Source of the DNA: Megalobrama amblycephala
Taxonomy: Eukaryota > Chordata > Actinopteri > Cypriniformes > Xenocyprididae
Assembly (NCBI RefSeq): GCF_018812025.1
Contig: NC_063061.1
Location: 32,297,697 to 32,361,696 of the forward strand
Direction of reading: 5' to 3'
DNA: 64,000 nucleotides
Shown in pieces: positions 1 through 64,000 of this stretch (position 1 is the first letter of the stretch; every line of letters begins with the position of its first letter). The notes below the pieces were generated by a model, which saw only the letters and a program-made list of their open reading frames with translations, ran no database searches and was not told the origin of the DNA. The position numbers were made by a program, and so were the translations under genes.

Positions 1-1357
1 AATCAAATTACGAGTAATAGCATAAATAAATACAACAGAATAAACAAATGAAATAAACAGTGATTTTCAAGTTTATGTTGGCTTTACATGAGATTTTCAG
101 GTACAGAACAGGTATCAAACTCATTCAGAATCAAATTTTAACAAACATCCACAAAATACATGCCATACTAACTTGATCTTGAGATTTTGAGAGTTATACC
201 CTGGACCTCTGTAAAGCCAAACATGTTAGTAGTGTGTCAGTCCAGTCCTCCACAAACCTGCCCCAACAGTGGCATAGCCAAGAGGCAGAAAAATAACACC
301 GCTGGCAGTAACAGATGTTGTGGTGATGAAGGCGAAGACAGACAAACCGAAAACAGAAACCCGTCTTCTGTCACTACAGCAATGACAGGTGAGTTGTTTT
401 TTATACTTTATAAATACCAAATATGGTAAACCATGAAACATACTGTGGCATTGGAGTACCAGTCCTTTTATGACACAAGTAGACAAGAATTTTGTATATT
501 GCAGAGCCTTGACTGAAGTGACAGATGAGGATTTGGAGTTACTGAGAGGATTGACAGGGACACCTATGAGCTACAGAGCAAACAGGCCCCAGTAGATGTA
601 GCAGTAGGTCAGGAAAAGTGCCCTCTTGGTCTGAGCTACCAGGGAAAGCAGTGATACAGATTATAACTTGATACAGATCAAAATTCATTTATTATCATAT
701 ATGCGCAGACACAGTTTACAATTTACAAAGAAAAACATTCATAATATAACATGAGAAAATGGTATAAAAATGCAACTGTGACAAGCAGAGAGAAATCATG
801 GTCACATGGGTTAACTCAAAATCACACGGCAACAGTAGAGAAGTCCATGATCTCCCAATCAAATATAAAGATACTCTTCTTATTTCTCAACTATAGCCAA
901 GAAAATAATTCTACTAAACTGGAAATCCAAAAATGTTATACATATTAAACACTGGATTAATATTCTTACAGAATACATCACATTATATACATACACCAAT
1001 AAGAAAACTATGTCCATATTTACAAATATCTGGAACCCATTTCGACAATATTTAATTCAGGAGTTCATATGCCCATATATAATCTTAAGTGGTAAACAGA
1101 TTTGGCTCGCTGTCGTCTATAGAGGGGCTCGGAATGGATATTCTACTCGAGCTCCGATTGCCCCCCCATAACAGGCAAAACTGTACAAAAAGGAGGAGGA
1201 GGGATGCCGGAAGAACTAACAACAGGAAGAGGGAAGATGCTGGTTTTATACCTTGGTATTAATTGGAAGATTTCACAGACAGGGCTTAGCTTAAGATAGG
1301 ACTAGTCCTTACTTCTATTATGATATTTATTTATTTATTTTAAGATGTCAGTGAAAG
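1..1357. other. Non-coding stretch, no gene recognised
   Basis: No ORF here resembles a known protein. A strong consensus splice donor (CAG|GTGAGT) lies on the + strand at 386-394, and a weak ORF of 86 codons lies on the minus strand at 226-486, but neither can be tied to a gene. A short phrase near 117-140 (caaactcattcagaatcaaa) recurs near 37299, so part of this is dispersed repeat. Confidence 0.4.
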
Positions 1358-1765
1358 TTAAAGGGATAATTCAACTAAAAATGAAATTTACTCACCCTTG
1401 ATTCTAAACCTGTAAACATTTCTTTGCTGAAGACAAAGGAAGATATTTTGAAGACTGTTTGTAACCAGTTTTCGAGCCCCATTGACTTCCACAGTGGCCT
1501 GGAAGTTTCTAGTATGCCCAGTAAGAAGTTGATTAGTTGCTTCAGGTGAGCTGAACTCTGTAGGACAGTGCAGGCCTCCAGCAGCAGGATTGGACACCCC
1601 TGGACTCGGTTTTTTGTCACCAAAACTGACAGAATTAATAATTAGTGAATTACACGCACTGTTTGCTGACACTTGAGTGATTCACAATGTATTTCACAGA
1701 AGTCAGTCATGTGGGCAAAATCATGAGGGTGAGCAAATAAATCTCATTCTTCGTTGTTCATTTAA
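1358..1765. mobile_element. TTAA-flanked MITE with a nested repeat fragment
   Basis: The unit opens with TTAA followed by agggataattcaac and closes with gttgttcat-TTAA; inner arms read tttactcaccc and gggtgagcaaa, an inverted pair typical of a very common fish MITE class. The flanking TTAA on both sides fits piggyBac-type target duplication. The middle (about 1500-1612) resembles a fragment of the hAT-type MITE that is complete at 52194-52387 (gaactctgtaggacagtg), so another repeat is nested inside. Non-coding. Confidence 0.6.
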
Positions 1766-2216
1766 GCAACAGAGCAGAATACCGTTAATCTTTAGATACT
1801 TAAGTTATGTTTTAACAGCGGGGGGCAAGCACATGTGGGTTTGGATTTTATTTTCCCTTCATAATAAAAACCTTCATTTAAAAACTGCATGTTGTGTTTA
1901 CTTGTGTTATCTTTGATTCATATTTAAATTTGTTTGATGATCTGAAACAATAAAGTGTGACAAACATGCAAAAAAATAAAAAATCACTTTTTCACACAAC
2001 TATATTTATTGACATGGTTTTAAAGCTATTTGATATCCTGTTTGTTGGCCTTAAAACGTCTTAAAAATGCACATATGTACACCAGGGAAATCTAAATTTT
2101 CTAGGGGACCATGCCCCCGTACCCCCCAAACAAACAAACATTTTCTGACCAGGGTAATTATGAAACCCTGCGTACGGCCCGGCTTATATTCTATCTAATG
2201 AAATCTGAAGTAAACG

Positions 2217-2405
2217 TGTATTATTGTGATCATAAATAAATGGGGCCAAATGCGATTGAATTTAAAGGTTTGTGTCTCGTTATTCTATTAATAACTATCT
2301 AATAATACTATCTAATACTTCAAATCTCAAGGTTAAATCAGAAGATTTTTTGTAAAAATGTTTCTGTAACAGCTGCCAAAAAATAGAATAGCTCCACTGT
2401 GGTTT
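2217..2405 (+). repeat. Dispersed repeat, inverted partner at 50613-50845
   Basis: The segment around ctaatacttcaaatctcaag, through a run of t and ctgtaacagc to actgtggtttt, matches the reverse complement of 50613-50845 with small differences and some deleted bases. It lies just upstream of the zinc-finger gene. Its class is not recognised; it could be an old transposon piece or a duplicated gene flank. Confidence 0.55.
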
Positions 2406-2595
2406 TAAAAAAATAAATAAATAAATAAAAAATATTCAAAACATCCCCCTTCTGTTTTTTCACAGATATTTTTTTTAAACATTGTTCTTACCATATTTGT
2501 AATTTTAATATACAAAAAAATCTGGTAAAATTGTTGGATTTCTGTGCACTTCTGTGATTGGAGACAATGCGTGACTTTTATTTTGGAGTGACGAC

Positions 2596-2605
2596 ATGAC
2601 GTCAT
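2596..2605. promoter_or_regulatory. CRE palindrome, candidate promoter of the zinc-finger gene
   Basis: A perfect 10-bp palindrome atgacgtcat (CREB/ATF-type site) stands in a short GC-richer patch about 600 bp before the first coding exon. A good splice donor (aaag|gtttgt, GT at 2654-2655) follows, so 2606-2653 could be a non-coding first exon spliced to the acceptor at 3201-3203. This is inference from spacing and motif; no transcript evidence is visible. Confidence 0.35.
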
Positions 2606-3203
2606 AAGAATGCGCCGCGCTCCTGCATCTGCTTTGATTCTGGTGAAAAAAAGGTTTGTTTTAAGAATTTAAGCTATTTTAATCGACAGAAACAGTTTTG
2701 TAGTTTGTTTTACCAGCGATGTTAAATGAGTTTATTTATTATTTAATGTAACATTGTTATTCTTTATCTAACAGATATTTGTGTGAATAAAACTCATATC
2801 CACTGATGAGAAACAGTAAACCTGCGTCTCATTTTTCTCTCTATAAATCATACATCAGTTTATCATGAACACGAGTTCAGTCTCTGGAGAGTAATGATGG
2901 AGAAACTGAACTTTTCAACTCCGAGTCACTTGAATCAAACACTTTGAGAAATGATTCAGTGAATCACGACTCGTGCTGCTCAAACAGTGAACATGAACGA
3001 GAACAACAAACACTAACAAACAAACTAATGTTTTCATCAGTGTAATCATTTAATATATAATCTATAATTAATTAAATACCAAATGTAGATCATAAATGCC
3101 TGAAATATGAAGTTTATTAATTTGAAGTGTTAGTTTTGAGTGTTGGTTTTGTCCAACAGGTCATTGAAGATTTTTAACTCTGTTAATTATTCTCTTCTTA
3201 CAG

Positions 3204-3324
3204 ATGGAGTTTATTAAAGAGGAGACTGAAGATATGAAGATTGAGTTTAATAAAGAGGAGTTTGAAGAAATAAAGATTGAAGAAGCTTTCAGTGTGAAAC
3301 ATGAAGAAACTGAGGAACAAACAG
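3204..3324 (+). CDS. C2H2 zinc-finger gene, exon with acidic N-terminal module
   Basis: First coding exon of a fish-type C2H2 zinc-finger protein. A cag acceptor sits directly before the ATG at 3204, and the exon ends at acag|gttggt, leaving one base of a codon that joins exon 2 (11898) in frame. The 40 codons start MEFIKEETEDMKIE, the acidic N-terminal signature of the large fish ZNF family (often called FINZ), which has no KRAB domain. The signature appears twice in a row: EFIKEETEDMKIE then EFNKEEFEEIKIE, an in-frame duplication of 13 codons. Product: presumably a nuclear DNA-binding protein; targets are unknown. Confidence 0.85.
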
Positions 3325-4762
3325 GTTGGTTTTATTCTCACAGCTGAACTCAGTCATTTGATCATTATTAAAATGTCCAGCTCTACAGAAAGAGAATATA
3401 CAGAAGTATAATCTTACAGATAATATTACAGAATTCATTCCAGCATAATATCATTCAGGTATAAATTCCTGTTTAATTGATCATGAAATGGTTTAATTAA
3501 GGTTTGCAGATGCTGAATGAATTTCCAGTTTCAAATGATTATTAAACAGCAGCACAAACTCTGTGAAATCAGCAGCCCTTCCTTCAGACGCACTCAGTGT
3601 CTGAATTCACTCAGTCGCTTCATTCAAGTGGACTTACTGTAGAGCAAGAGTTAGGGTTTGGTTTAGGGCTGGTTTCTTGTAATTAAAGGGTTCACCCAAA
3701 AATCAAAATTCTGTCATTTATTACTTACCTTCATGCCGTTCCACACCTGTAAGACAACATCACTTTAAAATTCAATGTTTCCATTAAATATGACCCCAGA
3801 CCACAAAACCGTAAGTTGCACGGTATATTTGTAGCAATAGCCAACAATACACTGTATGAGTCAAAATTATGCACTTGGGTAAAGTTGGTTTTATTCGGAC
3901 TTCTGATGAATTCAGACTTTCCAATAAATGTGCAATAAATTAATGTTTGTGAATTTTAAGCAGCGACATGATATTGACAACCAACGATTGTCAACTTACA
4001 ACATTTTTCACAGTCGATCAAAATAGGCAAGTATTGTTTTAATGGCATATTTACTTGTGAATGTCCACTGAACGTCCAATGTAGTGCGATTAACAAGGCT
4101 ATTGAATACGGATGTCCGAATGTGCAAATATAAAACCAACTTTACATAAGTAAATTATGCAATATTAAGTAAAGATCATGTTCTATTAAGATATTTTGTC
4201 CATTATTTTAGTCCATTATATTAAAACAAATCATGTATGAGCTCTCTCTCTCTTGACGCACTGATAACATGTTGTATTTCTGCACAAACACATTTCAGTA
4301 CATTCACGTTGTTTTCACACACAGGATAATGTTTGGATTTGTCCTGTAAATGTTGCTGTGTGCTTCAGTATATATGCAGGTCAAGGTTGGTTTAGGGTTT
4401 TTTGGCTTCTCCATGTGGTTCTGTTCAGTATCGTAACACTACAGTATCTCTTTACTGTTGCCACACTGTACACTGTGGATTCTCAAACATTTTTTGCTGT
4501 GTTTATTGTGTGTGTGCTTTAGTGTATATAAATGTATTATTTGGACTCATAGCGTTTAGTTATTTGGTATCCTTTTGGAGTCTGCAAGTGTCCTCTTGCA
4601 GACCTAAATTTACCTTGAAAAATACAGTTTTGTGAGAATCACACTTCAATTTGATGTATGCTTAATTTCCTGATAAGTGTGAGATTAACTGTGATTAATT
4701 GCCATTAAAATTTAATCTATTGACAGCCCTAATTTTGATGTTAAATCCACTATTGTATTATA

Positions 4763-5585
4763 CACTCACCTAAAGGATTATTAGGAACACCTGTTCAATT
4801 TCTTATTAATGCAATTATCTAATCAACCAATCACGTGGCAGTTGCTTCAATGCATTTAGGGGTGTGGTCCTGGTCAAGACAATCTCCTAAACTCCAAACT
4901 GAATGTCAGAATGGGAAAGAAAGGTGATTTTAAGCAATTTTGAGCGTGGCATGGTTGTTGGTGCCAGACGGGCCGGTCTGAGTATTTCACAATCTGCTCA
5001 GTTACTGGGATTTTCAGAATTTTGCGTAAACAGAATGAGAACATGGATCCATCATGCCTTGTTACCACTGTGCAGGCTGGTGGTGGTGGTGTAATGGTGT
5101 GGGGGATGTTTTCTTGGCACACTTTAGGCCCCTTAGTGCCAATTGGGCATCGTTTAAATGCGACGGCCTACCTGAGCATTGTTTCTGACCATGTCCATCC
5201 CTTTATGACCACCATGTACCCATCCTCTGATGGCTACTTCCAGCAGGATAATGCACCATGTCACAAAGCTCGAATCATTTCAAACTGGTTTCTTGAACAT
5301 GACAATGAGTTCACTGTACTAAAATGGCCCCCACAGTCACCAGATCTCAACCCAATAGAGCATCTTTGGGATGTGGTGGAACGGGAGCTTCGTGCCCTGG
5401 ATGTGCATCCCACAAATCTCCATCAACTGCAAGATACTATCCTATCAATATGGGCCAACATTTCTAAAGAATGCTTTCAGCACCTTGTTGAATCAATGCC
5501 ACGTAGAATTAAGGCAGTTCTGAAGGCGAAAGGGGGTCAAACACAGTTATTAGTATGGTGTTCCTAATAATCCTTTAGGTGAGTG
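4763..5585 (+). mobile_element. Tc1-like transposon, internally deleted copy
   Basis: Terminal inverted repeats cactcacctaaaggattatt and its mirror aataatcctttaggtgagtg enclose 823 bp, flanked by TA dinucleotides (4761-4762, 5586-5587) as expected for Tc1/mariner insertion. The element retains the start and end of a transposase gene but has lost the middle, so it can only have moved with enzyme supplied in trans. Confidence 0.85.
4903..5567 (+). pseudogene. Tc1-like transposase remnant
   Basis: Codons from 4903 give a helix-turn-helix N-terminal piece (FERGMVVGARRAGLSISQSA). At about 5020-5030 the reading jumps to another frame, which encodes the C-terminal half of a DDE transposase to 5567: VMVWGMFSWH, the second Asp in QQDNAPCH, the Glu in SPDLNPIEHLWD and an RRIKAVL end. 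The stretch with the first catalytic Asp (usually WSDE) is missing. A full enzyme is about 340 residues; about 220 remain in two frames. Non-functional. Family assignment is firm; the deletion point is approximate. Confidence 0.8.
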
Positions 5586-5872
5586 TATATACTTGTTCTA
5601 AACACAGTATTTAGTTCAGAAGTAACTGTAATTAAATTACAGAAAAAATTGGAGTAATGGATAATTTGACATGGTTTAGTGTAAGATTATTGCCCATCTT
5701 TTGGAAAATGCAGTTTTAAATGTAAAAACATCACTTTTACCAATAAATGCTGCAGAGCTCCACTATTTGCTATTTGACTGACTAAAAGTAGTATTGTTAA
5801 GTTGGATTTATATCTAAATATTATGTAATCACAATTATAACAATAAAAGCTACTCTTTGTCAAAGTTTAATA

Positions 5873-7344
5873 CAGTGGGTACGGAAAGTATTCAGTATTG
5901 CAGCCATTTGCTAAAATCATTTAAGTTCTTTTTTTTCTCATTAATGTACACACAGCTCCCCATATTGACAGAAAAACACAGAATTGTTGACATTTTTGCA
6001 GATTTATTAAAAAAGAAAAACTGAAATATCACATGGTCCTAAGTATTCAGACCCTTTGCTCAGTATTTAGTAGAAGCACCCTTTTGATCTAATACAGCCA
6101 TGAGTCTTTTTGGGAAAGATGCAACAAGTTTTTCACACCTGGATTTGGGGATCCTCTGCCATTCCTCCTTGCAGATCCTCTCCAGTTCTGTCAGGTTGGA
6201 TGGTAAACGTTGGTGGACAGCCATTTTTAGGTCTCTCCAGAGATGCTCAATTGGGATTAAGTCAGGGCTCTGGCTGGGCCATTCAAGAACAGTCACAGAG
6301 TTGTTGTGAAGCCACTCCTTCATTATTTTAGCTGTGTGCTTAGGGTCATTGTCTTGTTGGAAGGTAAACCTTCGGCCCAGTCTGAGGTCCTGAGCACTCT
6401 GGAGAAGGTTTTCATCCAGGATATCCCTGTACTTGGCCGCATTCATCTTTCCCTCGATTGCAACCAGTCGTCCTGTCCCTGCAGCTGAAAAACACCCCCA
6501 CAGCATGATGCTGCCACCACCATGCTTCACTGTTGGGACTGTATTGGACAGGTGATGAGCAGCGCCTGGTTTTCTCCACACAAACCGCTTAGAATTAAGG
6601 CCAAAAAGTTCTATCTTGGTCTCATCAGACCAGAGAATCTTATTTCTCACCATCTTGGCAAACTCCATGCGGGCTTTCATGTGTCTTGCACTGAGGAGAG
6701 GCTTCCGTTGGGCCACTCTGCCATAAAGCCCCGACTGGTTCTTCTTTACCTCTCTCACCGAGGCTCTTCTCCCCCAATAGCTCAGTTTGGCTGGACGGCC
6801 AGCTCTAGGAAGGGTTCTGGTCGTCCCAAGTGTCTTCCATTTAAGGATTATGGAGGCCACTGTGCTCTTAGGGACCTTAAGTGCAGCAGACATTTTTTGT
6901 AACCTTGGCCAGATCTGTGCCTTGCCACAATTCTGTCTCTGAGCTTTTCAGGCAGTTTCTTTGACCTCATGATTCTCATTTGCTCTGACATGCACTGTGA
7001 GCTGTAAGGTCTTATATAGACAGGTTTGTTGCTTTTCTAATCAAGTCCAATCAGTATAATCAAACACAGCTGGACTCAAATGAAGGTGTAGAACCATCTC
7101 AAGGGTGATCAGAAGAAATGGACAGCACCTGAGTTAAATATATGAGTGTCACAGCAAAGGGTCTGAATACTTAGGACCATGTGATATTTCAGTTTTTCTT
7201 TTTTAATAAATCTGCAAAAATGTCAACAATTCTGTGTTTTTCTGTCAATATGGGGTGCTGTGTGTACATTAATGAGGAAAAAATGAACAAATGATTTTAG
7301 CAAATGGCTGCAATATAACAAAGAGTGAAAAATTTAAGGGGGTC
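5873..7344 (-). mobile_element. Tc1-like transposon with long inverted repeats, right end truncated
   Basis: The left end follows a TA (5871-5872) and begins cagtgggtacggaaag. About 200 bp of long inverted repeat pair up: left tgctaaaatcatttaag through caaagggtctgaatac-type sequence mirrors the right side (7150-7320). The left arm lacks about 30 bp after the outer tip (tattca joins directly to gtattgcag), while the right arm keeps that part (aacaaagagtgaaaaattta) but ends at about 7344 without the outer tip. It carries a minus-strand transposase pseudogene. Confidence 0.8.
6060..6979 (-). pseudogene. Tc1-like transposase, frameshifted and internally shortened
   Basis: The minus-strand ORF at 6060-6893 (277 codons) holds the DDE core: WSDETKIELFG (first Asp), QQDNDPKHTA (second Asp) and SPDLIPIEHLW (third acidic residue; the usual Asn before PIE is Ile). 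Upstream, another frame from an ATG at 6979 encodes the start of the DNA-binding domain (RSKKLPEKLRDRIVARHRSG). The two frames meet at a run of A near 6893, so one base has been lost there. Two further in-frame losses remove part of the linker between the helix-turn-helix and the core. Not functional as it stands. Confidence 0.8.
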
Positions 7345-8097
7345 TAAGATCTGGTAGAATTACTTCTACTTTAGCAGTAGTTGAAGATGTGTGTCATTAG
7401 TGCTTGTTTTTGTGTTAATGTTTTATTCATGTTATATCATCAGAAATAACAGTACTGTCTTTCAATGGAGCAGTTTTATAGGATTTTCTCATTTATTGTA
7501 ACTCCAATAATGTGTAATGTGTATCAGCAAACACTCAGAATAAAGTGAGATGATGTGAATGTCTTGTTGAATGAGTGTTGATAGTCTGAGGATCATCAAT
7601 ATTAACAGAGAAACTGCTGAAAACACTCTTTATTTCATGTCAATAGTTTCTGTTTTCACCTCATTTATTATGCTGATGTCTTCAGATCTGCTGTAAATTG
7701 ACACTTAAAGCTCATTTTATTGCTGTCAACAGACTGGGGGGGATTTCTTGGTTATGTTTATTTCTGTATTCATGGCATAAATGTTTTTCTTACAGTTCTT
7801 TACTACTTTTCTAGATATTTGCCTTTATTTTTATGAAGAAACAAAATAAAGTTAGAATGAGAAACAAAATGTTCTGAATTAGCCTCATTTGCTTTAAAAT
7901 AGATGGATATAAATGATTAGTGCAATTAGTTTAAGGGTGAAATACAAAAGAGATTAATATAGCAAAAAAAAAAAGTCACTTGCATTTAATGGGTTTTCTA
8001 TTAAAATTCACTTTTGTACATTTAATTTGATGCAGACACTAAAATTTGATTTCTGGTCTCTTTGGGCAGATCAGCTCCTCCAACCAATCTGTAGTTC

Positions 8098-8202
8098 AGT
8101 CAGTGAAGCTCCGCCCACTACAGGGCACAACCAGTGAAGCTCCTCCCACAGCAGTCACATCATCAGTAAAGCTCCTCCCACATCACTCACATCATCAGTG
8201 AT
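8098..8202 (+). repeat. Degenerate tandem units of about 35 bp
   Basis: Three to four imperfect copies of a unit containing cagtgaagctcctcccaca and gcagtcacatcatcag follow one another. No coding potential. Likely a local intronic expansion. Confidence 0.55.
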
Positions 8203-9035
8203 TTGCAGTTAATTTGCAGATTTACAGCTAAACTATGAAATGATACACAATTGTCTTTTCCAACAGAAGCTCAGTAAAGGGAAGTTTGAGAAACTTAATA
8301 CTGATTGTCAACATCAGATCAAACTAAATATTTACGTATTTTACATTTGTTTCATATCTGCTTCACAATTTCCAGGAGTGTTACCAGAATTTAGGGATTT
8401 TCAATACAGTTTACAACATTGCTAATTTTAGGAATAAACACCAAAATGTATGAAGTAAATGAACTTTCCAGAATGGCTGACAGGGTTGTGAGTGTAACTT
8501 GATCAAAATCTCTTCTTACAGTAACTTTGGTAACAGGGTTGATGAATGCAGTCATTAATTTGTGTAAAAACTGAGACAATGGATTGGGATTATTTTCTTG
8601 TCCTCCCATCATGCTGTAGAAAAAAGCCCAGATGATGTCACTTCCTGGGTGTCACAGTTTTAAGAAATCTTCTGTTTTCAAAAGAAGGAAAATCATGTCA
8701 GAAGTAACAGGGTTGAGTGAATCATGTAGGCAGGGATGGGCAGTATTTCAGATACATGTATTTAAAATACGTATTTGAAATACAAAATGCTATTTTGTAT
8801 TTTGTATTTTAAAGCCTTTGGAAAAAATCAAATGTAATTTGTATTTAAATACATTTAAGATGAGTATTTTTGTATTTTCAAAATACTCAAAATACTTTGA
8901 GATAGTCAACCTCTTTATCAGGGTGTTGTTTTCATACATCAACTAGTTCAGACCAGACACGCCCCTCCCTCCCTCCCAACATTCATGCACGTGAGCCGCA
9001 GCTGTACAACCCAGCCTTGGATTGGCAACTTTTCT

Positions 9036-10466
9036 ATGGCGTTCGGATGAGCTCATTAATATGACGTTGCAACATGCACTCGTCTCACTGAATGTCACGT
9101 CTGCATCTGCCGAACGTGACGTCTGCGTCTGCCACATTACAGTTCGACTGCCTGGACGTGACGTCTACGTGACATCTGCGTTTGCTGCAAGGGTTTCCAG
9201 CACATTCCATACACTAATTTGAGCTTTATTAGAAGTAAAAACTACTGGCAAGAATTCTAGCAGCTGCATTATGGACTAACTTTAACTTGTTTATTGAAGA
9301 TGCAGGACAACCAGATATCGTTGAGAAAACCTAAGATACGTTTTTTTTAAGCTTTATGATCAGTGGATTGTGTACCAAACAAGCAAAGATTAATTAAATA
9401 GATGTCACGTCCATAGAGTGCCCCAGGGATGACGTGTTTTTGTAGGCCAACCCGGAAGTTAGCGGCGCACGGGTTCCCTCGATTGAAAGCCTATTCATTT
9501 TTCCCATAGACTTTTGGAAAATCGCAGAAAATAAGCTCTGTGTTTAACAAAGGGTTATGACACTTACACGTTTTGTCTAGCAAGATAATCTTTACAAGTT
9601 AACACAACATTTATAGATTTTGAAGCCTAAATAAAGTGGTCAGATATAAAAGGCTAACAGTAGGCTATAAACGGACTACAGCACACCATGGTCGCGGATC
9701 AACTTCGTCACCACAAAGCTTCCTCAAACTTTATTTAGAAAACAACTTTATTTATAAACATGCTCGCTGATTATGATTTGCTCTGTGTATGAATTCTTTT
9801 CCACTTTTTCATGAGAAATGCTGTCCAAATGTCCCGTTTTTAATGATGAAGTCTAAAGTCCCCGCCAAAGGAAATAGTCCCTTTTAGCAATTTGTTAGCA
9901 ACCGCCGATTTTAAGACACAGTAAAAGATTAAAAAATCACAAGTGGGTTATAACTGGTGTGTTTTATGTCATAGATCAAAACGTGAAAGTATTTAGAGGC
10001 TTTGTTTACCACAGACCTTATTTCAGGCGATTTAGCAAAAACCCATTCAAAAAACCCATAGACTTGACGGCGTTGGAACCAGAAGTCCTAAAATGCTAAC
10101 TCGCTTCCGGGTTTTGCCTACAAAAACGCGTCATCCCTGAGGCACTCTATTGAGAGCAGTGAATGAAGTGCAGGTAAATTGTGCATTGGCTCACACACTG
10201 CACTGAGCCGTGTGAGGACCGTATTCTGATACGTGTTAGCGAAAAAATAAATAAATAACTTCACTGCTACACGTGAATCACGCGTGAACGTCTGACTCAA
10301 CACCTCACTGCCACACGTGATTTACGTGACGTCTGCGTGACGTCTACGCCTCGTCTGCGTCTTAAAATGAATGGATTTAATAGCAAAAAATTAATTTGTC
10401 AGTGAGATGTTCAGTGAGACGAGTGCATGTTACAACGTCATATTAATGAGCTCGTCCGAACGTCAT
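9036..10466. repeat. Inverted repeat pair of about 57 bp nested in the hAT element
   Basis: Left arm 9036-9092 (atggcgttcggatgagctca onwards) mirrors right arm 10410-10466, with one or two mismatches. Inside the arms are reiterated tgacgtctgcgtctgc-like motifs (9100-9185 and 10320-10365), also roughly mirrored. This could be a second inserted element or a duplicated sub-terminal part of the host hAT. No target duplication is evident. Confidence 0.65.
9413..10150. mobile_element. MITE-like element, TIR tagagtgcc, nested at the centre
   Basis: Arms atagagtgccccagggatga (left) and tcatccctgaggcactctat (right) are inverted matches continuing through gtttttgtaggc / gcctacaaaaac and ccggaag / cttccgg. 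The outermost TA may be the target duplication. 738 bp, non-coding. Superfamily not assigned. Confidence 0.7.
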
Positions 10467-11897
10467 ACTTTTCTGGAATAAGGTGAGGATGTGCTACTTG
10501 TTGATTAAAGTAGCTTGTCAAATGTGTTTGAAGCATTAACGTTACTGCATGTTGGATGGGTGATATCATATGACAATATCGTAGATTCGTAGCGATGATA
10601 TAAATTGTGAATCGATGGAACTTTTTCTAAATCGTTTACATTGATAGGACTTTCCGCTTTCTCTTTAGCTTTCTGGTGATAAAACATAATAAAAGTTAAA
10701 TATTATTTCTTTTTTGTAGTTTTTTTTATTTCCTACAGTGCAGGGGAAGGGAAGAGGTATATAAAATTAAAACGAAAGTTTCTATGTAGTTGCACACATC
10801 TAAATGCTTTTTGGCATTCAGAATAGGCCCAGATAGATTTAAGCCTAATAGGGATACCTGCACCGAATCTTCAATTTCACATGTATTTTGTGTATTTTCA
10901 AAATACAAAATACTGTATTTGTATTTAAATACATTTTCCCACACGGTATTTTGTATTTGTATTTAAATAAATTTTTCCACACAGTATTTTGTATTTGTAT
11001 TTTAAATACATTTCCATGTATTTACGCCCATCTCTGCATGTAGGAGATAAATGTGATAACACATTTAAAGATGCAGTCAGTCTAGACTTTGAGCAAGTGA
11101 ACTTTCTACAGACACAGTAACCATCAAGATATGACGTGATATATTTTTAGAAACATAAATAACAAATAATAATCACTACAAAATTTGAAAATATATGATC
11201 TTGTGTTTCCAGTGTCTTACATTCACATGTGTATGAAAGGAAGTCAGTGGAAGGAGAAGTCTACTGTGAACAGCCCTTAATAATTACACAGTTTTAGGAA
11301 AATAAATTAAATATCAAATGTAAAAATATGGCTGTTAATATCACATTAGATCATTTTGTCATTGATTGAAAATATTTCAGAGCAATGTTTTCTTTATTTT
11401 CATAATATTTTTTATAATATTATTTATAAATGATTAAGAATTATTTAAGGGAAGGTGGCAGAGCAGCGATTTGGGAAATTCTGTAGCCAGAAGACGTCCA
11501 TTCAGTGCTGATTGTCTTAATTCAGTAAATCTTGATGTAAAAACATTTGAAATTGGAGTCAGATTAAACAAGCAGGTAAAGTAAAATTGAGACTAAATTC
11601 TAAAATTAAGTGAACTTCACAGGAGCGCTGAAAAGACGTACACACATTATACCTTCACCAGACCACTGGATTCTGTCGCTGGAACGACAGCTGGTCCTTT
11701 ACGATTGGAAGATTAATGTTAAAGTTTCAGGGACATATGCAACTAATTTATGCAAATGCATCAAAATGATCGTAATGTTTTGTAGCAGTTGTCTATCACA
11801 ACAAGTCTCAATTTTATCACCTTTAACTTTATATTTCTCCCTTTAAATTATTTTGATTTATTGAAAATTAAATGATTTTTTTTCTCTTTCATTTCAG

Positions 11898-12973
11898 AGC
11901 TGATAGAAGTGAAGGAGGAGAGTGAAGAACTGAGTGAAGTGGAGGAACATCATGACAAACCTGGAGAAAAACCTTTGAGTTGCTCAAAGACTAAAAATAC
12001 ATTTCTAAAGAAAACGAGAGCCAAGAAATCTACAACCTGCACTCAGTGTGGAAAGAGTTTCTCAACCAAACAAAGTCTTGAAGTTCACATGAGAATTCAC
12101 ACCGGAGTGAAGCCGTTCACATGTGATCAGTGTGGAAAGAGTTTCTCAACCAAACAAAGTCTTGAAGTTCACATGAGGATCCACACTGGAGAGAAACCGT
12201 TCACATGTGATCAATGTGGGAAGAGTTTCTCAACCAAACAACATCTTGAGATTCACATTAGAGTTCATATAGGAGAGAAGCCGTTCACATGTGATCAGTG
12301 TGGGATGAGTTTCACACAAAAAGGACATCTTAAGAGTCATATGAAAGTTCACACTGGAGAGAAGCCACACACATGTGATCAATGTGGGAAGAGTTTCAGT
12401 CAATCAGCAAACCTTAAAGCACACATGAGGATCCACACAGGAGAGAAGCCACACACATGCGATCAGTGTGGAAAGAGTTTCTCAACCAAAAGAAATCTTG
12501 ATGTTCACATGAGAGTTCATACAGGAGAGAAGCCATTCACATGTGATCAATGTGGGGAGAGATTCACACAAACAGGAAATCTTAAGAGTCATATGAAAGT
12601 TCACACCGGAGAGAAGCCACACACATGCAATCAATGTGACAAATCATTTCTAGGGTCATCAGACCTGAAGAGACACCTGAGAGTTCATACAAAGGAGAAG
12701 CCACATTCATGTTCTGTGTGTGGAAAGAGTTTTTCACTGTTTTATAGTTTACATAAACATGAGAAAACACACACTGGTGTGAGAGAGTACATGTGCTTTG
12801 AGTGTGAGAAGACTTTTACTACAGCAAACCATTTAAAACGCCACCAGAGAATTCACACTGGAGAAAAACCTTACAAGTGTTCATACTGTGACAAGAGATT
12901 CAGTGTATCATCAAATCTGAAAACACATGAGAGGATCCACAGCAGAGAGAAGCTGCACACGTGTGATCAGTGA
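11898..12973 (+). CDS. C2H2 zinc-finger gene, finger exon (11 intact fingers)
   Basis: Second coding exon. It starts after ttcatttcag and completes the split Glu codon, giving a 398-residue protein with the exon at 3204. An acidic stretch (ELIEVKEESEELSEVEEHHD) precedes 11 C2H2 fingers with TGEKP-type linkers between about 12034 and 12955. Residues at helix positions -1/3/6 are T/S/V, T/S/V, T/H/I, Q/H/S, Q/N/A, T/N/V, Q/N/S, G/D/R, L/S/K, T/H/R and V/N/T. Fingers 1 and 2 have the same contact residues and almost the same DNA, a recent duplication. The ORF stops at TGA (12971-12973) right after the first Cys of a twelfth finger. Probably a nuclear DNA-binding regulator; targets not predictable here. 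Confidence 0.9.
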
Positions 12974-13809
12974 GGAAAGAGTCAAAAAGTCACCTGAAGA
13001 TACACATGAAGATCCATGCAGTGGAGAAACCACATCACCGCAGTCTGAAATTAAGTAGTTCATTTTTATGTGCTGAACAAAAAAATCTCTTCTGTGTAAG
13101 TTAGCTTTGCTCTCTGAACAGTGGCAGCCTGCAGCTGAATTTTTGTGATCACTGAAGCCCCGGGTATTCTTCGGCCGTCCTCGTTTGTGAATTTGACATT
13201 CATAATTTTCGTCATGAGGCAGGCTCGTGGCCAGCCGCACACCCCGTCTGCAGGCAGCCAAAATTTCGAGACCGCACAGATGGTGCATATGCAACAGCGC
13301 ATGCGCAAGCAAGACAGAAGAGCCCACTAGGTGGCAATATGTACAGTACTGAGCACAATGTGCAGTCGTCAAAGAAGAGTGTAAATAGTGATTCAAAAAC
13401 AAGACGAATAAACCCAGAGGCATGCTTTCCCCATCGTTTTTTAATTCCTGTTCTCTTGGTGCATCTTCTGAACTATGTTGCAATGGTGGATGCACTATTT
13501 TTCTTCTTCGATCCTGCCCAGCGAATGTCCCATAGATGACATGATGTTTGGTAATACTAAAGAAAATGTTTTATTGCGCATGTGTCGAACTCAGTGATCC
13601 ATGTGCATCCGTGGTTTAGTATACTTTGAAAGATATCATTGAAAGATGATGGACACGACTGCACACGAGACACGGCTTGGACACTCAACTGTGCGCGAGA
13701 TGGAGCAGAACGTGGGAAATGACCCGTGCCTAAACCACTCTAAATTGTAGTGGACTGGAGCTGACTGAAAATACCCCCAATGTCCCCCATATTATTATGT
13801 CTTGACATG
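12974..13809 (+). other. Decayed twelfth finger and 3' flank of the zinc-finger gene
   Basis: Directly after the stop, gga-aag-agt and later cacctgaagatacacatgaag still resemble finger DNA, so the twelfth finger was lost by a Cys-to-stop change plus later deletions. No clear AATAAA was found close by. The rest (13100-13809) is GC-richer in part (13155-13330) but shows no recognisable gene or element. Confidence 0.5.
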
Positions 13810-13811
13810 TA

Positions 13812-14634
13812 TACTCAGCAAAAAAAGAAACGTCCCTTTTTCAGGACTGTGCATTTCAACAATAATGTTGTAAAAATCCAAATAACTTTACAGATCTTCA
13901 TTGTAAAGGGTTTAAACAATGTTTTCCATGCATGTTCAATTAACCATAATCAATTAATTAACATGCACCTGTGGAATGGTCGTTAAGACCTTAACAGCTT
14001 ACAAAAAGTAGGCATTTAAGGTCACAGTTCTAAAAACGCAGGACACTAAAGAGACTTGTCTACCGACTGTGAAAAACACCAAAGAAAGATGCCCAGGTTC
14101 CCTGCTCATCTGCGTGAACGTGCATTAGGCATGCTGCAGGGAGGCATGAGGACTGCTGATGTGGCTAGGGCAATAAATTGCCATGTCCGCACTGTGAGAC
14201 GCCTGAGACAGCGCTACAGGGAGACAGGAAGGACAGCTGATCATCCTCGCAGTGGAAGACCACGTGTTGAGCACGTCTGGGACCTGTTGGATCGCAGGGT
14301 GAGGGCTAGGGCCATTCCCCCCAGAAATGTCCAGGAACTTGCAGGTGCCTTGGTGGAAGAGTGGGGTAACATCTCACAGCAAGAACTGACAAATCTGGTC
14401 CAGTCCATGAGGAGGAGATGCACTGCAGTACTTCAAGCAGCTGGTGGCCACACCAGATACTGACTGGTACTTTTGATTTTGAGCCTCCCTTCATTCAGGG
14501 ACACATTGTCAAACATTTTAGTTTATGTCTTATGGTGTTGACTCTTTTAGTGTTCATACAAATATTTACACATTAAGTTTACTGAAAGTAAAAACAGTTG
14601 AAAGTCAGAGGACGTTTCTTTTTTTGCTGAGTAT
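13812..14634 (+). mobile_element. Tc1-like transposon, deletion derivative
   Basis: Inverted ends tactcagcaaaaaaagaaac and its mirror, with TA on both sides (13810-13811, 14635-14636). Length 823 bp. It contains a transposase gene lacking its catalytic core. It lies just beyond the zinc-finger gene and belongs to a family different from those at 4763 and 5873, because the ends are unrelated. Confidence 0.85.
14089..14463 (+). pseudogene. Tc1-like transposase with catalytic core deleted in frame
   Basis: ATG at 14089 (MPRFPAHLRERALGMLQGG). The first 60 or so codons form the paired-type helix-turn-helix DNA-binding domain (TADVARAINCHVRTVRRL, GRPR motif). It then jumps in frame to the end of the enzyme (EHVWDLLDRRVR to GGHTRY), so the segment with both catalytic Asp residues is absent. 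The open frame of 124 codons could still make a DNA-binding peptide able to sit on the family's ends, but nothing shows that it is expressed. Confidence 0.8.
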
Positions 14635-16135
14635 ATAAGCAAGTAAATGGCTGGTGAACTGGAAGAGTAAACTTTATAGTTACTTAGGCCCATTATGTGT
14701 GTCTGATATGAATAAATGTCGGCAAATTGTATTTGAATGTATTGTTATTGCTGCTTCCACTGATGTCTGACATCAGTGTGTATTTTATAAACTCTAAATA
14801 TATTGTTTTAATGGTGCTTATGCGTATTTAAATGTCTGAAACCTTAAAAGAAACGTTATGTGGCTGAAAACACTGCATAGTTGTGATATATGACAAGAGC
14901 TGCGCGCGTCCGTCTCGCAGCCAGGGCGCGAAAGCACAGTTTGAATCTGGCAGTTATGTGATGTCACTGAACGTTCGAAATCCCATATGTGGGACCGTAC
15001 CGCTCAAAGGGTTAAGTTACAAAATTGCAAAACTGGTGTAAGGTAATTAAGCACGTTACAAATAGCTATTTAAAGCATATAATTTGTAATCTGTAGTAAA
15101 AAGCAGTTTTAAAATATCCTTCTAAACACTGTCAAAATGACAGATTTTCCAAATAAAAATTTTTCTAGGGAAATTTTTTTTTCTATGTTTTGTTTCCTGG
15201 TTACAAAGTTATAAGTTCATTTATAAGTTAATTTATTTATTACAATTATGAAGACTTCAGATGCAAAAGCCTCTAAGCACCGTCTCAACTTTTCTTCTAA
15301 AATGAGCATTTTTATCAAGCTTTTATGTTTAGGTATAGTAATTTTACTTTAATGACAATTAATAGGTCCTTTTAATTGCCATGAAAGAGAAATAAGTGAA
15401 CATAAACACATGCTTCATAAAAATACTAATTTTAGAAGAAAAGTTCAGATGGCACTCTTCATATATTCTACAAACATTATATACAAGAAATAAAATAAAA
15501 TATACATTTAAAAAAATTCTTCAGTCAAGGCAATATCAGCGATGATGGCAATGTCAGTGATGGTGGTGCAAGAGAAGCTCTTCAGGTGCAAAGCATCTCT
15601 CGTTCTCCTCATGTTCCAGCATTTTATAGACAATCTGACCTCTTGAGGCCATCTTCTTTGGAATTTCTCTGATTTCTCAGTCTAAAGGCTTTTGCTTTTG
15701 TTCCCGGACTCTTCTCTTTTGCATGCTCCTATGTCTCCTTGTTCACCTAAATGCCTGGTAAGGTGTTATTTTCCTTGCTTTACCCGAGGCAAAAATGCCG
15801 TGTTTAAACTGTGTAACAGAGACTTTGAACTATATGAATCTATGGTGAAATTACTAGTTTTTTCGCGTCAATACATGTTTATTTTAATGCGAACAGTGCG
15901 CTGTCGTTTTAATTCAGCGCTGTGCAGCACAGCAAAAATAGACTCGGCGCGTAAATGATCACTGCACTGCTACAGACGCACCGCTCCTGGAACGCACTGC
16001 CGGATAACCATTGTAAATATATTAATTTTATTGGATAGAACCAAGACACAAATGTAGCTCAAAATAAACAAATAAAAGTAAACATAAAATGAATATAAAG
16101 ATTAATCTAACCATATATCAAAACGTCTACTTTTG

Positions 16136-16171
<36 letters not shown>

Positions 16172-16240
16172 CAAAATGTATATATTAATATACATAGGCC
16201 TATATATGAACAAATGTATACTTTGAATATATATTAACAG
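14635..16240. other. Non-coding stretch with a TA microsatellite
   Basis: No gene or complete transposon seen. A (TA)n run lies at 16138-16170. The AT-rich stretch ends abruptly near 16240, where the GC-rich DIRS-like element begins. Confidence 0.5.
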
Positions 16241-16456
16241 TAAAGGGGTTCACTTTCGATACTTCACTCGTACTGCGTATGGGGAAAGGTCTCCTTTTTC
16301 CCCGTTACTGAAGCCTTTTTCAATAACGCAGTGTAACTGCATCGTCATTGGTTCACTCATAGACAAGTTGTTGAACCAATGACAGCGCGGCGTAGCTGCG
16401 CGACCTATGGCGACAGAGCGCCCGAATAATCCCGCCGAAATGGGCGGGGTTTAGGG

Positions 16457-16468
16457 CTATATAAGCGG
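16457..16468 (+). promoter_or_regulatory. TATA-like box in the DIRS 5' terminal region
   Basis: gctatataagcg stands about 400 bp before the Gag ATG, in the GC-rich leader. Position and sequence suit an internal promoter of the retroelement. Inferred from motif only. Confidence 0.4.
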
Positions 16469-16870
16469 GTGTTTCGCCATAGGATTTCAGTTCTCTCTCC
16501 TTCAGCGACGACTTCACATCGCTCCTCGCTGATCTCCGGCTGAAGCCTTCGCCGCCTGGAAGAAGCTCGCCTGGAAAGAAGCTCTCGCCGCCGTCGAAGA
16601 GGCTCCCGCAGCGGACTGCTGAGCTCGCCGAGGAAGAAGCGCCGGCGCCCTCGTCGACTGCCGCCTCGAGCGCCGTCTCGAGCCGCCCGCTTCCGGCCGC
16701 CTGCCAGCCCGTCTCCTGCCGCCATCCGGCGCGCCTGAAAGAGCGATTTTCCCGCGGTTTATTGCCGCTCTAAAAGAGCTTTCCAACAGCGGTTTTCACT
16801 GCTCTAGCGGCCCTCGCCGCTCTAAAAGAGCCCCTCAAACGCCGTTTTCACGGCGGCGGCGTTATTACAA

Positions 16871-18338
16871 ATGCCGCGCCACTCGTGTGGCACATGCAGA
16901 GCCCCTCTGCATGATGACGACGGTCACGGTGAGTGCGTCGGCTGCCTGGGCAGACCCCATGCAGAGGCCGCGCTCACCGGGACCTCATGTTCTCTCTGTG
17001 AGAACATGAGTCTCGCCTCTCTGTGCTCGCGGATCTTCAGTGAAGGCGATCTCACCGCTCGCGCCCTCCCGTCTTCTTCCTCCCGCGAGCCGGCTAGGAA
17101 GAGACGGCGGGGCAGAGCGGCCCAGCGCACGGAGTTGGATGACGTCACGCCGGCTTCCCCGCGTGCCTCACCCTCTCCCCCGAGAGAGCAGTCCCCCGTC
17201 CTGTTCTCCCGTCCTGAGCTGCGTCCCTCGGCAGATGCGAGCGACCTCATCTCTTTTGGCGGTTCTGAGGACGAGCCGCTTGATGACGTCATGTCTCTCG
17301 CGGCCTCTGTATCCGAAGGTTGGGCCGGTGATTCTGACCCCGCCCGCCTTCCTTCGCTGGAGCCGATTGACTGCAAGCCGGGTATGGATACCGAGCTCTT
17401 CCGCAGCAGTAGAGGTTTTGGACCTCGAATGGGCTCCGCCAGAGGAGCCATCACGGAGCAGGCTTGATGAGTGGTTCCTGCCGGGTTCCCGCCAGGCCCC
17501 TCGTCAACGCGCTGCGCCGTTTTTCCCAGAGGTTCACAACGAGCTGACGAAGTCGTGGCGCGCCCCGTATTCTGCCCGCCTATGTACTATGCATTATTCA
17601 GCTCTCACCTCGGTGGATGGCTCTGAAGAGAAGGGTTACGAGCATCTACCGCCCCTGGACGAAGCAGTGGCGGCTCACCTCTGTCCCCCCACGGCTGTGG
17701 GTTGGAAAACTAAGAGGGCTCTTCCATCCAAGCCCTGCAGGACCACTTCTGCCCTGGCCGGCAGAGCATATACGTCCGCGGGCCAGGCTGCCTCAGCGCT
17801 GCACGCCATGGCTATTCTCCAGGTGTTTCAAGCGAAGCTCCTCCGTTCTCTGGATGAGTCCGGCGTCGAAGCACCTGCCTTCCGTGACCTCCGCAGCGCC
17901 ACTGACTTAGCCCTGCGTGCCACAAAGGCCACAGCTCAGGCTATTGGACGATCCATGGCCAGCCTGGTCGTGCTTGAGCGCCATTTGTGGCTCAACCTGA
18001 CCGAGATTAAGGAGATGGACAAGACGGTCTTTTTGGATGCCCCGGTCTCTCCTTCTGGTCTCTTCGGGCCAGCAGTAGAGGGCTTTACGGAGCGTTTTAC
18101 TGCAGCACGAAAGTCGTCTCAGGCTATGCGACACTTCCTGCCTAAACGCCCTAGCTCCATGTCTGCTTCCAGCCGCCCCAAGTCTGCGCTGGCTCAGCAG
18201 AACAAACCTGCCCCCTCTACCTCTCAGGCAGCACCACACAAGGAACAGTGCCATCGTAAGCGCTCCTCCTTCCCGAGGCAACGTCAGGGACCCCGGCCTA
18301 AGATTACGCTGGACCCGGCGCCTCCTAAGCCCTCCTGA
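16871..18338 (+). pseudogene. DIRS Gag-like protein, one frameshift
   Basis: ATG at 16871 opens MPRHSCGTCRAPLH with a Cys/His cluster (CGTC, CVGC, CSLC), then an acidic and Ser-rich middle. This frame closes at 17467. The frame at 17400-18338 carries the conserved second half: EEPSRSRLDEWFLPG, then a helical region (FRDLRSATDLALRATKATAQ, FTAARKSSQAMRHFLPKR) and a basic Pro-rich tail. The two frames meet near 17405 (ttccgcagcag), so a single-base change breaks the gene. Together about 485 codons, the size expected for fish DIRS Gag. The break could be real or an assembly error. Confidence 0.7.
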
Positions 18339-18357
18339 TATTTCAGGAAGGAAGAGG

Positions 18358-20369
18358 ATGGGGCAAAGTCTCGCCACAGCCGGACCACCCCAAAAGCTCT
18401 TTCGTTCCACCCCCCCTCCGCCTCGTTCAGCTCCGGGTGTGGGAGATATGTTCAGTGTTGTGCTAACTGGGCCCAGTGCTGCGTCCATGCAAAACGCTAT
18501 TCTTATGGCGAACACTATGAATATTCTATCTTCTCTAAGAAAGAGCGAAGTTCCTCTTCCACTCTCTCCGGTGCACGGGCCCCCAATTGGCGGCCCGTCA
18601 CCCGATACCATTCAGCCCCTTGTCACGCGGGCCGAGGCCTGGCGGGCCATCCCCGGAGTGTCAAGCTGGGTGCCATAAGTCAAGGCTACTCACTTCAGTT
18701 CGCCCGAAGGCCCCCGCGCTTCAGCGGGGTGCTTCAGACTTCAGTCAACACGGACGACGTTCATGTCCTCCGAGCCGAAGTCACGTCTCTTCTGAGGAAA
18801 GGAGCTATAGAAATAGTCTCCTCCTCAGAGAGCAATTCGGGGTTCTACAGCCGTTATTTTCTAGTTCCCAAAAAAGATGGCGGTCTCAGACCCATCTTAG
18901 ATCTCAGGCTCTTGAACCTCTCCCTCATGAGACGGAAGTTCAAGATGCTAACGCTGAAGCAGATCCTCACGCAGGTTTGCCCCGGGGACTGGTTCTGCTC
19001 GCTGGACCTGAAAGATGCATACTTTCACATCCAGATAGCCCCCCATCACAGGCGATTCTTGAGATTCGCGTTCGAGGGTGTGGCTTACCAATATACGGTC
19101 CTTCCATTCGGACTGTCCCTAGCTCCTCGCACTTTTACCAAGTGCATGAACGCGGCGCTTTCCCCACTGAGACAGATGGGAATCCGGGTTCTCAATTACC
19201 TCGACGACTGGCTGATCCTAGCCCAGTCACGAGCCGAGCTGGAGCATCACAGATCCATGTTACTCAGCCACTTGGAGTGCCTGGGTCTCAGGGTCAACTT
19301 TGCCAAGAGCTCACTGCTCCCCAGCCAGCGTATAACGTTCCTGGGTGCAGTTTTCGACTCAGTCCGTATGACGGCTGTAGTATCTCCAGAGCGTGCTCTG
19401 GCCATTCAGCAACTCGCGGCATCAGTCAGGAACAGAGCCTATTTCCCTCTGAAGTTTTTCCAGAGGATGCTAGGGCTGATGGCTTCCGCCTCCCCGGTTC
19501 TGCAGCTCGGCCTTCTTCGGATGCGGCCTCTGCAGTACTGGTTGAAGTTCCGGGTCCCTCCTCACGCCTGGCGGCACGGCCGCCTGCGTCTCAGGGTCAA
19601 TCAGGCCTGTTTGGCAGCTCTGAAACCCTGCATGAACCCTGTATGGTTTAGCCAAGGGGTACCCCTACAGGCGGTGTCCAGAAGGACGGTGCTCTCAACA
19701 GATGCGTCCAACACAGGTTGGGGCGCTCTTTGCGAGGGCAGACCGGCCTTCGGCTTGTGGTCTCACGAGGAATGCCATCTGCACATCAACTGCCTCGAGA
19801 TGTTGGCAGTGATTCGAGCCCTTCATGCGTTCCAGACACACCTGACAGGGCGCCACGTCTTAGTCCAGTCGGACAGCATGACAGTGGTGTCATACATAAA
19901 TCACCAGGGCGGTCTTTCATCCAGCCGCTTATGCGCTCTGGCGAAGCGTCTTCTGGACTGGGCATCACCGAGGTTTCAGTCGCTCAGGGCGACTCGCATA
20001 CCCGGGAGAACAAACTTGGGAGCAGACATGCTATCTCGGAGCAATGTCCCCTCAGACGAGTGGATGCTCCACCCCCAGACGGTTCTCATGATCTGGGAGT
20101 TCTTCGGAAAGGCAGAGGTAGACCTCTTCGCTTCAGAAGGCAACTCTCACTGCCCAAATTATTTCTCGAAGGAGGAAGATGCGCTGGCCCATGTCTGGCC
20201 CAGCACCCTCCTTTACGCTTTTCCCCCGATCGCTCTGATCCCTCAGGTCATCAGACGAATCAGGGAAGACGAGCACAGAGTCCTCCTGGTGGCCCCGCTC
20301 TGGAGGAGCCAAGTTTGGTCCTCAGAGCTGTTCAGGCTTTCCACAAAAGCTCCGTGGCCGATCCCCTGA
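18358..20369 (+). pseudogene. DIRS reverse transcriptase / RNase H / methylase-like ORF, frameshifted near its start
   Basis: A leading frame (18358-18678) ends EAWRAIPGVS; about 18662 reading must shift to the frame that is open to 20369. That frame has all RT blocks: FLVPKKDGGLRPILDLR, SLDLKDAYFHIQI, LPFGLSLAP and the active-site YLDDW at about 19197. RNase H follows (LSTDASNTGWGA, INCLEMLAV, QSDSMTVVSYINH). The end (EVDLFASEGNSHCPNYFS, then LLVAPLWRSQVW) is the methylase-like domain carried by DIRS elements. Only one single-base break is visible, so the copy is fairly young. Confidence 0.8.
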
Positions 20370-20403
20370 GACGGGACCTCCTCTCTCAGGCGAACAGGAC
20401 GAT

Positions 20404-20573
20404 TTGGCATCCCCAGCCAGAACTCTGGGCTCTGCACCTCTGGTCCCTCGACGGGAGCCTGCCAACCTCCCCGGGGACGTGCTGAATACCATTTCTCAGG
20501 CGAGAGCTCCGTCCACGAGACGCCTCTACGCCCAGAAATGGTCGGTCTTTGTTGACTGGTGTTCTACACGCAA
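20404..20573 (+). CDS. Tyrosine recombinase of the DIRS element, N-terminal part only
   Basis: An open frame starts within the RT ORF's 3' flank and runs into the gap. It reads LNTISQARAPSTRRLYAQKW, the N-terminal core-binding signature of DIRS recombinases. The catalytic Arg/His/Tyr residues would lie in the missing 1 kb. This is what separates DIRS from LTR elements, whose integrases are DDE enzymes. Confidence 0.65.
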
Positions 20574-21573
20574 NNNNNNNNNNNNNNNNNNNNNNNNNNN
20601 NNNNNNNNNNNNNNNNNNNNNNNNNNNNNNNNNNNNNNNNNNNNNNNNNNNNNNNNNNNNNNNNNNNNNNNNNNNNNNNNNNNNNNNNNNNNNNNNNNNN
20701 NNNNNNNNNNNNNNNNNNNNNNNNNNNNNNNNNNNNNNNNNNNNNNNNNNNNNNNNNNNNNNNNNNNNNNNNNNNNNNNNNNNNNNNNNNNNNNNNNNNN
20801 NNNNNNNNNNNNNNNNNNNNNNNNNNNNNNNNNNNNNNNNNNNNNNNNNNNNNNNNNNNNNNNNNNNNNNNNNNNNNNNNNNNNNNNNNNNNNNNNNNNN
20901 NNNNNNNNNNNNNNNNNNNNNNNNNNNNNNNNNNNNNNNNNNNNNNNNNNNNNNNNNNNNNNNNNNNNNNNNNNNNNNNNNNNNNNNNNNNNNNNNNNNN
21001 NNNNNNNNNNNNNNNNNNNNNNNNNNNNNNNNNNNNNNNNNNNNNNNNNNNNNNNNNNNNNNNNNNNNNNNNNNNNNNNNNNNNNNNNNNNNNNNNNNNN
21101 NNNNNNNNNNNNNNNNNNNNNNNNNNNNNNNNNNNNNNNNNNNNNNNNNNNNNNNNNNNNNNNNNNNNNNNNNNNNNNNNNNNNNNNNNNNNNNNNNNNN
21201 NNNNNNNNNNNNNNNNNNNNNNNNNNNNNNNNNNNNNNNNNNNNNNNNNNNNNNNNNNNNNNNNNNNNNNNNNNNNNNNNNNNNNNNNNNNNNNNNNNNN
21301 NNNNNNNNNNNNNNNNNNNNNNNNNNNNNNNNNNNNNNNNNNNNNNNNNNNNNNNNNNNNNNNNNNNNNNNNNNNNNNNNNNNNNNNNNNNNNNNNNNNN
21401 NNNNNNNNNNNNNNNNNNNNNNNNNNNNNNNNNNNNNNNNNNNNNNNNNNNNNNNNNNNNNNNNNNNNNNNNNNNNNNNNNNNNNNNNNNNNNNNNNNNN
21501 NNNNNNNNNNNNNNNNNNNNNNNNNNNNNNNNNNNNNNNNNNNNNNNNNNNNNNNNNNNNNNNNNNNNNNNNN
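20574..21573. other. Assembly gap, 1000 N
   Basis: Exactly 1000 undetermined bases. The round number suggests a placeholder of unknown true length. It lies between the DIRS recombinase start and a tandem array, which probably caused the break. ORFs predicted across it are artefacts. Confidence 0.98.
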
Positions 21574-21950
21574 TTAGGGGTGGTGCCATGCTCGATTACT
21601 CTAGTGCGTCAGACAGTTATATAGTGTTAGGGGTGGGGCCATGCTCGGTTACTCTAGTGCGTCAGACAGTTATATAGTGTTAGGGGTGGGGCCATGCTCG
21701 ATTACTCTAGTGCGTCAGACAGTTATATAGTGTTAGGGGTGGGGCCATGCTCGGTTACTCTAGTGCGTCAGACAGTTATATAGTGTTAGGGGTGGGGCCA
21801 TGCTCGATTACTCTAGTGCGTCAGTTATATAGTGTTAGGGGTGGGGCCATGCTCGGTTACTCTAGTGCGTCAGACAGTTATATAGTGTTAGGGGCGTGGC
21901 CATGCTCGAGGGCTCCAGTGCGTCATCGAGCCCCCAGTTTAGCACCGCCT
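21574..21950 (+). repeat. 53-bp tandem array, about 7 copies, alternating variants
   Basis: Unit: ttaggggtggggccatgctc followed by g(a/g)ttactctagtgcgtcagacagttatatagtg. Successive copies alternate gatta and ggtta, so the real period is a 106-bp dimer. The fifth copy lacks gaca; the last copy has diverged (ggggcgtggccatgctcgag). The array continues into the gap on its left, so its true size is unknown. Confidence 0.9.
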
Positions 21951-22252
21951 TTTGTGAAAAGGTTCCTGATAATTTACTCACCCCCATGTCATCCAAGATG
22001 TTCATGTCTTTCTTTCTTCAGGCGAAAAGAAATTAAGGTTTTTGATGAAAACATTCCCGGATTATTCTCCTTATAGTGGACTTCAATGGAGCCCAAATGG
22101 TTGAAGGTCAAAATTACAGTTTCATTGCAGCTTCAAAGCGTTCTACAGGATCCCAGATGAGAAATAAGGGTCTTATCTAGAGAAACCATAGCTCATTTTC
22201 TAAATAAAATTAAAAAGTATATATGTTTTAACCATAAATGCTCATCTTGAAC

Positions 22253-22471
22253 TAGCTCTCTTCTTCTCTATTTGAATTCTGGCAGTGTAGACACTGCTAA
22301 GTGTATTACTGCCCTCCGCAGGCCAAAGTTTGAACTAACTGTTATATACTATTGAACTAACATATTGTATATAAAAATTAGTTCAAAACTTTTACCTGTG
22401 GAGGGCAGTAATACACTTAGCAGTGTCTACACTGCCGGAATTCAAATAGAGAAGAAGAAGAAGAGAGCTAC
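22253..22471. repeat. Foldback (palindromic) element of about 220 bp
   Basis: Left arm (tagctctcttcttctctatt to gggcctgcg-type centre, 22254-22337) is almost perfectly complementary to right arm 22379-22470 (ggagggcagtaatacactta to aagagagcta). The loop is about 40 bp and AT-rich. Arms of this length would form a stable hairpin. Confidence 0.75.
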
Positions 22472-23107
22472 AGTGGGTTCCAAACGGGATATATCGCCCT
22501 CCGAAGGGCACTTCGGAGTGAAAACAATCATGGCCGCCATATTGAAGGGTTGTTCCAAACTAAAGTGCTCAAAACTGACCACTTCAAAGGGCCCTTCGGA
22601 ATGAAGGATTTCAAAGGGTACAACTGATGGACACTTCGGGCCCCCATGATCCTTTGCACAGGAAAGTTGTTTGACATCACAGAATGGGCACAGGAGGTTA
22701 GGAGTTCGATTTTACCTATAAATGTATGTATAGTATTTTTCTGTACTATTGTAATATTTATATGAGTTAGATTTAGTAAATTATTATGGTCAAAACGACA
22801 GTGTACTTCAACAAAAATACTTTACAGCTCCCTTTATTAGTCCATTCAAATGTTTCAAATACATAGACACAATATAAAATATGGTGTAATAAACCTAAAT
22901 AAATAAACTAACGTTAAACAAAGGGCACCGCTTGCACAATCTACTCCTCCTTGATTGTCTCGTTAAGATGACGCAGAAGTGCGTTCCAAAAAAAGAGGGT
23001 TTTTTTACCCCTACACCCTTCATCCCTTCGAAGCTCTCACTCTGAAGGGGAAACCATCTGAAAGGAATTAGGGCATAGGGATGAGCCCTTCCGAATGGAA
23101 CGCAGGG
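22471..23107. mobile_element. MITE-like insert, ends gttcca...tggaac, possible CTA duplication
   Basis: Left end cagtgggttccaaacggg and right end ccgaatggaacgcaggg form an imperfect inverted repeat; inner arms ccgaagggcacttcgg and ctctgaaggggaa are loosely related. CTA flanks both sides (22468-22470, 23108-23110). A 3-bp duplication would suit PIF/Harbinger, but the ends are too diverged to be sure. Confidence 0.45.
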
Positions 23108-23422
23108 CTACTTCAAGATGAGCATTTATGGTTAAAATGTATAAAATTGTATTTTATTTTTTAGAAAATGAGTGATGGTTTCTCTAGGTAAGACCATTAT
23201 TTCTTGTATGGGATCGTGTAGAATAATTTGAAGCTGCAATGAAACTAATTTTGACCTTCAACTGTTTGGTGTCCATTGAAGTCTACTATATGGAAAATAA
23301 TCCTGGAATGTTTTCATCAAAAACCTTAATTTCTTTTCGACTGAAGAATGAAAGACATGGACATCTTGGATGACATGGGGGTGAGTAAATTATCAGGAGT
23401 TAAAAGTGGACTAATCCTTTAA

Positions 23423-25128
23423 GTGAAAACTCTTACCTGAGAATTTTTACTGCTATTTAGGAGAACTTTTAGTTGTAAGATAAAACATTTCGTGAATACG
23501 GCCCCAGGTATATTGGACCAGGTTTGGTGTTAAAGTCTGCAGGACAGTGGTTCTCGAGGGCCAGAGCTGAGATCACCTACAATATGTTATGAACATGACT
23601 TTCAGAGAATCAGATTGACTGCTAGATCGATCACTTACAACAGTGGTGTCCAGTCCTGGTCATGGAGGACCAACGTCCTGCAGTATGTAGCTCCAACTTT
23701 CTCACACACCTGCCTGTAGTTTCTGGTGATCCTGAAGACCTTCATCAACTGGTTCAGGTCTGCTTAATGGCTGGAGGCACAGTTAATTCTGCAAACAGGA
23801 CGAGATGGCAATAAATACTGAAAAGAGAGATGACAAACAAAATTTAATGGTATAAAGCCAGTTTAAAAATTGTATTCATGAATATGTATAATAACATCTG
23901 AGAATGTACACCACTGTACTGAAAAATACAGTATTTGCCATTTAAGTGAGGATCATCTCATTTTTAAAAAATGACACCCGAAATATTAACAGATAACATA
24001 AGCAAAATCTTAATGAAAATACAGTTATATGATGCAAAGAAAGTTTTTGTAAATGTGCATGACAAATCTACAATGCAAAAACTGAGAATGTGTGACTGAG
24101 TCAAACAGTACTTACAGAGCAGAACCAATGATCTGATTACACACAAGGAAGAGGGAGAAAAAGAAACAAAAATTAATATATCAGTCAAATATTGCTCTGT
24201 ATGGATGAACGTGCTGATTAAATATACACATTCAAGAGAAACTATTATATTAATATTTTAGTGATTTATTTCATGGCCTAAATGTTTTACTTCAGTTATA
24301 TCTTTTCATAATTAATTAAATATTACAGATGGTTGATTTAATTTGACAGTTATCTTTTCGGGTGAATATAGGCCAATGAGTCCTCTCTCTCTCTTTCACT
24401 CTCTGTCCCCGCGCGTGCACGCGCCAGCTTGTGCGTGAGACAATACGTACAAAGTTATTGTAAAATCTGTTATTTTTAGGTCACGATAACATGATAGTAA
24501 TATGACCGTAGCTTATGTAACGAGATTTAATAAGGGTGTGCAGCTTAGTTATTGTATTTACGTCGCTGTATAAAACTTTAATACAAAGACACAACTCAGC
24601 CCGGTCATCATGGCTAGCTCAGTCGAGTCATCGCGTAAAAACAGCAACGGAAAAACAATAATAAATCAAATTAACACCGAAATGGATGTAAAACAATTCA
24701 AAGTAATGAATTAATGCGGTTTTTAAAGTATATTACCTCAGATTACCAGAAAATGAATTGTCCGAGCGGCTAGTCGACCGTTATAACCGTTATAATTTAA
24801 ACGCAGCAAGCTAAATAATATAATTTAACTTAACGTTACTCATCAGATAAACCACTAAAGCGGGTGTAATTTAATTCCAATTAATTAATTCATTACCATT
24901 TCGACCTGTTACACTAATTTTAATAGAAAACTCAGAAATTACTATAGAAATATAAAAAGCTTACCTGTTTGCGGTACCAGTCGATTCCGGAATGACAGTT
25001 CATGGATGCTGTTCCAGCAGTCTCATTGGTTAGAATTAATCACGTGATGTCATATTATTAATAATTTATATTTATTTATTTATTTATTGCCATTTCAGAA
25101 AAATAATATATTAATATTGTGTGTGTGC

Positions 25129-25190
<62 letters not shown>
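23423..25190. other. Non-coding stretch with hAT-type MITE fragments
   Basis: 23540-23800 contains diverged pieces of the MITE family that is complete at 52194 (tccagtcctggtcatggagg, cctgcagtatgtagctccaa, ggttcaggtctgctta). 24360-24660 is slightly GC-richer with a 34-codon ORF from 24610, but no support for a gene. 25131-25190 is a (TA)n run. Confidence 0.45.
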
Positions 25191-25193
<3 letters not shown>

Positions 25194-25757
25194 TACCGTT
25201 CAAAAGTTTGGGGTCAGTAAGATTTTTTAATGTTTTTAAAAGAAGCCTCTTCTGCTCACCAAGGCTGCATTTATTTGATAAAAACAATAAAATAAAAAAA
25301 TACAGTAATATTGTGAAATATTATGACAATTTAAAATGACTGTTTTCTATTTTAATATATTTGAAACTAATTCAATTGTGATTATTATCTATTATCGATT
25401 ACTATTCTTGTGATCAAAGCTGAATTTTCAGCATCATTGCTCCAGTCTTCAGTGTCACATGATCCTTCAGAAATCAGTCTAATATGATGATTTGATGCTC
25501 AAGAAACATTCATTATTATTATCAATGTTGAAAACAGTTGTGTACAATTTTTTTTTTTAATTCTTCGATGAATAGAAAGTTCAAAAGAACAGCCTTTATT
25601 TAAAATAGAATATTTTCTAACATTATAATTGTCTTTACTGTAACTTTTGATCAGTTTAACTCATCCTTGATGAATAAAAGTACTGATTAATTTTATTTCT
25701 ATCCCCTAAAAATAAAAATAAAATTCTTACTAACCCCAAACTTTTGAACGGTAGTGT
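25191..25757. mobile_element. MITE with TIR cattaccgttcaaaagtttg
   Basis: The left end cattaccgttcaaaagtttg and right end caaacttttgaacggtagtg are inverted repeats about 23 bp long. The interior has the family's typical parts: tcttctgctcaccaaggctg, tcagcatcattgctccagtc, cacatgatccttcagaaatc. Partial relatives lie at 25758-26150, 27076-27185 and 29307-29870. Inserted next to a (TA)n run. Confidence 0.75.
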
Positions 25758-26150
25758 TTAATGCTACAAAAGATTTAGATTTCAGACAAATGCTGTTCTT
25801 TTGAACTTTCTATTCATCATAGCATCATGAAATAAAAATGTAAATAACTGTTTTCAACATTGATAATAATCATAAATGTTTCTTGAGCATCACATCATCA
25901 TATTAGATTGATTTCTGAAGGATCATGTGACACTGAAGACTGAAGTAATGATGCTGAAAATTTAGCTTTGATCACAGAATAAATTACACAAATGACATAG
26001 AAAACAGCTGTTTTAAATTGGAATAATATTTCACAATATTACTGTTTTTGTTTGTATTTTTAATCAAATAAATGCAGGCTTGGTGAGCAGAAGATACTTC
26101 TTTTAAAACATTAAAAAATCTTACTGACCCCACACTTTTGAATGGTAGTG
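25758..26150 (-). mobile_element. Second MITE copy, opposite orientation, partial
   Basis: Reads in the minus direction from ggtagtg (26150) through tttggtgagcag-type and gatcatgtgacactgaagac to about 25758, where it abuts the first copy; one terminal repeat is missing. Its outer 120 bp (26041-26160) recur perfectly inverted at 27066-27185. Confidence 0.65.
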
Positions 26151-26156
26151 TGTGTG

Positions 26157-26209
<53 letters not shown>

Positions 26210-27075
26210 GTCTCAGTCTGACTTTATTGGTCTGGGAGCAGCTACAAACAGGTAAAGACAGTACTTGTCTTACTATCTTGTTGACTGTGTGCAGTTTTAG
26301 TTATGGGATGGGCAACTGAATGTAATGACATTGGTGACATTTTACTAGATTGTTAAAAATAGTTTGATTAACCCTGTGCCTTGAGCATTTAATCATAAAA
26401 TAATGATTTAACTTGTACTGTGCTGTGAACATGGGGGTTGCCCACAGTAAACCTGCTATGGGCCCCGGAGCTAAGGGCCCCACATGGGCTAACCAACTGG
26501 GGGCCTGTGTGGGTTTTCATGGGGCCCCAAAGAGTTTGCTCTTGCCCACACAGCCCCTCAGAAAACCCACACTTAGTGGGAAAAGGATGAAATCAAATTA
26601 AACTTGAGTTCTATGTTGATAAATTAAAATTGATTTCTGGATATCGTTATGTTATTTTTGTACACACGCAAACAAACACGTTGTGCTTTCATGTTTTATG
26701 GGGACTTTCCATATACATAATGGTTTTTTATACTGTAAAAATTGTATATTCTATCCCCCTACACTAACCCTACCCCTAAACCTACCCATCACAGAAAACA
26801 TTCTGCATTTGGGAAAATGGGACAAATATGACCTATGAATATGATCTAATATGACCTACATGTCTTATATGAATGAACAATTTTGTGTGAATTCTATTAA
26901 ACAATACATATATTTAACAGTATAATTTCTACATATTACATAAGGATAAGCTTAATACCATTAAACAATTTAAACAATTTAGTTTGTGTGTCATATGTGT
27001 ATATATATATATATATACACATATATATATATATATGTGTGTATATATATATGTGTATATATATATATACACACA
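26151..27075. other. Non-coding stretch with TG/TA microsatellites
   Basis: 26151-26208 and 26997-27075 are mixed TG/TA/CA repeats. Between them no gene is recognisable; 26440-26580 is mildly repetitive (gggccccaaag, gggccccac). The stretch is framed by perfect inverted copies of a MITE end. Confidence 0.4.
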
Positions 27076-27185
27076 CACTACCATTCAAAAGTGTGGGGTC
27101 AGTAAGATTTTTTAATGTTTTAAAAGAAGTATCTTCTGCTCACCAAGCCTGCATTTATTTGATTAAAAATACAAACAAAAACAGT
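27076..27185 (+). mobile_element. MITE end fragment, cut by the LINE tail
   Basis: From cactaccattcaaaagtg to aaacaaaaacagt this is the terminal part of the family at 25191. It stops where LINE-like sequence begins at 27186. It is the exact reverse complement of 26041 onward. Confidence 0.65.
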
Positions 27186-27524
27186 CCACGTCACGCCTCT
27201 CTTCATCTCTCTTCACTGGCTACCACTTGCTGCTCGTATCAAATTCAAGGCGTTGACGCTTGCTTACAGATCTGCCACAGGCTCAGCACCCTCCTACTTC
27301 CACTCACTCTTACGAGTCTACACTCCTACCAGAAACCTGCGCTCATTAAAGGAGCGAAGGCTTGTGGTACCATCACAGAGAGGCACGAAATCACTTTCCA
27401 GAACATTCTCATTCACTGTCCCTTGCTGGTGGAACGATCTTCCTGCCTCCATCCGGAATGCGGAATCCCTGGCAATATTCAAAAGACAGCTGAAAACCCA
27501 TCTCTTTCGTGAGCACTTAACCTC

Positions 27525-27555
<31 letters not shown>

Positions 27556-27758
27556 CTTCTTACTCCTATCCTTTCACTTCCTCTAATCCCTCTCTATTGT
27601 AGCTTAGGATAATCTGAGCACTGCCTATAACTTGTATTATGAGCACTTCTTGTCTATTTGCCTCGTCATGACGACTCGCTTGTTGTATTCCTCACTTGTA
27701 AGTCGCTTTGGATAAAAGCGTCTGCCAAATGAATAAATGTAAATGTAATGTAAATGTC
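27186..27758 (+). mobile_element. L2-like LINE, 3' end only (5'-truncated)
   Basis: The sequence encodes the last part of a non-LTR reverse transcriptase and continues to a 3' tail gtaagtcgctttggataaaa, cgtctgccaaatgaataaat, then short taaatg repeats, typical of L2-type LINEs and the SINEs that share their tails. An A run of about 25 bases (27531-27556) separates the coding end from the 3' tail. 5' truncation during target-primed reverse transcription is usual for this class. Confidence 0.7.
27189..27531 (+). pseudogene. LINE reverse-transcriptase C-terminus
   Basis: An open stretch to 27531 reads MTLAYRSATGSAPSYFHSL then RNLRSLKERRLVVPSQRGTK and ends WWNDLPASIRNAESLAIFKR plus LKTHLFREHL. 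This is the conserved C-terminal motif downstream of RT in L2/CR1-type LINEs. The endonuclease and the RT core are absent, so it is a dead 5'-truncated copy. The frame before 27253 also reads as the same domain (HWLPLAARIKFKA), so the ORF is longer than its first ATG suggests. Confidence 0.7.
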
Positions 27759-27869
27759 ATATTTAATCTATTTTGTTGTGTTGCAATAATTGTAAAAATA
27801 AATAAATCTGCATCTAACCTAAAAAATTGTGTATGTGTACATCATTAAATGAAACTAAAGAAACCACTC

Positions 27870-28215
27870 AATTTATTGGAGTTCTAATGGTTCGTACTGG
27901 TGTCAAGATACCAACGTGTAATCTATAGGTTACCAAAGATGTTCTATTGGTCCTTAATGGTATCCAATAGGCAAAATATGCTACCAATAGAAGGTGGCAA
28001 ATTACCAATAGAAACCCACTTGGACCATTATATTTTCCATTAAAACCAATACAGGCAAATAAGCAAAACATGCCACCAATAGAAAAAAGCAAATTACCCA
28101 TACAGACCCACTAGGACCATTACAGTTTCCATTAAAACCAATACAGTTCCCTTTAAAACCATTAAAACCATTACAATTTCTGTAATGGTTTCTATTGTTT
28201 TTTTCAGCAGGGTTG
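27870..28215. repeat. Degenerate short-unit repeat (ccattaaaaccaatacag)
   Basis: Several imperfect reiterations of ccattaaaaccaatacag, gcaaattaccaatagaaacc and accattacagtttcc occur, with a last segment (ccattacaatttctgtaatgg) that is itself palindromic. Resembles the interior of a fish DNA transposon; no ends could be defined. Confidence 0.5.
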
Positions 28216-28408
28216 TCATCAATTAATACACTTCTTAATTACATTACATTACATTTTTACATTATTACATTATGTTGTCAATAAATTACCTTTATCGGTA
28301 AGTTTTGGCCACTGCCTGACATCATCTACCCATGTTCCCTTTCACCAGACATTTTCTTTAATGAGCAGGATGAACTTTAATTGAAATGTCATTAGAGGGC
28401 ACCGGCAA

Positions 28409-28696
28409 GTGTCACACCGTCAAACTTCGCAGGCACGCAGTAATGGCGGCAGGCAGCAGGTGACTCCGTGCCGGATCCGTTTTCAAACCGGCAAATCCGC
28501 GTTACAGTCACCTCCGTTTCACTGCTCTAAAACGGATCCAGCCCGGTCCCGGTTTCCGTGGGCGGGAACAACAGTCGCAACGCAGATTCGGCCCGTATCC
28601 GCGGAAACGAGCGCGCGAATTTTTTTCTGGAGTTTAGAAGAGGAGGCAGACGCAGACGGTGCTCGGTCGGTATCCTACTTCAAAAACATCACCAAA
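28409..28696 (+). promoter_or_regulatory. CpG-rich island with a splice donor, candidate promoter/first exon
   Basis: CpG-dense block (ccggatccg, cccggtcccggtttccg, cgagcgcgcgaa) in AT-rich surroundings, ending with accaaa|gtaagt, a full-consensus donor (GT at 28697). This looks like a promoter with a first exon. Candidate later exons on the same strand: 29941-29984 and 30028-30132. No recognisable protein comes from joining them, so the gene, if any, is unidentified or is transposon-derived. Confidence 0.35.
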
Positions 28697-29306
28697 GTAA
28701 GTCATACTGTTCTATTAATGAATTAATTTCTTATTAATTATATTGTGTACTCGTTGGCTTAAAGTTTAAACTTAAGGTTTGGAGTTTTTATTGCTTATTA
28801 GATCGGTATTGAATCGTAATGTTAGTTAACTCTTATGTTAGCAGAGGGCACGCTAACAAGATCCAGAGGATTATAATTATATAAGTTAACTGACGAATTT
28901 TAACTGCTTTAATTTTCACTGTTAAAGTATTAACTGCGTGGTAATGCTAGTAATAAGCTAGTGTTAACGTAATCTAGCTAAGGCCTACCGTAGACCCGTA
29001 CTTTACAGCAAGGGTTTATAACATCATTTCTTAGTTTATAACATGAACTAACCATTAACATTACATAGTTATTTGTTAATCTTTGTTAACGTTAGCTAAT
29101 AAAATACAGTTGTCCATTGTTCATGTTACTTCACAGTGCATTAACTAATGTTAACAAATACAACATTAGAATTTAATGTATTATATGTAAATGTTGAAAT
29201 TAACATTAACAATGATTATAATTATAATACATCATTTATTATAATAAATGATGTAGAAGTGGTTCATTCTTAGTTCATGTCAACTAATGCTAACTAATGA
29301 TATAGT

Positions 29307-29870
29307 CTCTTCTCCTCACCAAGGCTGCATTTATTTAATCAATCATGCAGTAAAAACAGTAATATTGTGAAATATTATTAACCTGCATTCTATAGTAAAA
29401 TATAATTTATTCCTGTGAACAAAGCTGAATTTTCAGCATCATTACTCCAGTCTTCAGTGTCACATGATCCTTCAGAAATCATTCTAATATGCTGATTTGA
29501 TGCTCAAGAAACATTTATGATTATTATCAGTATTCAAAACCGTTGTGTTGCTTTATATTTTTGTGGAAACAATTATATCATTCAAACATTTGTGGTAAGA
29601 TTAAAAAAGAGAAATTAATACTTCATCAAGGATACTTTAAATCGATCAAAAGTGACAGTCAACCCTAAATGACGACATTTATAACAAAAAAAAATTCTAT
29701 TTAGTAAATTTTGTAATTAAACTTAATTCAATTAATTAACATTTTCTAATCATCAAAGAATCCTGAAAAAAGTATCACCATTTCCACAAAAATGTTAAGC
29801 AGCACAACCATTTTCAACATTGATAATAATTAGAAATTTTGCATGAGCACCAAATCAGCATATTAAATGA
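29307..29870 (+). mobile_element. MITE fragment of the 25191 family
   Basis: Contains ctcaccaaggctgcatttat, cagcatcattactccagtct and cacatgatccttcagaaatc in family order, but lacks both terminal repeats. Diverged old copy. Confidence 0.65.
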
Positions 29871-30027
29871 TTCTGCTAAATTTAAATTATTATTTAAATT
29901 CTTTATATACCTGTTTATCCTTTAACTGATCTACATTACAGATGAGATTTCAATCAGGATTCAGGAGCTTATTAGTCTGGAGGTTGGAGATGTTTACTGC
30001 ACATATTTTTTTTTTTTTTCTCAACAG

Positions 30028-30132
30028 GAGCTGTAAGGAATAACCAGTCCTCTACCAGTGCAGCAGATTCTTGCCTTTGACTGTGGCGATGACCAGAAGG
30101 AATGTGCCAAAGCCAAAGAGGCCTTAACTGAG
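30028..30132 (+). other. Candidate internal exon of unknown gene
   Basis: Strong pyrimidine tract and acceptor (tttttctcaacag) before 30028 and donor gag|gtaaat after 30132. One frame is open from 30037 (LAFDCGDDQKECAKAKEALT) but a TAA lies near the exon start. Could be an exon of a decayed gene or an exon-like part of a transposon. Not identified. Confidence 0.25.
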
Positions 30133-30557
30133 GTAAATTTCAGATAGAAGCAGCCTAGTGGCGGGTTGTGTTTCATCACCATACCATTACAATAAGCAAT
30201 AGTAGCTGACTTCATAAAGAAAAAAGGGACAGTTGAGTTTATATTGTCACATGTTAGTGTATGCCAAGCCCAGTTGCAGCACATTTATTTATATAATACT
30301 GAACAGTATTATCTCTACATTTAGAGATTATTTTCTGTGGACTGGGCTTGTCTTATTTTTTTAGAAAACATTATACGAAAAGCATTATATTATTATTTTG
30401 AAGACACTTCATATTTAGTTCAAATTGTACATGAGAAAAGCATAAGGAGAAATTTACAGATTTTTTACTTGGATACAACAGTGAAAAATGTGTATAGGAG
30501 AACAGACTTTTATCACAATTATACATACATGAGTGAATTTTTTTTATTCTGGTAATT

Positions 30558-31196
30558 TTAAAGGATAAGTTCACTTTAAAATTAAATTTTCCTGATAATT
30601 TACTCACCCCCATGTCATCCAAGATGTTCATGTCTTTCTTTCTTCAGTCGAAAAGAAATTAAGGTTTTTGATGAAAACATTCCAGGATTATTCTCCTTAT
30701 AGTGGACTTCCAGTGGTTCCAGACAGACTGTATGGCCTACGCCTTCCCTATTCAACTTACAGAAAAAAACGGAATTGGCGCCGCGTTCGTTCCGTAAGTA
30801 GAATAGGGAAGGTGTAGGACATACAGCGTAAGCTTTTTAAAGAATAAGGAAAGCGGAAGCACGTACAAGATGATCATTTGTGTTTATAAAGCATATACAG
30901 TTGTATTAATTTTTTTTTTTTTTTTTTCGAAAATGACAATTGTTTCGCTAGATAAGACCCTTATTCCTCGTCTGGTATCGTTTAAAGCTCTTTGAAGCTG
31001 CACTGAAACTGTAATTATGACCTTCAACCGTTTGGAGGCCATTGAAGTCCACTATAAGGAGAAAAATCCTGGAATGTTTTCATCAAAAACCTTAATTTCT
31101 TTTCGACTGAGGATAGAAGGACATGAACATCTTGGATGATGTGGGGGTGAGTAAATTATCAGTAAAATTTTACTTGAAAGTGGACTAATCCTTTAA
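30558..31196. mobile_element. TTAA-flanked MITE, complete copy
   Basis: TTAA-aggataagttcac at the left and gtggactaatcct-TTAA at the right, with inner arms cctgataatttactcacccc and gggggtgagtaaattatcag. Same family as the nested copy at 21967-23422 and the reference for its intact centre. The central part contains ggcgccgcgttcg, a GC-rich patch. Non-coding. Confidence 0.75.
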
Positions 31197-31376
31197 TTTG
31201 CAGCAGTTGTTTAAAGTTGGTGTTCATTTGTGTGACGTAAATAAGTGTCAACAAAATTTCAGCCAAAGCAGAGTGATCAGACCAATAGCACTAGATTGCT
31301 TTGGTGTGCTTTAACATAGATTGAGAAGGGGAAATTGAAAGACGAAGTACACAGCCTGTCTGATGTGTCAAAGGCT

Positions 31377-31673
31377 ATGTTCACACTGTCAGTCTAAATA
31401 CAATTATTGGTGTATCCGATTGGAATCTGATCATGGCATGAGAAAGTGACATAAATCACGCAAAATCTGATCAGATCGGTCAAACTGAAATTGATTTCCA
31501 GAAATGACATGTGAATATGATTTCAAACCACATGTGAATGTAGCTCAAAGCAGATTAGTAAAAATTACATGTAATTTCGTGTAATTTTGTTTTGTGGTTC
31601 ACACTTTATGATCACATTCCAATCGGATATGCACAAAAATCGGATTTGGACTGACAGTCTGAATGAGGCTAAC
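31377..31673. repeat. Palindromic MITE-like repeat of about 300 bp
   Basis: Arms ttcacactgtcagtctaaat / ggactgacagtctgaa and ccgattggaatctgatcat / atgatcacattccaatcgg face each other. Non-coding, no clear target duplication. Confidence 0.6.
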
Positions 31674-32030
31674 ATCTCCACCAACATCAGGGATGACTAC
31701 ACACAGCAATAGTAGAGGCTCATATAGACAAGCCTCACAACCGTCAGATTCTTGATTTACTGGGACAATTACAAGAATAACAGCTTTCTTCTTTTTTTTT
31801 TTTTTTCTGCAGATGCCTCATGGGAATTAAACGGCACATATGAAGTGGTTTGTAATACCATGGTTTTCCGACCTGTCCCGATTGGTTCTTGATGTGTTTA
31901 TGGTTCATTATATGAAATTATTTTTTGTATGTTTATTTTTTCCCCATTTCTTCTATTTTTTTTTTTTTTCTTCTTTACTTATACATTAAGAAAGGTCGTG
32001 AGATTGTTTAACTGTTTGTGTATCAATGTT

Positions 32031-32582
32031 TTAAAGTATAGTTCACCGGAAAATGAGAATTTGCTGTTAATTTACTCACCCTCAAGCCATCCATGATGTA
32101 GGTGACATTTTTTTTCTTCAGTTGAACAGTAAAGATTTTTAGCGTGGTCCTTGGTGATTCGTATAATGCAAGTCAATGGCTACCGTCACTTTGAGAGTCA
32201 TTAAAACATATTACAGGCAAAACAAAGTTAATACCTGTGACTGATGCTGACGTTACATTGAGGTCTTATAAAGCGAAACAGACCAATCTTTTTGCTTCAT
32301 AAGACCTCAATGAATCATCCGGAGCCACAGGTATTCATTTTGTTTTGCCTGTAGGTTTTTTTTGACTCTCAAACTGTAGCCATTGACTTTTATATTATAC
32401 TTTTATATTATACAAATCACCAAGGACCACATTTTCAGCTAAAAATCTTCTTTACTTCTTTACAAGTCTAATACTTTAATATATCTCCGATTGTATTCAT
32501 CAGAAAGTCATATACACCTAGAATGGCTTGAGGGTGAGTAAAGCTTGGGGTAATTTTCATTGAAAGTGAACTAATCCTTTAA
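32031..32582. mobile_element. TTAA-flanked MITE, first of a head-to-tail pair
   Basis: TTAA-agtatagttcacc at 32031 and gtgaactaatcct-TTAA at 32579-32582. Inner arms tttactcaccctcaagccat and atggcttgagggtgagtaaa. Its right TTAA is also the left TTAA of the next element. Confidence 0.75.
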
Positions 32583-33277
32583 AGGGATAGTTCACCCAAA
32601 AATGAAAATTAATTACTCATCTCATTTTGTTCCAAACTCGTAAGACTTTCTTTCATCTTTGGAACTCAAATGAAGATCTTTTTGATGAAATCTGAAAGAT
32701 TTCTGTCTCTGTGCTGACAGCTACACAACTACCACTTCTACACTTCCATGAATTTCAACTACAGAGTTCATAAAGAGATCACCAAACTAATCCATATAAA
32801 TTGAGTTTGAATTGTCTCAAATTTGGATTAAACGATCACTTTATATGATGAACAAACCTCTTGCTGATGATCAAGCGTGTTGTGTAACACGAGAATGAAC
32901 TTTATTGGTTCTCGCACATCAGTGAACATGCTTGAGCTTCCCTTTACCACAACTGATGTGTCAGTTTATAAATGCTTATATGTGAATAAAATCCTAAATT
33001 CAATCCATTCATCAAATCAAGCGCTTGTGTCTCTTCAGAAAATTTTGGACTAAAGCGCTCGATTTATATGGATTAGTTTTACAATCTCTTTATGAACTTT
33101 TTGAGCATTAGAGTGGTAGTTGCATAGCTGTCAACAGAGGAACAGAAAGCTCTCGTATTTCATCAGAAAGATCTTAATTTGTGTCCTGAAGATGAATGAA
33201 AGTCTTACGGTTGCAGAACAAAATGAGAGTGTAAATAATGACAGAATGTTTTATTTTGGAGTGAACTAACAGTTTAA
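32579..33277. mobile_element. TTAA-flanked MITE, second of the pair
   Basis: TTAA-agggatagttcaccc at left, ggagtgaactaacagt-TTAA at right (33274-33277). Inner arms include ccaaactcgtaagactttct and gaaagtcttacggttgcaga. A different subfamily from its neighbour. Non-coding. Confidence 0.75.
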
Positions 33278-34420
33278 TGGCAAGTAGAGACACTTAAGTG
33301 TTTTATATAAACTTTTAGTACTTGTGCAAAAATTATCAAAATAAAAAGAAAAGATCCACTGTTTTGCATTTTGTGTATTTGTTTTAATATGCCTATTAAA
33401 TAGAAGATGGATCAAAAGATAAAGCCCTTGATTATGTCAAATTTACTCTGTTCAATTGTATTTTGAATGTATGTTTACTGTAAAGTAGTTGCTGCTGAGG
33501 TAGTGCTAACAATAGATTATAAAGTGGTATTTTAGTGTAAAAGTTTTCAGTACATTAATTGTCTATAAATCTAAATCAGTACTTTAAACTTTGTATTGCC
33601 TAAGTATTTAATGTTAAAACTTAACAGAAAAAATATCAGACAATAAGATATTTAATATTTATGAGAACATTCTTGAAATTCTAGATATGTATACTATTTA
33701 GAGAGGGGGGAGGGGGAGCGGGTACTGTATACAAAATGAGCTGGCCCTGATCCGGCATGGTTCTGGGCCAGATCCAGAACAGAGCTGGACCAGATCTGGC
33801 CCACATCTGGGCCAAATCGGCATACAGGAATCCACATCTGGTCCGGAGCTGGCCCAGTGCTGGTCCAGATGAGGAAAAACGGATCCGTGCCGGTATTGGC
33901 CCGTTGTGCCAAAAGACACCGGCCCAGGTCCGTTTCACGGATCTGGCCCAGATCTTAAGAAGTGTCTGGGCCAGATCTGGGCCAGATGATTTTTGCTATC
34001 AAGATGGCGGCGCCCATAGAGTTCGCGGCGGATTTGTGTATAGAAACATCACTCCCTGCCCTCCAGACTCATTCGCGCTGCTGCTGTGACGTCATGTGCA
34101 AACAACCTATTAACAGCTATTCATCATTTCTGTTGATTGTCAAAATGGTAACTTTTTGCAGATGCGTTAAGCACAGACTGGTTGCATGTTCATGGACGTT
34201 TAGCTCCGTGTCGTTGGGCTGCGTGGGTCTATCGTCCGGGGACGCTGCTGCTTTTACTCTGCTCTTGCTTTTGCTTTTGTTTTGTGTTACTTTTGGTTTG
34301 CTTTTTTGTTTATATTACGTTGCTTTGCTCTTGCTTTGTGTTACTTTGTTTGTTGTTTTGCCTTGTTTGGTTTAATTTGTTTTTTTATTTGTGTGTGAGA
34401 TCGAAGTTTCTGTGTGTGTG

Positions 34421-34465
<45 letters not shown>

Positions 34466-35179
34466 GCGTGCGCGCGTTGGCTGGATCAATTGTATTATCA
34501 TGTAAACATTTGTTAATGTCATGTTTTGTTTTTGTTTTTCCTTTTTGTATATTTGTTTATTGTTTAAGGATATGGGTGTTTTCCTTTCGTTGTGTTATAT
34601 CAGTGATTGTGAAATCTTGGTTAATGTGAATTCCTACTCCCTTTCCTCTTTTGTTTGTACTAAGTGATTTGTTATTTTTCTACTTGGTATTATAACTTAA
34701 GTATCTATAAGCTAATTTGTGGGTTATTGTCTGAGGGGGGGGGGGGGGGGGTATTTTCATTTGTATTGTCTTTATGGAGTGACTTTATGCCAGTGCTATT
34801 GTACTCATTCTGGGTTTAGTGTATAACCTAATTTTGTTTGTTACAGGAGCTGAGTGCCTAAGGCAGGGGTGGATTTCTGGTGGCGGTCCTTCACGTGTGC
34901 TGTGTTGTGTGGTGCCGTGTGTGTTTGTGAGTGTTTACGCAAAGGTGTAAGGGAGAAGTGATTTTGCTGTGGAGGCCTTGTTGTGCCCTTTATTCCCTGT
35001 TGTCACGCCTCGGCTCCTGCACCCTGCAACCTAGACATCCCTGATGCAATCCCTGATTATTCAGGTCGCCTTGATTGCATTTGGTTTAAACCAATTATAT
35101 ATATATTTTTTTTCATTCTCCTTAACTGGTTTAGTGATTGTTTTTGCTGTGGTTGTGCTTTTTGTAAAGTCTTTTATCC

Positions 35180-35258
<79 letters not shown>

Positions 35259-35338
35259 ATGTCTCCTGCTTATTCCCTGTGAGCTAACCTGTGTTGCCTT
35301 AAAAAGGAAATTTTTTTTTAGGGTTGTCCCTTGGTAAG
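33278..35338. other. Non-coding stretch with low-complexity DNA and a promoter-like patch
   Basis: 33745-33990 is dense in ggcccagatctgg-like words on both strands (own entry). 34001-34034 has aagatggcggc (YY1-type) and 34087-34094 tgacgtca (CRE); an ATG in the YY1 word opens a 125-codon frame ending in hydrophobic low-complexity sequence, not recognised. Microsatellites: TG/CG 34411-34476, a 17-G run 34735-34751, (TA)n 35179-35256. The remainder shows nothing. Confidence 0.4.
33745..33990. repeat. Reiterated ggcccagatctgg words
   Basis: At least eight occurrences of ctgggccagatc, gatctggcccag or close variants in 250 bp, often as near palindromes, spaced irregularly. A degenerate satellite-like patch; several overlapping ORFs here are by-products of the repetition. 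Confidence 0.6.
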
Positions 35339-35341
35339 AGT

Positions 35342-35560
35342 CCAGGGTGGCGTAGTCGCTATTTGGTTAATCACCAAATCGTTGAACTATGTAAGTAACG
35401 ACGGAACTTGCAATGTTAGTTGGCTAACGATGCTTTTGGGAAACGCAAACCCCTGATTGAGAGAAAATCCAGTCTTTCATGCGATCTGCCTGTGTCCGTT
35501 TGAGTCTTTTCAAATAGCGCGCTATAGTTTGCTCGTTGGCTGGCAGAAGCGTGCCGCATT
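35342..35560 (+). repeat. Dispersed MITE-like repeat, inverted partner at 37680-37935
   Basis: gagtccagggtggcgtagtc through cgatgcttttgggaaacgca to tgctcgttggctggcagaag is matched in reverse complement at 37680-37935 with small insertions. The words gcgtttcccaaaagcatcg are those of a very common fish repeat. The pair frames 2.1 kb that holds partial VMO1-like copies. Confidence 0.7.
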
Positions 35561-36014
35561 GTTTGTCGTTGTTGAGTTCTTGGAGCTTTTGGCACAACTT
35601 GCACCATATGTTTTTTGGATCATCTTTTACCATTTCAAAGTGCATCCAATTGTACACTTTATCCCAGACATTGTTAAAGAATTAATCCCTGCCGCAAAGA
35701 TGCTCCTCTGCCGGTCACGGAACATGGAAGTGAAACTTACAATCTGTCACAGGGGTGGTTGGATTTATTCAAGCATGTTAAAAGTATTTATTAAAGGCTT
35801 CTATTCTTTTCACATTTTTATTTACAGCATTGACATAACAGGCTGTATATTAACCTATTGGGAAAGAACCGGTATGTCTATGTGAAAACAGGATATTGAG
35901 CGCCTCCAAATCTCGTTTCATAACACCTCTGCGAAGATTCGACTGAGATTGGTAGTCGAATCAGGCTCCTTCCTATTGAAGATTTGAATCGTCGACTATT
36001 CAGGGTCACCCCTA

Positions 36015-36222
36015 CTTCAAACTAAACCCTGCGGCGTACGTTCCACTTGGACACAAGTCCCTTTGACCCCACGACCCTCACTCAAGTCCATTCGACACAG
36101 TCAACAGTGATACGAAATGTCCTTTCGATGCTCCTCTCAAAACGTCTTCCTGTGGACTGAGCGCTCACATGCAGCCCAATAATGGCCAACAGTGTAAAAG
36201 CAAAGGAAATGAAGTGATGCAT
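36015..36222 (-). pseudogene. VMO1-like exon 1, broken partial copy
   Basis: Read on the minus strand from ATG at 36222 this gives a signal peptide (FAFTLLAIIGLHVSAQ) and then STGRR, parallel to exon 1 of the copy at 41338. A frameshift and a stop follow; the next frame resumes with GSWG and LCPSGTYAAGF, the first VMO1 repeat motif. The donor region has decayed (aagtagggg instead of agggtaagt). No other exons are adjacent, so this is a fragment. Confidence 0.7.
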
Positions 36223-37324
36223 TGTTACAGCAGTGGCCTGATGGATAAAAATGATTAATATAATTCTCTTTGGTCTCTAAACCAAAAACTGAAACCTGGG
36301 GGGTTTCTGAGCCATCTGTGATTGATCAGTGGAACCTGTCTGCTTCTTTATTGAGCCAATCAGAATAATAAATGTATATGGCTGAATTTATTGATAAACC
36401 AATCAGCAGCCAGGAACACTGAGCACACATCAATTCCTGTAAATGAACACACAAAAATTCAAACATCTGTTTAAAGTTTAAACAGCAGTGTCCTTGGAAA
36501 GTGTTCACCTCAGTAAAATGCCAATGAAATGCTGAGCTGATTTTGTAATTTTAAAAAGTTTAGAAATTGTAAGCAAATGGTAAGACCGACCTTAAAAACA
36601 TTCTGTAATTTACTCACTCACACTCATGTTGTTCTAAACCTGTATTACTTTATTTCAAGGAGAATTTCAAGGTGCGATAGAATTGAAAATTGAATTTACC
36701 TTGGCATAGTTGAATAACAAGAGTTCAGTACATGGAAATGACATACAGTGAGTCTCAAACTCCATTGTTTCCTCCTTCTTATGTAAATCTCATTTGTTTA
36801 AAAGACCTCCGGAGAACAAGCAAATCTCAAGATAACACCGACTGTTACGTAACAATCAGGATCATTAATATGTACTCCCCAATATTTGCATATGCCAGCC
36901 CATGTTCAAGGCATTACACAAGGGCACGAAGTATTAACGTCTGGATCTGTACACAGCTGAATCATCAGACTAGGTAAGCAAGCAAGGACAATAGCGAAAA
37001 ATGGCAGATGGAGCGATAATAACTGACATGATCCATGATAACATGATATTTTTAGTGATATTTGTAAATTGTCTTTCTAAATGTTTCATTAGCATGTTGC
37101 TAATGTACTTCTTAAATGTGGTTAAAGTTACCATCATTTCTTGCTGTATTCACAGAGACAAGACTGTCATTATTTTCATTTTTTTTAAACACTTGCAGTC
37201 TGTATAATTCATAAACCCTAACTAACCCTAACCCCAACTTCATTCTTTATAAATCTCTCCAACAGTGTGTATTGTTAGCTTTAGCCATGGAGCACCATCA
37301 AACTCATTCAGAATCAAATGTAAA
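36223..37324. other. Non-coding stretch between VMO1-like fragments
   Basis: Homology to the flank upstream of the 41338 copy persists for about 30 bp (cagtggcctgatggataaaa) and is then lost. No gene or element recognised in the rest. Confidence 0.4.
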
Positions 37325-37679
37325 CATCCCCTCATCTCATATTCTTTCTATTAACATGTCCCTTTAGGGGCTCCGTAGAGCACAAGTAATCTGGATTTGG
37401 TCATTTGAAAAAGTGTGTATCTGGATCAGGGTGATCCAATCCAATGTTGCTTTGAAAAACCAGCACAAAAGTAAAATGGATTACCTGATCCTGGATAGCA
37501 AAATATGGGATTTCCAAGTCCAGATCATTTTGATCCAGATGAATCTTTTTGAACAACTGGCCCCTGGAGATTAAATGACTAACTGCAACTCCACAGTTTT
37601 AAACCTTTGAAGCACTAATCCACCAGTGTATTAGCAAAATAGTCAATGCCCAACTTACCCTCAGACTGACCCTGCGGCT
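37325..37679 (-). repeat. Duplicate of VMO1-like intron 1, broken at the exon border
   Basis: Matches 40806-41160 with few differences, including the splice-donor region (cttaccctcagactg) and the first exon bases ctgcgg. It then switches abruptly to the dispersed repeat at 37680. This is a third copy of the exon 1/intron 1 junction, so the locus was duplicated and then rearranged at repeat borders. Confidence 0.75.
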
Positions 37680-37935
37680 TCTGCCAGCCAACGAGCAAAC
37701 TATAGCGCACTATTTGAAAAGACTCAAATGGACACAGGCAGATCGCGTGAAAGACTGGATTTTCTCTCAATCAAGGGTGCGTTTCCCAAAAGCATCGTTA
37801 GCCAACTAACATTTGCAAGTTCCGTCGTTATTTACATAGTTTTGGTGTTTCCCGAAACCATAGTTCATACTGTGGCGGGACACAGAGGGATTGAAGATTA
37901 ACAAATGACGACTACGCCACCCTGGACTCTTAAAT

Positions 37936-39496
37936 GTAAACATCCAAATAAACACTGTACTTTCGCAATTAGACATGCTGCATGATGAACACTTTGTAAA
38001 GATCCATTTTGAGGGTTATATTAGCTGTGTGAACTTTGTTTATGCTGTTTAAGGCAGTCACGAGCTCAGGGGCGGAGAGCCTGAGGATTAAAGGGGAAGC
38101 AGCCTGAATCAGCGCATTTATAATAATGCCCCAAAACAGGCAGTTAAAAAAATGAATAAAAAAAATCTATGGGGTATTTTGAGCTGAAACTTCACAGACA
38201 CATTCAGGGGACACCTTAGACTTATATTACATCTTGTGAAAATGACCCTGCAATACATGAACAACCCGTTGTCTGTACTTCACCTGTCACTGATGCTAGC
38301 ACCAAAGCCTTATGATGTGATATTATTGATTCCTAACGTGTCGTGCGTGCCAGAGCCAGTCGCGTTTCCACTGTCATATATGCGATGCTAAGGCTACTTA
38401 TGTTAACCATTGCGATAATAAATACACGTTTATGGAAAATATCAGAGACTGCTTGAGGAACGAAGACAATTCTTATGTGATTATAATTTAATTGGTTTAA
38501 TGTTTTATCTGTCTCTTCCCTGTGCCTGTTGATTCCTGACAAATGCATATCTTTCACAGATTCACATCCATAGACTGTAAACACACACTCCGATTAACTC
38601 GCATAACTCATAACTCCTGTTGATCTTCTCATGAGCTCCCTCTGTTGCTCTGGCTGAAAGGACTCAGGATAGATAGACGAAGAGATCGCGCAAACATCCT
38701 CGGATAGCAATCATCGCATAATTAGAGGAAACATACATAGAAATGCTCAGAAAAGTGACGTAAACATAGGGTATGTTATCAATATATTTCTAAATGTGTA
38801 ATCCTTTGGATTTAAAAGCCTTAGTGGAGTTGTTTTTTGCGTTCTTGTGATAGCAAATAAAAGGAAGCAGGCGCAACTGAATAGGTCTGTGTTTTCTTTT
38901 TATGTCAATATAAATGATCAGTTAGATTCAGCATGATTGAGTGTGCACTCCTGACATAAATTAATAAATTACTATTACTGTAACATTTTTTATTGTAAAA
39001 CATTGTTCAAATATTGATGCCGGAATCTTAAATCTTTAAGTAAAAAACAAACGTTCGCAAGTTTGGATCGTTAAATCTTGAATTACTGTCAACTGTTGAA
39101 TGAATGAGTGTCACGTCGGTCAAGTCTAGCTTGTTTACTTAGAACCGGAAGACGCTCCCACCTTTGACGCAAGGCCTCATGGGGCGTAGGAAACTTGTGG
39201 ATAGAAGAATCACTAATATACTAGAATAAAATAATATCAAATTCAATAATAGGGTGGGATGATGTCCAGTCAGCCTCAGATTCTTGTAGGCTTTGTTTTG
39301 TGATAATGACCGACTGACTGTGAATTATCCCTTACAAAACTGTTGTATGACATGGTTCATGTTAGCTGATTGTAGTATGATGATCAATTGTCTTCTTGCT
39401 GTTCTTGTTGTCATCCTCCTACACCTGAAAGAACAAACAGATTTAGTTGATCTGCAGTATGTGTCAGTCTGAGGATTAGATAGCGATCACATCACC
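37936..39496. other. Non-coding stretch downstream of the VMO1-like locus
   Basis: No gene or complete transposon seen. 38080-38330 and 38340-38900 have no recognisable repeats. This is the 3' side of the VMO1-like locus; AATAAA-type signals on the minus strand are not evident close to the stop. Confidence 0.35.
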
Positions 39497-41338
39497 TTAA
39501 TCACAGCAGTACATTTGCGCGTCATTGAGAGCGGTGTCATCTCCACTCCACTGTCGCTTTTGTACCCGCGTCTTGATGCCGCAGATTCCTCTTCCATCAC
39601 ACGCTGAGCTCCATTTGCCCCAATTACCCCAGCCTGTGCCATCACCCTGAAGCAAATGACCTTGACTGCAGTTGAACCTGGAGAAAATTCAGATGTGACA
39701 ATATTATTATAAAATATGTAACTGTGCTGCTGAATTGAATGTCAGTCACATGATCACCTGCAGCCTATGGCATAATCACAACCACGATCAGCAGCACGGA
39801 CTGAGTGTGATATTAATTGAACTGCTTGATGAGGGAATACAGAGTCTTTAAATAGCAAAATAAATCCAGGATGACTTACAGCAGCACATTCTTACCTGAT
39901 GTTGTTTGCGGCCATATGATCATCCTTTCCTTGGTCAGGTTCGACTCTCAGCTGGAAAGCTTTTAAGAATCCCGAAGGACATCCACTTGATATTTGTCCA
40001 CTCACCCCAGCTGAAGAAAAGACAAAGAGGTTTCTTGATCAAATTGATTATTATTTTAAAGAAAATCCTTAATTCACTTATCTAGCTTAAACACTTGAAT
40101 GTAAGAATTGATAATAATCAGACTTCCATTATTATCCTGCTTTGGACTCCACATGTGCGCCTGATGATATTCTGATCAAATGTACACAGTGAAGACGAAT
40201 CACATTAAGTGCTGTATCATCAACGTCACGACGAGGAGAATGTCGTTCCACCTTAAAACAACAAAAACACTGAGACAAATGAAAGAGCTGAAACTAACCC
40301 AACCATTGTAACATTTAAATTCTCATAGTAACATTTATCTTCATGTTCTTTACAGACCCTTAAAAAATCTTAAGCAGGTGCAGCAGGGGCCAGTTGTTCA
40401 ATAAGTAATCTGATTGGATTGGATCAAATGGGTTGTTCAAAAAGAAAAGAAAAAAAGGATTCTGAAATCAGATTAGATCACAAAATCCAATCTGAATAAA
40501 ATCATCAGTTTCTGTTGTTCAAAACTTTTTAGTAAATTGGGATATTTGATCCAAAAAAATCTGAATGACTGATCCCCTCAGAAGGGTGGATTTCAGGAAC
40601 AAAAATGTATTAAAACTGCTCAAAAATACAATTATTTTGCTCTTGATTATCTTAACTGTTAAAGTTATAAATTAGAAGTAGTCATATTTAGCCTTTCGGT
40701 AAACTAATGTGCTGTAAAGTAAAAAAAAGAGATTTTGGTGCCATAAAATAATCCCCAAACAGATAAAAAAGTATCAAACAAAAATACTATATTTAACTCA
40801 AAATCCCCCCCATCTCATATTCTTTCTATCATCATGTCCCTTTAGGGGCTCCGTAGAGCACAAGTAATCTGGATTTGGTAATTTGAAAAAGTGTGTATCT
40901 GGATCAGGGTGATCCAATCCAATTTTGCTTTGAAAAACCAGCACAAAAGTAAAATGGATTACCTGATCCTAGATAGCAAATTATGGGATTTCCAAATCCA
41001 GATCATTTTGATCCAGATGAAACCTTTTTGAACAACTGGCCCCTGGAGATTAAATGACTAACTGCAACTCCACAGTTTTGAACCTCTGAAGCACTAATCC
41101 ACCAGTGTATTAGCAAAATAGTCAATGCCCAACTTACCCTCAGACTGAATCCTGCGGCATACGTTCCTCTTGGACACATGTCCTGATCCCCCCATGACCC
41201 CCAGTACATTCCGTTAGACACGGACAACACTGATTTGTATTTTCGCGGTATGCTCCACACAAAACTTCCTGTGGACTGAACGCTCACATGCTGCCCAATA
41301 ACGGCTAGCAGTAAAAACATGGAACGGAGGCGACGCAT
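39497..41338 (-). pseudogene. VMO1-like gene (vitelline membrane outer layer protein 1 family), four exons, probably inactivated
   Basis: VMO1 proteins are small secreted beta-prism proteins of three similar repeats. Exons (minus): 41338-41138 with ATG, signal peptide (LRSMFLLLAVIGQHVSVQ) and repeat 1 (WGSWG, MCPRGTYAAGFSLR); 40251-40136 (DDTALNVIRLHC); 40010-39896 (WGEWTNIKW, CPSGFLKAFQLRVEP); 39677-39497 (third repeat, GWGNWGKWSSAC, GICGIKTRV, GDDTALNDAQMYC, stop). Exon 1 (gtaagt), exon 3 (gtaaga) and all acceptors look normal. Exon 2 would end gcagg|ataata, where a GT donor is expected, and reading through meets TAA TAA. Exon 3 has one extra base near 39982. Either could be an assembly error; both together suggest a pseudogene of about 203 codons. 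Confidence 0.75.
40384..41045. mobile_element. MITE in VMO1-like intron 1, TIR caggggccagttgttcaa
   Basis: Left end 40384-40401 caggggccagttgttcaa and right end 41028-41045 ttgaacaactggcccctg are perfect inverted repeats. Sub-terminal parts share tctgatt/aatctg words. The right half is also present in the duplicate at 37325-37570, so insertion predates the local duplication. Confidence 0.7.
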
Positions 41339-42257
41339 TGCTACAGCACTGACCTGACCGATAAAAAATACTGATTGTTAGATTAATTTTCAGGTAGACT
41401 ATCTGCAGCCTCAAAGCTATCTATCATCAGTTGATCAAGCAGACGCCAAGACGGCGTACCATAACATTCTCAAGTTAAGGAAGAAGCCTCATATTAATAC
41501 ACAAGATTTAGCAAAATCATCCACGATATCCAGGCCGTCCAATCGTTACTCAAAGATCAACCCCTACCATATGTGGCATATTAAGAAATCCTGCTAACTA
41601 GTAAGAGAGGGCAGATGTTCAAATGCATTCGTGTCTTGAGTTCCTGTTTGCGTGAGTGTATAAAGCCTAGATCTGGTTTTGTCTAGGTGTGTCCATGATG
41701 TGCAGATAACATAACGAAAACAAGTTACACAAGGGCAGTGTCAGGTTTTTGCAGGAGTGAGGACCCAGGTGCAAAATGAACAATAAAGGGATTTTATTAC
41801 AACTCTAAAGACAAGGCACAACAGGGAGATTAAGGTGTCAAACAGTCAAACAGCAGGGCAGGGCAGGGCAGACGACACAATGACAGGCAGGGAGGATGGT
41901 CTAAGGTGACAAGACTTGAGGACAGCTTGGGAAACAGCACCAGGTGGGATGAAGGTGGGAAGAACCAGTCAGGAATACGAGGAACTCAAGGCTTGATGCT
42001 GATCTCACAGAGACGGTGTACCATAACAGGCTTGATGCTGATCTCACAAGTAGTTCCAGTCTTGGCTGTCAGGCAGTCAAAAACAGTGGCCAGGAAAACT
42101 CAGGAAACAGGGCAGAGGAGGGCAAGAACAGACACAAGACTCAAACAATAGACAAGACAAAACAGGCAAGGCACAAGAGAGAGTTCATAAAATAAAACAT
42201 GAGGCAACAAACACTGAAGCAGAGAACTAAGACTAGAGAAACAAAAGAAATAAAATA
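41339..42257. other. 5' side of the VMO1-like locus and a retroelement-like tail
   Basis: 41339-41735 shows nothing clear. From 42250 back to 41738 the minus strand reads like a retroelement terminal region: low-complexity text, AATAAA (minus, near 41788) and an end cacctgggtcctcactcc then cctgacactgccc. It also holds a direct repeat of aggcttgatgctgatctcac (41990 and 42029). Could be a solo LTR or a LINE 3' end; not assigned. Confidence 0.35.
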
Positions 42258-43160
42258 CAAACCCGATTCCAAAAAAGTTGGGACACTGTACAAATTGTGA
42301 ATTCTTGTCTAATACAGGCTTCTAGTTGCTCAACTGTCTTAGGTCTTCTTTGTCGCATCTTCCTCTTTATGATGCGCCAAATGTTTTCTATGGGTGAAAG
42401 ATCTGGACTGCAGGCTGGCCATTTCAGTACCTGGATCCTTCTTCTATGCAGCCATGATGTTGTAATTGATGCAGTATGTGGTCTGGCATTGTCATGTTGG
42501 AAAATGCAAGGTCTTCCCTGAAAGAGACAACAACTGGATGGGAGCATATGTTGTTCTAGAACTTGGATATACCTTTCAGCATTGATGGTGCCTTTCCAGA
42601 TGTGTAAGCTGCCCATGCCACACGCACTCATGCAACCCCATACCATCAGAGATGCAGGCTTCTGAACTGAGCGCTGATGAACAACTTGGGTTGTCCTTGT
42701 CCTCTTTAGTCCGGATGACATGGCGTCCCAGTTTTCCAAAAAGAACTTCAAATTTTGATTCGTCTGACCACAGAACAGTTTTCCACTTTGCCACAGTCCA
42801 TTTTAAATGAGCCTTGGCCCAGAGAAAACGCCTGCGCTTCTGGATCATGTTTAGATATGGCTTCTTTTTTGACCTATAGAGTTTTAGCCGGCAACGGCGA
42901 ATGGCACGGTGGATTGTGTTCACCGACAATGTTTTCTGGAAGTATTCCTGAGCCCATGTTGTGATTTCCATTACAGTAGTAATGGAAATCACAACAAAAA
43001 GTTGGGCCACTGTACAAATACATTTTCTCAGTTTAAACATTTGATATGTCATCTATGTTGTATTCTGAATAAAATATTGAAATTTGAAACTTCCACATCA
43101 TTGCATTCTGTTTTTATTCACAACTTGTACAGTGTCCCAACTTTTTTGGAATCGGGTTTG
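42258..43160 (-). mobile_element. Rearranged Tc1-like element (copy A) with palindromic junction
   Basis: Ends caaacccgattccaaaaaag (left) and its mirror (right) are flanked by TA. Inside, the transposase runs minus, but the right terminal 160 bp are the 3'-side flank of the element in the opposite orientation, as shown by comparison with copy B (54500-54644). The switch occurs at a 17-bp-arm palindrome (42958-42995). So one end has been replaced by an inverted copy of the other. 903 bp versus 1576 bp in copy B. Confidence 0.8.
42296..43000 (-). pseudogene. Tc1-like transposase remnant in copy A
   Basis: Minus-strand frames give ATVMEITTWAQEYFQKT, SVNTIHRAIRRCRLKLYR, the first catalytic Asp in VLWSDESKF, then after a frame change LMVWGCMSACGMGSLHIWKG, the second Asp in FQHDNARPHTA and SPDLSPIENIWR. 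The frame change lies near 42690 (deletion next to the cagcgctcag word). The helix-turn-helix is missing at the palindrome and the extreme C-terminus runs into the left inverted repeat. Dead copy. Confidence 0.75.
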
Positions 43161-43448
43161 TAGTATGGATGTCCTACTCAACCAAGAATGCAACTTGACC
43201 AAATATTAAAGTATTAAAATGAAATTTGAATTTGTGCCGCATCAAAAGAACTTTTAGAATTTGCCATTTTAACTAAATAAACACATTATTATTGATATAA
43301 TTACGCCTTCAGAAGGGTAAGAAAGTTTAGGATAACAGGGTTGTCAATATTACACTTTAATTTGATGTTTTATTAATAGAGTTCAGGACTGGCAGTTTCA
43401 GATAATTTGATTAATTAACATGAGTGGAGCACATTCATTAACGGCAAG

Positions 43449-43523
<75 letters not shown>
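43161..43523. other. Non-coding spacer with TG/TA microsatellite
   Basis: Only a (TG)n(TA)n run at 43450-43519 is notable; it abuts the BEL/Pao 3' LTR directly. Confidence 0.5.
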
Positions 43524-43524
<1 letters not shown>

Positions 43525-43938
43525 GTGCTGTCCTCACTGCAGTGTAGCAACTGCAGCTATACAGCCAGCTAACTCTGATACAAAATGACGAAAAGTCGTA
43601 GTGAGCAATTTCTTGCTGTTTACTGTGGCTTTCAACATCATCTTACATGACAGAGTGAAAACTGTAACAAAGGAAAAAAGTTTGAATGTTTTAACAAATC
43701 TTGTCTAATGAAATATATCTGTATCTGCATGTAAATAAACACTGTAACTATGTTTGGTCTTTTCTTTTAAACATTATTGTAACATCAACTTATTAACATA
43801 ATGAATTTTGTACTTACGACATTGCTTCTAGCGCTAACAACAGATGGATTGCATGTACACACATACTGTCAACTTCCTTCTTTCCTTACAGGAAATAACC
43901 TCTAACCCCGAACTCCAGATCTACATCATATCAAAATA
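43524..43938 (-). repeat. BEL/Pao 3' LTR
   Basis: On the minus strand it runs from tattttgatatgatgtagat to gtgaggacagcaca. Matches 49825-50239 over its full length. Exact ends are uncertain by about 5 bp. Confidence 0.8.
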
Positions 43939-44039
43939 AAAAGTCCTTAACATTTTGCCTTAATGGCAACACACTCCCCGCCTGCCATCTGTGAGGTCAC
44001 TACACTTAACAAGTTATGTATTAACTAAACATATGAACA

Positions 44040-44590
44040 TCATTCTTTACTCAGAAGCAAAACAAGTTCCGTCACTGGTCTAAGGTACTTTTTTGAATGT
44101 CCTTGATCCGTGGTCTTCAATTCCACCTTACGGACTTTCCCGTCTTCTCCAGGAATAACCTTTGTGATTATCGCCATAGGCCAGTTGTTGCGGACAACTA
44201 GGTTGTCTTTGAGGAGGACGACATCTCCTTCCTGCAGATTTTGGTGGGACTTGGTCCATTTCTTCCGGCCTTGTAAAGTTGACAAGTACACTTGTCTCCA
44301 ACAGCACCAGAACATGTTGGACAAGGCTTGTACTTGTCTCCACTGCTTGGTTAAGAGGTCTCTGTCCGTAAAGTCTCCTGGAGGAGGTGGAGTACCGACT
44401 TTCTGAGTTAATAACATAGATGGTGTGAGAATGAATGGATCCTCTGGATCATTTGAAACTGGAACCAGAGGCCTTGCATCATAATTAGTGTGCACAAGAC
44501 TTCATGGGTCAGGCGAGTGCCATTTTCAAGAAGCATTGACTCCAGAATCCTTCGAGCCACTCCAATGAGGCGTTCCCATGAACCACCCAT
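44040..44590 (-). pseudogene. BEL/Pao integrase C-terminal part
   Basis: Frames at 44408-44590 (GGSWERLIGVARRILESMLL, containing the catalytic Glu) and 44040-44495 (DARPLVPVSNDPEDPFILTP, then WTKSHQNLQEGDVVLLKDNL and WPMAIITKVIPGEDGKVRKV) give the end of Pao polyprotein: the end of the DDE core and the basic C-terminal domain. They lie in different frames, so one indel sits near 44490. The ORF ends normally at 44040. Confidence 0.75.
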
Positions 44591-45200
44591 GTGCTAAGCA
44601 TGTGGTAGGTTAAACACCCAGGAGCATCCTTGTTGGTGTAGGTACCTCTGCACAGCGGTGTCTGGTTGGTCTGTGCTCATCCCGAGTTCTCTGCAGGCCC
44701 TTATGAAATTCGTGCCACAATCTGACCGCAGTTGTTTGGCTGGTCCTCTTATGGCAAAGAAAAGCCTTAAGGCATTGATACAACTCGAAGTGTCCATTGA
44801 GGCAATCACCTCAATGTGAACCGCCCTGGAGCTCATACAACAGAATAATATGGCCCACCTCTTGCTCTCAGGCTGAACTCCTCTTGTACGTCTGGTAGTG
44901 ATGTGCCATGGTCCGAAGACATCTAACCCCACATACGTGAAGGGAGGGCAGGCTTTGAGACGCTCTGGTGGCAAATCCGCCATTAACTGCTCCTGCATCC
45001 GTCCTCTGAGTCTACGACAGGTCATGCATTTGTGAAGAGTTGAGTTAATGAGTCTTTTACCTCCCAAAATCCAGAGTCCTGCAGCTCTCACAGCGCTTCT
45101 GTTAAATGGCGGCCCTGATGTTTTACTTGGGTATGATGATGTCTGATGAGCAGCAAGGAAACATGGTTGTCTTTTGGGAGAATTACAGGGTTCTTTTGAT
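44591..45200 (-). pseudogene. BEL/Pao integrase core with premature stop
   Basis: Minus frame 45091-44594: a CMTCRRLRG zinc-finger end, the first Asp in YVGLDVFGPW, AVHIEVIASMDTSSC, and the second Asp in RSDCGTNFIRA. The frame then reads NLPHA and stops at TAG (44594-44596); the same frame continues beyond with HMGGSWER, so this is a single stop inside the core rather than the protein end. Upstream of 45091 the frame is broken up to the RNase H part. Confidence 0.75.
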
Positions 45201-45829
45201 TGATCTCTACGTCTGCGTTTTTCAGGCGACCTCCGATACAGATGAGGTCATTCTGCAAAATAGGGTTGAGACAACGTAGACAGCTGTTTATAGGAATTGT
45301 CTCATCTCTTTCTAGAGCCTCAAATTCCTTTCCGAATGCTTTTCTCTGTACGGCTCTAATGATGACTTCTCTGGCTTGGGAAAGCTCATCCAGAGAGCAA
45401 GGCAGCTCACATGTCCATCATGTTAGGGGACTTGTAAGATCTTGCAACATGAATTAAGAGTGCTACAGCTCGCTGGAGAGTGTTGAAGGTGGAGAACCTC
45501 CCAAAACGCTCTATGCTGAGACCTTTCTCATGTAGTTGGGTGGCATAACTCTTCACATCCAGACAAATTTCCGCATCCAATTCTGGCGAGACTAAACTGA
45601 ACGACTGAATAGGCTGTGAATGGAAAGCTTACGCAGAAAGGTAGGTCTGAACCACATGTTTGTGTGAGACGTGATGCTGTTGACACAATGTAGCGGATTG
45701 TCCTCTGTGCGTACTGTGCCACTGTTCAGGATTTGTGGTTTGTCGAATACGCTGGACTCGATTGTGGACATATACATAAAACCGTCTGGATTGGTTATGA
45801 ATGTATCCAAGAACCACTCTGCTATCAGT
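45201..45829 (-). pseudogene. BEL/Pao RNase H tail and RNase H-integrase linker, decayed
   Basis: After the TAA at 45830-45832 the same frame goes on TDSRVVLGYIHNQSRRFYVY, so the RNase H is cut by one premature stop. Past 45720 the reading shifts (SATLCQ versus NPLHCVNS frames) and later pieces are in several frames. No intact ORF. Confidence 0.65.
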
Positions 45830-48319
45830 TTAGAACTTGATGGAATCTAGCTTCAAGTCCAGTTCATCCTGAATCAGTTCGGCCACTTCCACAGCCAAAA
45901 CCGCAGCACATAGTTCAAGTCTCGGTATGGTTGGCTCTGACCGAGGAGCGAGCTTAGACTTCCCCATGACAAATCCAATGTCAACAATGTCTTCTTGGAT
46001 GATCCTCAAATAAGCTACAGCCCCAATGGCCATAGTAGAGGCATCACAGAACACACAGAGTTCCATCCGTTCGGCCTTGATTAGAGAGAGACCTGTGTAC
46101 ATCCTTGAAATATGGAAGTGCTTCAGCTCTTGAAGTGAGTTTCGCCAAGCCTCCCACTTGCCTAATTTCTCTTCAGGTAATGGAGTGTCCCATTCTGAAG
46201 CCTCAAAATTCAGCTCTCGGAGAAAAGCCCTGCCTTGAATTACGACAGGAGCCAAAAAACCCAAGGGATCAAAAATACTGTTCACCATGGAGAGAACTCC
46301 ACGACGAGTAAACGGTTTTACCTCAATGGACACAGAGAAGGTGAATGTGTCCATAGCTACGTCCCACAGGAGGCCTAAGCTGCGCTGGATGGGCGACTCC
46401 TTCGCACAGAGGTCTACCTCTTTTCCCTCTGCCACACAGTCCTCACTTGGGAAAGCTGCCAAAACAGCCGGACTATTCGATGCAAACTTGTGGAGCCTGA
46501 TGTTAGACTCAGCAAGCGAAGCCTGAGTCCTACGCAGCAAGTCAATGGCTTCTGCATCGGTAGCGACAGAACAAAGACCGTCATCAACATAAAAGTGATG
46601 CTCGACAAAGTTAACGGTGTCTTGTCCATATGTTTGTGCACCGTTTCTGACAGCCCTTCTAAGCCCATAAATTGCTACTGCTGGGGACGGGCTGTTCCCA
46701 AACACATGGACTTTCATCCTGTAGTCTACGACTTCACTCGTTACATCATTGTTCTTGAACCATAAGAACCTCAAATAGTTCCTGTGTTTCTCTTCTATGA
46801 GAAAGCAGTAAAACCTCTGCCTTATGTCTGCCATAACAGCCACCTTTTCCTTTCGGAACCGCATGAGTACTCCCAGAAGAGAGTTATTAAGATCGGGCCC
46901 AGTCAATAGTACATTATTTAAAGAGATTCCGGAGTGTTGGGCACTCGCATCAAACACCACCCTGATTTGACCCGGTTTTTGTGGGTGAAATACTGCAAAG
47001 CTCGGTAAATACCAACACTCTTCATCTTCCCTAAGTCCAGGTGCCACCTCAGCATGATCATTCTCCAGCAGTTTATCCATGAACGCTACATATTGCTGTT
47101 CCATCTCCGGCTTTCTTCTCAAGTTGCGTTGAAGTGATGCAAATCGTTTGAGTGCTTGGCTGCGGTTGTTAGGCAACCGTTCTCTAGGCTGCTTGAACGG
47201 TAGTGGAGCGACCCAACTGTTTGAATCATTTCTGTAGACTTCTTTGTCCATTATGTTTAAGAAAGTCTCATCCTCAATTGATGGTGCCAGCTTGTTGTCC
47301 TGTTCAGTGCGATCGAATACATTTTTCCCCAGCTTGTCTTCTTTAGCCCTGCTAAGCCCTAAAACACTCTTCCTGGGCTCTTTGCTGTGAAGTTCATCAC
47401 TGACATGCATAAAACTTGTGCACGGTTGGAGGAGCGAAGGCCGTTGACAATCAAGCACTATCGTCCTGTACGTGCTGACATTTGGCTTGTGCGCATTTCC
47501 TAGGCAGACCTCACCAACCAACACCCAACCTAGGTCAAGACGTTGAGCAAAAGGGGCGTTGGGAGGGCCATTCACTTGTTCCCTTACCTTGTGCACTCTA
47601 ATTATGTCTCTACCCAGCAGCAGCAGGATCTCTGCAGTGGAGTCCAACTCAGGAATGTGTTCTGCTACTTTGACGAGGTGAGGTTGATGAAGAGCGGCAT
47701 TCGGTGTGGGAATTTCAGCCCGGTTGTCAGGTAAGTCATTACATTCGATAAGTGGGGGGAGAGGGATTGTCACTTTCCCATCAAGTGCTTTGACCAAAAA
47801 ATCTTCAGCCCTTCTACCAAATGTTTCCTCCGTGCCGGAGCACGTTCTCAGTAAGTAAGGATATGGCTTACTCTGAATGTTGAAAAGATCGAAGAAACTG
47901 GACGTCGCCAATGACCGGTTGCTTTGGTCATCTAAAACGATATATGCCTTGATGGCTTTATCTGGACAGCCCTTGTGATACACCTTTGCTAGGCATATCT
48001 TGGAACATGACCTTCCAACTTGTTCCGCACCACATACTTCAGTACAGCTTGAGCTGACGACTTCCCTACTGTCGTTACCCTCTTCTCCCTCCCCGCCATT
48101 CATCGACGAGATTACAGGAGCCGTGGACTGTGGTGGAGGGCCCGGATGCATAGCTGAGACATGTTTGGTGCTGTCACACTCGGAACATTTCACTACTGCA
48201 GTGCAGTCCTTTGCCACATGACTACTTGAGCCACAGCATTTAAAGCAGAATCCTCTCTCTTTCAGAAAAGCTTTCCTGACTTGAAGGTCTTTGGCTCTAA
48301 AGGCTTTGCACTTCTTCAA
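45830..48319 (-). pseudogene. BEL/Pao pol: zinc knuckle, protease, reverse transcriptase, RNase H
   Basis: 829 open codons. Order: two Cys/His knuckles (CFKCCGSSSHVAKDC; CSECDSTKHVSAMH), protease with DQSNRSLA as active-site region at about residue 130, RT with GQIRVVFDASAQHSGISLN, VMADIRQRFYCFLI (usual aspartate-metal motif partly changed: DI-RQ) and the YVDD box at about residue 578, then RNase H (VFCDASTMAIGAVAYL, TIPRLELCAAVLA). The frame starts three bases from the gag end but is shifted relative to gag, so the original single gag-pol ORF is broken. A TAA ends it within RNase H. Confidence 0.8.
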
Positions 48320-49785
48320 TGGATGTGGTTTTGCATGTATAGGGCAGCTCTTATTTGGATCAATAGAAGTGCTTGACTCTGCTGGGGAGACATTGGTCTT
48401 ATGAACTGCAATGGGGTTCTTTGTGCTTTTAAGGGACTTTCAACCTTTACAGAAGATCCACTTGCATTTAAAAAGACAAAACTTGGATCATTCCTTTTCT
48501 TAGCCTCATAGCAGATGAATCTGGTAAAGAATTCAAATGGTGGAAACCATCCTCCATTTTCTTCTTTAAACCTTGAACCCGCAGAGATCCATTTTTCTTG
48601 AAGTCCATAAGGCAGTTTGGTTACTATAGGTTCAATGCCTCGAGCAGTATCCAGGTAGGACAAACCTGGAGAGTAGCCATCTTCCTTAGCACACTGCACT
48701 TCCATCAGCAGATCCGCTAACTCCCTTAACTTCACATTTTCTTTAGCCGAAACCTTAGGGAACTTATCGAGTCGCGTGAAGAGGGCTTTTTCAACTACCT
48801 CTGGTGCTGTGTAGCATTCCTGAAAACGTTCCCAGGCTTTTCTGAGTGCTACGTCTGGACTCGCTACATGCACTGAACGCAGGCGCTTCACTTGGTTGCT
48901 GGATTCTTTGCCAAGCCATCGAGTCATTAAGTCTAACTCCTCAGTCGCAGTGAGAGCCAGCCCTTGTGTGGCATTTTTATATGAAGGCTGCCAAGCGTGA
49001 TAATTTTCCGGTTTCTCGTCAAACTCATACAAGCTTGCGCTCACCAGGTCACGTCGAGCTAAATATTGCGCAAGTAGCATGTTCAGTAGCAGACGCCCTG
49101 GTCGGGTTTTAGTTGGGGGTAATAGCACGGAGCAGAAATATTCAAGTCAGTATGAAACTTCTTCGAATCGACTTGAGCATCCTCTCTGTCTGTTAAAGTC
49201 TTACCATATGACAGTTCGACTGCCGGTGGAGCATAAGCACCGTCTAGACCATCCTCCAATAAATTCACATTTCATATGTCATTAGCCTGACGTACCTCAT
49301 GTGAAGGAACATGGTCCTGCCGGTATGGAGAGAAGGGGTTATTCGGACTGAAAATAAGAGCGCCATCCGCAACAGGCAGAAAAGTCTGAGAGCAATCCTC
49401 AGTAAGTGCCCGCCTTGCGGAGCTAGTCAGGTCAAAATGAGTTTGGACGTATTCGCTTGTCCGTTCCATTTTATCTTCTCTTGAAGCGCTTGTTTCATCC
49501 AACAGAATACACTTCGCAATTGTATCAGCCGCTCCCAAACGGCTGCTTCAGCTTTGGCAGCCGCCGCTTCACAACACATCGCGAGTTTTTTTTTACTTTC
49601 TCCAACTGTGATTCAGCTTCTTTAGCTGCCTTTTCTATTTTTGCTTTAGCCTCTCTTTCTGCATATTCAGCGCGTACTTTAGCAGCTGCTGCTTTAGCCC
49701 GTGCACGGATTGCTGCACTGCTTGATGACGCAGATGAGTGAGAACTTCCACTAGCTACAGAAGACTTAGTACGTTTTCCTTCCAT
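48316..49785 (-). pseudogene. BEL/Pao gag, multiple frameshifts
   Basis: ATG at 49785 (MEGKRTKSSVASGSSHSSAS) opens an Ala/Lys/Glu-rich coiled coil that breaks at an A run near 49590; the next frame continues ALTEDCSQTFLPVADG to 49272. Further frames (49268-49083, then 49128-48316) carry the conserved Pao Gag: LARRDLVSASLYEFDEKPEN, WLGKESSNQVKRLRSVHVAS, KLRELADLLMEVQCAKEDG, GWFPPFEFFTRFICYEAKKR. At least three frame changes. Nucleocapsid knuckles follow in the pol frame. Confidence 0.75.
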
Positions 49786-49824
49786 CTTGTCACGATGTTC
49801 AACACTAACTTCGTGTCTTTTCAC

Positions 49825-50239
49825 TGTGCTGTCCTCACTGCAGTGTAGCAACTGCAGCTATACAGCCAGCTAACTCTGATACAAAATGACGAAAAGTCAT
49901 AGTGAGCGATTTCTTGCTGTTTACTGTGGCTTTCAACATCATCTTACATGACAGAGTGAAAACTGTAACAAAGGAAAAAAGTTTGAATGTTTTAACAAAT
50001 CTTGTCTAATGAAATATATCTGTATCTGCATGTAAATAAACACTGTAACTATGTTTGGTCTTTTCTTTTAAACATTATTGTAACATCAACTTATTAACAT
50101 AATGAATTTTGTACTTATGACGTTGCTTCTAGCGCTAACAACAGATGGATTGCATGTACACACATACTGTCAACTTCCTTCTTTCCTTACAGGAAATGAC
50201 CTCTAACCCCGAACTCCAGATCTACATCATATCAAAATA
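49825..50239 (-). repeat. BEL/Pao 5' LTR
   Basis: Near-identical partner of 43524-43938; substitutions seen at cgtag/catag, gcaat/gcgat, acgacatt/atgacgtt and aataacc/aatgacc. The gag leader (gtgaaaagacacgaagttag on the minus strand) follows directly; no primer-binding site could be assigned. Confidence 0.8.
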
Positions 50240-50344
50240 GCTGCTGGAAAGCCCTTAACATGGGTTAACACCCCAGTATAGTGATGCCTTAATGTAACAA
50301 GCACCGTCTTTCGGATACAAACCGAGGTATCTCTGTGGTCATAA

Positions 50345-50404
<60 letters not shown>

Positions 50405-50610
50405 TATATATCTCTCTCCTCTCCATATAGCTGGTGTGTGGTGAGCGCACTGGCGCCGTTGTATGTGGCTGCCGTCGCATCATCCAAGTGGATGCTGCAC
50501 ACTGGTGGTGGATGAGGAGAGACCCCTGATATGATTGTAAAGCGCTTTGGGTGTACAGTTGTACATATGAAAGCGCTATATAAATGCCTCATTCATTCAT
50601 TCATTCAAAA
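50240..50610 (+). mobile_element. LINE/SINE 3' tail with CATT repeats
   Basis: gcccttaacatgggttaaca, gtaacaagcaccgtctttcg, then after a (TA)n run ggtgtgtggtgagcgcactg, ggatgctgcacactggtggt and gtaaagcgctttgggtgtac, ending in attc repeats (50590-50608). These are the words of an abundant fish retroposon 3' end. A (TA)n microsatellite at 50347-50401 has expanded inside. No ORF. Confidence 0.55.
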
Positions 50611-50612
50611 AA

Positions 50613-50845
50613 CCACAGTAGAGCTATGTACTATTTTTGGAAGCTGTTACAGAAACATTTTTACAAAAAAAATCTTCTGATTTAACCTTGAGATTTGAAG
50701 TATTAGATAGCTTAGATATTTGCACCACTACAAAGACACTAATTCTTAATTTCTGATAGAAATGCAAAATCAATCGGTAGTTTATAACGAGACACAAACT
50801 TTTACATTTAATTGCGTTTGGTCCCATTTATTTTTGATCACAGTG
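50613..50845 (-). repeat. Dispersed repeat, inverted partner of 2217-2405
   Basis: Reverse complement of this segment aligns with the flank upstream of the zinc-finger gene (same words ctaatacttcaaatctcaag, aaatgtttctgtaacagct). It keeps about 70 bp missing from the other copy. Confidence 0.55.
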
Positions 50846-52672
50846 CATACACATACAAACTTTTAGTCCAAAAGTGCGCACATTTGGAGAAATGCACATT
50901 TACAAATTGGCAAACAAATTGGATAACAATTTAAAACAATGTCAACAACTACATGCATGCACAGTTTTGAGGCAGCTTTAATCGCATGTTTGGTAATTTC
51001 ATGACTTAACTTACAACAGAACAACGACGGTGCATTGTTGTAGTTTCTTTTGCGCTCTATTTAAACCATAATAAAGTAATTATGCAGCGCGCGCCGGCGC
51101 ATTTGCGCATGCAATTCTTGAGTGCGCGCCACGAGCACAGTATAACGGCTGATTGGACAGTCGTGTTAATTTTTCTGAGTTTTACCGACATAGCCTGACA
51201 TCATCTCATCTGACCGCAGTTCACTGTTGTTCAAGTGAAGCTTCCTCGTCGTCACCTAACGTTACCTTTTCCCAGTGGCGGCTGGTGCAAAAAATATTTG
51301 GGGGGGGCGCAAAAAAAAAAAAAAAAAAAAAAATTCGAAATGCAGGAATGAATAGGCTAATTGTTAAATAACCATTTAACAAGTGATATAATAATGTATC
51401 TATCTAAAACATGGAAAATTCAGTATTTAAAGCATGCCATAGGGCTGTGATCTAAAAAAAAACTGTATTTAATTAAAAAAAAATAATAATTATTTAAGAT
51501 CCTGCCCAATATTGTCCTAGAAACAATGTTCATATTGAAGGCTATGAAAAAAACATGAATGTAACTGTAGTATATGCTATAAATTATGTGCAAAAAAGAG
51601 GTCAAATCATATTAGGCCTAGGCTACATTCTAAAATTGTACCTTTACAATCTAAAAACAAAATGTTTTTGAAGCAGAAATTAAATACACTAAACTAAAAA
51701 TGAAAATAAATAAAAACAAAAGAACAGACTAATAATTATTATTATTTTGATTACCCTACAATAGTCATTTTACACAGTTACTGCTATCGTACAAATACAC
51801 TTAGTTGTAGGTTCGAAATTCTACATATGACATAATTATGTTCGCCAACAAAAACAAATTTTCAACAAATATTTTGAGCAGAATGTATTTTACTCAGATT
51901 GAACTCCGTCTGTTCGGCGCGCGGCGGCGCTCGTTCATGGAAGTTTGTGCTTGCTGAAGGCTCGTCCACGCCTGACTGCAAAATGGAAATATTTTCTCGA
52001 CTTTCTAACTTTTACAGGTGGAGAATATGTCTGTCAAATGTAAATTATGCACTGAGGAAATTATTAAATGTCATTTCAGCTTAAAAAAAAATTATTAATA
52101 GAGGTATGTTTGTTTCCACCAATCGCTGCACAAGTTAAGGTTAGGTATGATGACGAAAGCACGTTAGTGCGAGCCCTCCTGGAACCCATAGAGCAGGGAT
52201 GGGCAACTCCGGTCCTGGAGGGCCAGTGTCCTGCAGAGTTTAGCTCCAACCCTAATCAAACACACCTGAACCAGCTAATCAAGGTCTTCAGGATTAGTAG
52301 AAATCTATAGGCAAGTGAGTTTTTATCAGGGATGGAGATAAACTCTGCAGGACACTGGCCCTCCAGGACCGGAGTTGCCCATCCCTGCCATAGAGATTGC
52401 ATTGCAGTGCCTGCAGTTCGAAAAAAAAGTTCTTTGAATGGAGGTCTATGGGAGCAGTCGGGGCAAATCTCCGCCAGACTGAAATGCCCAAAAAGAATCG
52501 GTACTCCACAGAACGCAATTGACGCTGATTGGACTATATCCAGAGGCAGAACAAACAGCCTAGCAGTGACAGCTATAGAGTAACTCTGTGGTTGAATGTG
52601 ATTGAAAAATCCGTCCCTTTCTCACTTTGGTGGTGCGTCGCCCTATTTGCCCTAATGAAGAAACCGCCCCTG
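50846..52672. other. Non-coding stretch, possible hAT-like element at 51273-52672
   Basis: cagtggcggctggtgc at 51273 and aaccgcccctg at 52662-52672 resemble the two ends of a known type of fish hAT repeat, and ctaacgtta occurs near both outer sides (51258, 52675), but the spacing to the ends differs and the inverted match is short. An A run (51310-51334) lies inside. 51060-51130 is CpG-rich (gcgcgcgccggcgcatttgc). No gene seen. Confidence 0.35.
52194..52387. mobile_element. hAT-type MITE, 194 bp, perfect 8-bp target duplication
   Basis: Ends cagggatgggcaactccggt and its perfect mirror accggagttgcccatccctg; flanks ccatagag on both sides (52186-52193, 52388-52395). This complete copy is the reference for the diverged fragments at 1500-1612 and 23540-23800. 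Non-coding; moved by a hAT transposase supplied elsewhere. Confidence 0.9.
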
Positions 52673-52793
52673 TGTCTAACGTTATCTATTTTTCAAGAAA
52701 GAAATTGCGCACACACACACACATACATTCAGCACCTTTGCCCGGTTAATTTAAAAGAGTTGTTTTTCTTATAAGCCAAAAGCTTCACTGTAG

Positions 52794-52831
<38 letters not shown>

Positions 52832-53068
52832 CCTCGCTCAAATTCATTCAAAAAATTGAATTCTTAAACTAATAACTGTAGATAAAATATCAAACGCCAA
52901 TTACCTTTATTTTCCGGTCTGGAAATCTGTTCAGTCAGATTTTGTGCTGCAGTACAACCATGACACTGACAGCTGTTAACTTATCCATTCTGACAGGTAA
53001 TCATGGCCACTTGACATGAAATATATAAATAATTTTAATAGCACGGCCATTCAGAAACCGAGGGTCTG
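52673..53068. other. Non-coding spacer with CA and CT microsatellites
   Basis: (CA)n at 52712-52724 and (CT)n at 52797-52824. No gene or element otherwise. Confidence 0.5.
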
Positions 53069-54644
53069 CAAACCCGATTCCAAAAAAGTTGGGACACTGT
53101 ACAAATTGTGAATAAAAAAGGAATGCAATAATTTACAAATCTCCTAAACTTTAAATATTTTATTCACAATAGAATATAGATAACATATCAGATGTTGAAA
53201 GTGAGACATTTTGAAATGTCATGCCAAATATTGGCTCATTTTGGATTTCATGAGAGCTAGTTTGGACAGGTAGCAATAAGAGGCTGGAAAAGTTAAATGT
53301 ACATATAAGGAACAGCTGGAGGACCAATTTGCAACTTATTAGGTCAATTGGCAACATGATTGGGTATAAAAAGAGCCTCTCAGAGTGGCAGTGTCTTTCA
53401 GAAGTCAAGATGGGCAGAGGATCACCAATTCCCCCAATGCTGCTGTGAAAAATAGTGGAGCAATATCAGAAAGGAGTTTCTTAGAGAAAAATTGCAAAGA
53501 GTTTGAAGTTATCATCATCTACAGTGCATAATATCATCCAAAGATTCAGAGAATCTGGAACAATCTCTGTGCGTAAGGGTCAAGGCCGGAAAACCATACT
53601 GGATGCCCGTGATCTTCGGGCCCTTAGACGGCACTGCATCACATACAGGAATGCTACTGTAATGGAAATCACAACATGGGCTCAGGAATACTTCCAGAAA
53701 ACGGTGTCGGTGAACACAGTCCACCATGCCATTCGCCGTTGCCGGCTAAAACTCTATAGGTCAAAAAAGAAGCCATATCTAAACATGATCCAGAAACGCA
53801 GGCGATTTCTCTGGGCCAAGGCTCATTTAAAATGGACTGTGGCAAAGTGGAAAACTGTTCTATGGTCAGATGAATCAAAGTTCTTTTTGGAAAACTGGGA
53901 CGCCACGTCATCCGGACTAAAGAGGACAAGGGCAACCCAAGTTGTCATCAGCGCTCAGTTCAGAAGCCTGCATCTCTGATGGTATAGGGTTGCATGAGAG
54001 CATGTGGCATGGGCAGCTTACACATCTGGAAAGGCACCATCAATGCTGAAAGGTATATCCAAGTTCTAGAACAACATATGCTCCCATCCAGTTGTTGTCT
54101 CTTTCAGGGAAGACCTTGCATTTTCCAACATGACAATGCCAGACCACATACTGCATCAATTACAACATCATGGCTGCCTAGAAGAAGGATCCGGGTACTG
54201 AAATGACCAGCCTGCAGTCCAGATCTTTCACCCATAGAAAACATTTGGTGCATCATAAAGAGGAAGATGCGACAAAGAAGACCTAAGACAGTTGAGCAAC
54301 TAGAAGCCTGTATTAGACAAGAATGGGACAACATTCCTATTCCTAAACTTGAGCAACTTGTCTCCTCAGTCCCCAGACATTTGCAGACTGTTATAAAAAG
54401 AAGAGGCGATGCCACACAGTGGTAAACATGGCCTTGTCCCAACTTTTTTGAGATGTGTTGATGCCATGAATTTTAAAATCAACTTATTTTTCCCTTAAAA
54501 TGATACATTTTCTCAGTTTAAACATTTGATATGTCATCTATGTTGTATTCTGAATAAAATATTGAAATTTGAAACTTCCACATCATTGCATTCTGTTTTT
54601 ATTCACAATTTGTACAGTGTCCCAACTTTTTTGGAATCGGGTTG
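53069..54644 (+). mobile_element. Tc1-like element (copy B), near full length
   Basis: Ends caaacccgattccaaaaaag and cttttttggaatcgggttg, 1576 bp. TA on the right (54645-54646); the left flank reads tg, a mutated TA. Same family as copy A at 42258. Contains a transposase gene on the plus strand with stops and a deletion. A second internal cccaacttttttgag (54437-54451) lies before the 3' flank, as usual for this family. Confidence 0.85.
53410..54425 (+). pseudogene. Tc1-like transposase in copy B, several lesions
   Basis: ATG at 53410 (MGRGSPIPP) is followed by a stop; KIVEQYQKGVS then a TAG, then RKIAKSLKLSSSTVHNIIQR (helix-turn-helix) and GQGRKTILDARDLRALRR. The first catalytic Asp lies in VLWSDESK (about 53870). 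Seven bases are missing just after it compared with copy A, shifting the frame. The second Asp (IFQHDNARPHTASI) and the PIENIWCIIKRKMRQRR block follow, separated by a TGA at 54205 where Trp is expected. The end GDATQW and TAA at 54425 look original. Confidence 0.8.
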
Positions 54645-54842
54645 TATGTCAACATTACAATTTAGAGTAATCTGTTATCGGAGGTGACTGTCCAATGAAT
54701 GTGGTTTCAGAAATGTACATATATAATCATGCAGTTAGCTAACAATATAATAATTTAGGCAATTGAATTTACAATCACTGTTAGCAGATTAATGATTACA
54801 TGTTAACAATAATTAGGATATAGAAATTTGGGAATGTGCATG
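54645..54842. other. Spacer before the Gypsy element
   Basis: AT-rich, nothing recognised. The last five bases (gcatg, 54838-54842) are the candidate left target duplication; the right partner lies outside the window. Confidence 0.4.
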
Positions 54843-54861
54843 TGTAGCTGGTTCAAATATT

Positions 54862-54901
<40 letters not shown>

Positions 54902-55154
54902 AAGAATAATGTTAATGAACTTCATCAAAACTTGTTATTTTCTTATATTCTCATGTTTGTGTTCAGAGTTATAATGAGGCATAACATGCATAATTAATTC
55001 GAGTAGGAACCGTTAATGCAGAATATTTTATGGGGCACATAATGGTGACGCACACAATACCTCGTGCGATGTGTGAACAGCGCCATCTTTAGAAGCACAT
55101 TTGCTATTGACGAGGTCGGTTGTGCTTTCTCTCGCTCTTCAAACAAGAGTGCTG

Positions 55155-55304
55155 GTAAGGAGATTTCTCTAAGTGTAAACAATATCATCGATTAATTTCA
55201 TGAGATAAATAATGTTTAAGTGTAATGTAAGACGGTGATTTCATGAAATGTAACGCATTGAATTGTATTTTGAACATTTTACTGAGATTGGTTTTGCTTA
55301 CTAG
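55155..55304 (+). other. Intron-like spacer inside the LTR
   Basis: 150 bp, begins GTAAGG (good donor after gctg) and ends TTACTAG. The same two flanks occur at 55832/55833 joined exactly at these borders, which is the best evidence that the spacer is removed from RNA. The 3' LTR has the same spacer at 63144-63294, one base longer. Confidence 0.75.
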
Positions 55305-55768
55305 CTTTTTCCATGCTGTATGGATCACTGAAGGGGAGAGACGTGTATCCCAAAAAACATTAATTGTGCTCTGTGTATTTCTGCAGGTATGTTCGTTGTT
55401 TATTGTATTATATGTTGAGAAATGTTTGAAATGTGTTTACTATCGAGTTTATACGAGTTTGATAGATACAAAAAAAAAGAGTGAGGTCTGTATGCAAACG
55501 TGATGTTATCAAATTTAATATTTTCAATTTAAATTGTGCAAAATCTGTAACTTTGCACATTTCCCCCCATTTAATTAATTTACTGATGCGAGTACGCGGT
55601 GAGGAACTATATTTTCTTTTTTTATATATATTTCATATGCCATATAATGGTGACATGTATTTTGTGACTTACTTTATTTGTTTGTTTTATCTTAATTATC
55701 TTGATTTATTTGATTTATACTATTTGTCTTATGTTTTGTAACTGTTAATTGAGTAAATTGCCTTCTTG

Positions 55769-55914
55769 AGAAGCACATTTGCTATTGACGAGGTCGGTTG
55801 TGCTTTCTCTCGCTCTTCAAACAAGAGTGCTGCTTTTTCCATGCTGTATGGATCACTGAAGGGGAGAGACGTGTATCCCAAAAAACATTAATTGTGCTCT
55901 GTGTATTTCTGCAG
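55769..55914 (+). repeat. Spacer-free A'-B' duplicate in the 5' LTR
   Basis: 146 bp identical to blocks A (55091-55154) and B (55305-55386) fused at the GT-AG borders. It is followed by acctgcttcttcag, not by the gtatgt that follows block B. Equivalent in the 3' LTR: 63761-63906. Confidence 0.9.
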
Positions 55915-55928
55915 ACCTGCTTCTTCAG

Positions 55929-55934
55929 AATAAA
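55929..55934 (+). terminator. Polyadenylation signal AATAAA in the LTR
   Basis: AATAAA in ttcagaataaaccttcctga, about 80 bp before the LTR end; in the 3' LTR (63921-63926) it would direct 3' end formation of the element's RNA. It lies after the A'-B' block. Confidence 0.6.
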
Positions 55935-56014
55935 CCTTCCTGAGACCTGCTCCACCTGTATTGTCATCTTTGAGAGCAACAAAACACAACCAGAGTAAAA
56001 CTGCTACATAAAAA

Positions 56015-56026
56015 TGGTGCCGTGAC
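56015..56026 (+). promoter_or_regulatory. Primer-binding site, matches tRNA-His 3' end
   Basis: tggtgccgtgac, six bases after the LTR, is complementary to the 3' end of vertebrate tRNA-His (GTCACGGCACCA) over 12 of 12 bases. First-strand cDNA synthesis would start here. Confidence 0.75.
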
Positions 56027-56291
56027 CTACTGGATCAACTGGATCAGCCGCAGCCGATCGCCGGAGTTGTGCAACGTGTTCGTGACGTATTGATGCTGCA
56101 TCTGGAGATCGAGGAATCGATTTCACCATTGTTCTGGTAACTGTAAACCAAAAAAAAAAAAAAAAACAGAGAGACCTTTTTCCGTGGACTGACATATTGA
56201 ACTGTTGTCTTTTTCCTCATCATACTTACTGGACATTGAATGAGGCCAGTTTTCTTTTGTGTTTATTCTGTCACTGTCATATATTTACACC

Positions 56292-57641
56292 ATGGCCGGG
56301 GCATGGAAAGACTCTGATATGACAACGCCATATCTGGGGAGGGGCAGAGGGTTGTTGGGGGTGGAAGAAACTGCCGTTGGTAAACCTAGAGTGTTAGCTT
56401 ATAGTCCTCAATCACATGATACCCTACTAGATCAACCTATTGGGCCGACTGCCTCCACTCCTAGTGATGCAAATGATAACATTGCACAGCAGTTACGTGA
56501 ACTTATTGGTGAATTAGGCAGTCAGATAGGTGATTCCATCGTCACCCGGCTATTAACTAGTCAAAGCCCAGTCACCCCCTCCAGTTCAGTCCCATTCAGT
56601 GCTGTTGCACCAGAACCCTCTAACGCAGGCCGAAATCTAACTAATGTCAGCCTGATAGTCAAGCCAGATGTCAAAGAGCCTCCAATGTTTAGAGGAGATG
56701 GAACAGACAAATACGCAGTTCAAGAATGGATTGAGTTGATGGAATTGTATCTCCACAAAGCGGATTGCTCTGACACAGATCAGGTAGATGAGATACTGAG
56801 CCACCTGCTAGGCAGGGCCAAGAGTATTGTCAAGGTCAGACTCAAAAGCAGCCCTAACGAAGCCATCTCCCCTGAGACCATCTACGATGTGTTGAGACGT
56901 TACTTCAGTGAAAGTCCTGTATCATGTCAACCACTTGCTGACTTTTACGCGACACGACCCAAAGTAAATGAGTGCCCTGTTGATTACTGGGTTCGATTAA
57001 ATGCAGCTGCTGAATTAGCAGATAGCCATTTGCAGAAACAAGGAGAAAAGATGAAAAACATGAGTTCTGAAATTGCGATGATGTTCATCAGAAACTGTTC
57101 AGAACCAAACCTCTCTAGTATGTTTAGGTGTAAACCTATCAGTAAATGGTCAGTCACTGAAATTCAGGAGGCCATTGACGAACACCAAAGGGAAGTCCAG
57201 TCTAAAAAACTGTCCGCTGTCACGCATGATGTTAACACCGTCCAAGTCGCTGCAGCTAAAGTATCAACCTACCCCCACGCTGTCACCAAGGGAGATGATA
57301 TGAAGGCGGATGCTCCTGTTTATGTCCCTGATAGTCCTTTGAAGGCTGCTGAACCTGCAACTTCAGAAGCTGCCACTTTGGAGCGTGTCTTAAGTATGCT
57401 GGAAAAGGTACTGGAGCGTACAAGTCAGAATGCTCCCATCTCACAGCCGAGAACAACTCAGTGGCGCAGCTTTCCCCCGTGCAGAGTCTGCGGTGATAGG
57501 AATCATTCCACACGTTCACATTGTATGAGAGAAAGGAGATGTTTGTTGTGCTTGGAGATTGGGCATCAGCAGAAACAATGCCACAAAGTCGTCAGCCCTG
57601 CTAGTCCATCTGCTTCTGACCTGCACGCTCAGGGAAACTAA
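56292..57641 (+). CDS. gag: Gypsy Gag with two zinc knuckles
   Basis: Structural protein of the element's particles. The ORF is open from 56259, but the ATG at 56292 has an ideal context (caccatgg) and is taken as the start, giving 449 residues. A Gly-rich N-terminus leads to a capsid-like helical region (EPPMFRGDGTDKYAVQEWIE, then IYDVLRRYFSESPVSCQPLA, residues about 130-300) and two knuckles near the end: CRVCGDRNHSTRSHC (about 397-411) and CLLCLEIGHQQKQC (417-430). No internal stop, so Gag looks intact. The ORF closes at TAA; pol follows in the same frame after a second stop. Confidence 0.85.
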   Translation: MAGAWKDSDMTTPYLGRGRGLLGVEETAVGKPRVLAYSPQSHDTLLDQPIGPTASTPSDANDNIAQQLRELIGELGSQIGDSIVTRLLTSQSPVTPSSSVPFSAVAPEPSNAGRNLTNVSLIVKPDVKEPPMFRGDGTDKYAVQEWIELMELYLHKADCSDTDQVDEILSHLLGRAKSIVKVRLKSSPNEAISPETIYDVLRRYFSESPVSCQPLADFYATRPKVNECPVDYWVRLNAAAELADSHLQKQGEKMKNMSSEIAMMFIRNCSEPNLSSMFRCKPISKWSVTEIQEAIDEHQREVQSKKLSAVTHDVNTVQVAAAKVSTYPHAVTKGDDMKADAPVYVPDSPLKAAEPATSEAATLERVLSMLEKVLERTSQNAPISQPRTTQWRSFPPCRVCGDRNHSTRSHCMRERRCLLCLEIGHQQKQCHKVVSPASPSASDLHAQGN

Positions 57642-57674
57642 TACACTCACGTATGGGAGGGGATTATGTGAGGT

Positions 57675-60344
57675 GCAAAATGTCAAACCCTCAATGTGGA
57701 TGATGATTTATATGTTTATGATGAATGTTGCAAGTCTGTCTCCAGTAACAGTGTCGTCCTATTCCAGAATGTCACAAAGTTGGAAAAGGCAGATAGTCTG
57801 TTCTATACTTCAGTTCTGTTGAATGACAAACTCACAGTCCAAGCTCTACTGGATAGCGGATCTATGGCATGTACGATCAATGAAGAAACAGAGCGTGAAC
57901 TTTTGAACATGGGAATGTCTGCACAAGTAGATCAGCCACATATGGACGTTCTTCTCATTGGCTGTGGTGGTGTTAAAGTCAGACCAAAAGGAGTCTATCA
58001 GCTGAAGATGGACGTGTATGGCAAGTTAGTGAGTGTGCCTACACTAGTCGTCCCGGGACAGAGAGATCAATTGATTCTGGGAACTAATGTCATTAAGTTC
58101 ATACTTACTCAGCTCAAACAAACCTCTGGCTATTGGAATGTCATGAATCGTCCTGAAACATCTGGAGAACCTGAAATTGAGCAGTTCCTGAACATGTTGT
58201 CGGGCATTAACAGGTGGAAGGGTGGTGAAATCCCTGATATTGTGGGCACTGCAAAACTAGCCCAGGCCATTACTCTGTTGCCCAAACAAGAACACCTCGT
58301 GTGGGGTAAACTTCCATCAAACACCCCTATTTCTATGGGAAGTACTGTTGTGATTGAGCCACCTAAGGCGCAGACCCACAAGAAAGGCATCATGGTGGGA
58401 AGAGTCATTGCCTCTATGTCTGGTGATGGTTGGGTCCCAGTCAGGATCATGAATCCCTTTGATAAGGCTATTACACTGAGAAGGAACTCAAAAATAGCTG
58501 ACGTCTTCCCTGTTGTGGCTGTTGAAGACCTCAATGTGCACCTTGATCGCAAGAATGATAAGATGCTGAGTGTGCAGAACCAGGGCATCAATGGAGGCAT
58601 AGATGGAGATTGCCCTGCTTTCGAGCTCCGTGAAAGCCTTCAGAAACTTGGTCTTGGCGATTTAGACATTGAGTCGTGTGAAGTATCCCACTATTGGAAG
58701 AGTCAGCTAGTACAGCTTATTAGGAGGCATGAGGACGTATTTTCCAAGCACAAACTAGATTGTGGAGAAGCCAAGGAGTTTGTCCACCGTATTCGTTTGT
58801 CAGACGATTGTCCATTCAGGCTTCCATACCGCCGTGTTCCACCAGCGCAGTACCAGAAGCTAAGGAGTGTTCTTTCTGAGATGGAGGAACAGGAAATCAT
58901 ACGCAAGTCTAATAGTGAGTGGGCTTCGCCTCTTGTGTTGGTATGGAAGAAAAATGGAGACCTCAGAGTGTGTGTTGACTACCGTTGGCTGAATGCTCGG
59001 ACTGTTAAGGATGCCCACCCCTTGCCTCACCAGGCGGACTGTTTGGCAGCTTTGGGAGGGAATGTGATCTTTAGTGCGATGGACTTAACCTCTGGTTTTT
59101 ATAACATTGTAATGTCTGAAGAGGACAAGAAGTTCACTGCCTTCACGACTCCAATGGGCCTATATGAATTCAACCGTCTGCCTCAAGGGCTCTGTAACAG
59201 TCCAGCCAGCTTTATGCGACTCATGATCAACATCTTCGGTGATCAGAACTTTCTCACTCTCTTATGCTATCTTGATGATCTTCTTGTGTACGCTCCAAAT
59301 GAAGAAGCGGCCATTGAGCGGCTTGAGCTGGTGTTTTCTAGGCTCAGTGCGCATGGACTGAAGTTGGCGCCAAAGAAGTGCCATTTTCTTCGAAGAAGTG
59401 TGAAATTTCTAGGGCATGTCATTGACGGCACTGGAGTGGCAACAGATCCAGACAAGGTTAGCGCCATCTCTGCCATATCTGTATCTGATCTGATGATGCC
59501 GGATGGAGTGACTCCTTCACAGAAGAAGATAAAGTCCTTTTTGGGTATGGTGTTATATTATCAAAACTTCATTCAGAACTGCTCCAGTATCGCAAAGCCA
59601 CTGTTTGCTTTGACTGCTGCACCCAGAGGGAAGAAGACCCCTGTGAGAGGCATTGCATCATTCAAAAGACTGAACCCCGATGATTGGAAGCAAGAGCACA
59701 GTGTGGCATTCGAAAAGCTAAAGACAGCCCTGTTAGAATCTGTTGTGCTGGCTCACCCCGATTTCAGCCGACCATTCATTCTATGTACTGATGCGTCTAT
59801 GGATGGGTTAGGAGCTGTACTGTCACAGGTCCCGGAAGGAGAGATTAAGGCACGTCCCATCGCCTTCGCCAGTAAAGCTCTAACTCGTGCACAAGCCAAA
59901 TACCCTGCTCATCGTCTAGAGTTTTTGGCTCTGAAGTGGTCCGTCTGTGACAAGTTTAGTCACTGGTTGAAGGGGCACGACTTTACTGTCTGGACGGACA
60001 ACAATCCTTTAACATACATTATGACGAAGCCAAAGCTTGATGCATGCGAGCAGAGGTGGGTGTCCAAGCTGGCCCCTTATAGCTTTAGCATCCAATACAT
60101 ACCCGGCAGTAGAAATGTAGTCGCAGACGCCTTGAGTAGGCAGCCCTTCATCCGTGGGTGTGTCAGTCAGAGGCTGATGTCTGAGCCATACAGTGTGCTG
60201 TTGGAAGAAGCAGAGCAAGTCCGAGAGAACTCCATACAAGATGTTTTCAGGTTGAGTGCAAACACCTGTAATGTTAAACATTACCCCTGTGCAGATTCAG
60301 AATCATGTTCACTCACCAGTGTTGAAGTGTCGGCAGTCCTTTGA
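57675..60344 (+). CDS. pol: Gypsy pol, first part: protease, reverse transcriptase, RNase H
   Basis: Open frame after a TGA at 57672-57674; same frame as gag. There is no in-frame ATG before the protease, so it is presumably made as a fusion. Protease: ALLDSGSMACTI (Asp at about 57852). RT: CVDYRWLNARTVKDAHPLP, FSAMDLTSGFYNI, LPQGLCNSPASF and the active site YLDDLLVYA at about 59268, with FLGMVLYYQNFI in the connection. RNase H: LCTDASMDGLGAVLS at about 59786, then YPAHRLEFLALKW and WTDNNPLTYI. The ORF stops at TGA 60342-60344, directly after CTT; integrase continues in the +1 frame. Confidence 0.85.
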   Translation, partial: AKCQTLNVDDDLYVYDECCKSVSSNSVVLFQNVTKLEKADSLFYTSVLLNDKLTVQALLDSGSMACTINEETERELLNMGMSAQVDQPHMDVLLIGCGGVKVRPKGVYQLKMDVYGKLVSVPTLVVPGQRDQLILGTNVIKFILTQLKQTSGYWNVMNRPETSGEPEIEQFLNMLSGINRWKGGEIPDIVGTAKLAQAITLLPKQEHLVWGKLPSNTPISMGSTVVIEPPKAQTHKKGIMVGRVIASMSGDGWVPVRIMNPFDKAITLRRNSKIADVFPVVAVEDLNVHLDRKNDKMLSVQNQGINGGIDGDCPAFELRESLQKLGLGDLDIESCEVSHYWKSQLVQLIRRHEDVFSKHKLDCGEAKEFVHRIRLSDDCPFRLPYRRVPPAQYQKLRSVLSEMEEQEIIRKSNSEWASPLVLVWKKNGDLRVCVDYRWLNARTVKDAHPLPHQADCLAALGGNVIFSAMDLTSGFYNIVMSEEDKKFTAFTTPMGLYEFNRLPQGLCNSPASFMRLMINIFGDQNFLTLLCYLDDLLVYAPNEEAAIERLELVFSRLSAHGLKLAPKKCHFLRRSVKFLGHVIDGTGVATDPDKVSAISAISVSDLMMPDGVTPSQKKIKSFLGMVLYYQNFIQNCSSIAKPLFALTAAPRGKKTPVRGIASFKRLNPDDWKQEHSVAFEKLKTALLESVVLAHPDFSRPFILCTDASMDGLGAVLSQVPEGEIKARPIAFASKALTRAQAKYPAHRLEFLALKWSVCDKFSHWLKGHDFTVWTDNNPLTYIMTKPKLDACEQRWVSKLAPYSFSIQYIPGSRNVVADALSRQPFIRGCVSQRLMSEPYSVLLEEAEQVRENSIQDVFRLSANTCNVKHYPCADSESCSLTSVEVSAVL

Positions 60345-61464
60345 TGTTCACACAGAGTGGGAAGTAGGCGCGAGGGATAGAGCGGTCCAGTGGCTCACTC
60401 AGGATACCCACCAGTTGTTGTCTCCAGGTCCTAGTCCCCTGCCGGTTTTCTCATTGAGGGATTTACAGGAAAAGCAGCAGGACGATGCAACCCTGTCAAG
60501 AGTCTTGTTCTATGTAAGAAGAGGAAGAAAACCATCTAGACGTGAGAGAACTGGAGAAACTCACAAGGTAATTAAAACACTTAAACAGTGGGAGAAGTTC
60601 AAAATGCTTGACGGCATACTATACCGAGTGTGCAAGGATGTCCTGATGCGAAAAAAGAGATTGCAATATGTTGTTCCAAGTTCGCTGGTGAAGCAGGTTC
60701 TTCAAGGCATTCATGATGAGGCTGGGCATCAAGGCCAGGGTAGGACTTTATCCCTTGTGAGACAGAGATTTTTCTGGGTCAGTTTGGAAAAGGATGTGCG
60801 TGAGCATGTTAAATGTTGCAAGCGCTGTGTAGTGAGTAAAACTCCCGAACCTGAAGGAAGAGCTCCTCTTGAAAGCATCAAAACATCTAGCCCCCTGGAA
60901 TTGGTCTGCATAGATTTTTGGTCCGCGGAGAATTCCAGTGGTCGCAGTGTGGATGTCCTGGTCATAACAGACCACTTTACTAAGATGGCCCACGCTTTCC
61001 CTTGTAAAGACCAGTCAGCGAAACAAGTTGCAAGGCTGTTGTGGGATAGGTACTTCTGCGTATATGGCTTCCCAGAAAGGATCCATTCGGATCAAGGTGC
61101 CAATTTCGAGAGCCAGCTGATCCATGACCTGCTGGAAGTTGCTGGAGTGAGAAAGTCAAGGACAACAGCGTACCACCCAATGGGCAATGGTCATGTTGAA
61201 CGATTCAACAGAACACTGGGTGGTATGATAAGGGCATTGCCACCTAGAGCCAAGCAGAAATGGCCACAGATGTTGCAGTCGTTGACCTTTGCTTATAATT
61301 GTACAGCCCATGAGTCGACTGGGTTTGCGCCCTTTTATTTGATGTTCGGCAGGGTTCCGAAACTTCCAGTGGATGTAATGTTCAGCAGTGTGGAGAGGGA
61401 CGATGCCCTCATTGACTATGATGCATACGTGAGGAGGGCTGCATTGAGCTATTCTCACGGATGA
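60345..61464 (+). pseudogene. Gypsy integrase, interrupted near its C-terminus
   Basis: The frame is open from 60256 but is coding from about 60343. It has the His-His-Cys-Cys zinc domain (IHDEAGHQGQGRT, then CCKRC), and a DDE core: Asp in LVCIDFWSAENSSG, Asp in IHSDQGANFES, Glu in GNGHVERFNRTLGG. The GPF/Y-like region (STGFAPFYLMFGRVPKLPVD) follows. The ORF ends at 61464 in foreign sequence, an insert bounded by ggatgat repeats (61459, 61690). The DDE core itself is complete. Confidence 0.75.
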
Positions 61465-61696
61465 TAAAGCCGGTTCCCTGATTACCGCTAAATCGATCAC
61501 CTGTTTTTAAACGGAGCTTTTTAATAGGCCGTAGTTCACGGACAAGCCACGCAATTGCTCATTATCGAAATCTGCGAATGCTGCGTGGCTTTTCAGGCCA
61601 GTCCGTCTATTAAATGCGATTTGAAAGCGGTGATGGCGATTTAGCAGGCCGGCTTTAGACGAAATGCTATACAACAAGAGGAGATTGAGGGATGAT
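61459..61696. mobile_element. Foldback insert in the integrase, 7-bp flanking repeats
   Basis: ggatgat flanks both sides (61459-61465, 61690-61696). Inside, aaagccggttccctgattac and the inverse gtctaaagccggcctgctaa, plus caagccacgca / tgcgtggctttt and aataggccg / gtctattaaa, form a large imperfect hairpin (61466-61657). The last 32 bp (gaaatgctatacaacaagag...) are not part of the hairpin and repeat a phrase found at 61757. Mechanism therefore unclear. Confidence 0.55.
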
Positions 61697-62372
61697 TTGA
61701 AAGAGGCTTTGGCCCTTGCTCAAAAAATGGAGGCCAGTCAGCGACGCCAGGCAGACCTATACAACAAGAGGACAAAGTTGCATTGAAGTTGGGGATCAAG
61801 TCTTACTTGCTAACAAAGGCGAACGTGGTCGCAAGAAATTGGCGGATAAGTGGGAAGCCACCCCATACACAGTTGTTGCCTTGAATCCTCAATGTCACAC
61901 CTACCGTATACGCAACACCCACACTGGTCAAGAAAAGACTGTTCATAGGAACTTGCTCCTTCAGGTTAACTTTCTGCCAATTGAGGCTGAGGAAGATGAA
62001 CCCTCATTCAGTGACGGCAGTGAACCAGCTGATGACTGTAGCGGAGTAGCTTTGAGTGATGCTGTAATGCCCATGTCTGAAAGCAGCAATGCAGATCGAA
62101 CTGCCAGCTGGGTAGCAGGGACTGTAGCTCCAGATGATAACCTGAGCAGTATATCCTCTAAGACAAAGAGCGTCCCCCCATTAACAGTTGATCCTGAGTC
62201 TGCGCAATCTGTGTTTCCAGCAACGCAGGAGGAACACTTGGAATGTGACAGCATTTCCAATTCAAGTAAAGGAGGATTGACTTGTGATACAGTATCTGCA
62301 TCTGTGGGAGGTTCAATTGATGTTGATGTCAGACCTCTTATCCTGTGGATTCACTCCCTAATCATGTGGTGA
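61691..62372 (+). pseudogene. Gypsy pol C-terminal tail, frame-shifted
   Basis: After the insert, DDLKEALALAQKMEASQRRQ continues the integrase end in a new frame up to about 61768, then reading changes to the frame open to 62372: IEVGDQVLLANKGERGRKKL, WEATPYTVVALNPQCHTYRI, GQEKTVHRNLLL, the usual Gypsy C-terminal barrel, followed by a Ser/Asp-rich acidic tail. No chromodomain seen. So at least two frame changes separate it from the integrase core. Confidence 0.7.
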
Positions 62373-62828
62373 CCCAAGTCAGAACCAGATTTGGCAGGCT
62401 TGTGAAACCTATGAACAGGTTGATTCAGAACATGACCCAAAACATGAAGACAAGCAGTTCAGTCAATGGGGTTACCAGGTCTTTATTGACATAAGATGAT
62501 GAAACTGTTACATAGATTATATTAGTGTTTCTTTTGAGGTTACTTAATTTACATCAAGTTGAGAAGACCAACATTCAGAAAACCTTCAGCTTCATTTAAA
62601 AGTAGCTGTCACATTGAAATCATAGTAGTGGTGTTTGGGGCACCCTATTCACAAGTGTTCTCTTAGTAGGCCTGATCACCCTGCTTGGGTCACTTTCCCT
62701 GTAGGTTGGGAAGCATATGTTGCTGTGTTGAGTGTATTGAATGTCAGTTGAGTTTTTATTCTGTGTGTGGCTTCTTGATCAGCTATTTATCCGTATTGAA
62801 CAAGTTTTGTGAAGTTCAGCGGGGAGAA
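62373..62828 (+). other. Gypsy 3' untranslated region and purine tract
   Basis: About 450 bp without ORF, ending gttcagcggggagaa directly before the 3' LTR. The purine-rich gcggggagaa (62819-62828) is the expected primer for plus-strand DNA synthesis. Confidence 0.65.
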
Positions 62829-62846
62829 TGTAGCTGGTTCAAATAT

Positions 62847-62893
<47 letters not shown>

Positions 62894-64000
62894 AATAATG
62901 TTAATGAACTTCATCAAAACTTGTTATTTTCTTATATTCTCATGTTTGTGTTCAGAGTTATAATGAGGCATAACATGCATAATTAATTCGAGTAGGAACC
63001 GTTAATGCAGAATATTTTATGGGGCACATAATGGTGACGCACACAATACCTCGTGCGATGTGTGAACAGCGCCATCTTTAGAAGCACATTTGCTATTGAC
63101 GAGGTCGGTTGTGCTTTCTCTCGCTCTTCAAACAAGAGTGCTGGTAAGGAGATTTCTCTAAAGTGTAAACAATATCATCGATTAATTTCATGAGATAAAT
63201 AATGTTTAAGTGTAATGTAAGACGGTGATTTCATGAAATGTAACGCATTGAATTGTATTTTGAACATTTTACTGAGATTGGTTTTGCTTACTAGCTTTTT
63301 CCATGCTGTATGGATCACTGAAGGGGAGAGACGTGTATCCCAAAAAACATTAATTGTGCTCTGTGTATTTCTGCAGGTATGTTCGTTGTTTATTGTATTA
63401 TATGTTGAGAAATGTTTGAAATGTGTTTACTATCGAAGTTTATACGAGTTTGATAGATACAAAAAAAAAAGAGTGAGGTCTGTATGCAAACGTGATGTTA
63501 TCAAATTTAATATTTTCAATTTAAATTGTGCAAAATCTGTAACTTTTCACATTTCCCCCCATTTAATTAATTTACTGATGCGAGTACGCGGTGAGGAACT
63601 ATATTTTCTTTTTTTGTATATATTTCATATGCCATATAATGGTGACATGTATTTTGTGACTTACTTTATTTGTTTGTTTTATCTTAATTATCTTGATTTA
63701 TTTGATTTATACTATTTGTCTTATGTTTTGTAACTGTTAATTGAGTAAATTGCCTTCTTGAGAAGCACATTTGCTATTGACGAGGTCGGTTGTGCTTTCT
63801 CTCGCTCTTCAAACAAGAGTGCTGCTTTTTCCATGCTGTATGGATCACTGAAGGGGAGAGACGTGTATCCCAAAAAACATTAATTGTGCTCTGTGTATTT
63901 CTGCAGACCTGCTTCTTCAGAATAAACCTTCCTGAGACCTGCTCCACCTGTATTGTCATCTTTGAGAGCAACAAAACACAACCAGAGTAAAACTGCTACA
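62829..64000 (+). repeat. Gypsy 3' LTR
   Basis: Same layout as the 5' LTR: blocks A 63080-63143, spacer 63144-63294, B 63295-63376, second spacer to 63760, A' 63761-63824, B' 63825-63906, AATAAA 63921. Differences from the 5' LTR outside (TA)n: one extra a in each of ctaaag (63162 area), cgaag (63436 area) and the A run (63461), and two substitutions (aacttttcac, tttgtatat). Ends gctaca at 64000, the window edge. Confidence 0.9.

What the first reader, a model, noticed from the sequence alone, without database searches (positions are those of the whole stretch)
54843..56008. LTR carrying both an unspliced and a spliced-looking copy of the same leader
Blocks A (64 bp) and B (82 bp) are separated by a 150-bp GTAAGG...CTAG spacer, and recur 380 bp later fused exactly at those borders, with no base changes (55769-55914). 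The next spacer also starts GTATGT and ends AG directly before A'. Direct observation: exact fusion at splice borders. Inference: reverse transcription of a spliced leader RNA, for example strong-stop cDNA joined to the end of an unspliced template, wrote an intronless duplicate into the LTR. Both LTRs carry it, so it arose before this insertion and was still mobile.
Basis: partly seen in the sequence, partly recalled or inferred. Interest (0 to 1): 0.88.

Follow-up and report, generated by a model that had tools for sequence, protein, structure and literature searches.

The report
Retrotransposon LTR holding its spliced copy
A jumping element carries, inside its own end repeats, both an intron-bearing version of its leader and the same leader with the intron cleanly removed, which suggests that reverse transcription of spliced RNA has been rewriting the repeat.

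Summary
The element is Ty3/gypsy-type. Both LTRs read U3-A-i1-B-i2-A'-B'-X, and A'B' equals A and B joined exactly at a GTAAGG...CTAG border (146 bp identical, nothing left of i1).

I read 30 more stretches of the same genome. They show five LTR layouts: the window's; A-i1-B-X; A-B-X; A-B-i2-A'-B'-X; and B-i2-A'-i1-B'-X. All five are products expected if strong-stop cDNA from differently spliced leaders lands at either A or A' of an unspliced 3' LTR. Matches to i1 and i2 were found only inside these LTRs. The A-B-X form has itself transposed (4-bp target duplication, LTRs without substitutions). Copies 1 and 2 of one LTR resemble each other more than shuffled pairs do.

The second splice more likely joins B to X (55386/55915) than B to A'. 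By their A-B sequence the most distant LTRs, two insertions, are intronless A-B-X, so intron gain in copy 1 is not excluded. No RNA evidence was available, and the list of copies is a lower bound. A splicing-dependent, self-rewriting LTR is the boldest reading left open.

The parts
54843..56008 (+). 5' LTR (TGTAGC...GCTACA), layout U3-A-i1-B-i2-A'-B'-X
62829..64000 (+). 3' LTR, same layout
   Evidence: 3 substitutions in 1166 aligned bases to the 5' LTR
54843..55092 (+). U3 part, ending CGCCATCTTTAG just before A (initiator / YY1-like motif, recalled)
   Evidence: motif by eye
55093..55154 (+). A, copy 1 (leader exon 1 in this reading; exact repeat starts at 55091)
55155..55304 (+). i1, 150 bp GTAAGG...CTAG, absent between A' and B'
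   Evidence: matches only in LTRs of this family (40 of 48 candidates scored)
55305..55386 (+). B, copy 1 (leader exon 2), ends TTTCTGCAG next to GTATGT
55387..55770 (+). i2, 384 bp GTATGT...TTGAG; preceded by B where the left side is readable, followed by A'
   Evidence: 19 matches (18 of 18 candidates scored), all in loci read
55771..55832 (+). A', copy 2
55833..55914 (+). B', copy 2, fused to A' without i1; its end is a good 3' splice site before X
55915..56008 (+). X: end of R and U5, AATAAA at 55929-55934, ends CA
56015..56027 (+). primer binding site TGGTGCCGTGACC (by position and TGG start; tRNA not identified)
   Evidence: inference
57672..60344 (+). pol frame: protease-like (below Pfam cut-off), RT, RNase H
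   Evidence: PF00078 2.7e-34, PF17919, PF17917, PF13650 23.7 bits against 24.3
60256..61464 (+). integrase frame
   Evidence: PF17921 8.5e-18, PF00665 5.2e-13
62819..62828 (+). purine tract GCGGGGAGAA directly before the 3' LTR (plus-strand primer, inferred)
63082..63906 (+). same module in the 3' LTR: A 63082-63143, i1 63144-63294, B 63295-63376, i2 63377-63762, A'B' 63763-63906

Best explanation
i1 is a spliceosomal intron in the leader of a Ty3/gypsy element, and A'-B'-X is the spliced leader written back into the LTR by reverse transcription. Proposed cycle: the RNA starts near A and is spliced A^B^X (B's donor GTATGT to the acceptor at the end of B'). Minus-strand strong-stop cDNA made on that RNA therefore reads X-B-A without introns. 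It transfers to the 3' end of the RNA, where the LTR is unspliced. If it anneals to A'-B'-X, copying goes on into i2 and upstream, so the new LTR keeps the introns and gets a fresh A'B' (layout seen in the window). If it lands on A instead, both introns and A' are lost (A-B-X). Partly spliced leaders give the other layouts. A'-B'-X thus acts as an intronless R that matches a spliced 5' leader. Shown: the exact fusions, the five layouts, several target duplications, and the similarity of copies 1 and 2 within an LTR. Inferred: the start site, the splicing itself, the transfer, and the first event that placed A' after i2.
For: Exact GT...AG fusion with high-ranking splice signals. Five layouts among 32 stretches: window type 10 readable plus 7 pieces of interrupted or decayed LTRs; A-B-X 8; A-i1-B-X 2; A-B-i2-A'-B'-X 1; B-i2-A'-i1-B'-X 1; too partial 3. 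The A'/B' join lacks i1 in 17 of 18 readable second copies, at CTG|CTTT in the 16 whose letters I read and, by an identical segment map, in L026. The layouts match the splice-state by landing-site table; products of a B^A' splice were not seen. Matches to i1 and i2 only in this LTR family. The A-B-X form transposed: L030/L031 have target duplication CATA and 0 substitutions in 489 aligned bases, with the window's leader over about 570 bases apart from an A run. Copies 1 and 2 within an LTR are closer than permuted pairs: 0.018 against 0.041, 16 of 5040 permutations as low; four overlapping subsets gave 16/720, 2/120, 2/720, 8/720. L033 has four changes in A present in both its copies, two of them seen nowhere else; the window subfamily has two T states in B in both copies.
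Against: No RNA data. By A-B sequence the most distant relatives (L036/L037, L039/L040) and also L035 are A-B-X, so A-B without i1 may be the older state. No B-i2-X ancestor among 19 i2 matches. The base 3 nt before A' is G in 13 of 15 rows and T before A in 14 of 15 rows, so rewriting usually stops short of it. The branch and acceptor end of i1 is not significantly better conserved than its middle (3/28 against 21/115 variable sites, p 0.41). Deletion between the direct repeats could also give A-B-X and A-i1-B-X. Triple layouts, which landing at A' with i2 retained would give, were not seen. L012 B' shares two changes with L030 that its likely partner LTR L011 lacks, which the simple cycle does not explain.
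Confidence: 0.55

Rival explanations
1. A-B-X is the ancestral LTR. Copy 1 (A-i1-B-i2) was added upstream later and gained i1 as a new intron or insert; later exchange between the direct repeats (template switching or DNA recombination) made the other layouts and kept the copies alike.
For: The two insertions most distant by A-B sequence (L036/L037, L039/L040) and L035 are A-B-X. Direct-repeat deletion suffices for A-B-X and A-i1-B-X. L017 looks chimeric: U3 99% but X 89% to the window.
Against: i1 has strong intron borders exactly at the join, no target duplication, and no match outside this LTR family. Repeat exchange would be expected to move i1 between copies, yet the second copy lacks it in 17 of 18. 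A-B-X can arise again, as the young L030/L031 suggests, so old A-B-X copies do not fix the root; and by X alone the intron-layout copies L023 and L034 (84% and 83% to the window) are as distant as L036/L037 (84%).
Confidence: 0.27
2. Tandem promoter LTR: the end of i2 is a second promoter and A' a second start site. RNAs from A' carry A-B-X without splicing, and A-i1-B-i2 is only extra U3.
For: i2 ends with a stretch like ATCTTTAG before A' as before A; i2 and U3 share a 27-nt stretch, 22 of 27, 1 of 200 nulls but 20 comparisons made; the last ~31 nt of i2 vary little even in decayed copies (by eye).
Against: By itself it does not explain the exact GT-AG join or why i1 is missing from copy 2. 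Under another scoring the U3-i2 likeness was not above chance (208 of 1000 nulls as high). It is compatible with the main model as an added start site.
Confidence: 0.12
3. Assembly error or chance.
For: One genome; some indels in homopolymers differ between copies.
Against: Same layout in many places on different contigs with different flanks and target duplications.
Confidence: 0.02

Closest known systems
SpIREs of human LINE-1 (PMC5860796; abstract and outline seen)
   Same: A 5' untranslated region spliced in the RNA is copied by reverse transcription into genomic DNA as an intronless form.
   Different: SpIREs are non-LTR insertions, are described as generally dead ends, and lose promoter sites. 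Here the spliced-looking copy sits beside the unspliced one in the same LTR, and both forms have transposed.
Reverse transcription of spliced HIV-1 RNAs (PMC1868081; title and start of abstract in the listing)
   Same: Spliced retroelement RNA is packaged and takes part in reverse transcription.
   Different: I know of no spliced leader written into that LTR as a lasting duplicate (recalled).
Splice donors within R of HTLV/BLV and foamy viruses (recalled, no call)
   Same: A donor lies inside the LTR's transcribed part.
   Different: There the genomic RNA stays unspliced; no fused duplicate in the LTR (recalled).
Template switching making complex LTR insertions in Triticeae (PMC1950507; title and start of abstract in the listing)
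   Same: LTR element structure altered by template switching.
   Different: Nothing in the listing ties it to splice borders.

Membership tests
Ty3/gypsy LTR retrotransposon (Metaviridae) | LTRs TG...CA with primer site after the 5' LTR and purine tract before the 3' LTR | tested here: met
   primer site by position only, its tRNA was not identified
Ty3/gypsy LTR retrotransposon (Metaviridae) | pol order protease-RT-RNase H-integrase | tested here: met
   the protease match is just under its Pfam cut-off
Ty3/gypsy LTR retrotransposon (Metaviridae) | RT phylogeny within the clade | not tested
   no tree of RT was made
Spliced-RNA retrocopy (SpIRE-like) | exact removal of a segment with splice-site borders | tested here: met
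Spliced-RNA retrocopy (SpIRE-like) | the splice occurs in RNA | not testable with these tools
   no RNA reads available
Spliced-RNA retrocopy (SpIRE-like) | intron-bearing state is ancestral | tested here: inconclusive
   by A-B sequence the most distant copies are A-B-X, but the young A-B-X element L030/L031 shares U3, X and leader with intron-bearing copies
Transposon insertion into the LTR (for i1) | target duplication, inverted ends, copies elsewhere | tested here: not met
   1-nt ambiguity at the join only; all 61 matches fall in this LTR family's loci. A short border pairing, GCTGGTAAG/CTTACTAGC, was seen by eye and not tested further.

The most novel reading that the evidence does not exclude
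An LTR retrotransposon whose replication depends on splicing. The 5' leader of its RNA must be spliced to match an intronless landing pad (A'-B'-X) in the unspliced 3' LTR. Each round rewrites the pad from the spliced leader while the introns survive upstream of it, so an LTR can keep introns that reverse transcription would otherwise erase.
Probability: 0.3. Interest if true: 0.85.

Novelty: new variant of a known kind. Interest (0 to 1): 0.62.

Why it matters
Introns between the start site and the primer site of an LTR element should be lost whenever spliced RNA is copied. Here one family seems to show how they can persist: a spliced duplicate inside the LTR serves as the repeat to which spliced strong-stop cDNA returns. 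If so, the genome holds a fossil record of which leader RNAs were copied and where first-strand transfer landed, and RNA sequencing can test it. In the titles and abstract starts listed by the searches I saw no such LTR described.

Tried and rejected
Shared insertion in B and B' of L018 as proof of rewriting: rejected, the two runs differ (C9A8 against C3A13). Conservation of the i1 3' end as proof of splicing: not significant. i2 as a copy of U3: not above chance under one scoring; 1 of 200 under another with 20 comparisons made. Likeness of i1 to i2, U3, the leader or the stretch before the 3' LTR: at best 87 of 200 nulls as high. i2 against the stretch before the 3' LTR, inverted: 7 of 200, not followed. 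Folding of A'-B'-X: z -0.09, nothing. Relatives in viral contigs: one exact-pattern scan, 0 hits. B^A' splicing: weak site and no product seen. PMC5542766, found by the words 'intron in the LTR', proved to mean a vector named LTR1 (passages) and is not a parallel. A U3-based search for further copies and a leader-based search did not complete, so the list of copies is a lower bound; searches scored 40 of 48 and 40 of 56 candidates.

Full report
WHAT IS THERE. The window lies in a 1.11-Gb assembly (species not identified here). The element has LTRs at 54843-56008 and 62829-64000. Its open frames match RT, RNase H and integrase, with a protease match just under the Pfam cut-off; order and content are those of a Ty3/gypsy element. 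The two LTRs differ by 3 substitutions in 1166 aligned bases; the flank beyond the window reads N, so this insertion's target duplication could not be checked. In the LTR, block A (55093-55154; 55091 if the shared AG is counted) and block B (55305-55386) flank a 150-bp GTAAGG...CTAG stretch (i1). After a 384-bp stretch (i2, GTATGT...GAG), A' and B' follow joined without i1 and without a base change. B' runs into X (AATAAA, then the LTR end).

SPLICE SIGNALS. With donor and acceptor frequencies recalled from memory, the starts of i1 and i2 rank 2nd and 3rd of 96 GTs, and the acceptors at the ends of i1, B and B' rank 4th, 2nd and 3rd of 60, in 54843-56300. The top donor (55599) lies in i2 and the top acceptor (55928) in X. 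The AG before A' ranks 9th. The best second splice is thus B to X (55386 to 55915), not B to A'. The RNA would then read A-B-X, exactly the sequence that stands unspliced at the end of the 3' LTR as A'-B'-X.

RELATIVES. An A-i1-B query gave 61 matches (40 of 48 candidates scored), i2 gave 19 (18 of 18), and B'-X-leader gave 41 (40 of 56). I fetched 30 stretches covering these loci and mapped the segments. Counting the window's two LTRs, 32 stretches were read. Ten show the window layout U3-A-i1-B-i2-A'-B'-X: the two window LTRs and L011, L012, L013, L014, L015, L016, L018, L019 (L019 has an insert in i2 and ends within B'; L014 lacks 24 bp at the i2/A' border). Seven are pieces that I read as the same layout, interrupted or decayed (L021 with L022 and L028 with L029, each pair taken as one LTR split by an insert, an inference from order and strand; L023, L026, L024). 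Eight are A-B-X (L030, L031, L032, L035, L036, L037, L039, L040). Two are A-i1-B-X (L017; L025, cut on the left). One is A-B-i2-A'-B'-X (L033). One is B-i2-A'-i1-B'-X, with U3 and copy 1 partly deleted (L020). Three are too partial to class (L027, L034, L038). Among 18 readable second copies, 17 lack i1; 16 of these were read letter by letter and join at CTG|CTTT, and L026 has the same map as L023. In the A-B-X copies A and B also meet without remains of i1. I saw no stretch with B followed directly by A.

INDEPENDENCE. L030/L031 are the two LTRs of one A-B-X element: target duplication CATA, 0 substitutions in 489 aligned bases. Its leader equals the window's over about 570 bases apart from an A run. 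L016 and L018 are solo LTRs of the window layout with target duplications AGCG and CACT; L013/L014 share ATTG. L036 with L037, and L039 with L040, share flanks and count as one insertion each (by eye). L023 and L026 look like copies of one locus (same map).

HOW IT LIKELY WORKS. If the RNA starts near A and is spliced A^B^X, strong-stop cDNA lacks both introns. Its transfer to the unspliced 3' LTR has two homologous landing places. At A' the introns survive upstream and A'B' is written afresh; at A everything between is lost, giving A-B-X. A leader spliced only at B^X gives A-i1-B-X (landing at A) or A-i1-B-i2-A'-i1-B'-X (landing at A'). A leader spliced only at i1, landing at A, gives A-B-i2-A'-B'-X. 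One search lists these outcomes; each of the five seen layouts is among the one-step products (for L020, allowing its deletion). Landing at A' with i2 retained would give longer, triple forms, which were not seen.

REWRITING. If the two copies had parted once, long ago, they should differ as i2 does between lineages (i2 of L016 is 84% identical to the window's). Instead copies 1 and 2 within an LTR differ by 0.018 against 0.041 for permuted partners (seven lineages; 16 of 5040 permutations as low). Four overlapping choices of loci gave 16/720, 2/120, 2/720 and 8/720. L033 has four changes in A, in both its copies; two of them are seen nowhere else and two recur in one copy of another locus. 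The window subfamily has two T states in B, in both copies, where most others have C. The old copy L023 differs at 14 of 95 sites between its two copies. Exon A itself is constrained or recently shared: it is identical in several lineages, so constraint accounts for part of the likeness.

AGAINST. By A-B sequence the most distant LTRs are all A-B-X (L036/L037 and L039/L040: 77-86% to the window over U3, X and AB). If that is the root state, i1 and i2 were gained by an upstream copy, and the fused copy is not the product of the first splice. Two things soften this. By X alone, the intron-layout copies L023 and L034 (84% and 83%) are as distant as L036/L037 (84%). And A-B-X evidently arises again, since L030/L031 share U3, X and leader with intron-bearing copies. 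i2 was never seen between B and X, so the first step is undocumented. The base 3 nt before A' is G in 13 of 15 rows, while before A it is T in 14 of 15, so rewriting usually stops short of it. L012 B' shares an extra T and a C-to-T change with L030 but not with its likely partner LTR L011; this is unexplained. Conservation of the i1 end was not significant.

COMPARED WITH WHAT IS KNOWN. The nearest known phenomenon is the SpIRE of human L1 (PMC5860796, abstract and outline seen), where spliced 5' untranslated regions are copied into DNA but generally end the lineage. Spliced HIV-1 RNAs are reverse transcribed (PMC1868081, title and start of abstract in a listing). In the titles and abstract starts listed I saw no LTR with paired unspliced and spliced leader copies; most subscription papers are outside that library.

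VERDICT. Confidence in the spliced-leader origin with rewriting is 0.55; in the stronger claim that replication depends on splicing, 0.3.

Noticed in passing
window 54916-54936 and 62799-62818: A 20-of-21 inverted match pairs U3 with the stretch just before the purine tract of the 3' LTR, so the plus-strand primer site would sit inside a long hairpin of the RNA (0 of 200 nulls; alignment; fold z -7.46, partly from an AT repeat).
   Followed up: partly
window 55599 (inside i2): The highest-scoring donor-like site of the LTR, GCG|GTGAGG, lies inside i2 and is kept in most i2 copies that cover it (by eye); perhaps another exon or start site.
   Followed up: no
L012 and L030/L031: B' of L012 carries an extra T and a C-to-T change found in the A-B-X element L030/L031 but not in L011, the likely partner LTR of L012 (matching 6-bp flanks CGTGCG).
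   Followed up: partly
L014, i2/A' border: A 24-bp deletion across the i2/A' border in one LTR of an element whose other LTR (L013) has none there.
   Followed up: no
L017: Likely chimeric LTR: U3 99% but X 89% identical to the window's.
   Followed up: partly
L020, end of A': The end of A' before i1 is replaced by a pyrimidine-rich stretch, yet i1 still starts GTAAGG.
   Followed up: no
window 43524-43823 and 49825-50124: Two 300-bp stretches 99% alike and 6301 bp apart, perhaps the LTR pair of another element.
   Followed up: no
window 11993-12722 and 21574-21940: Tandem arrays with units of 84 and about 53 bp.
   Followed up: no
window 43018-43158 and 54503-54643: A 141-bp repeat, 99% alike, one copy ending about 200 bp before the 5' LTR.
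   Followed up: no
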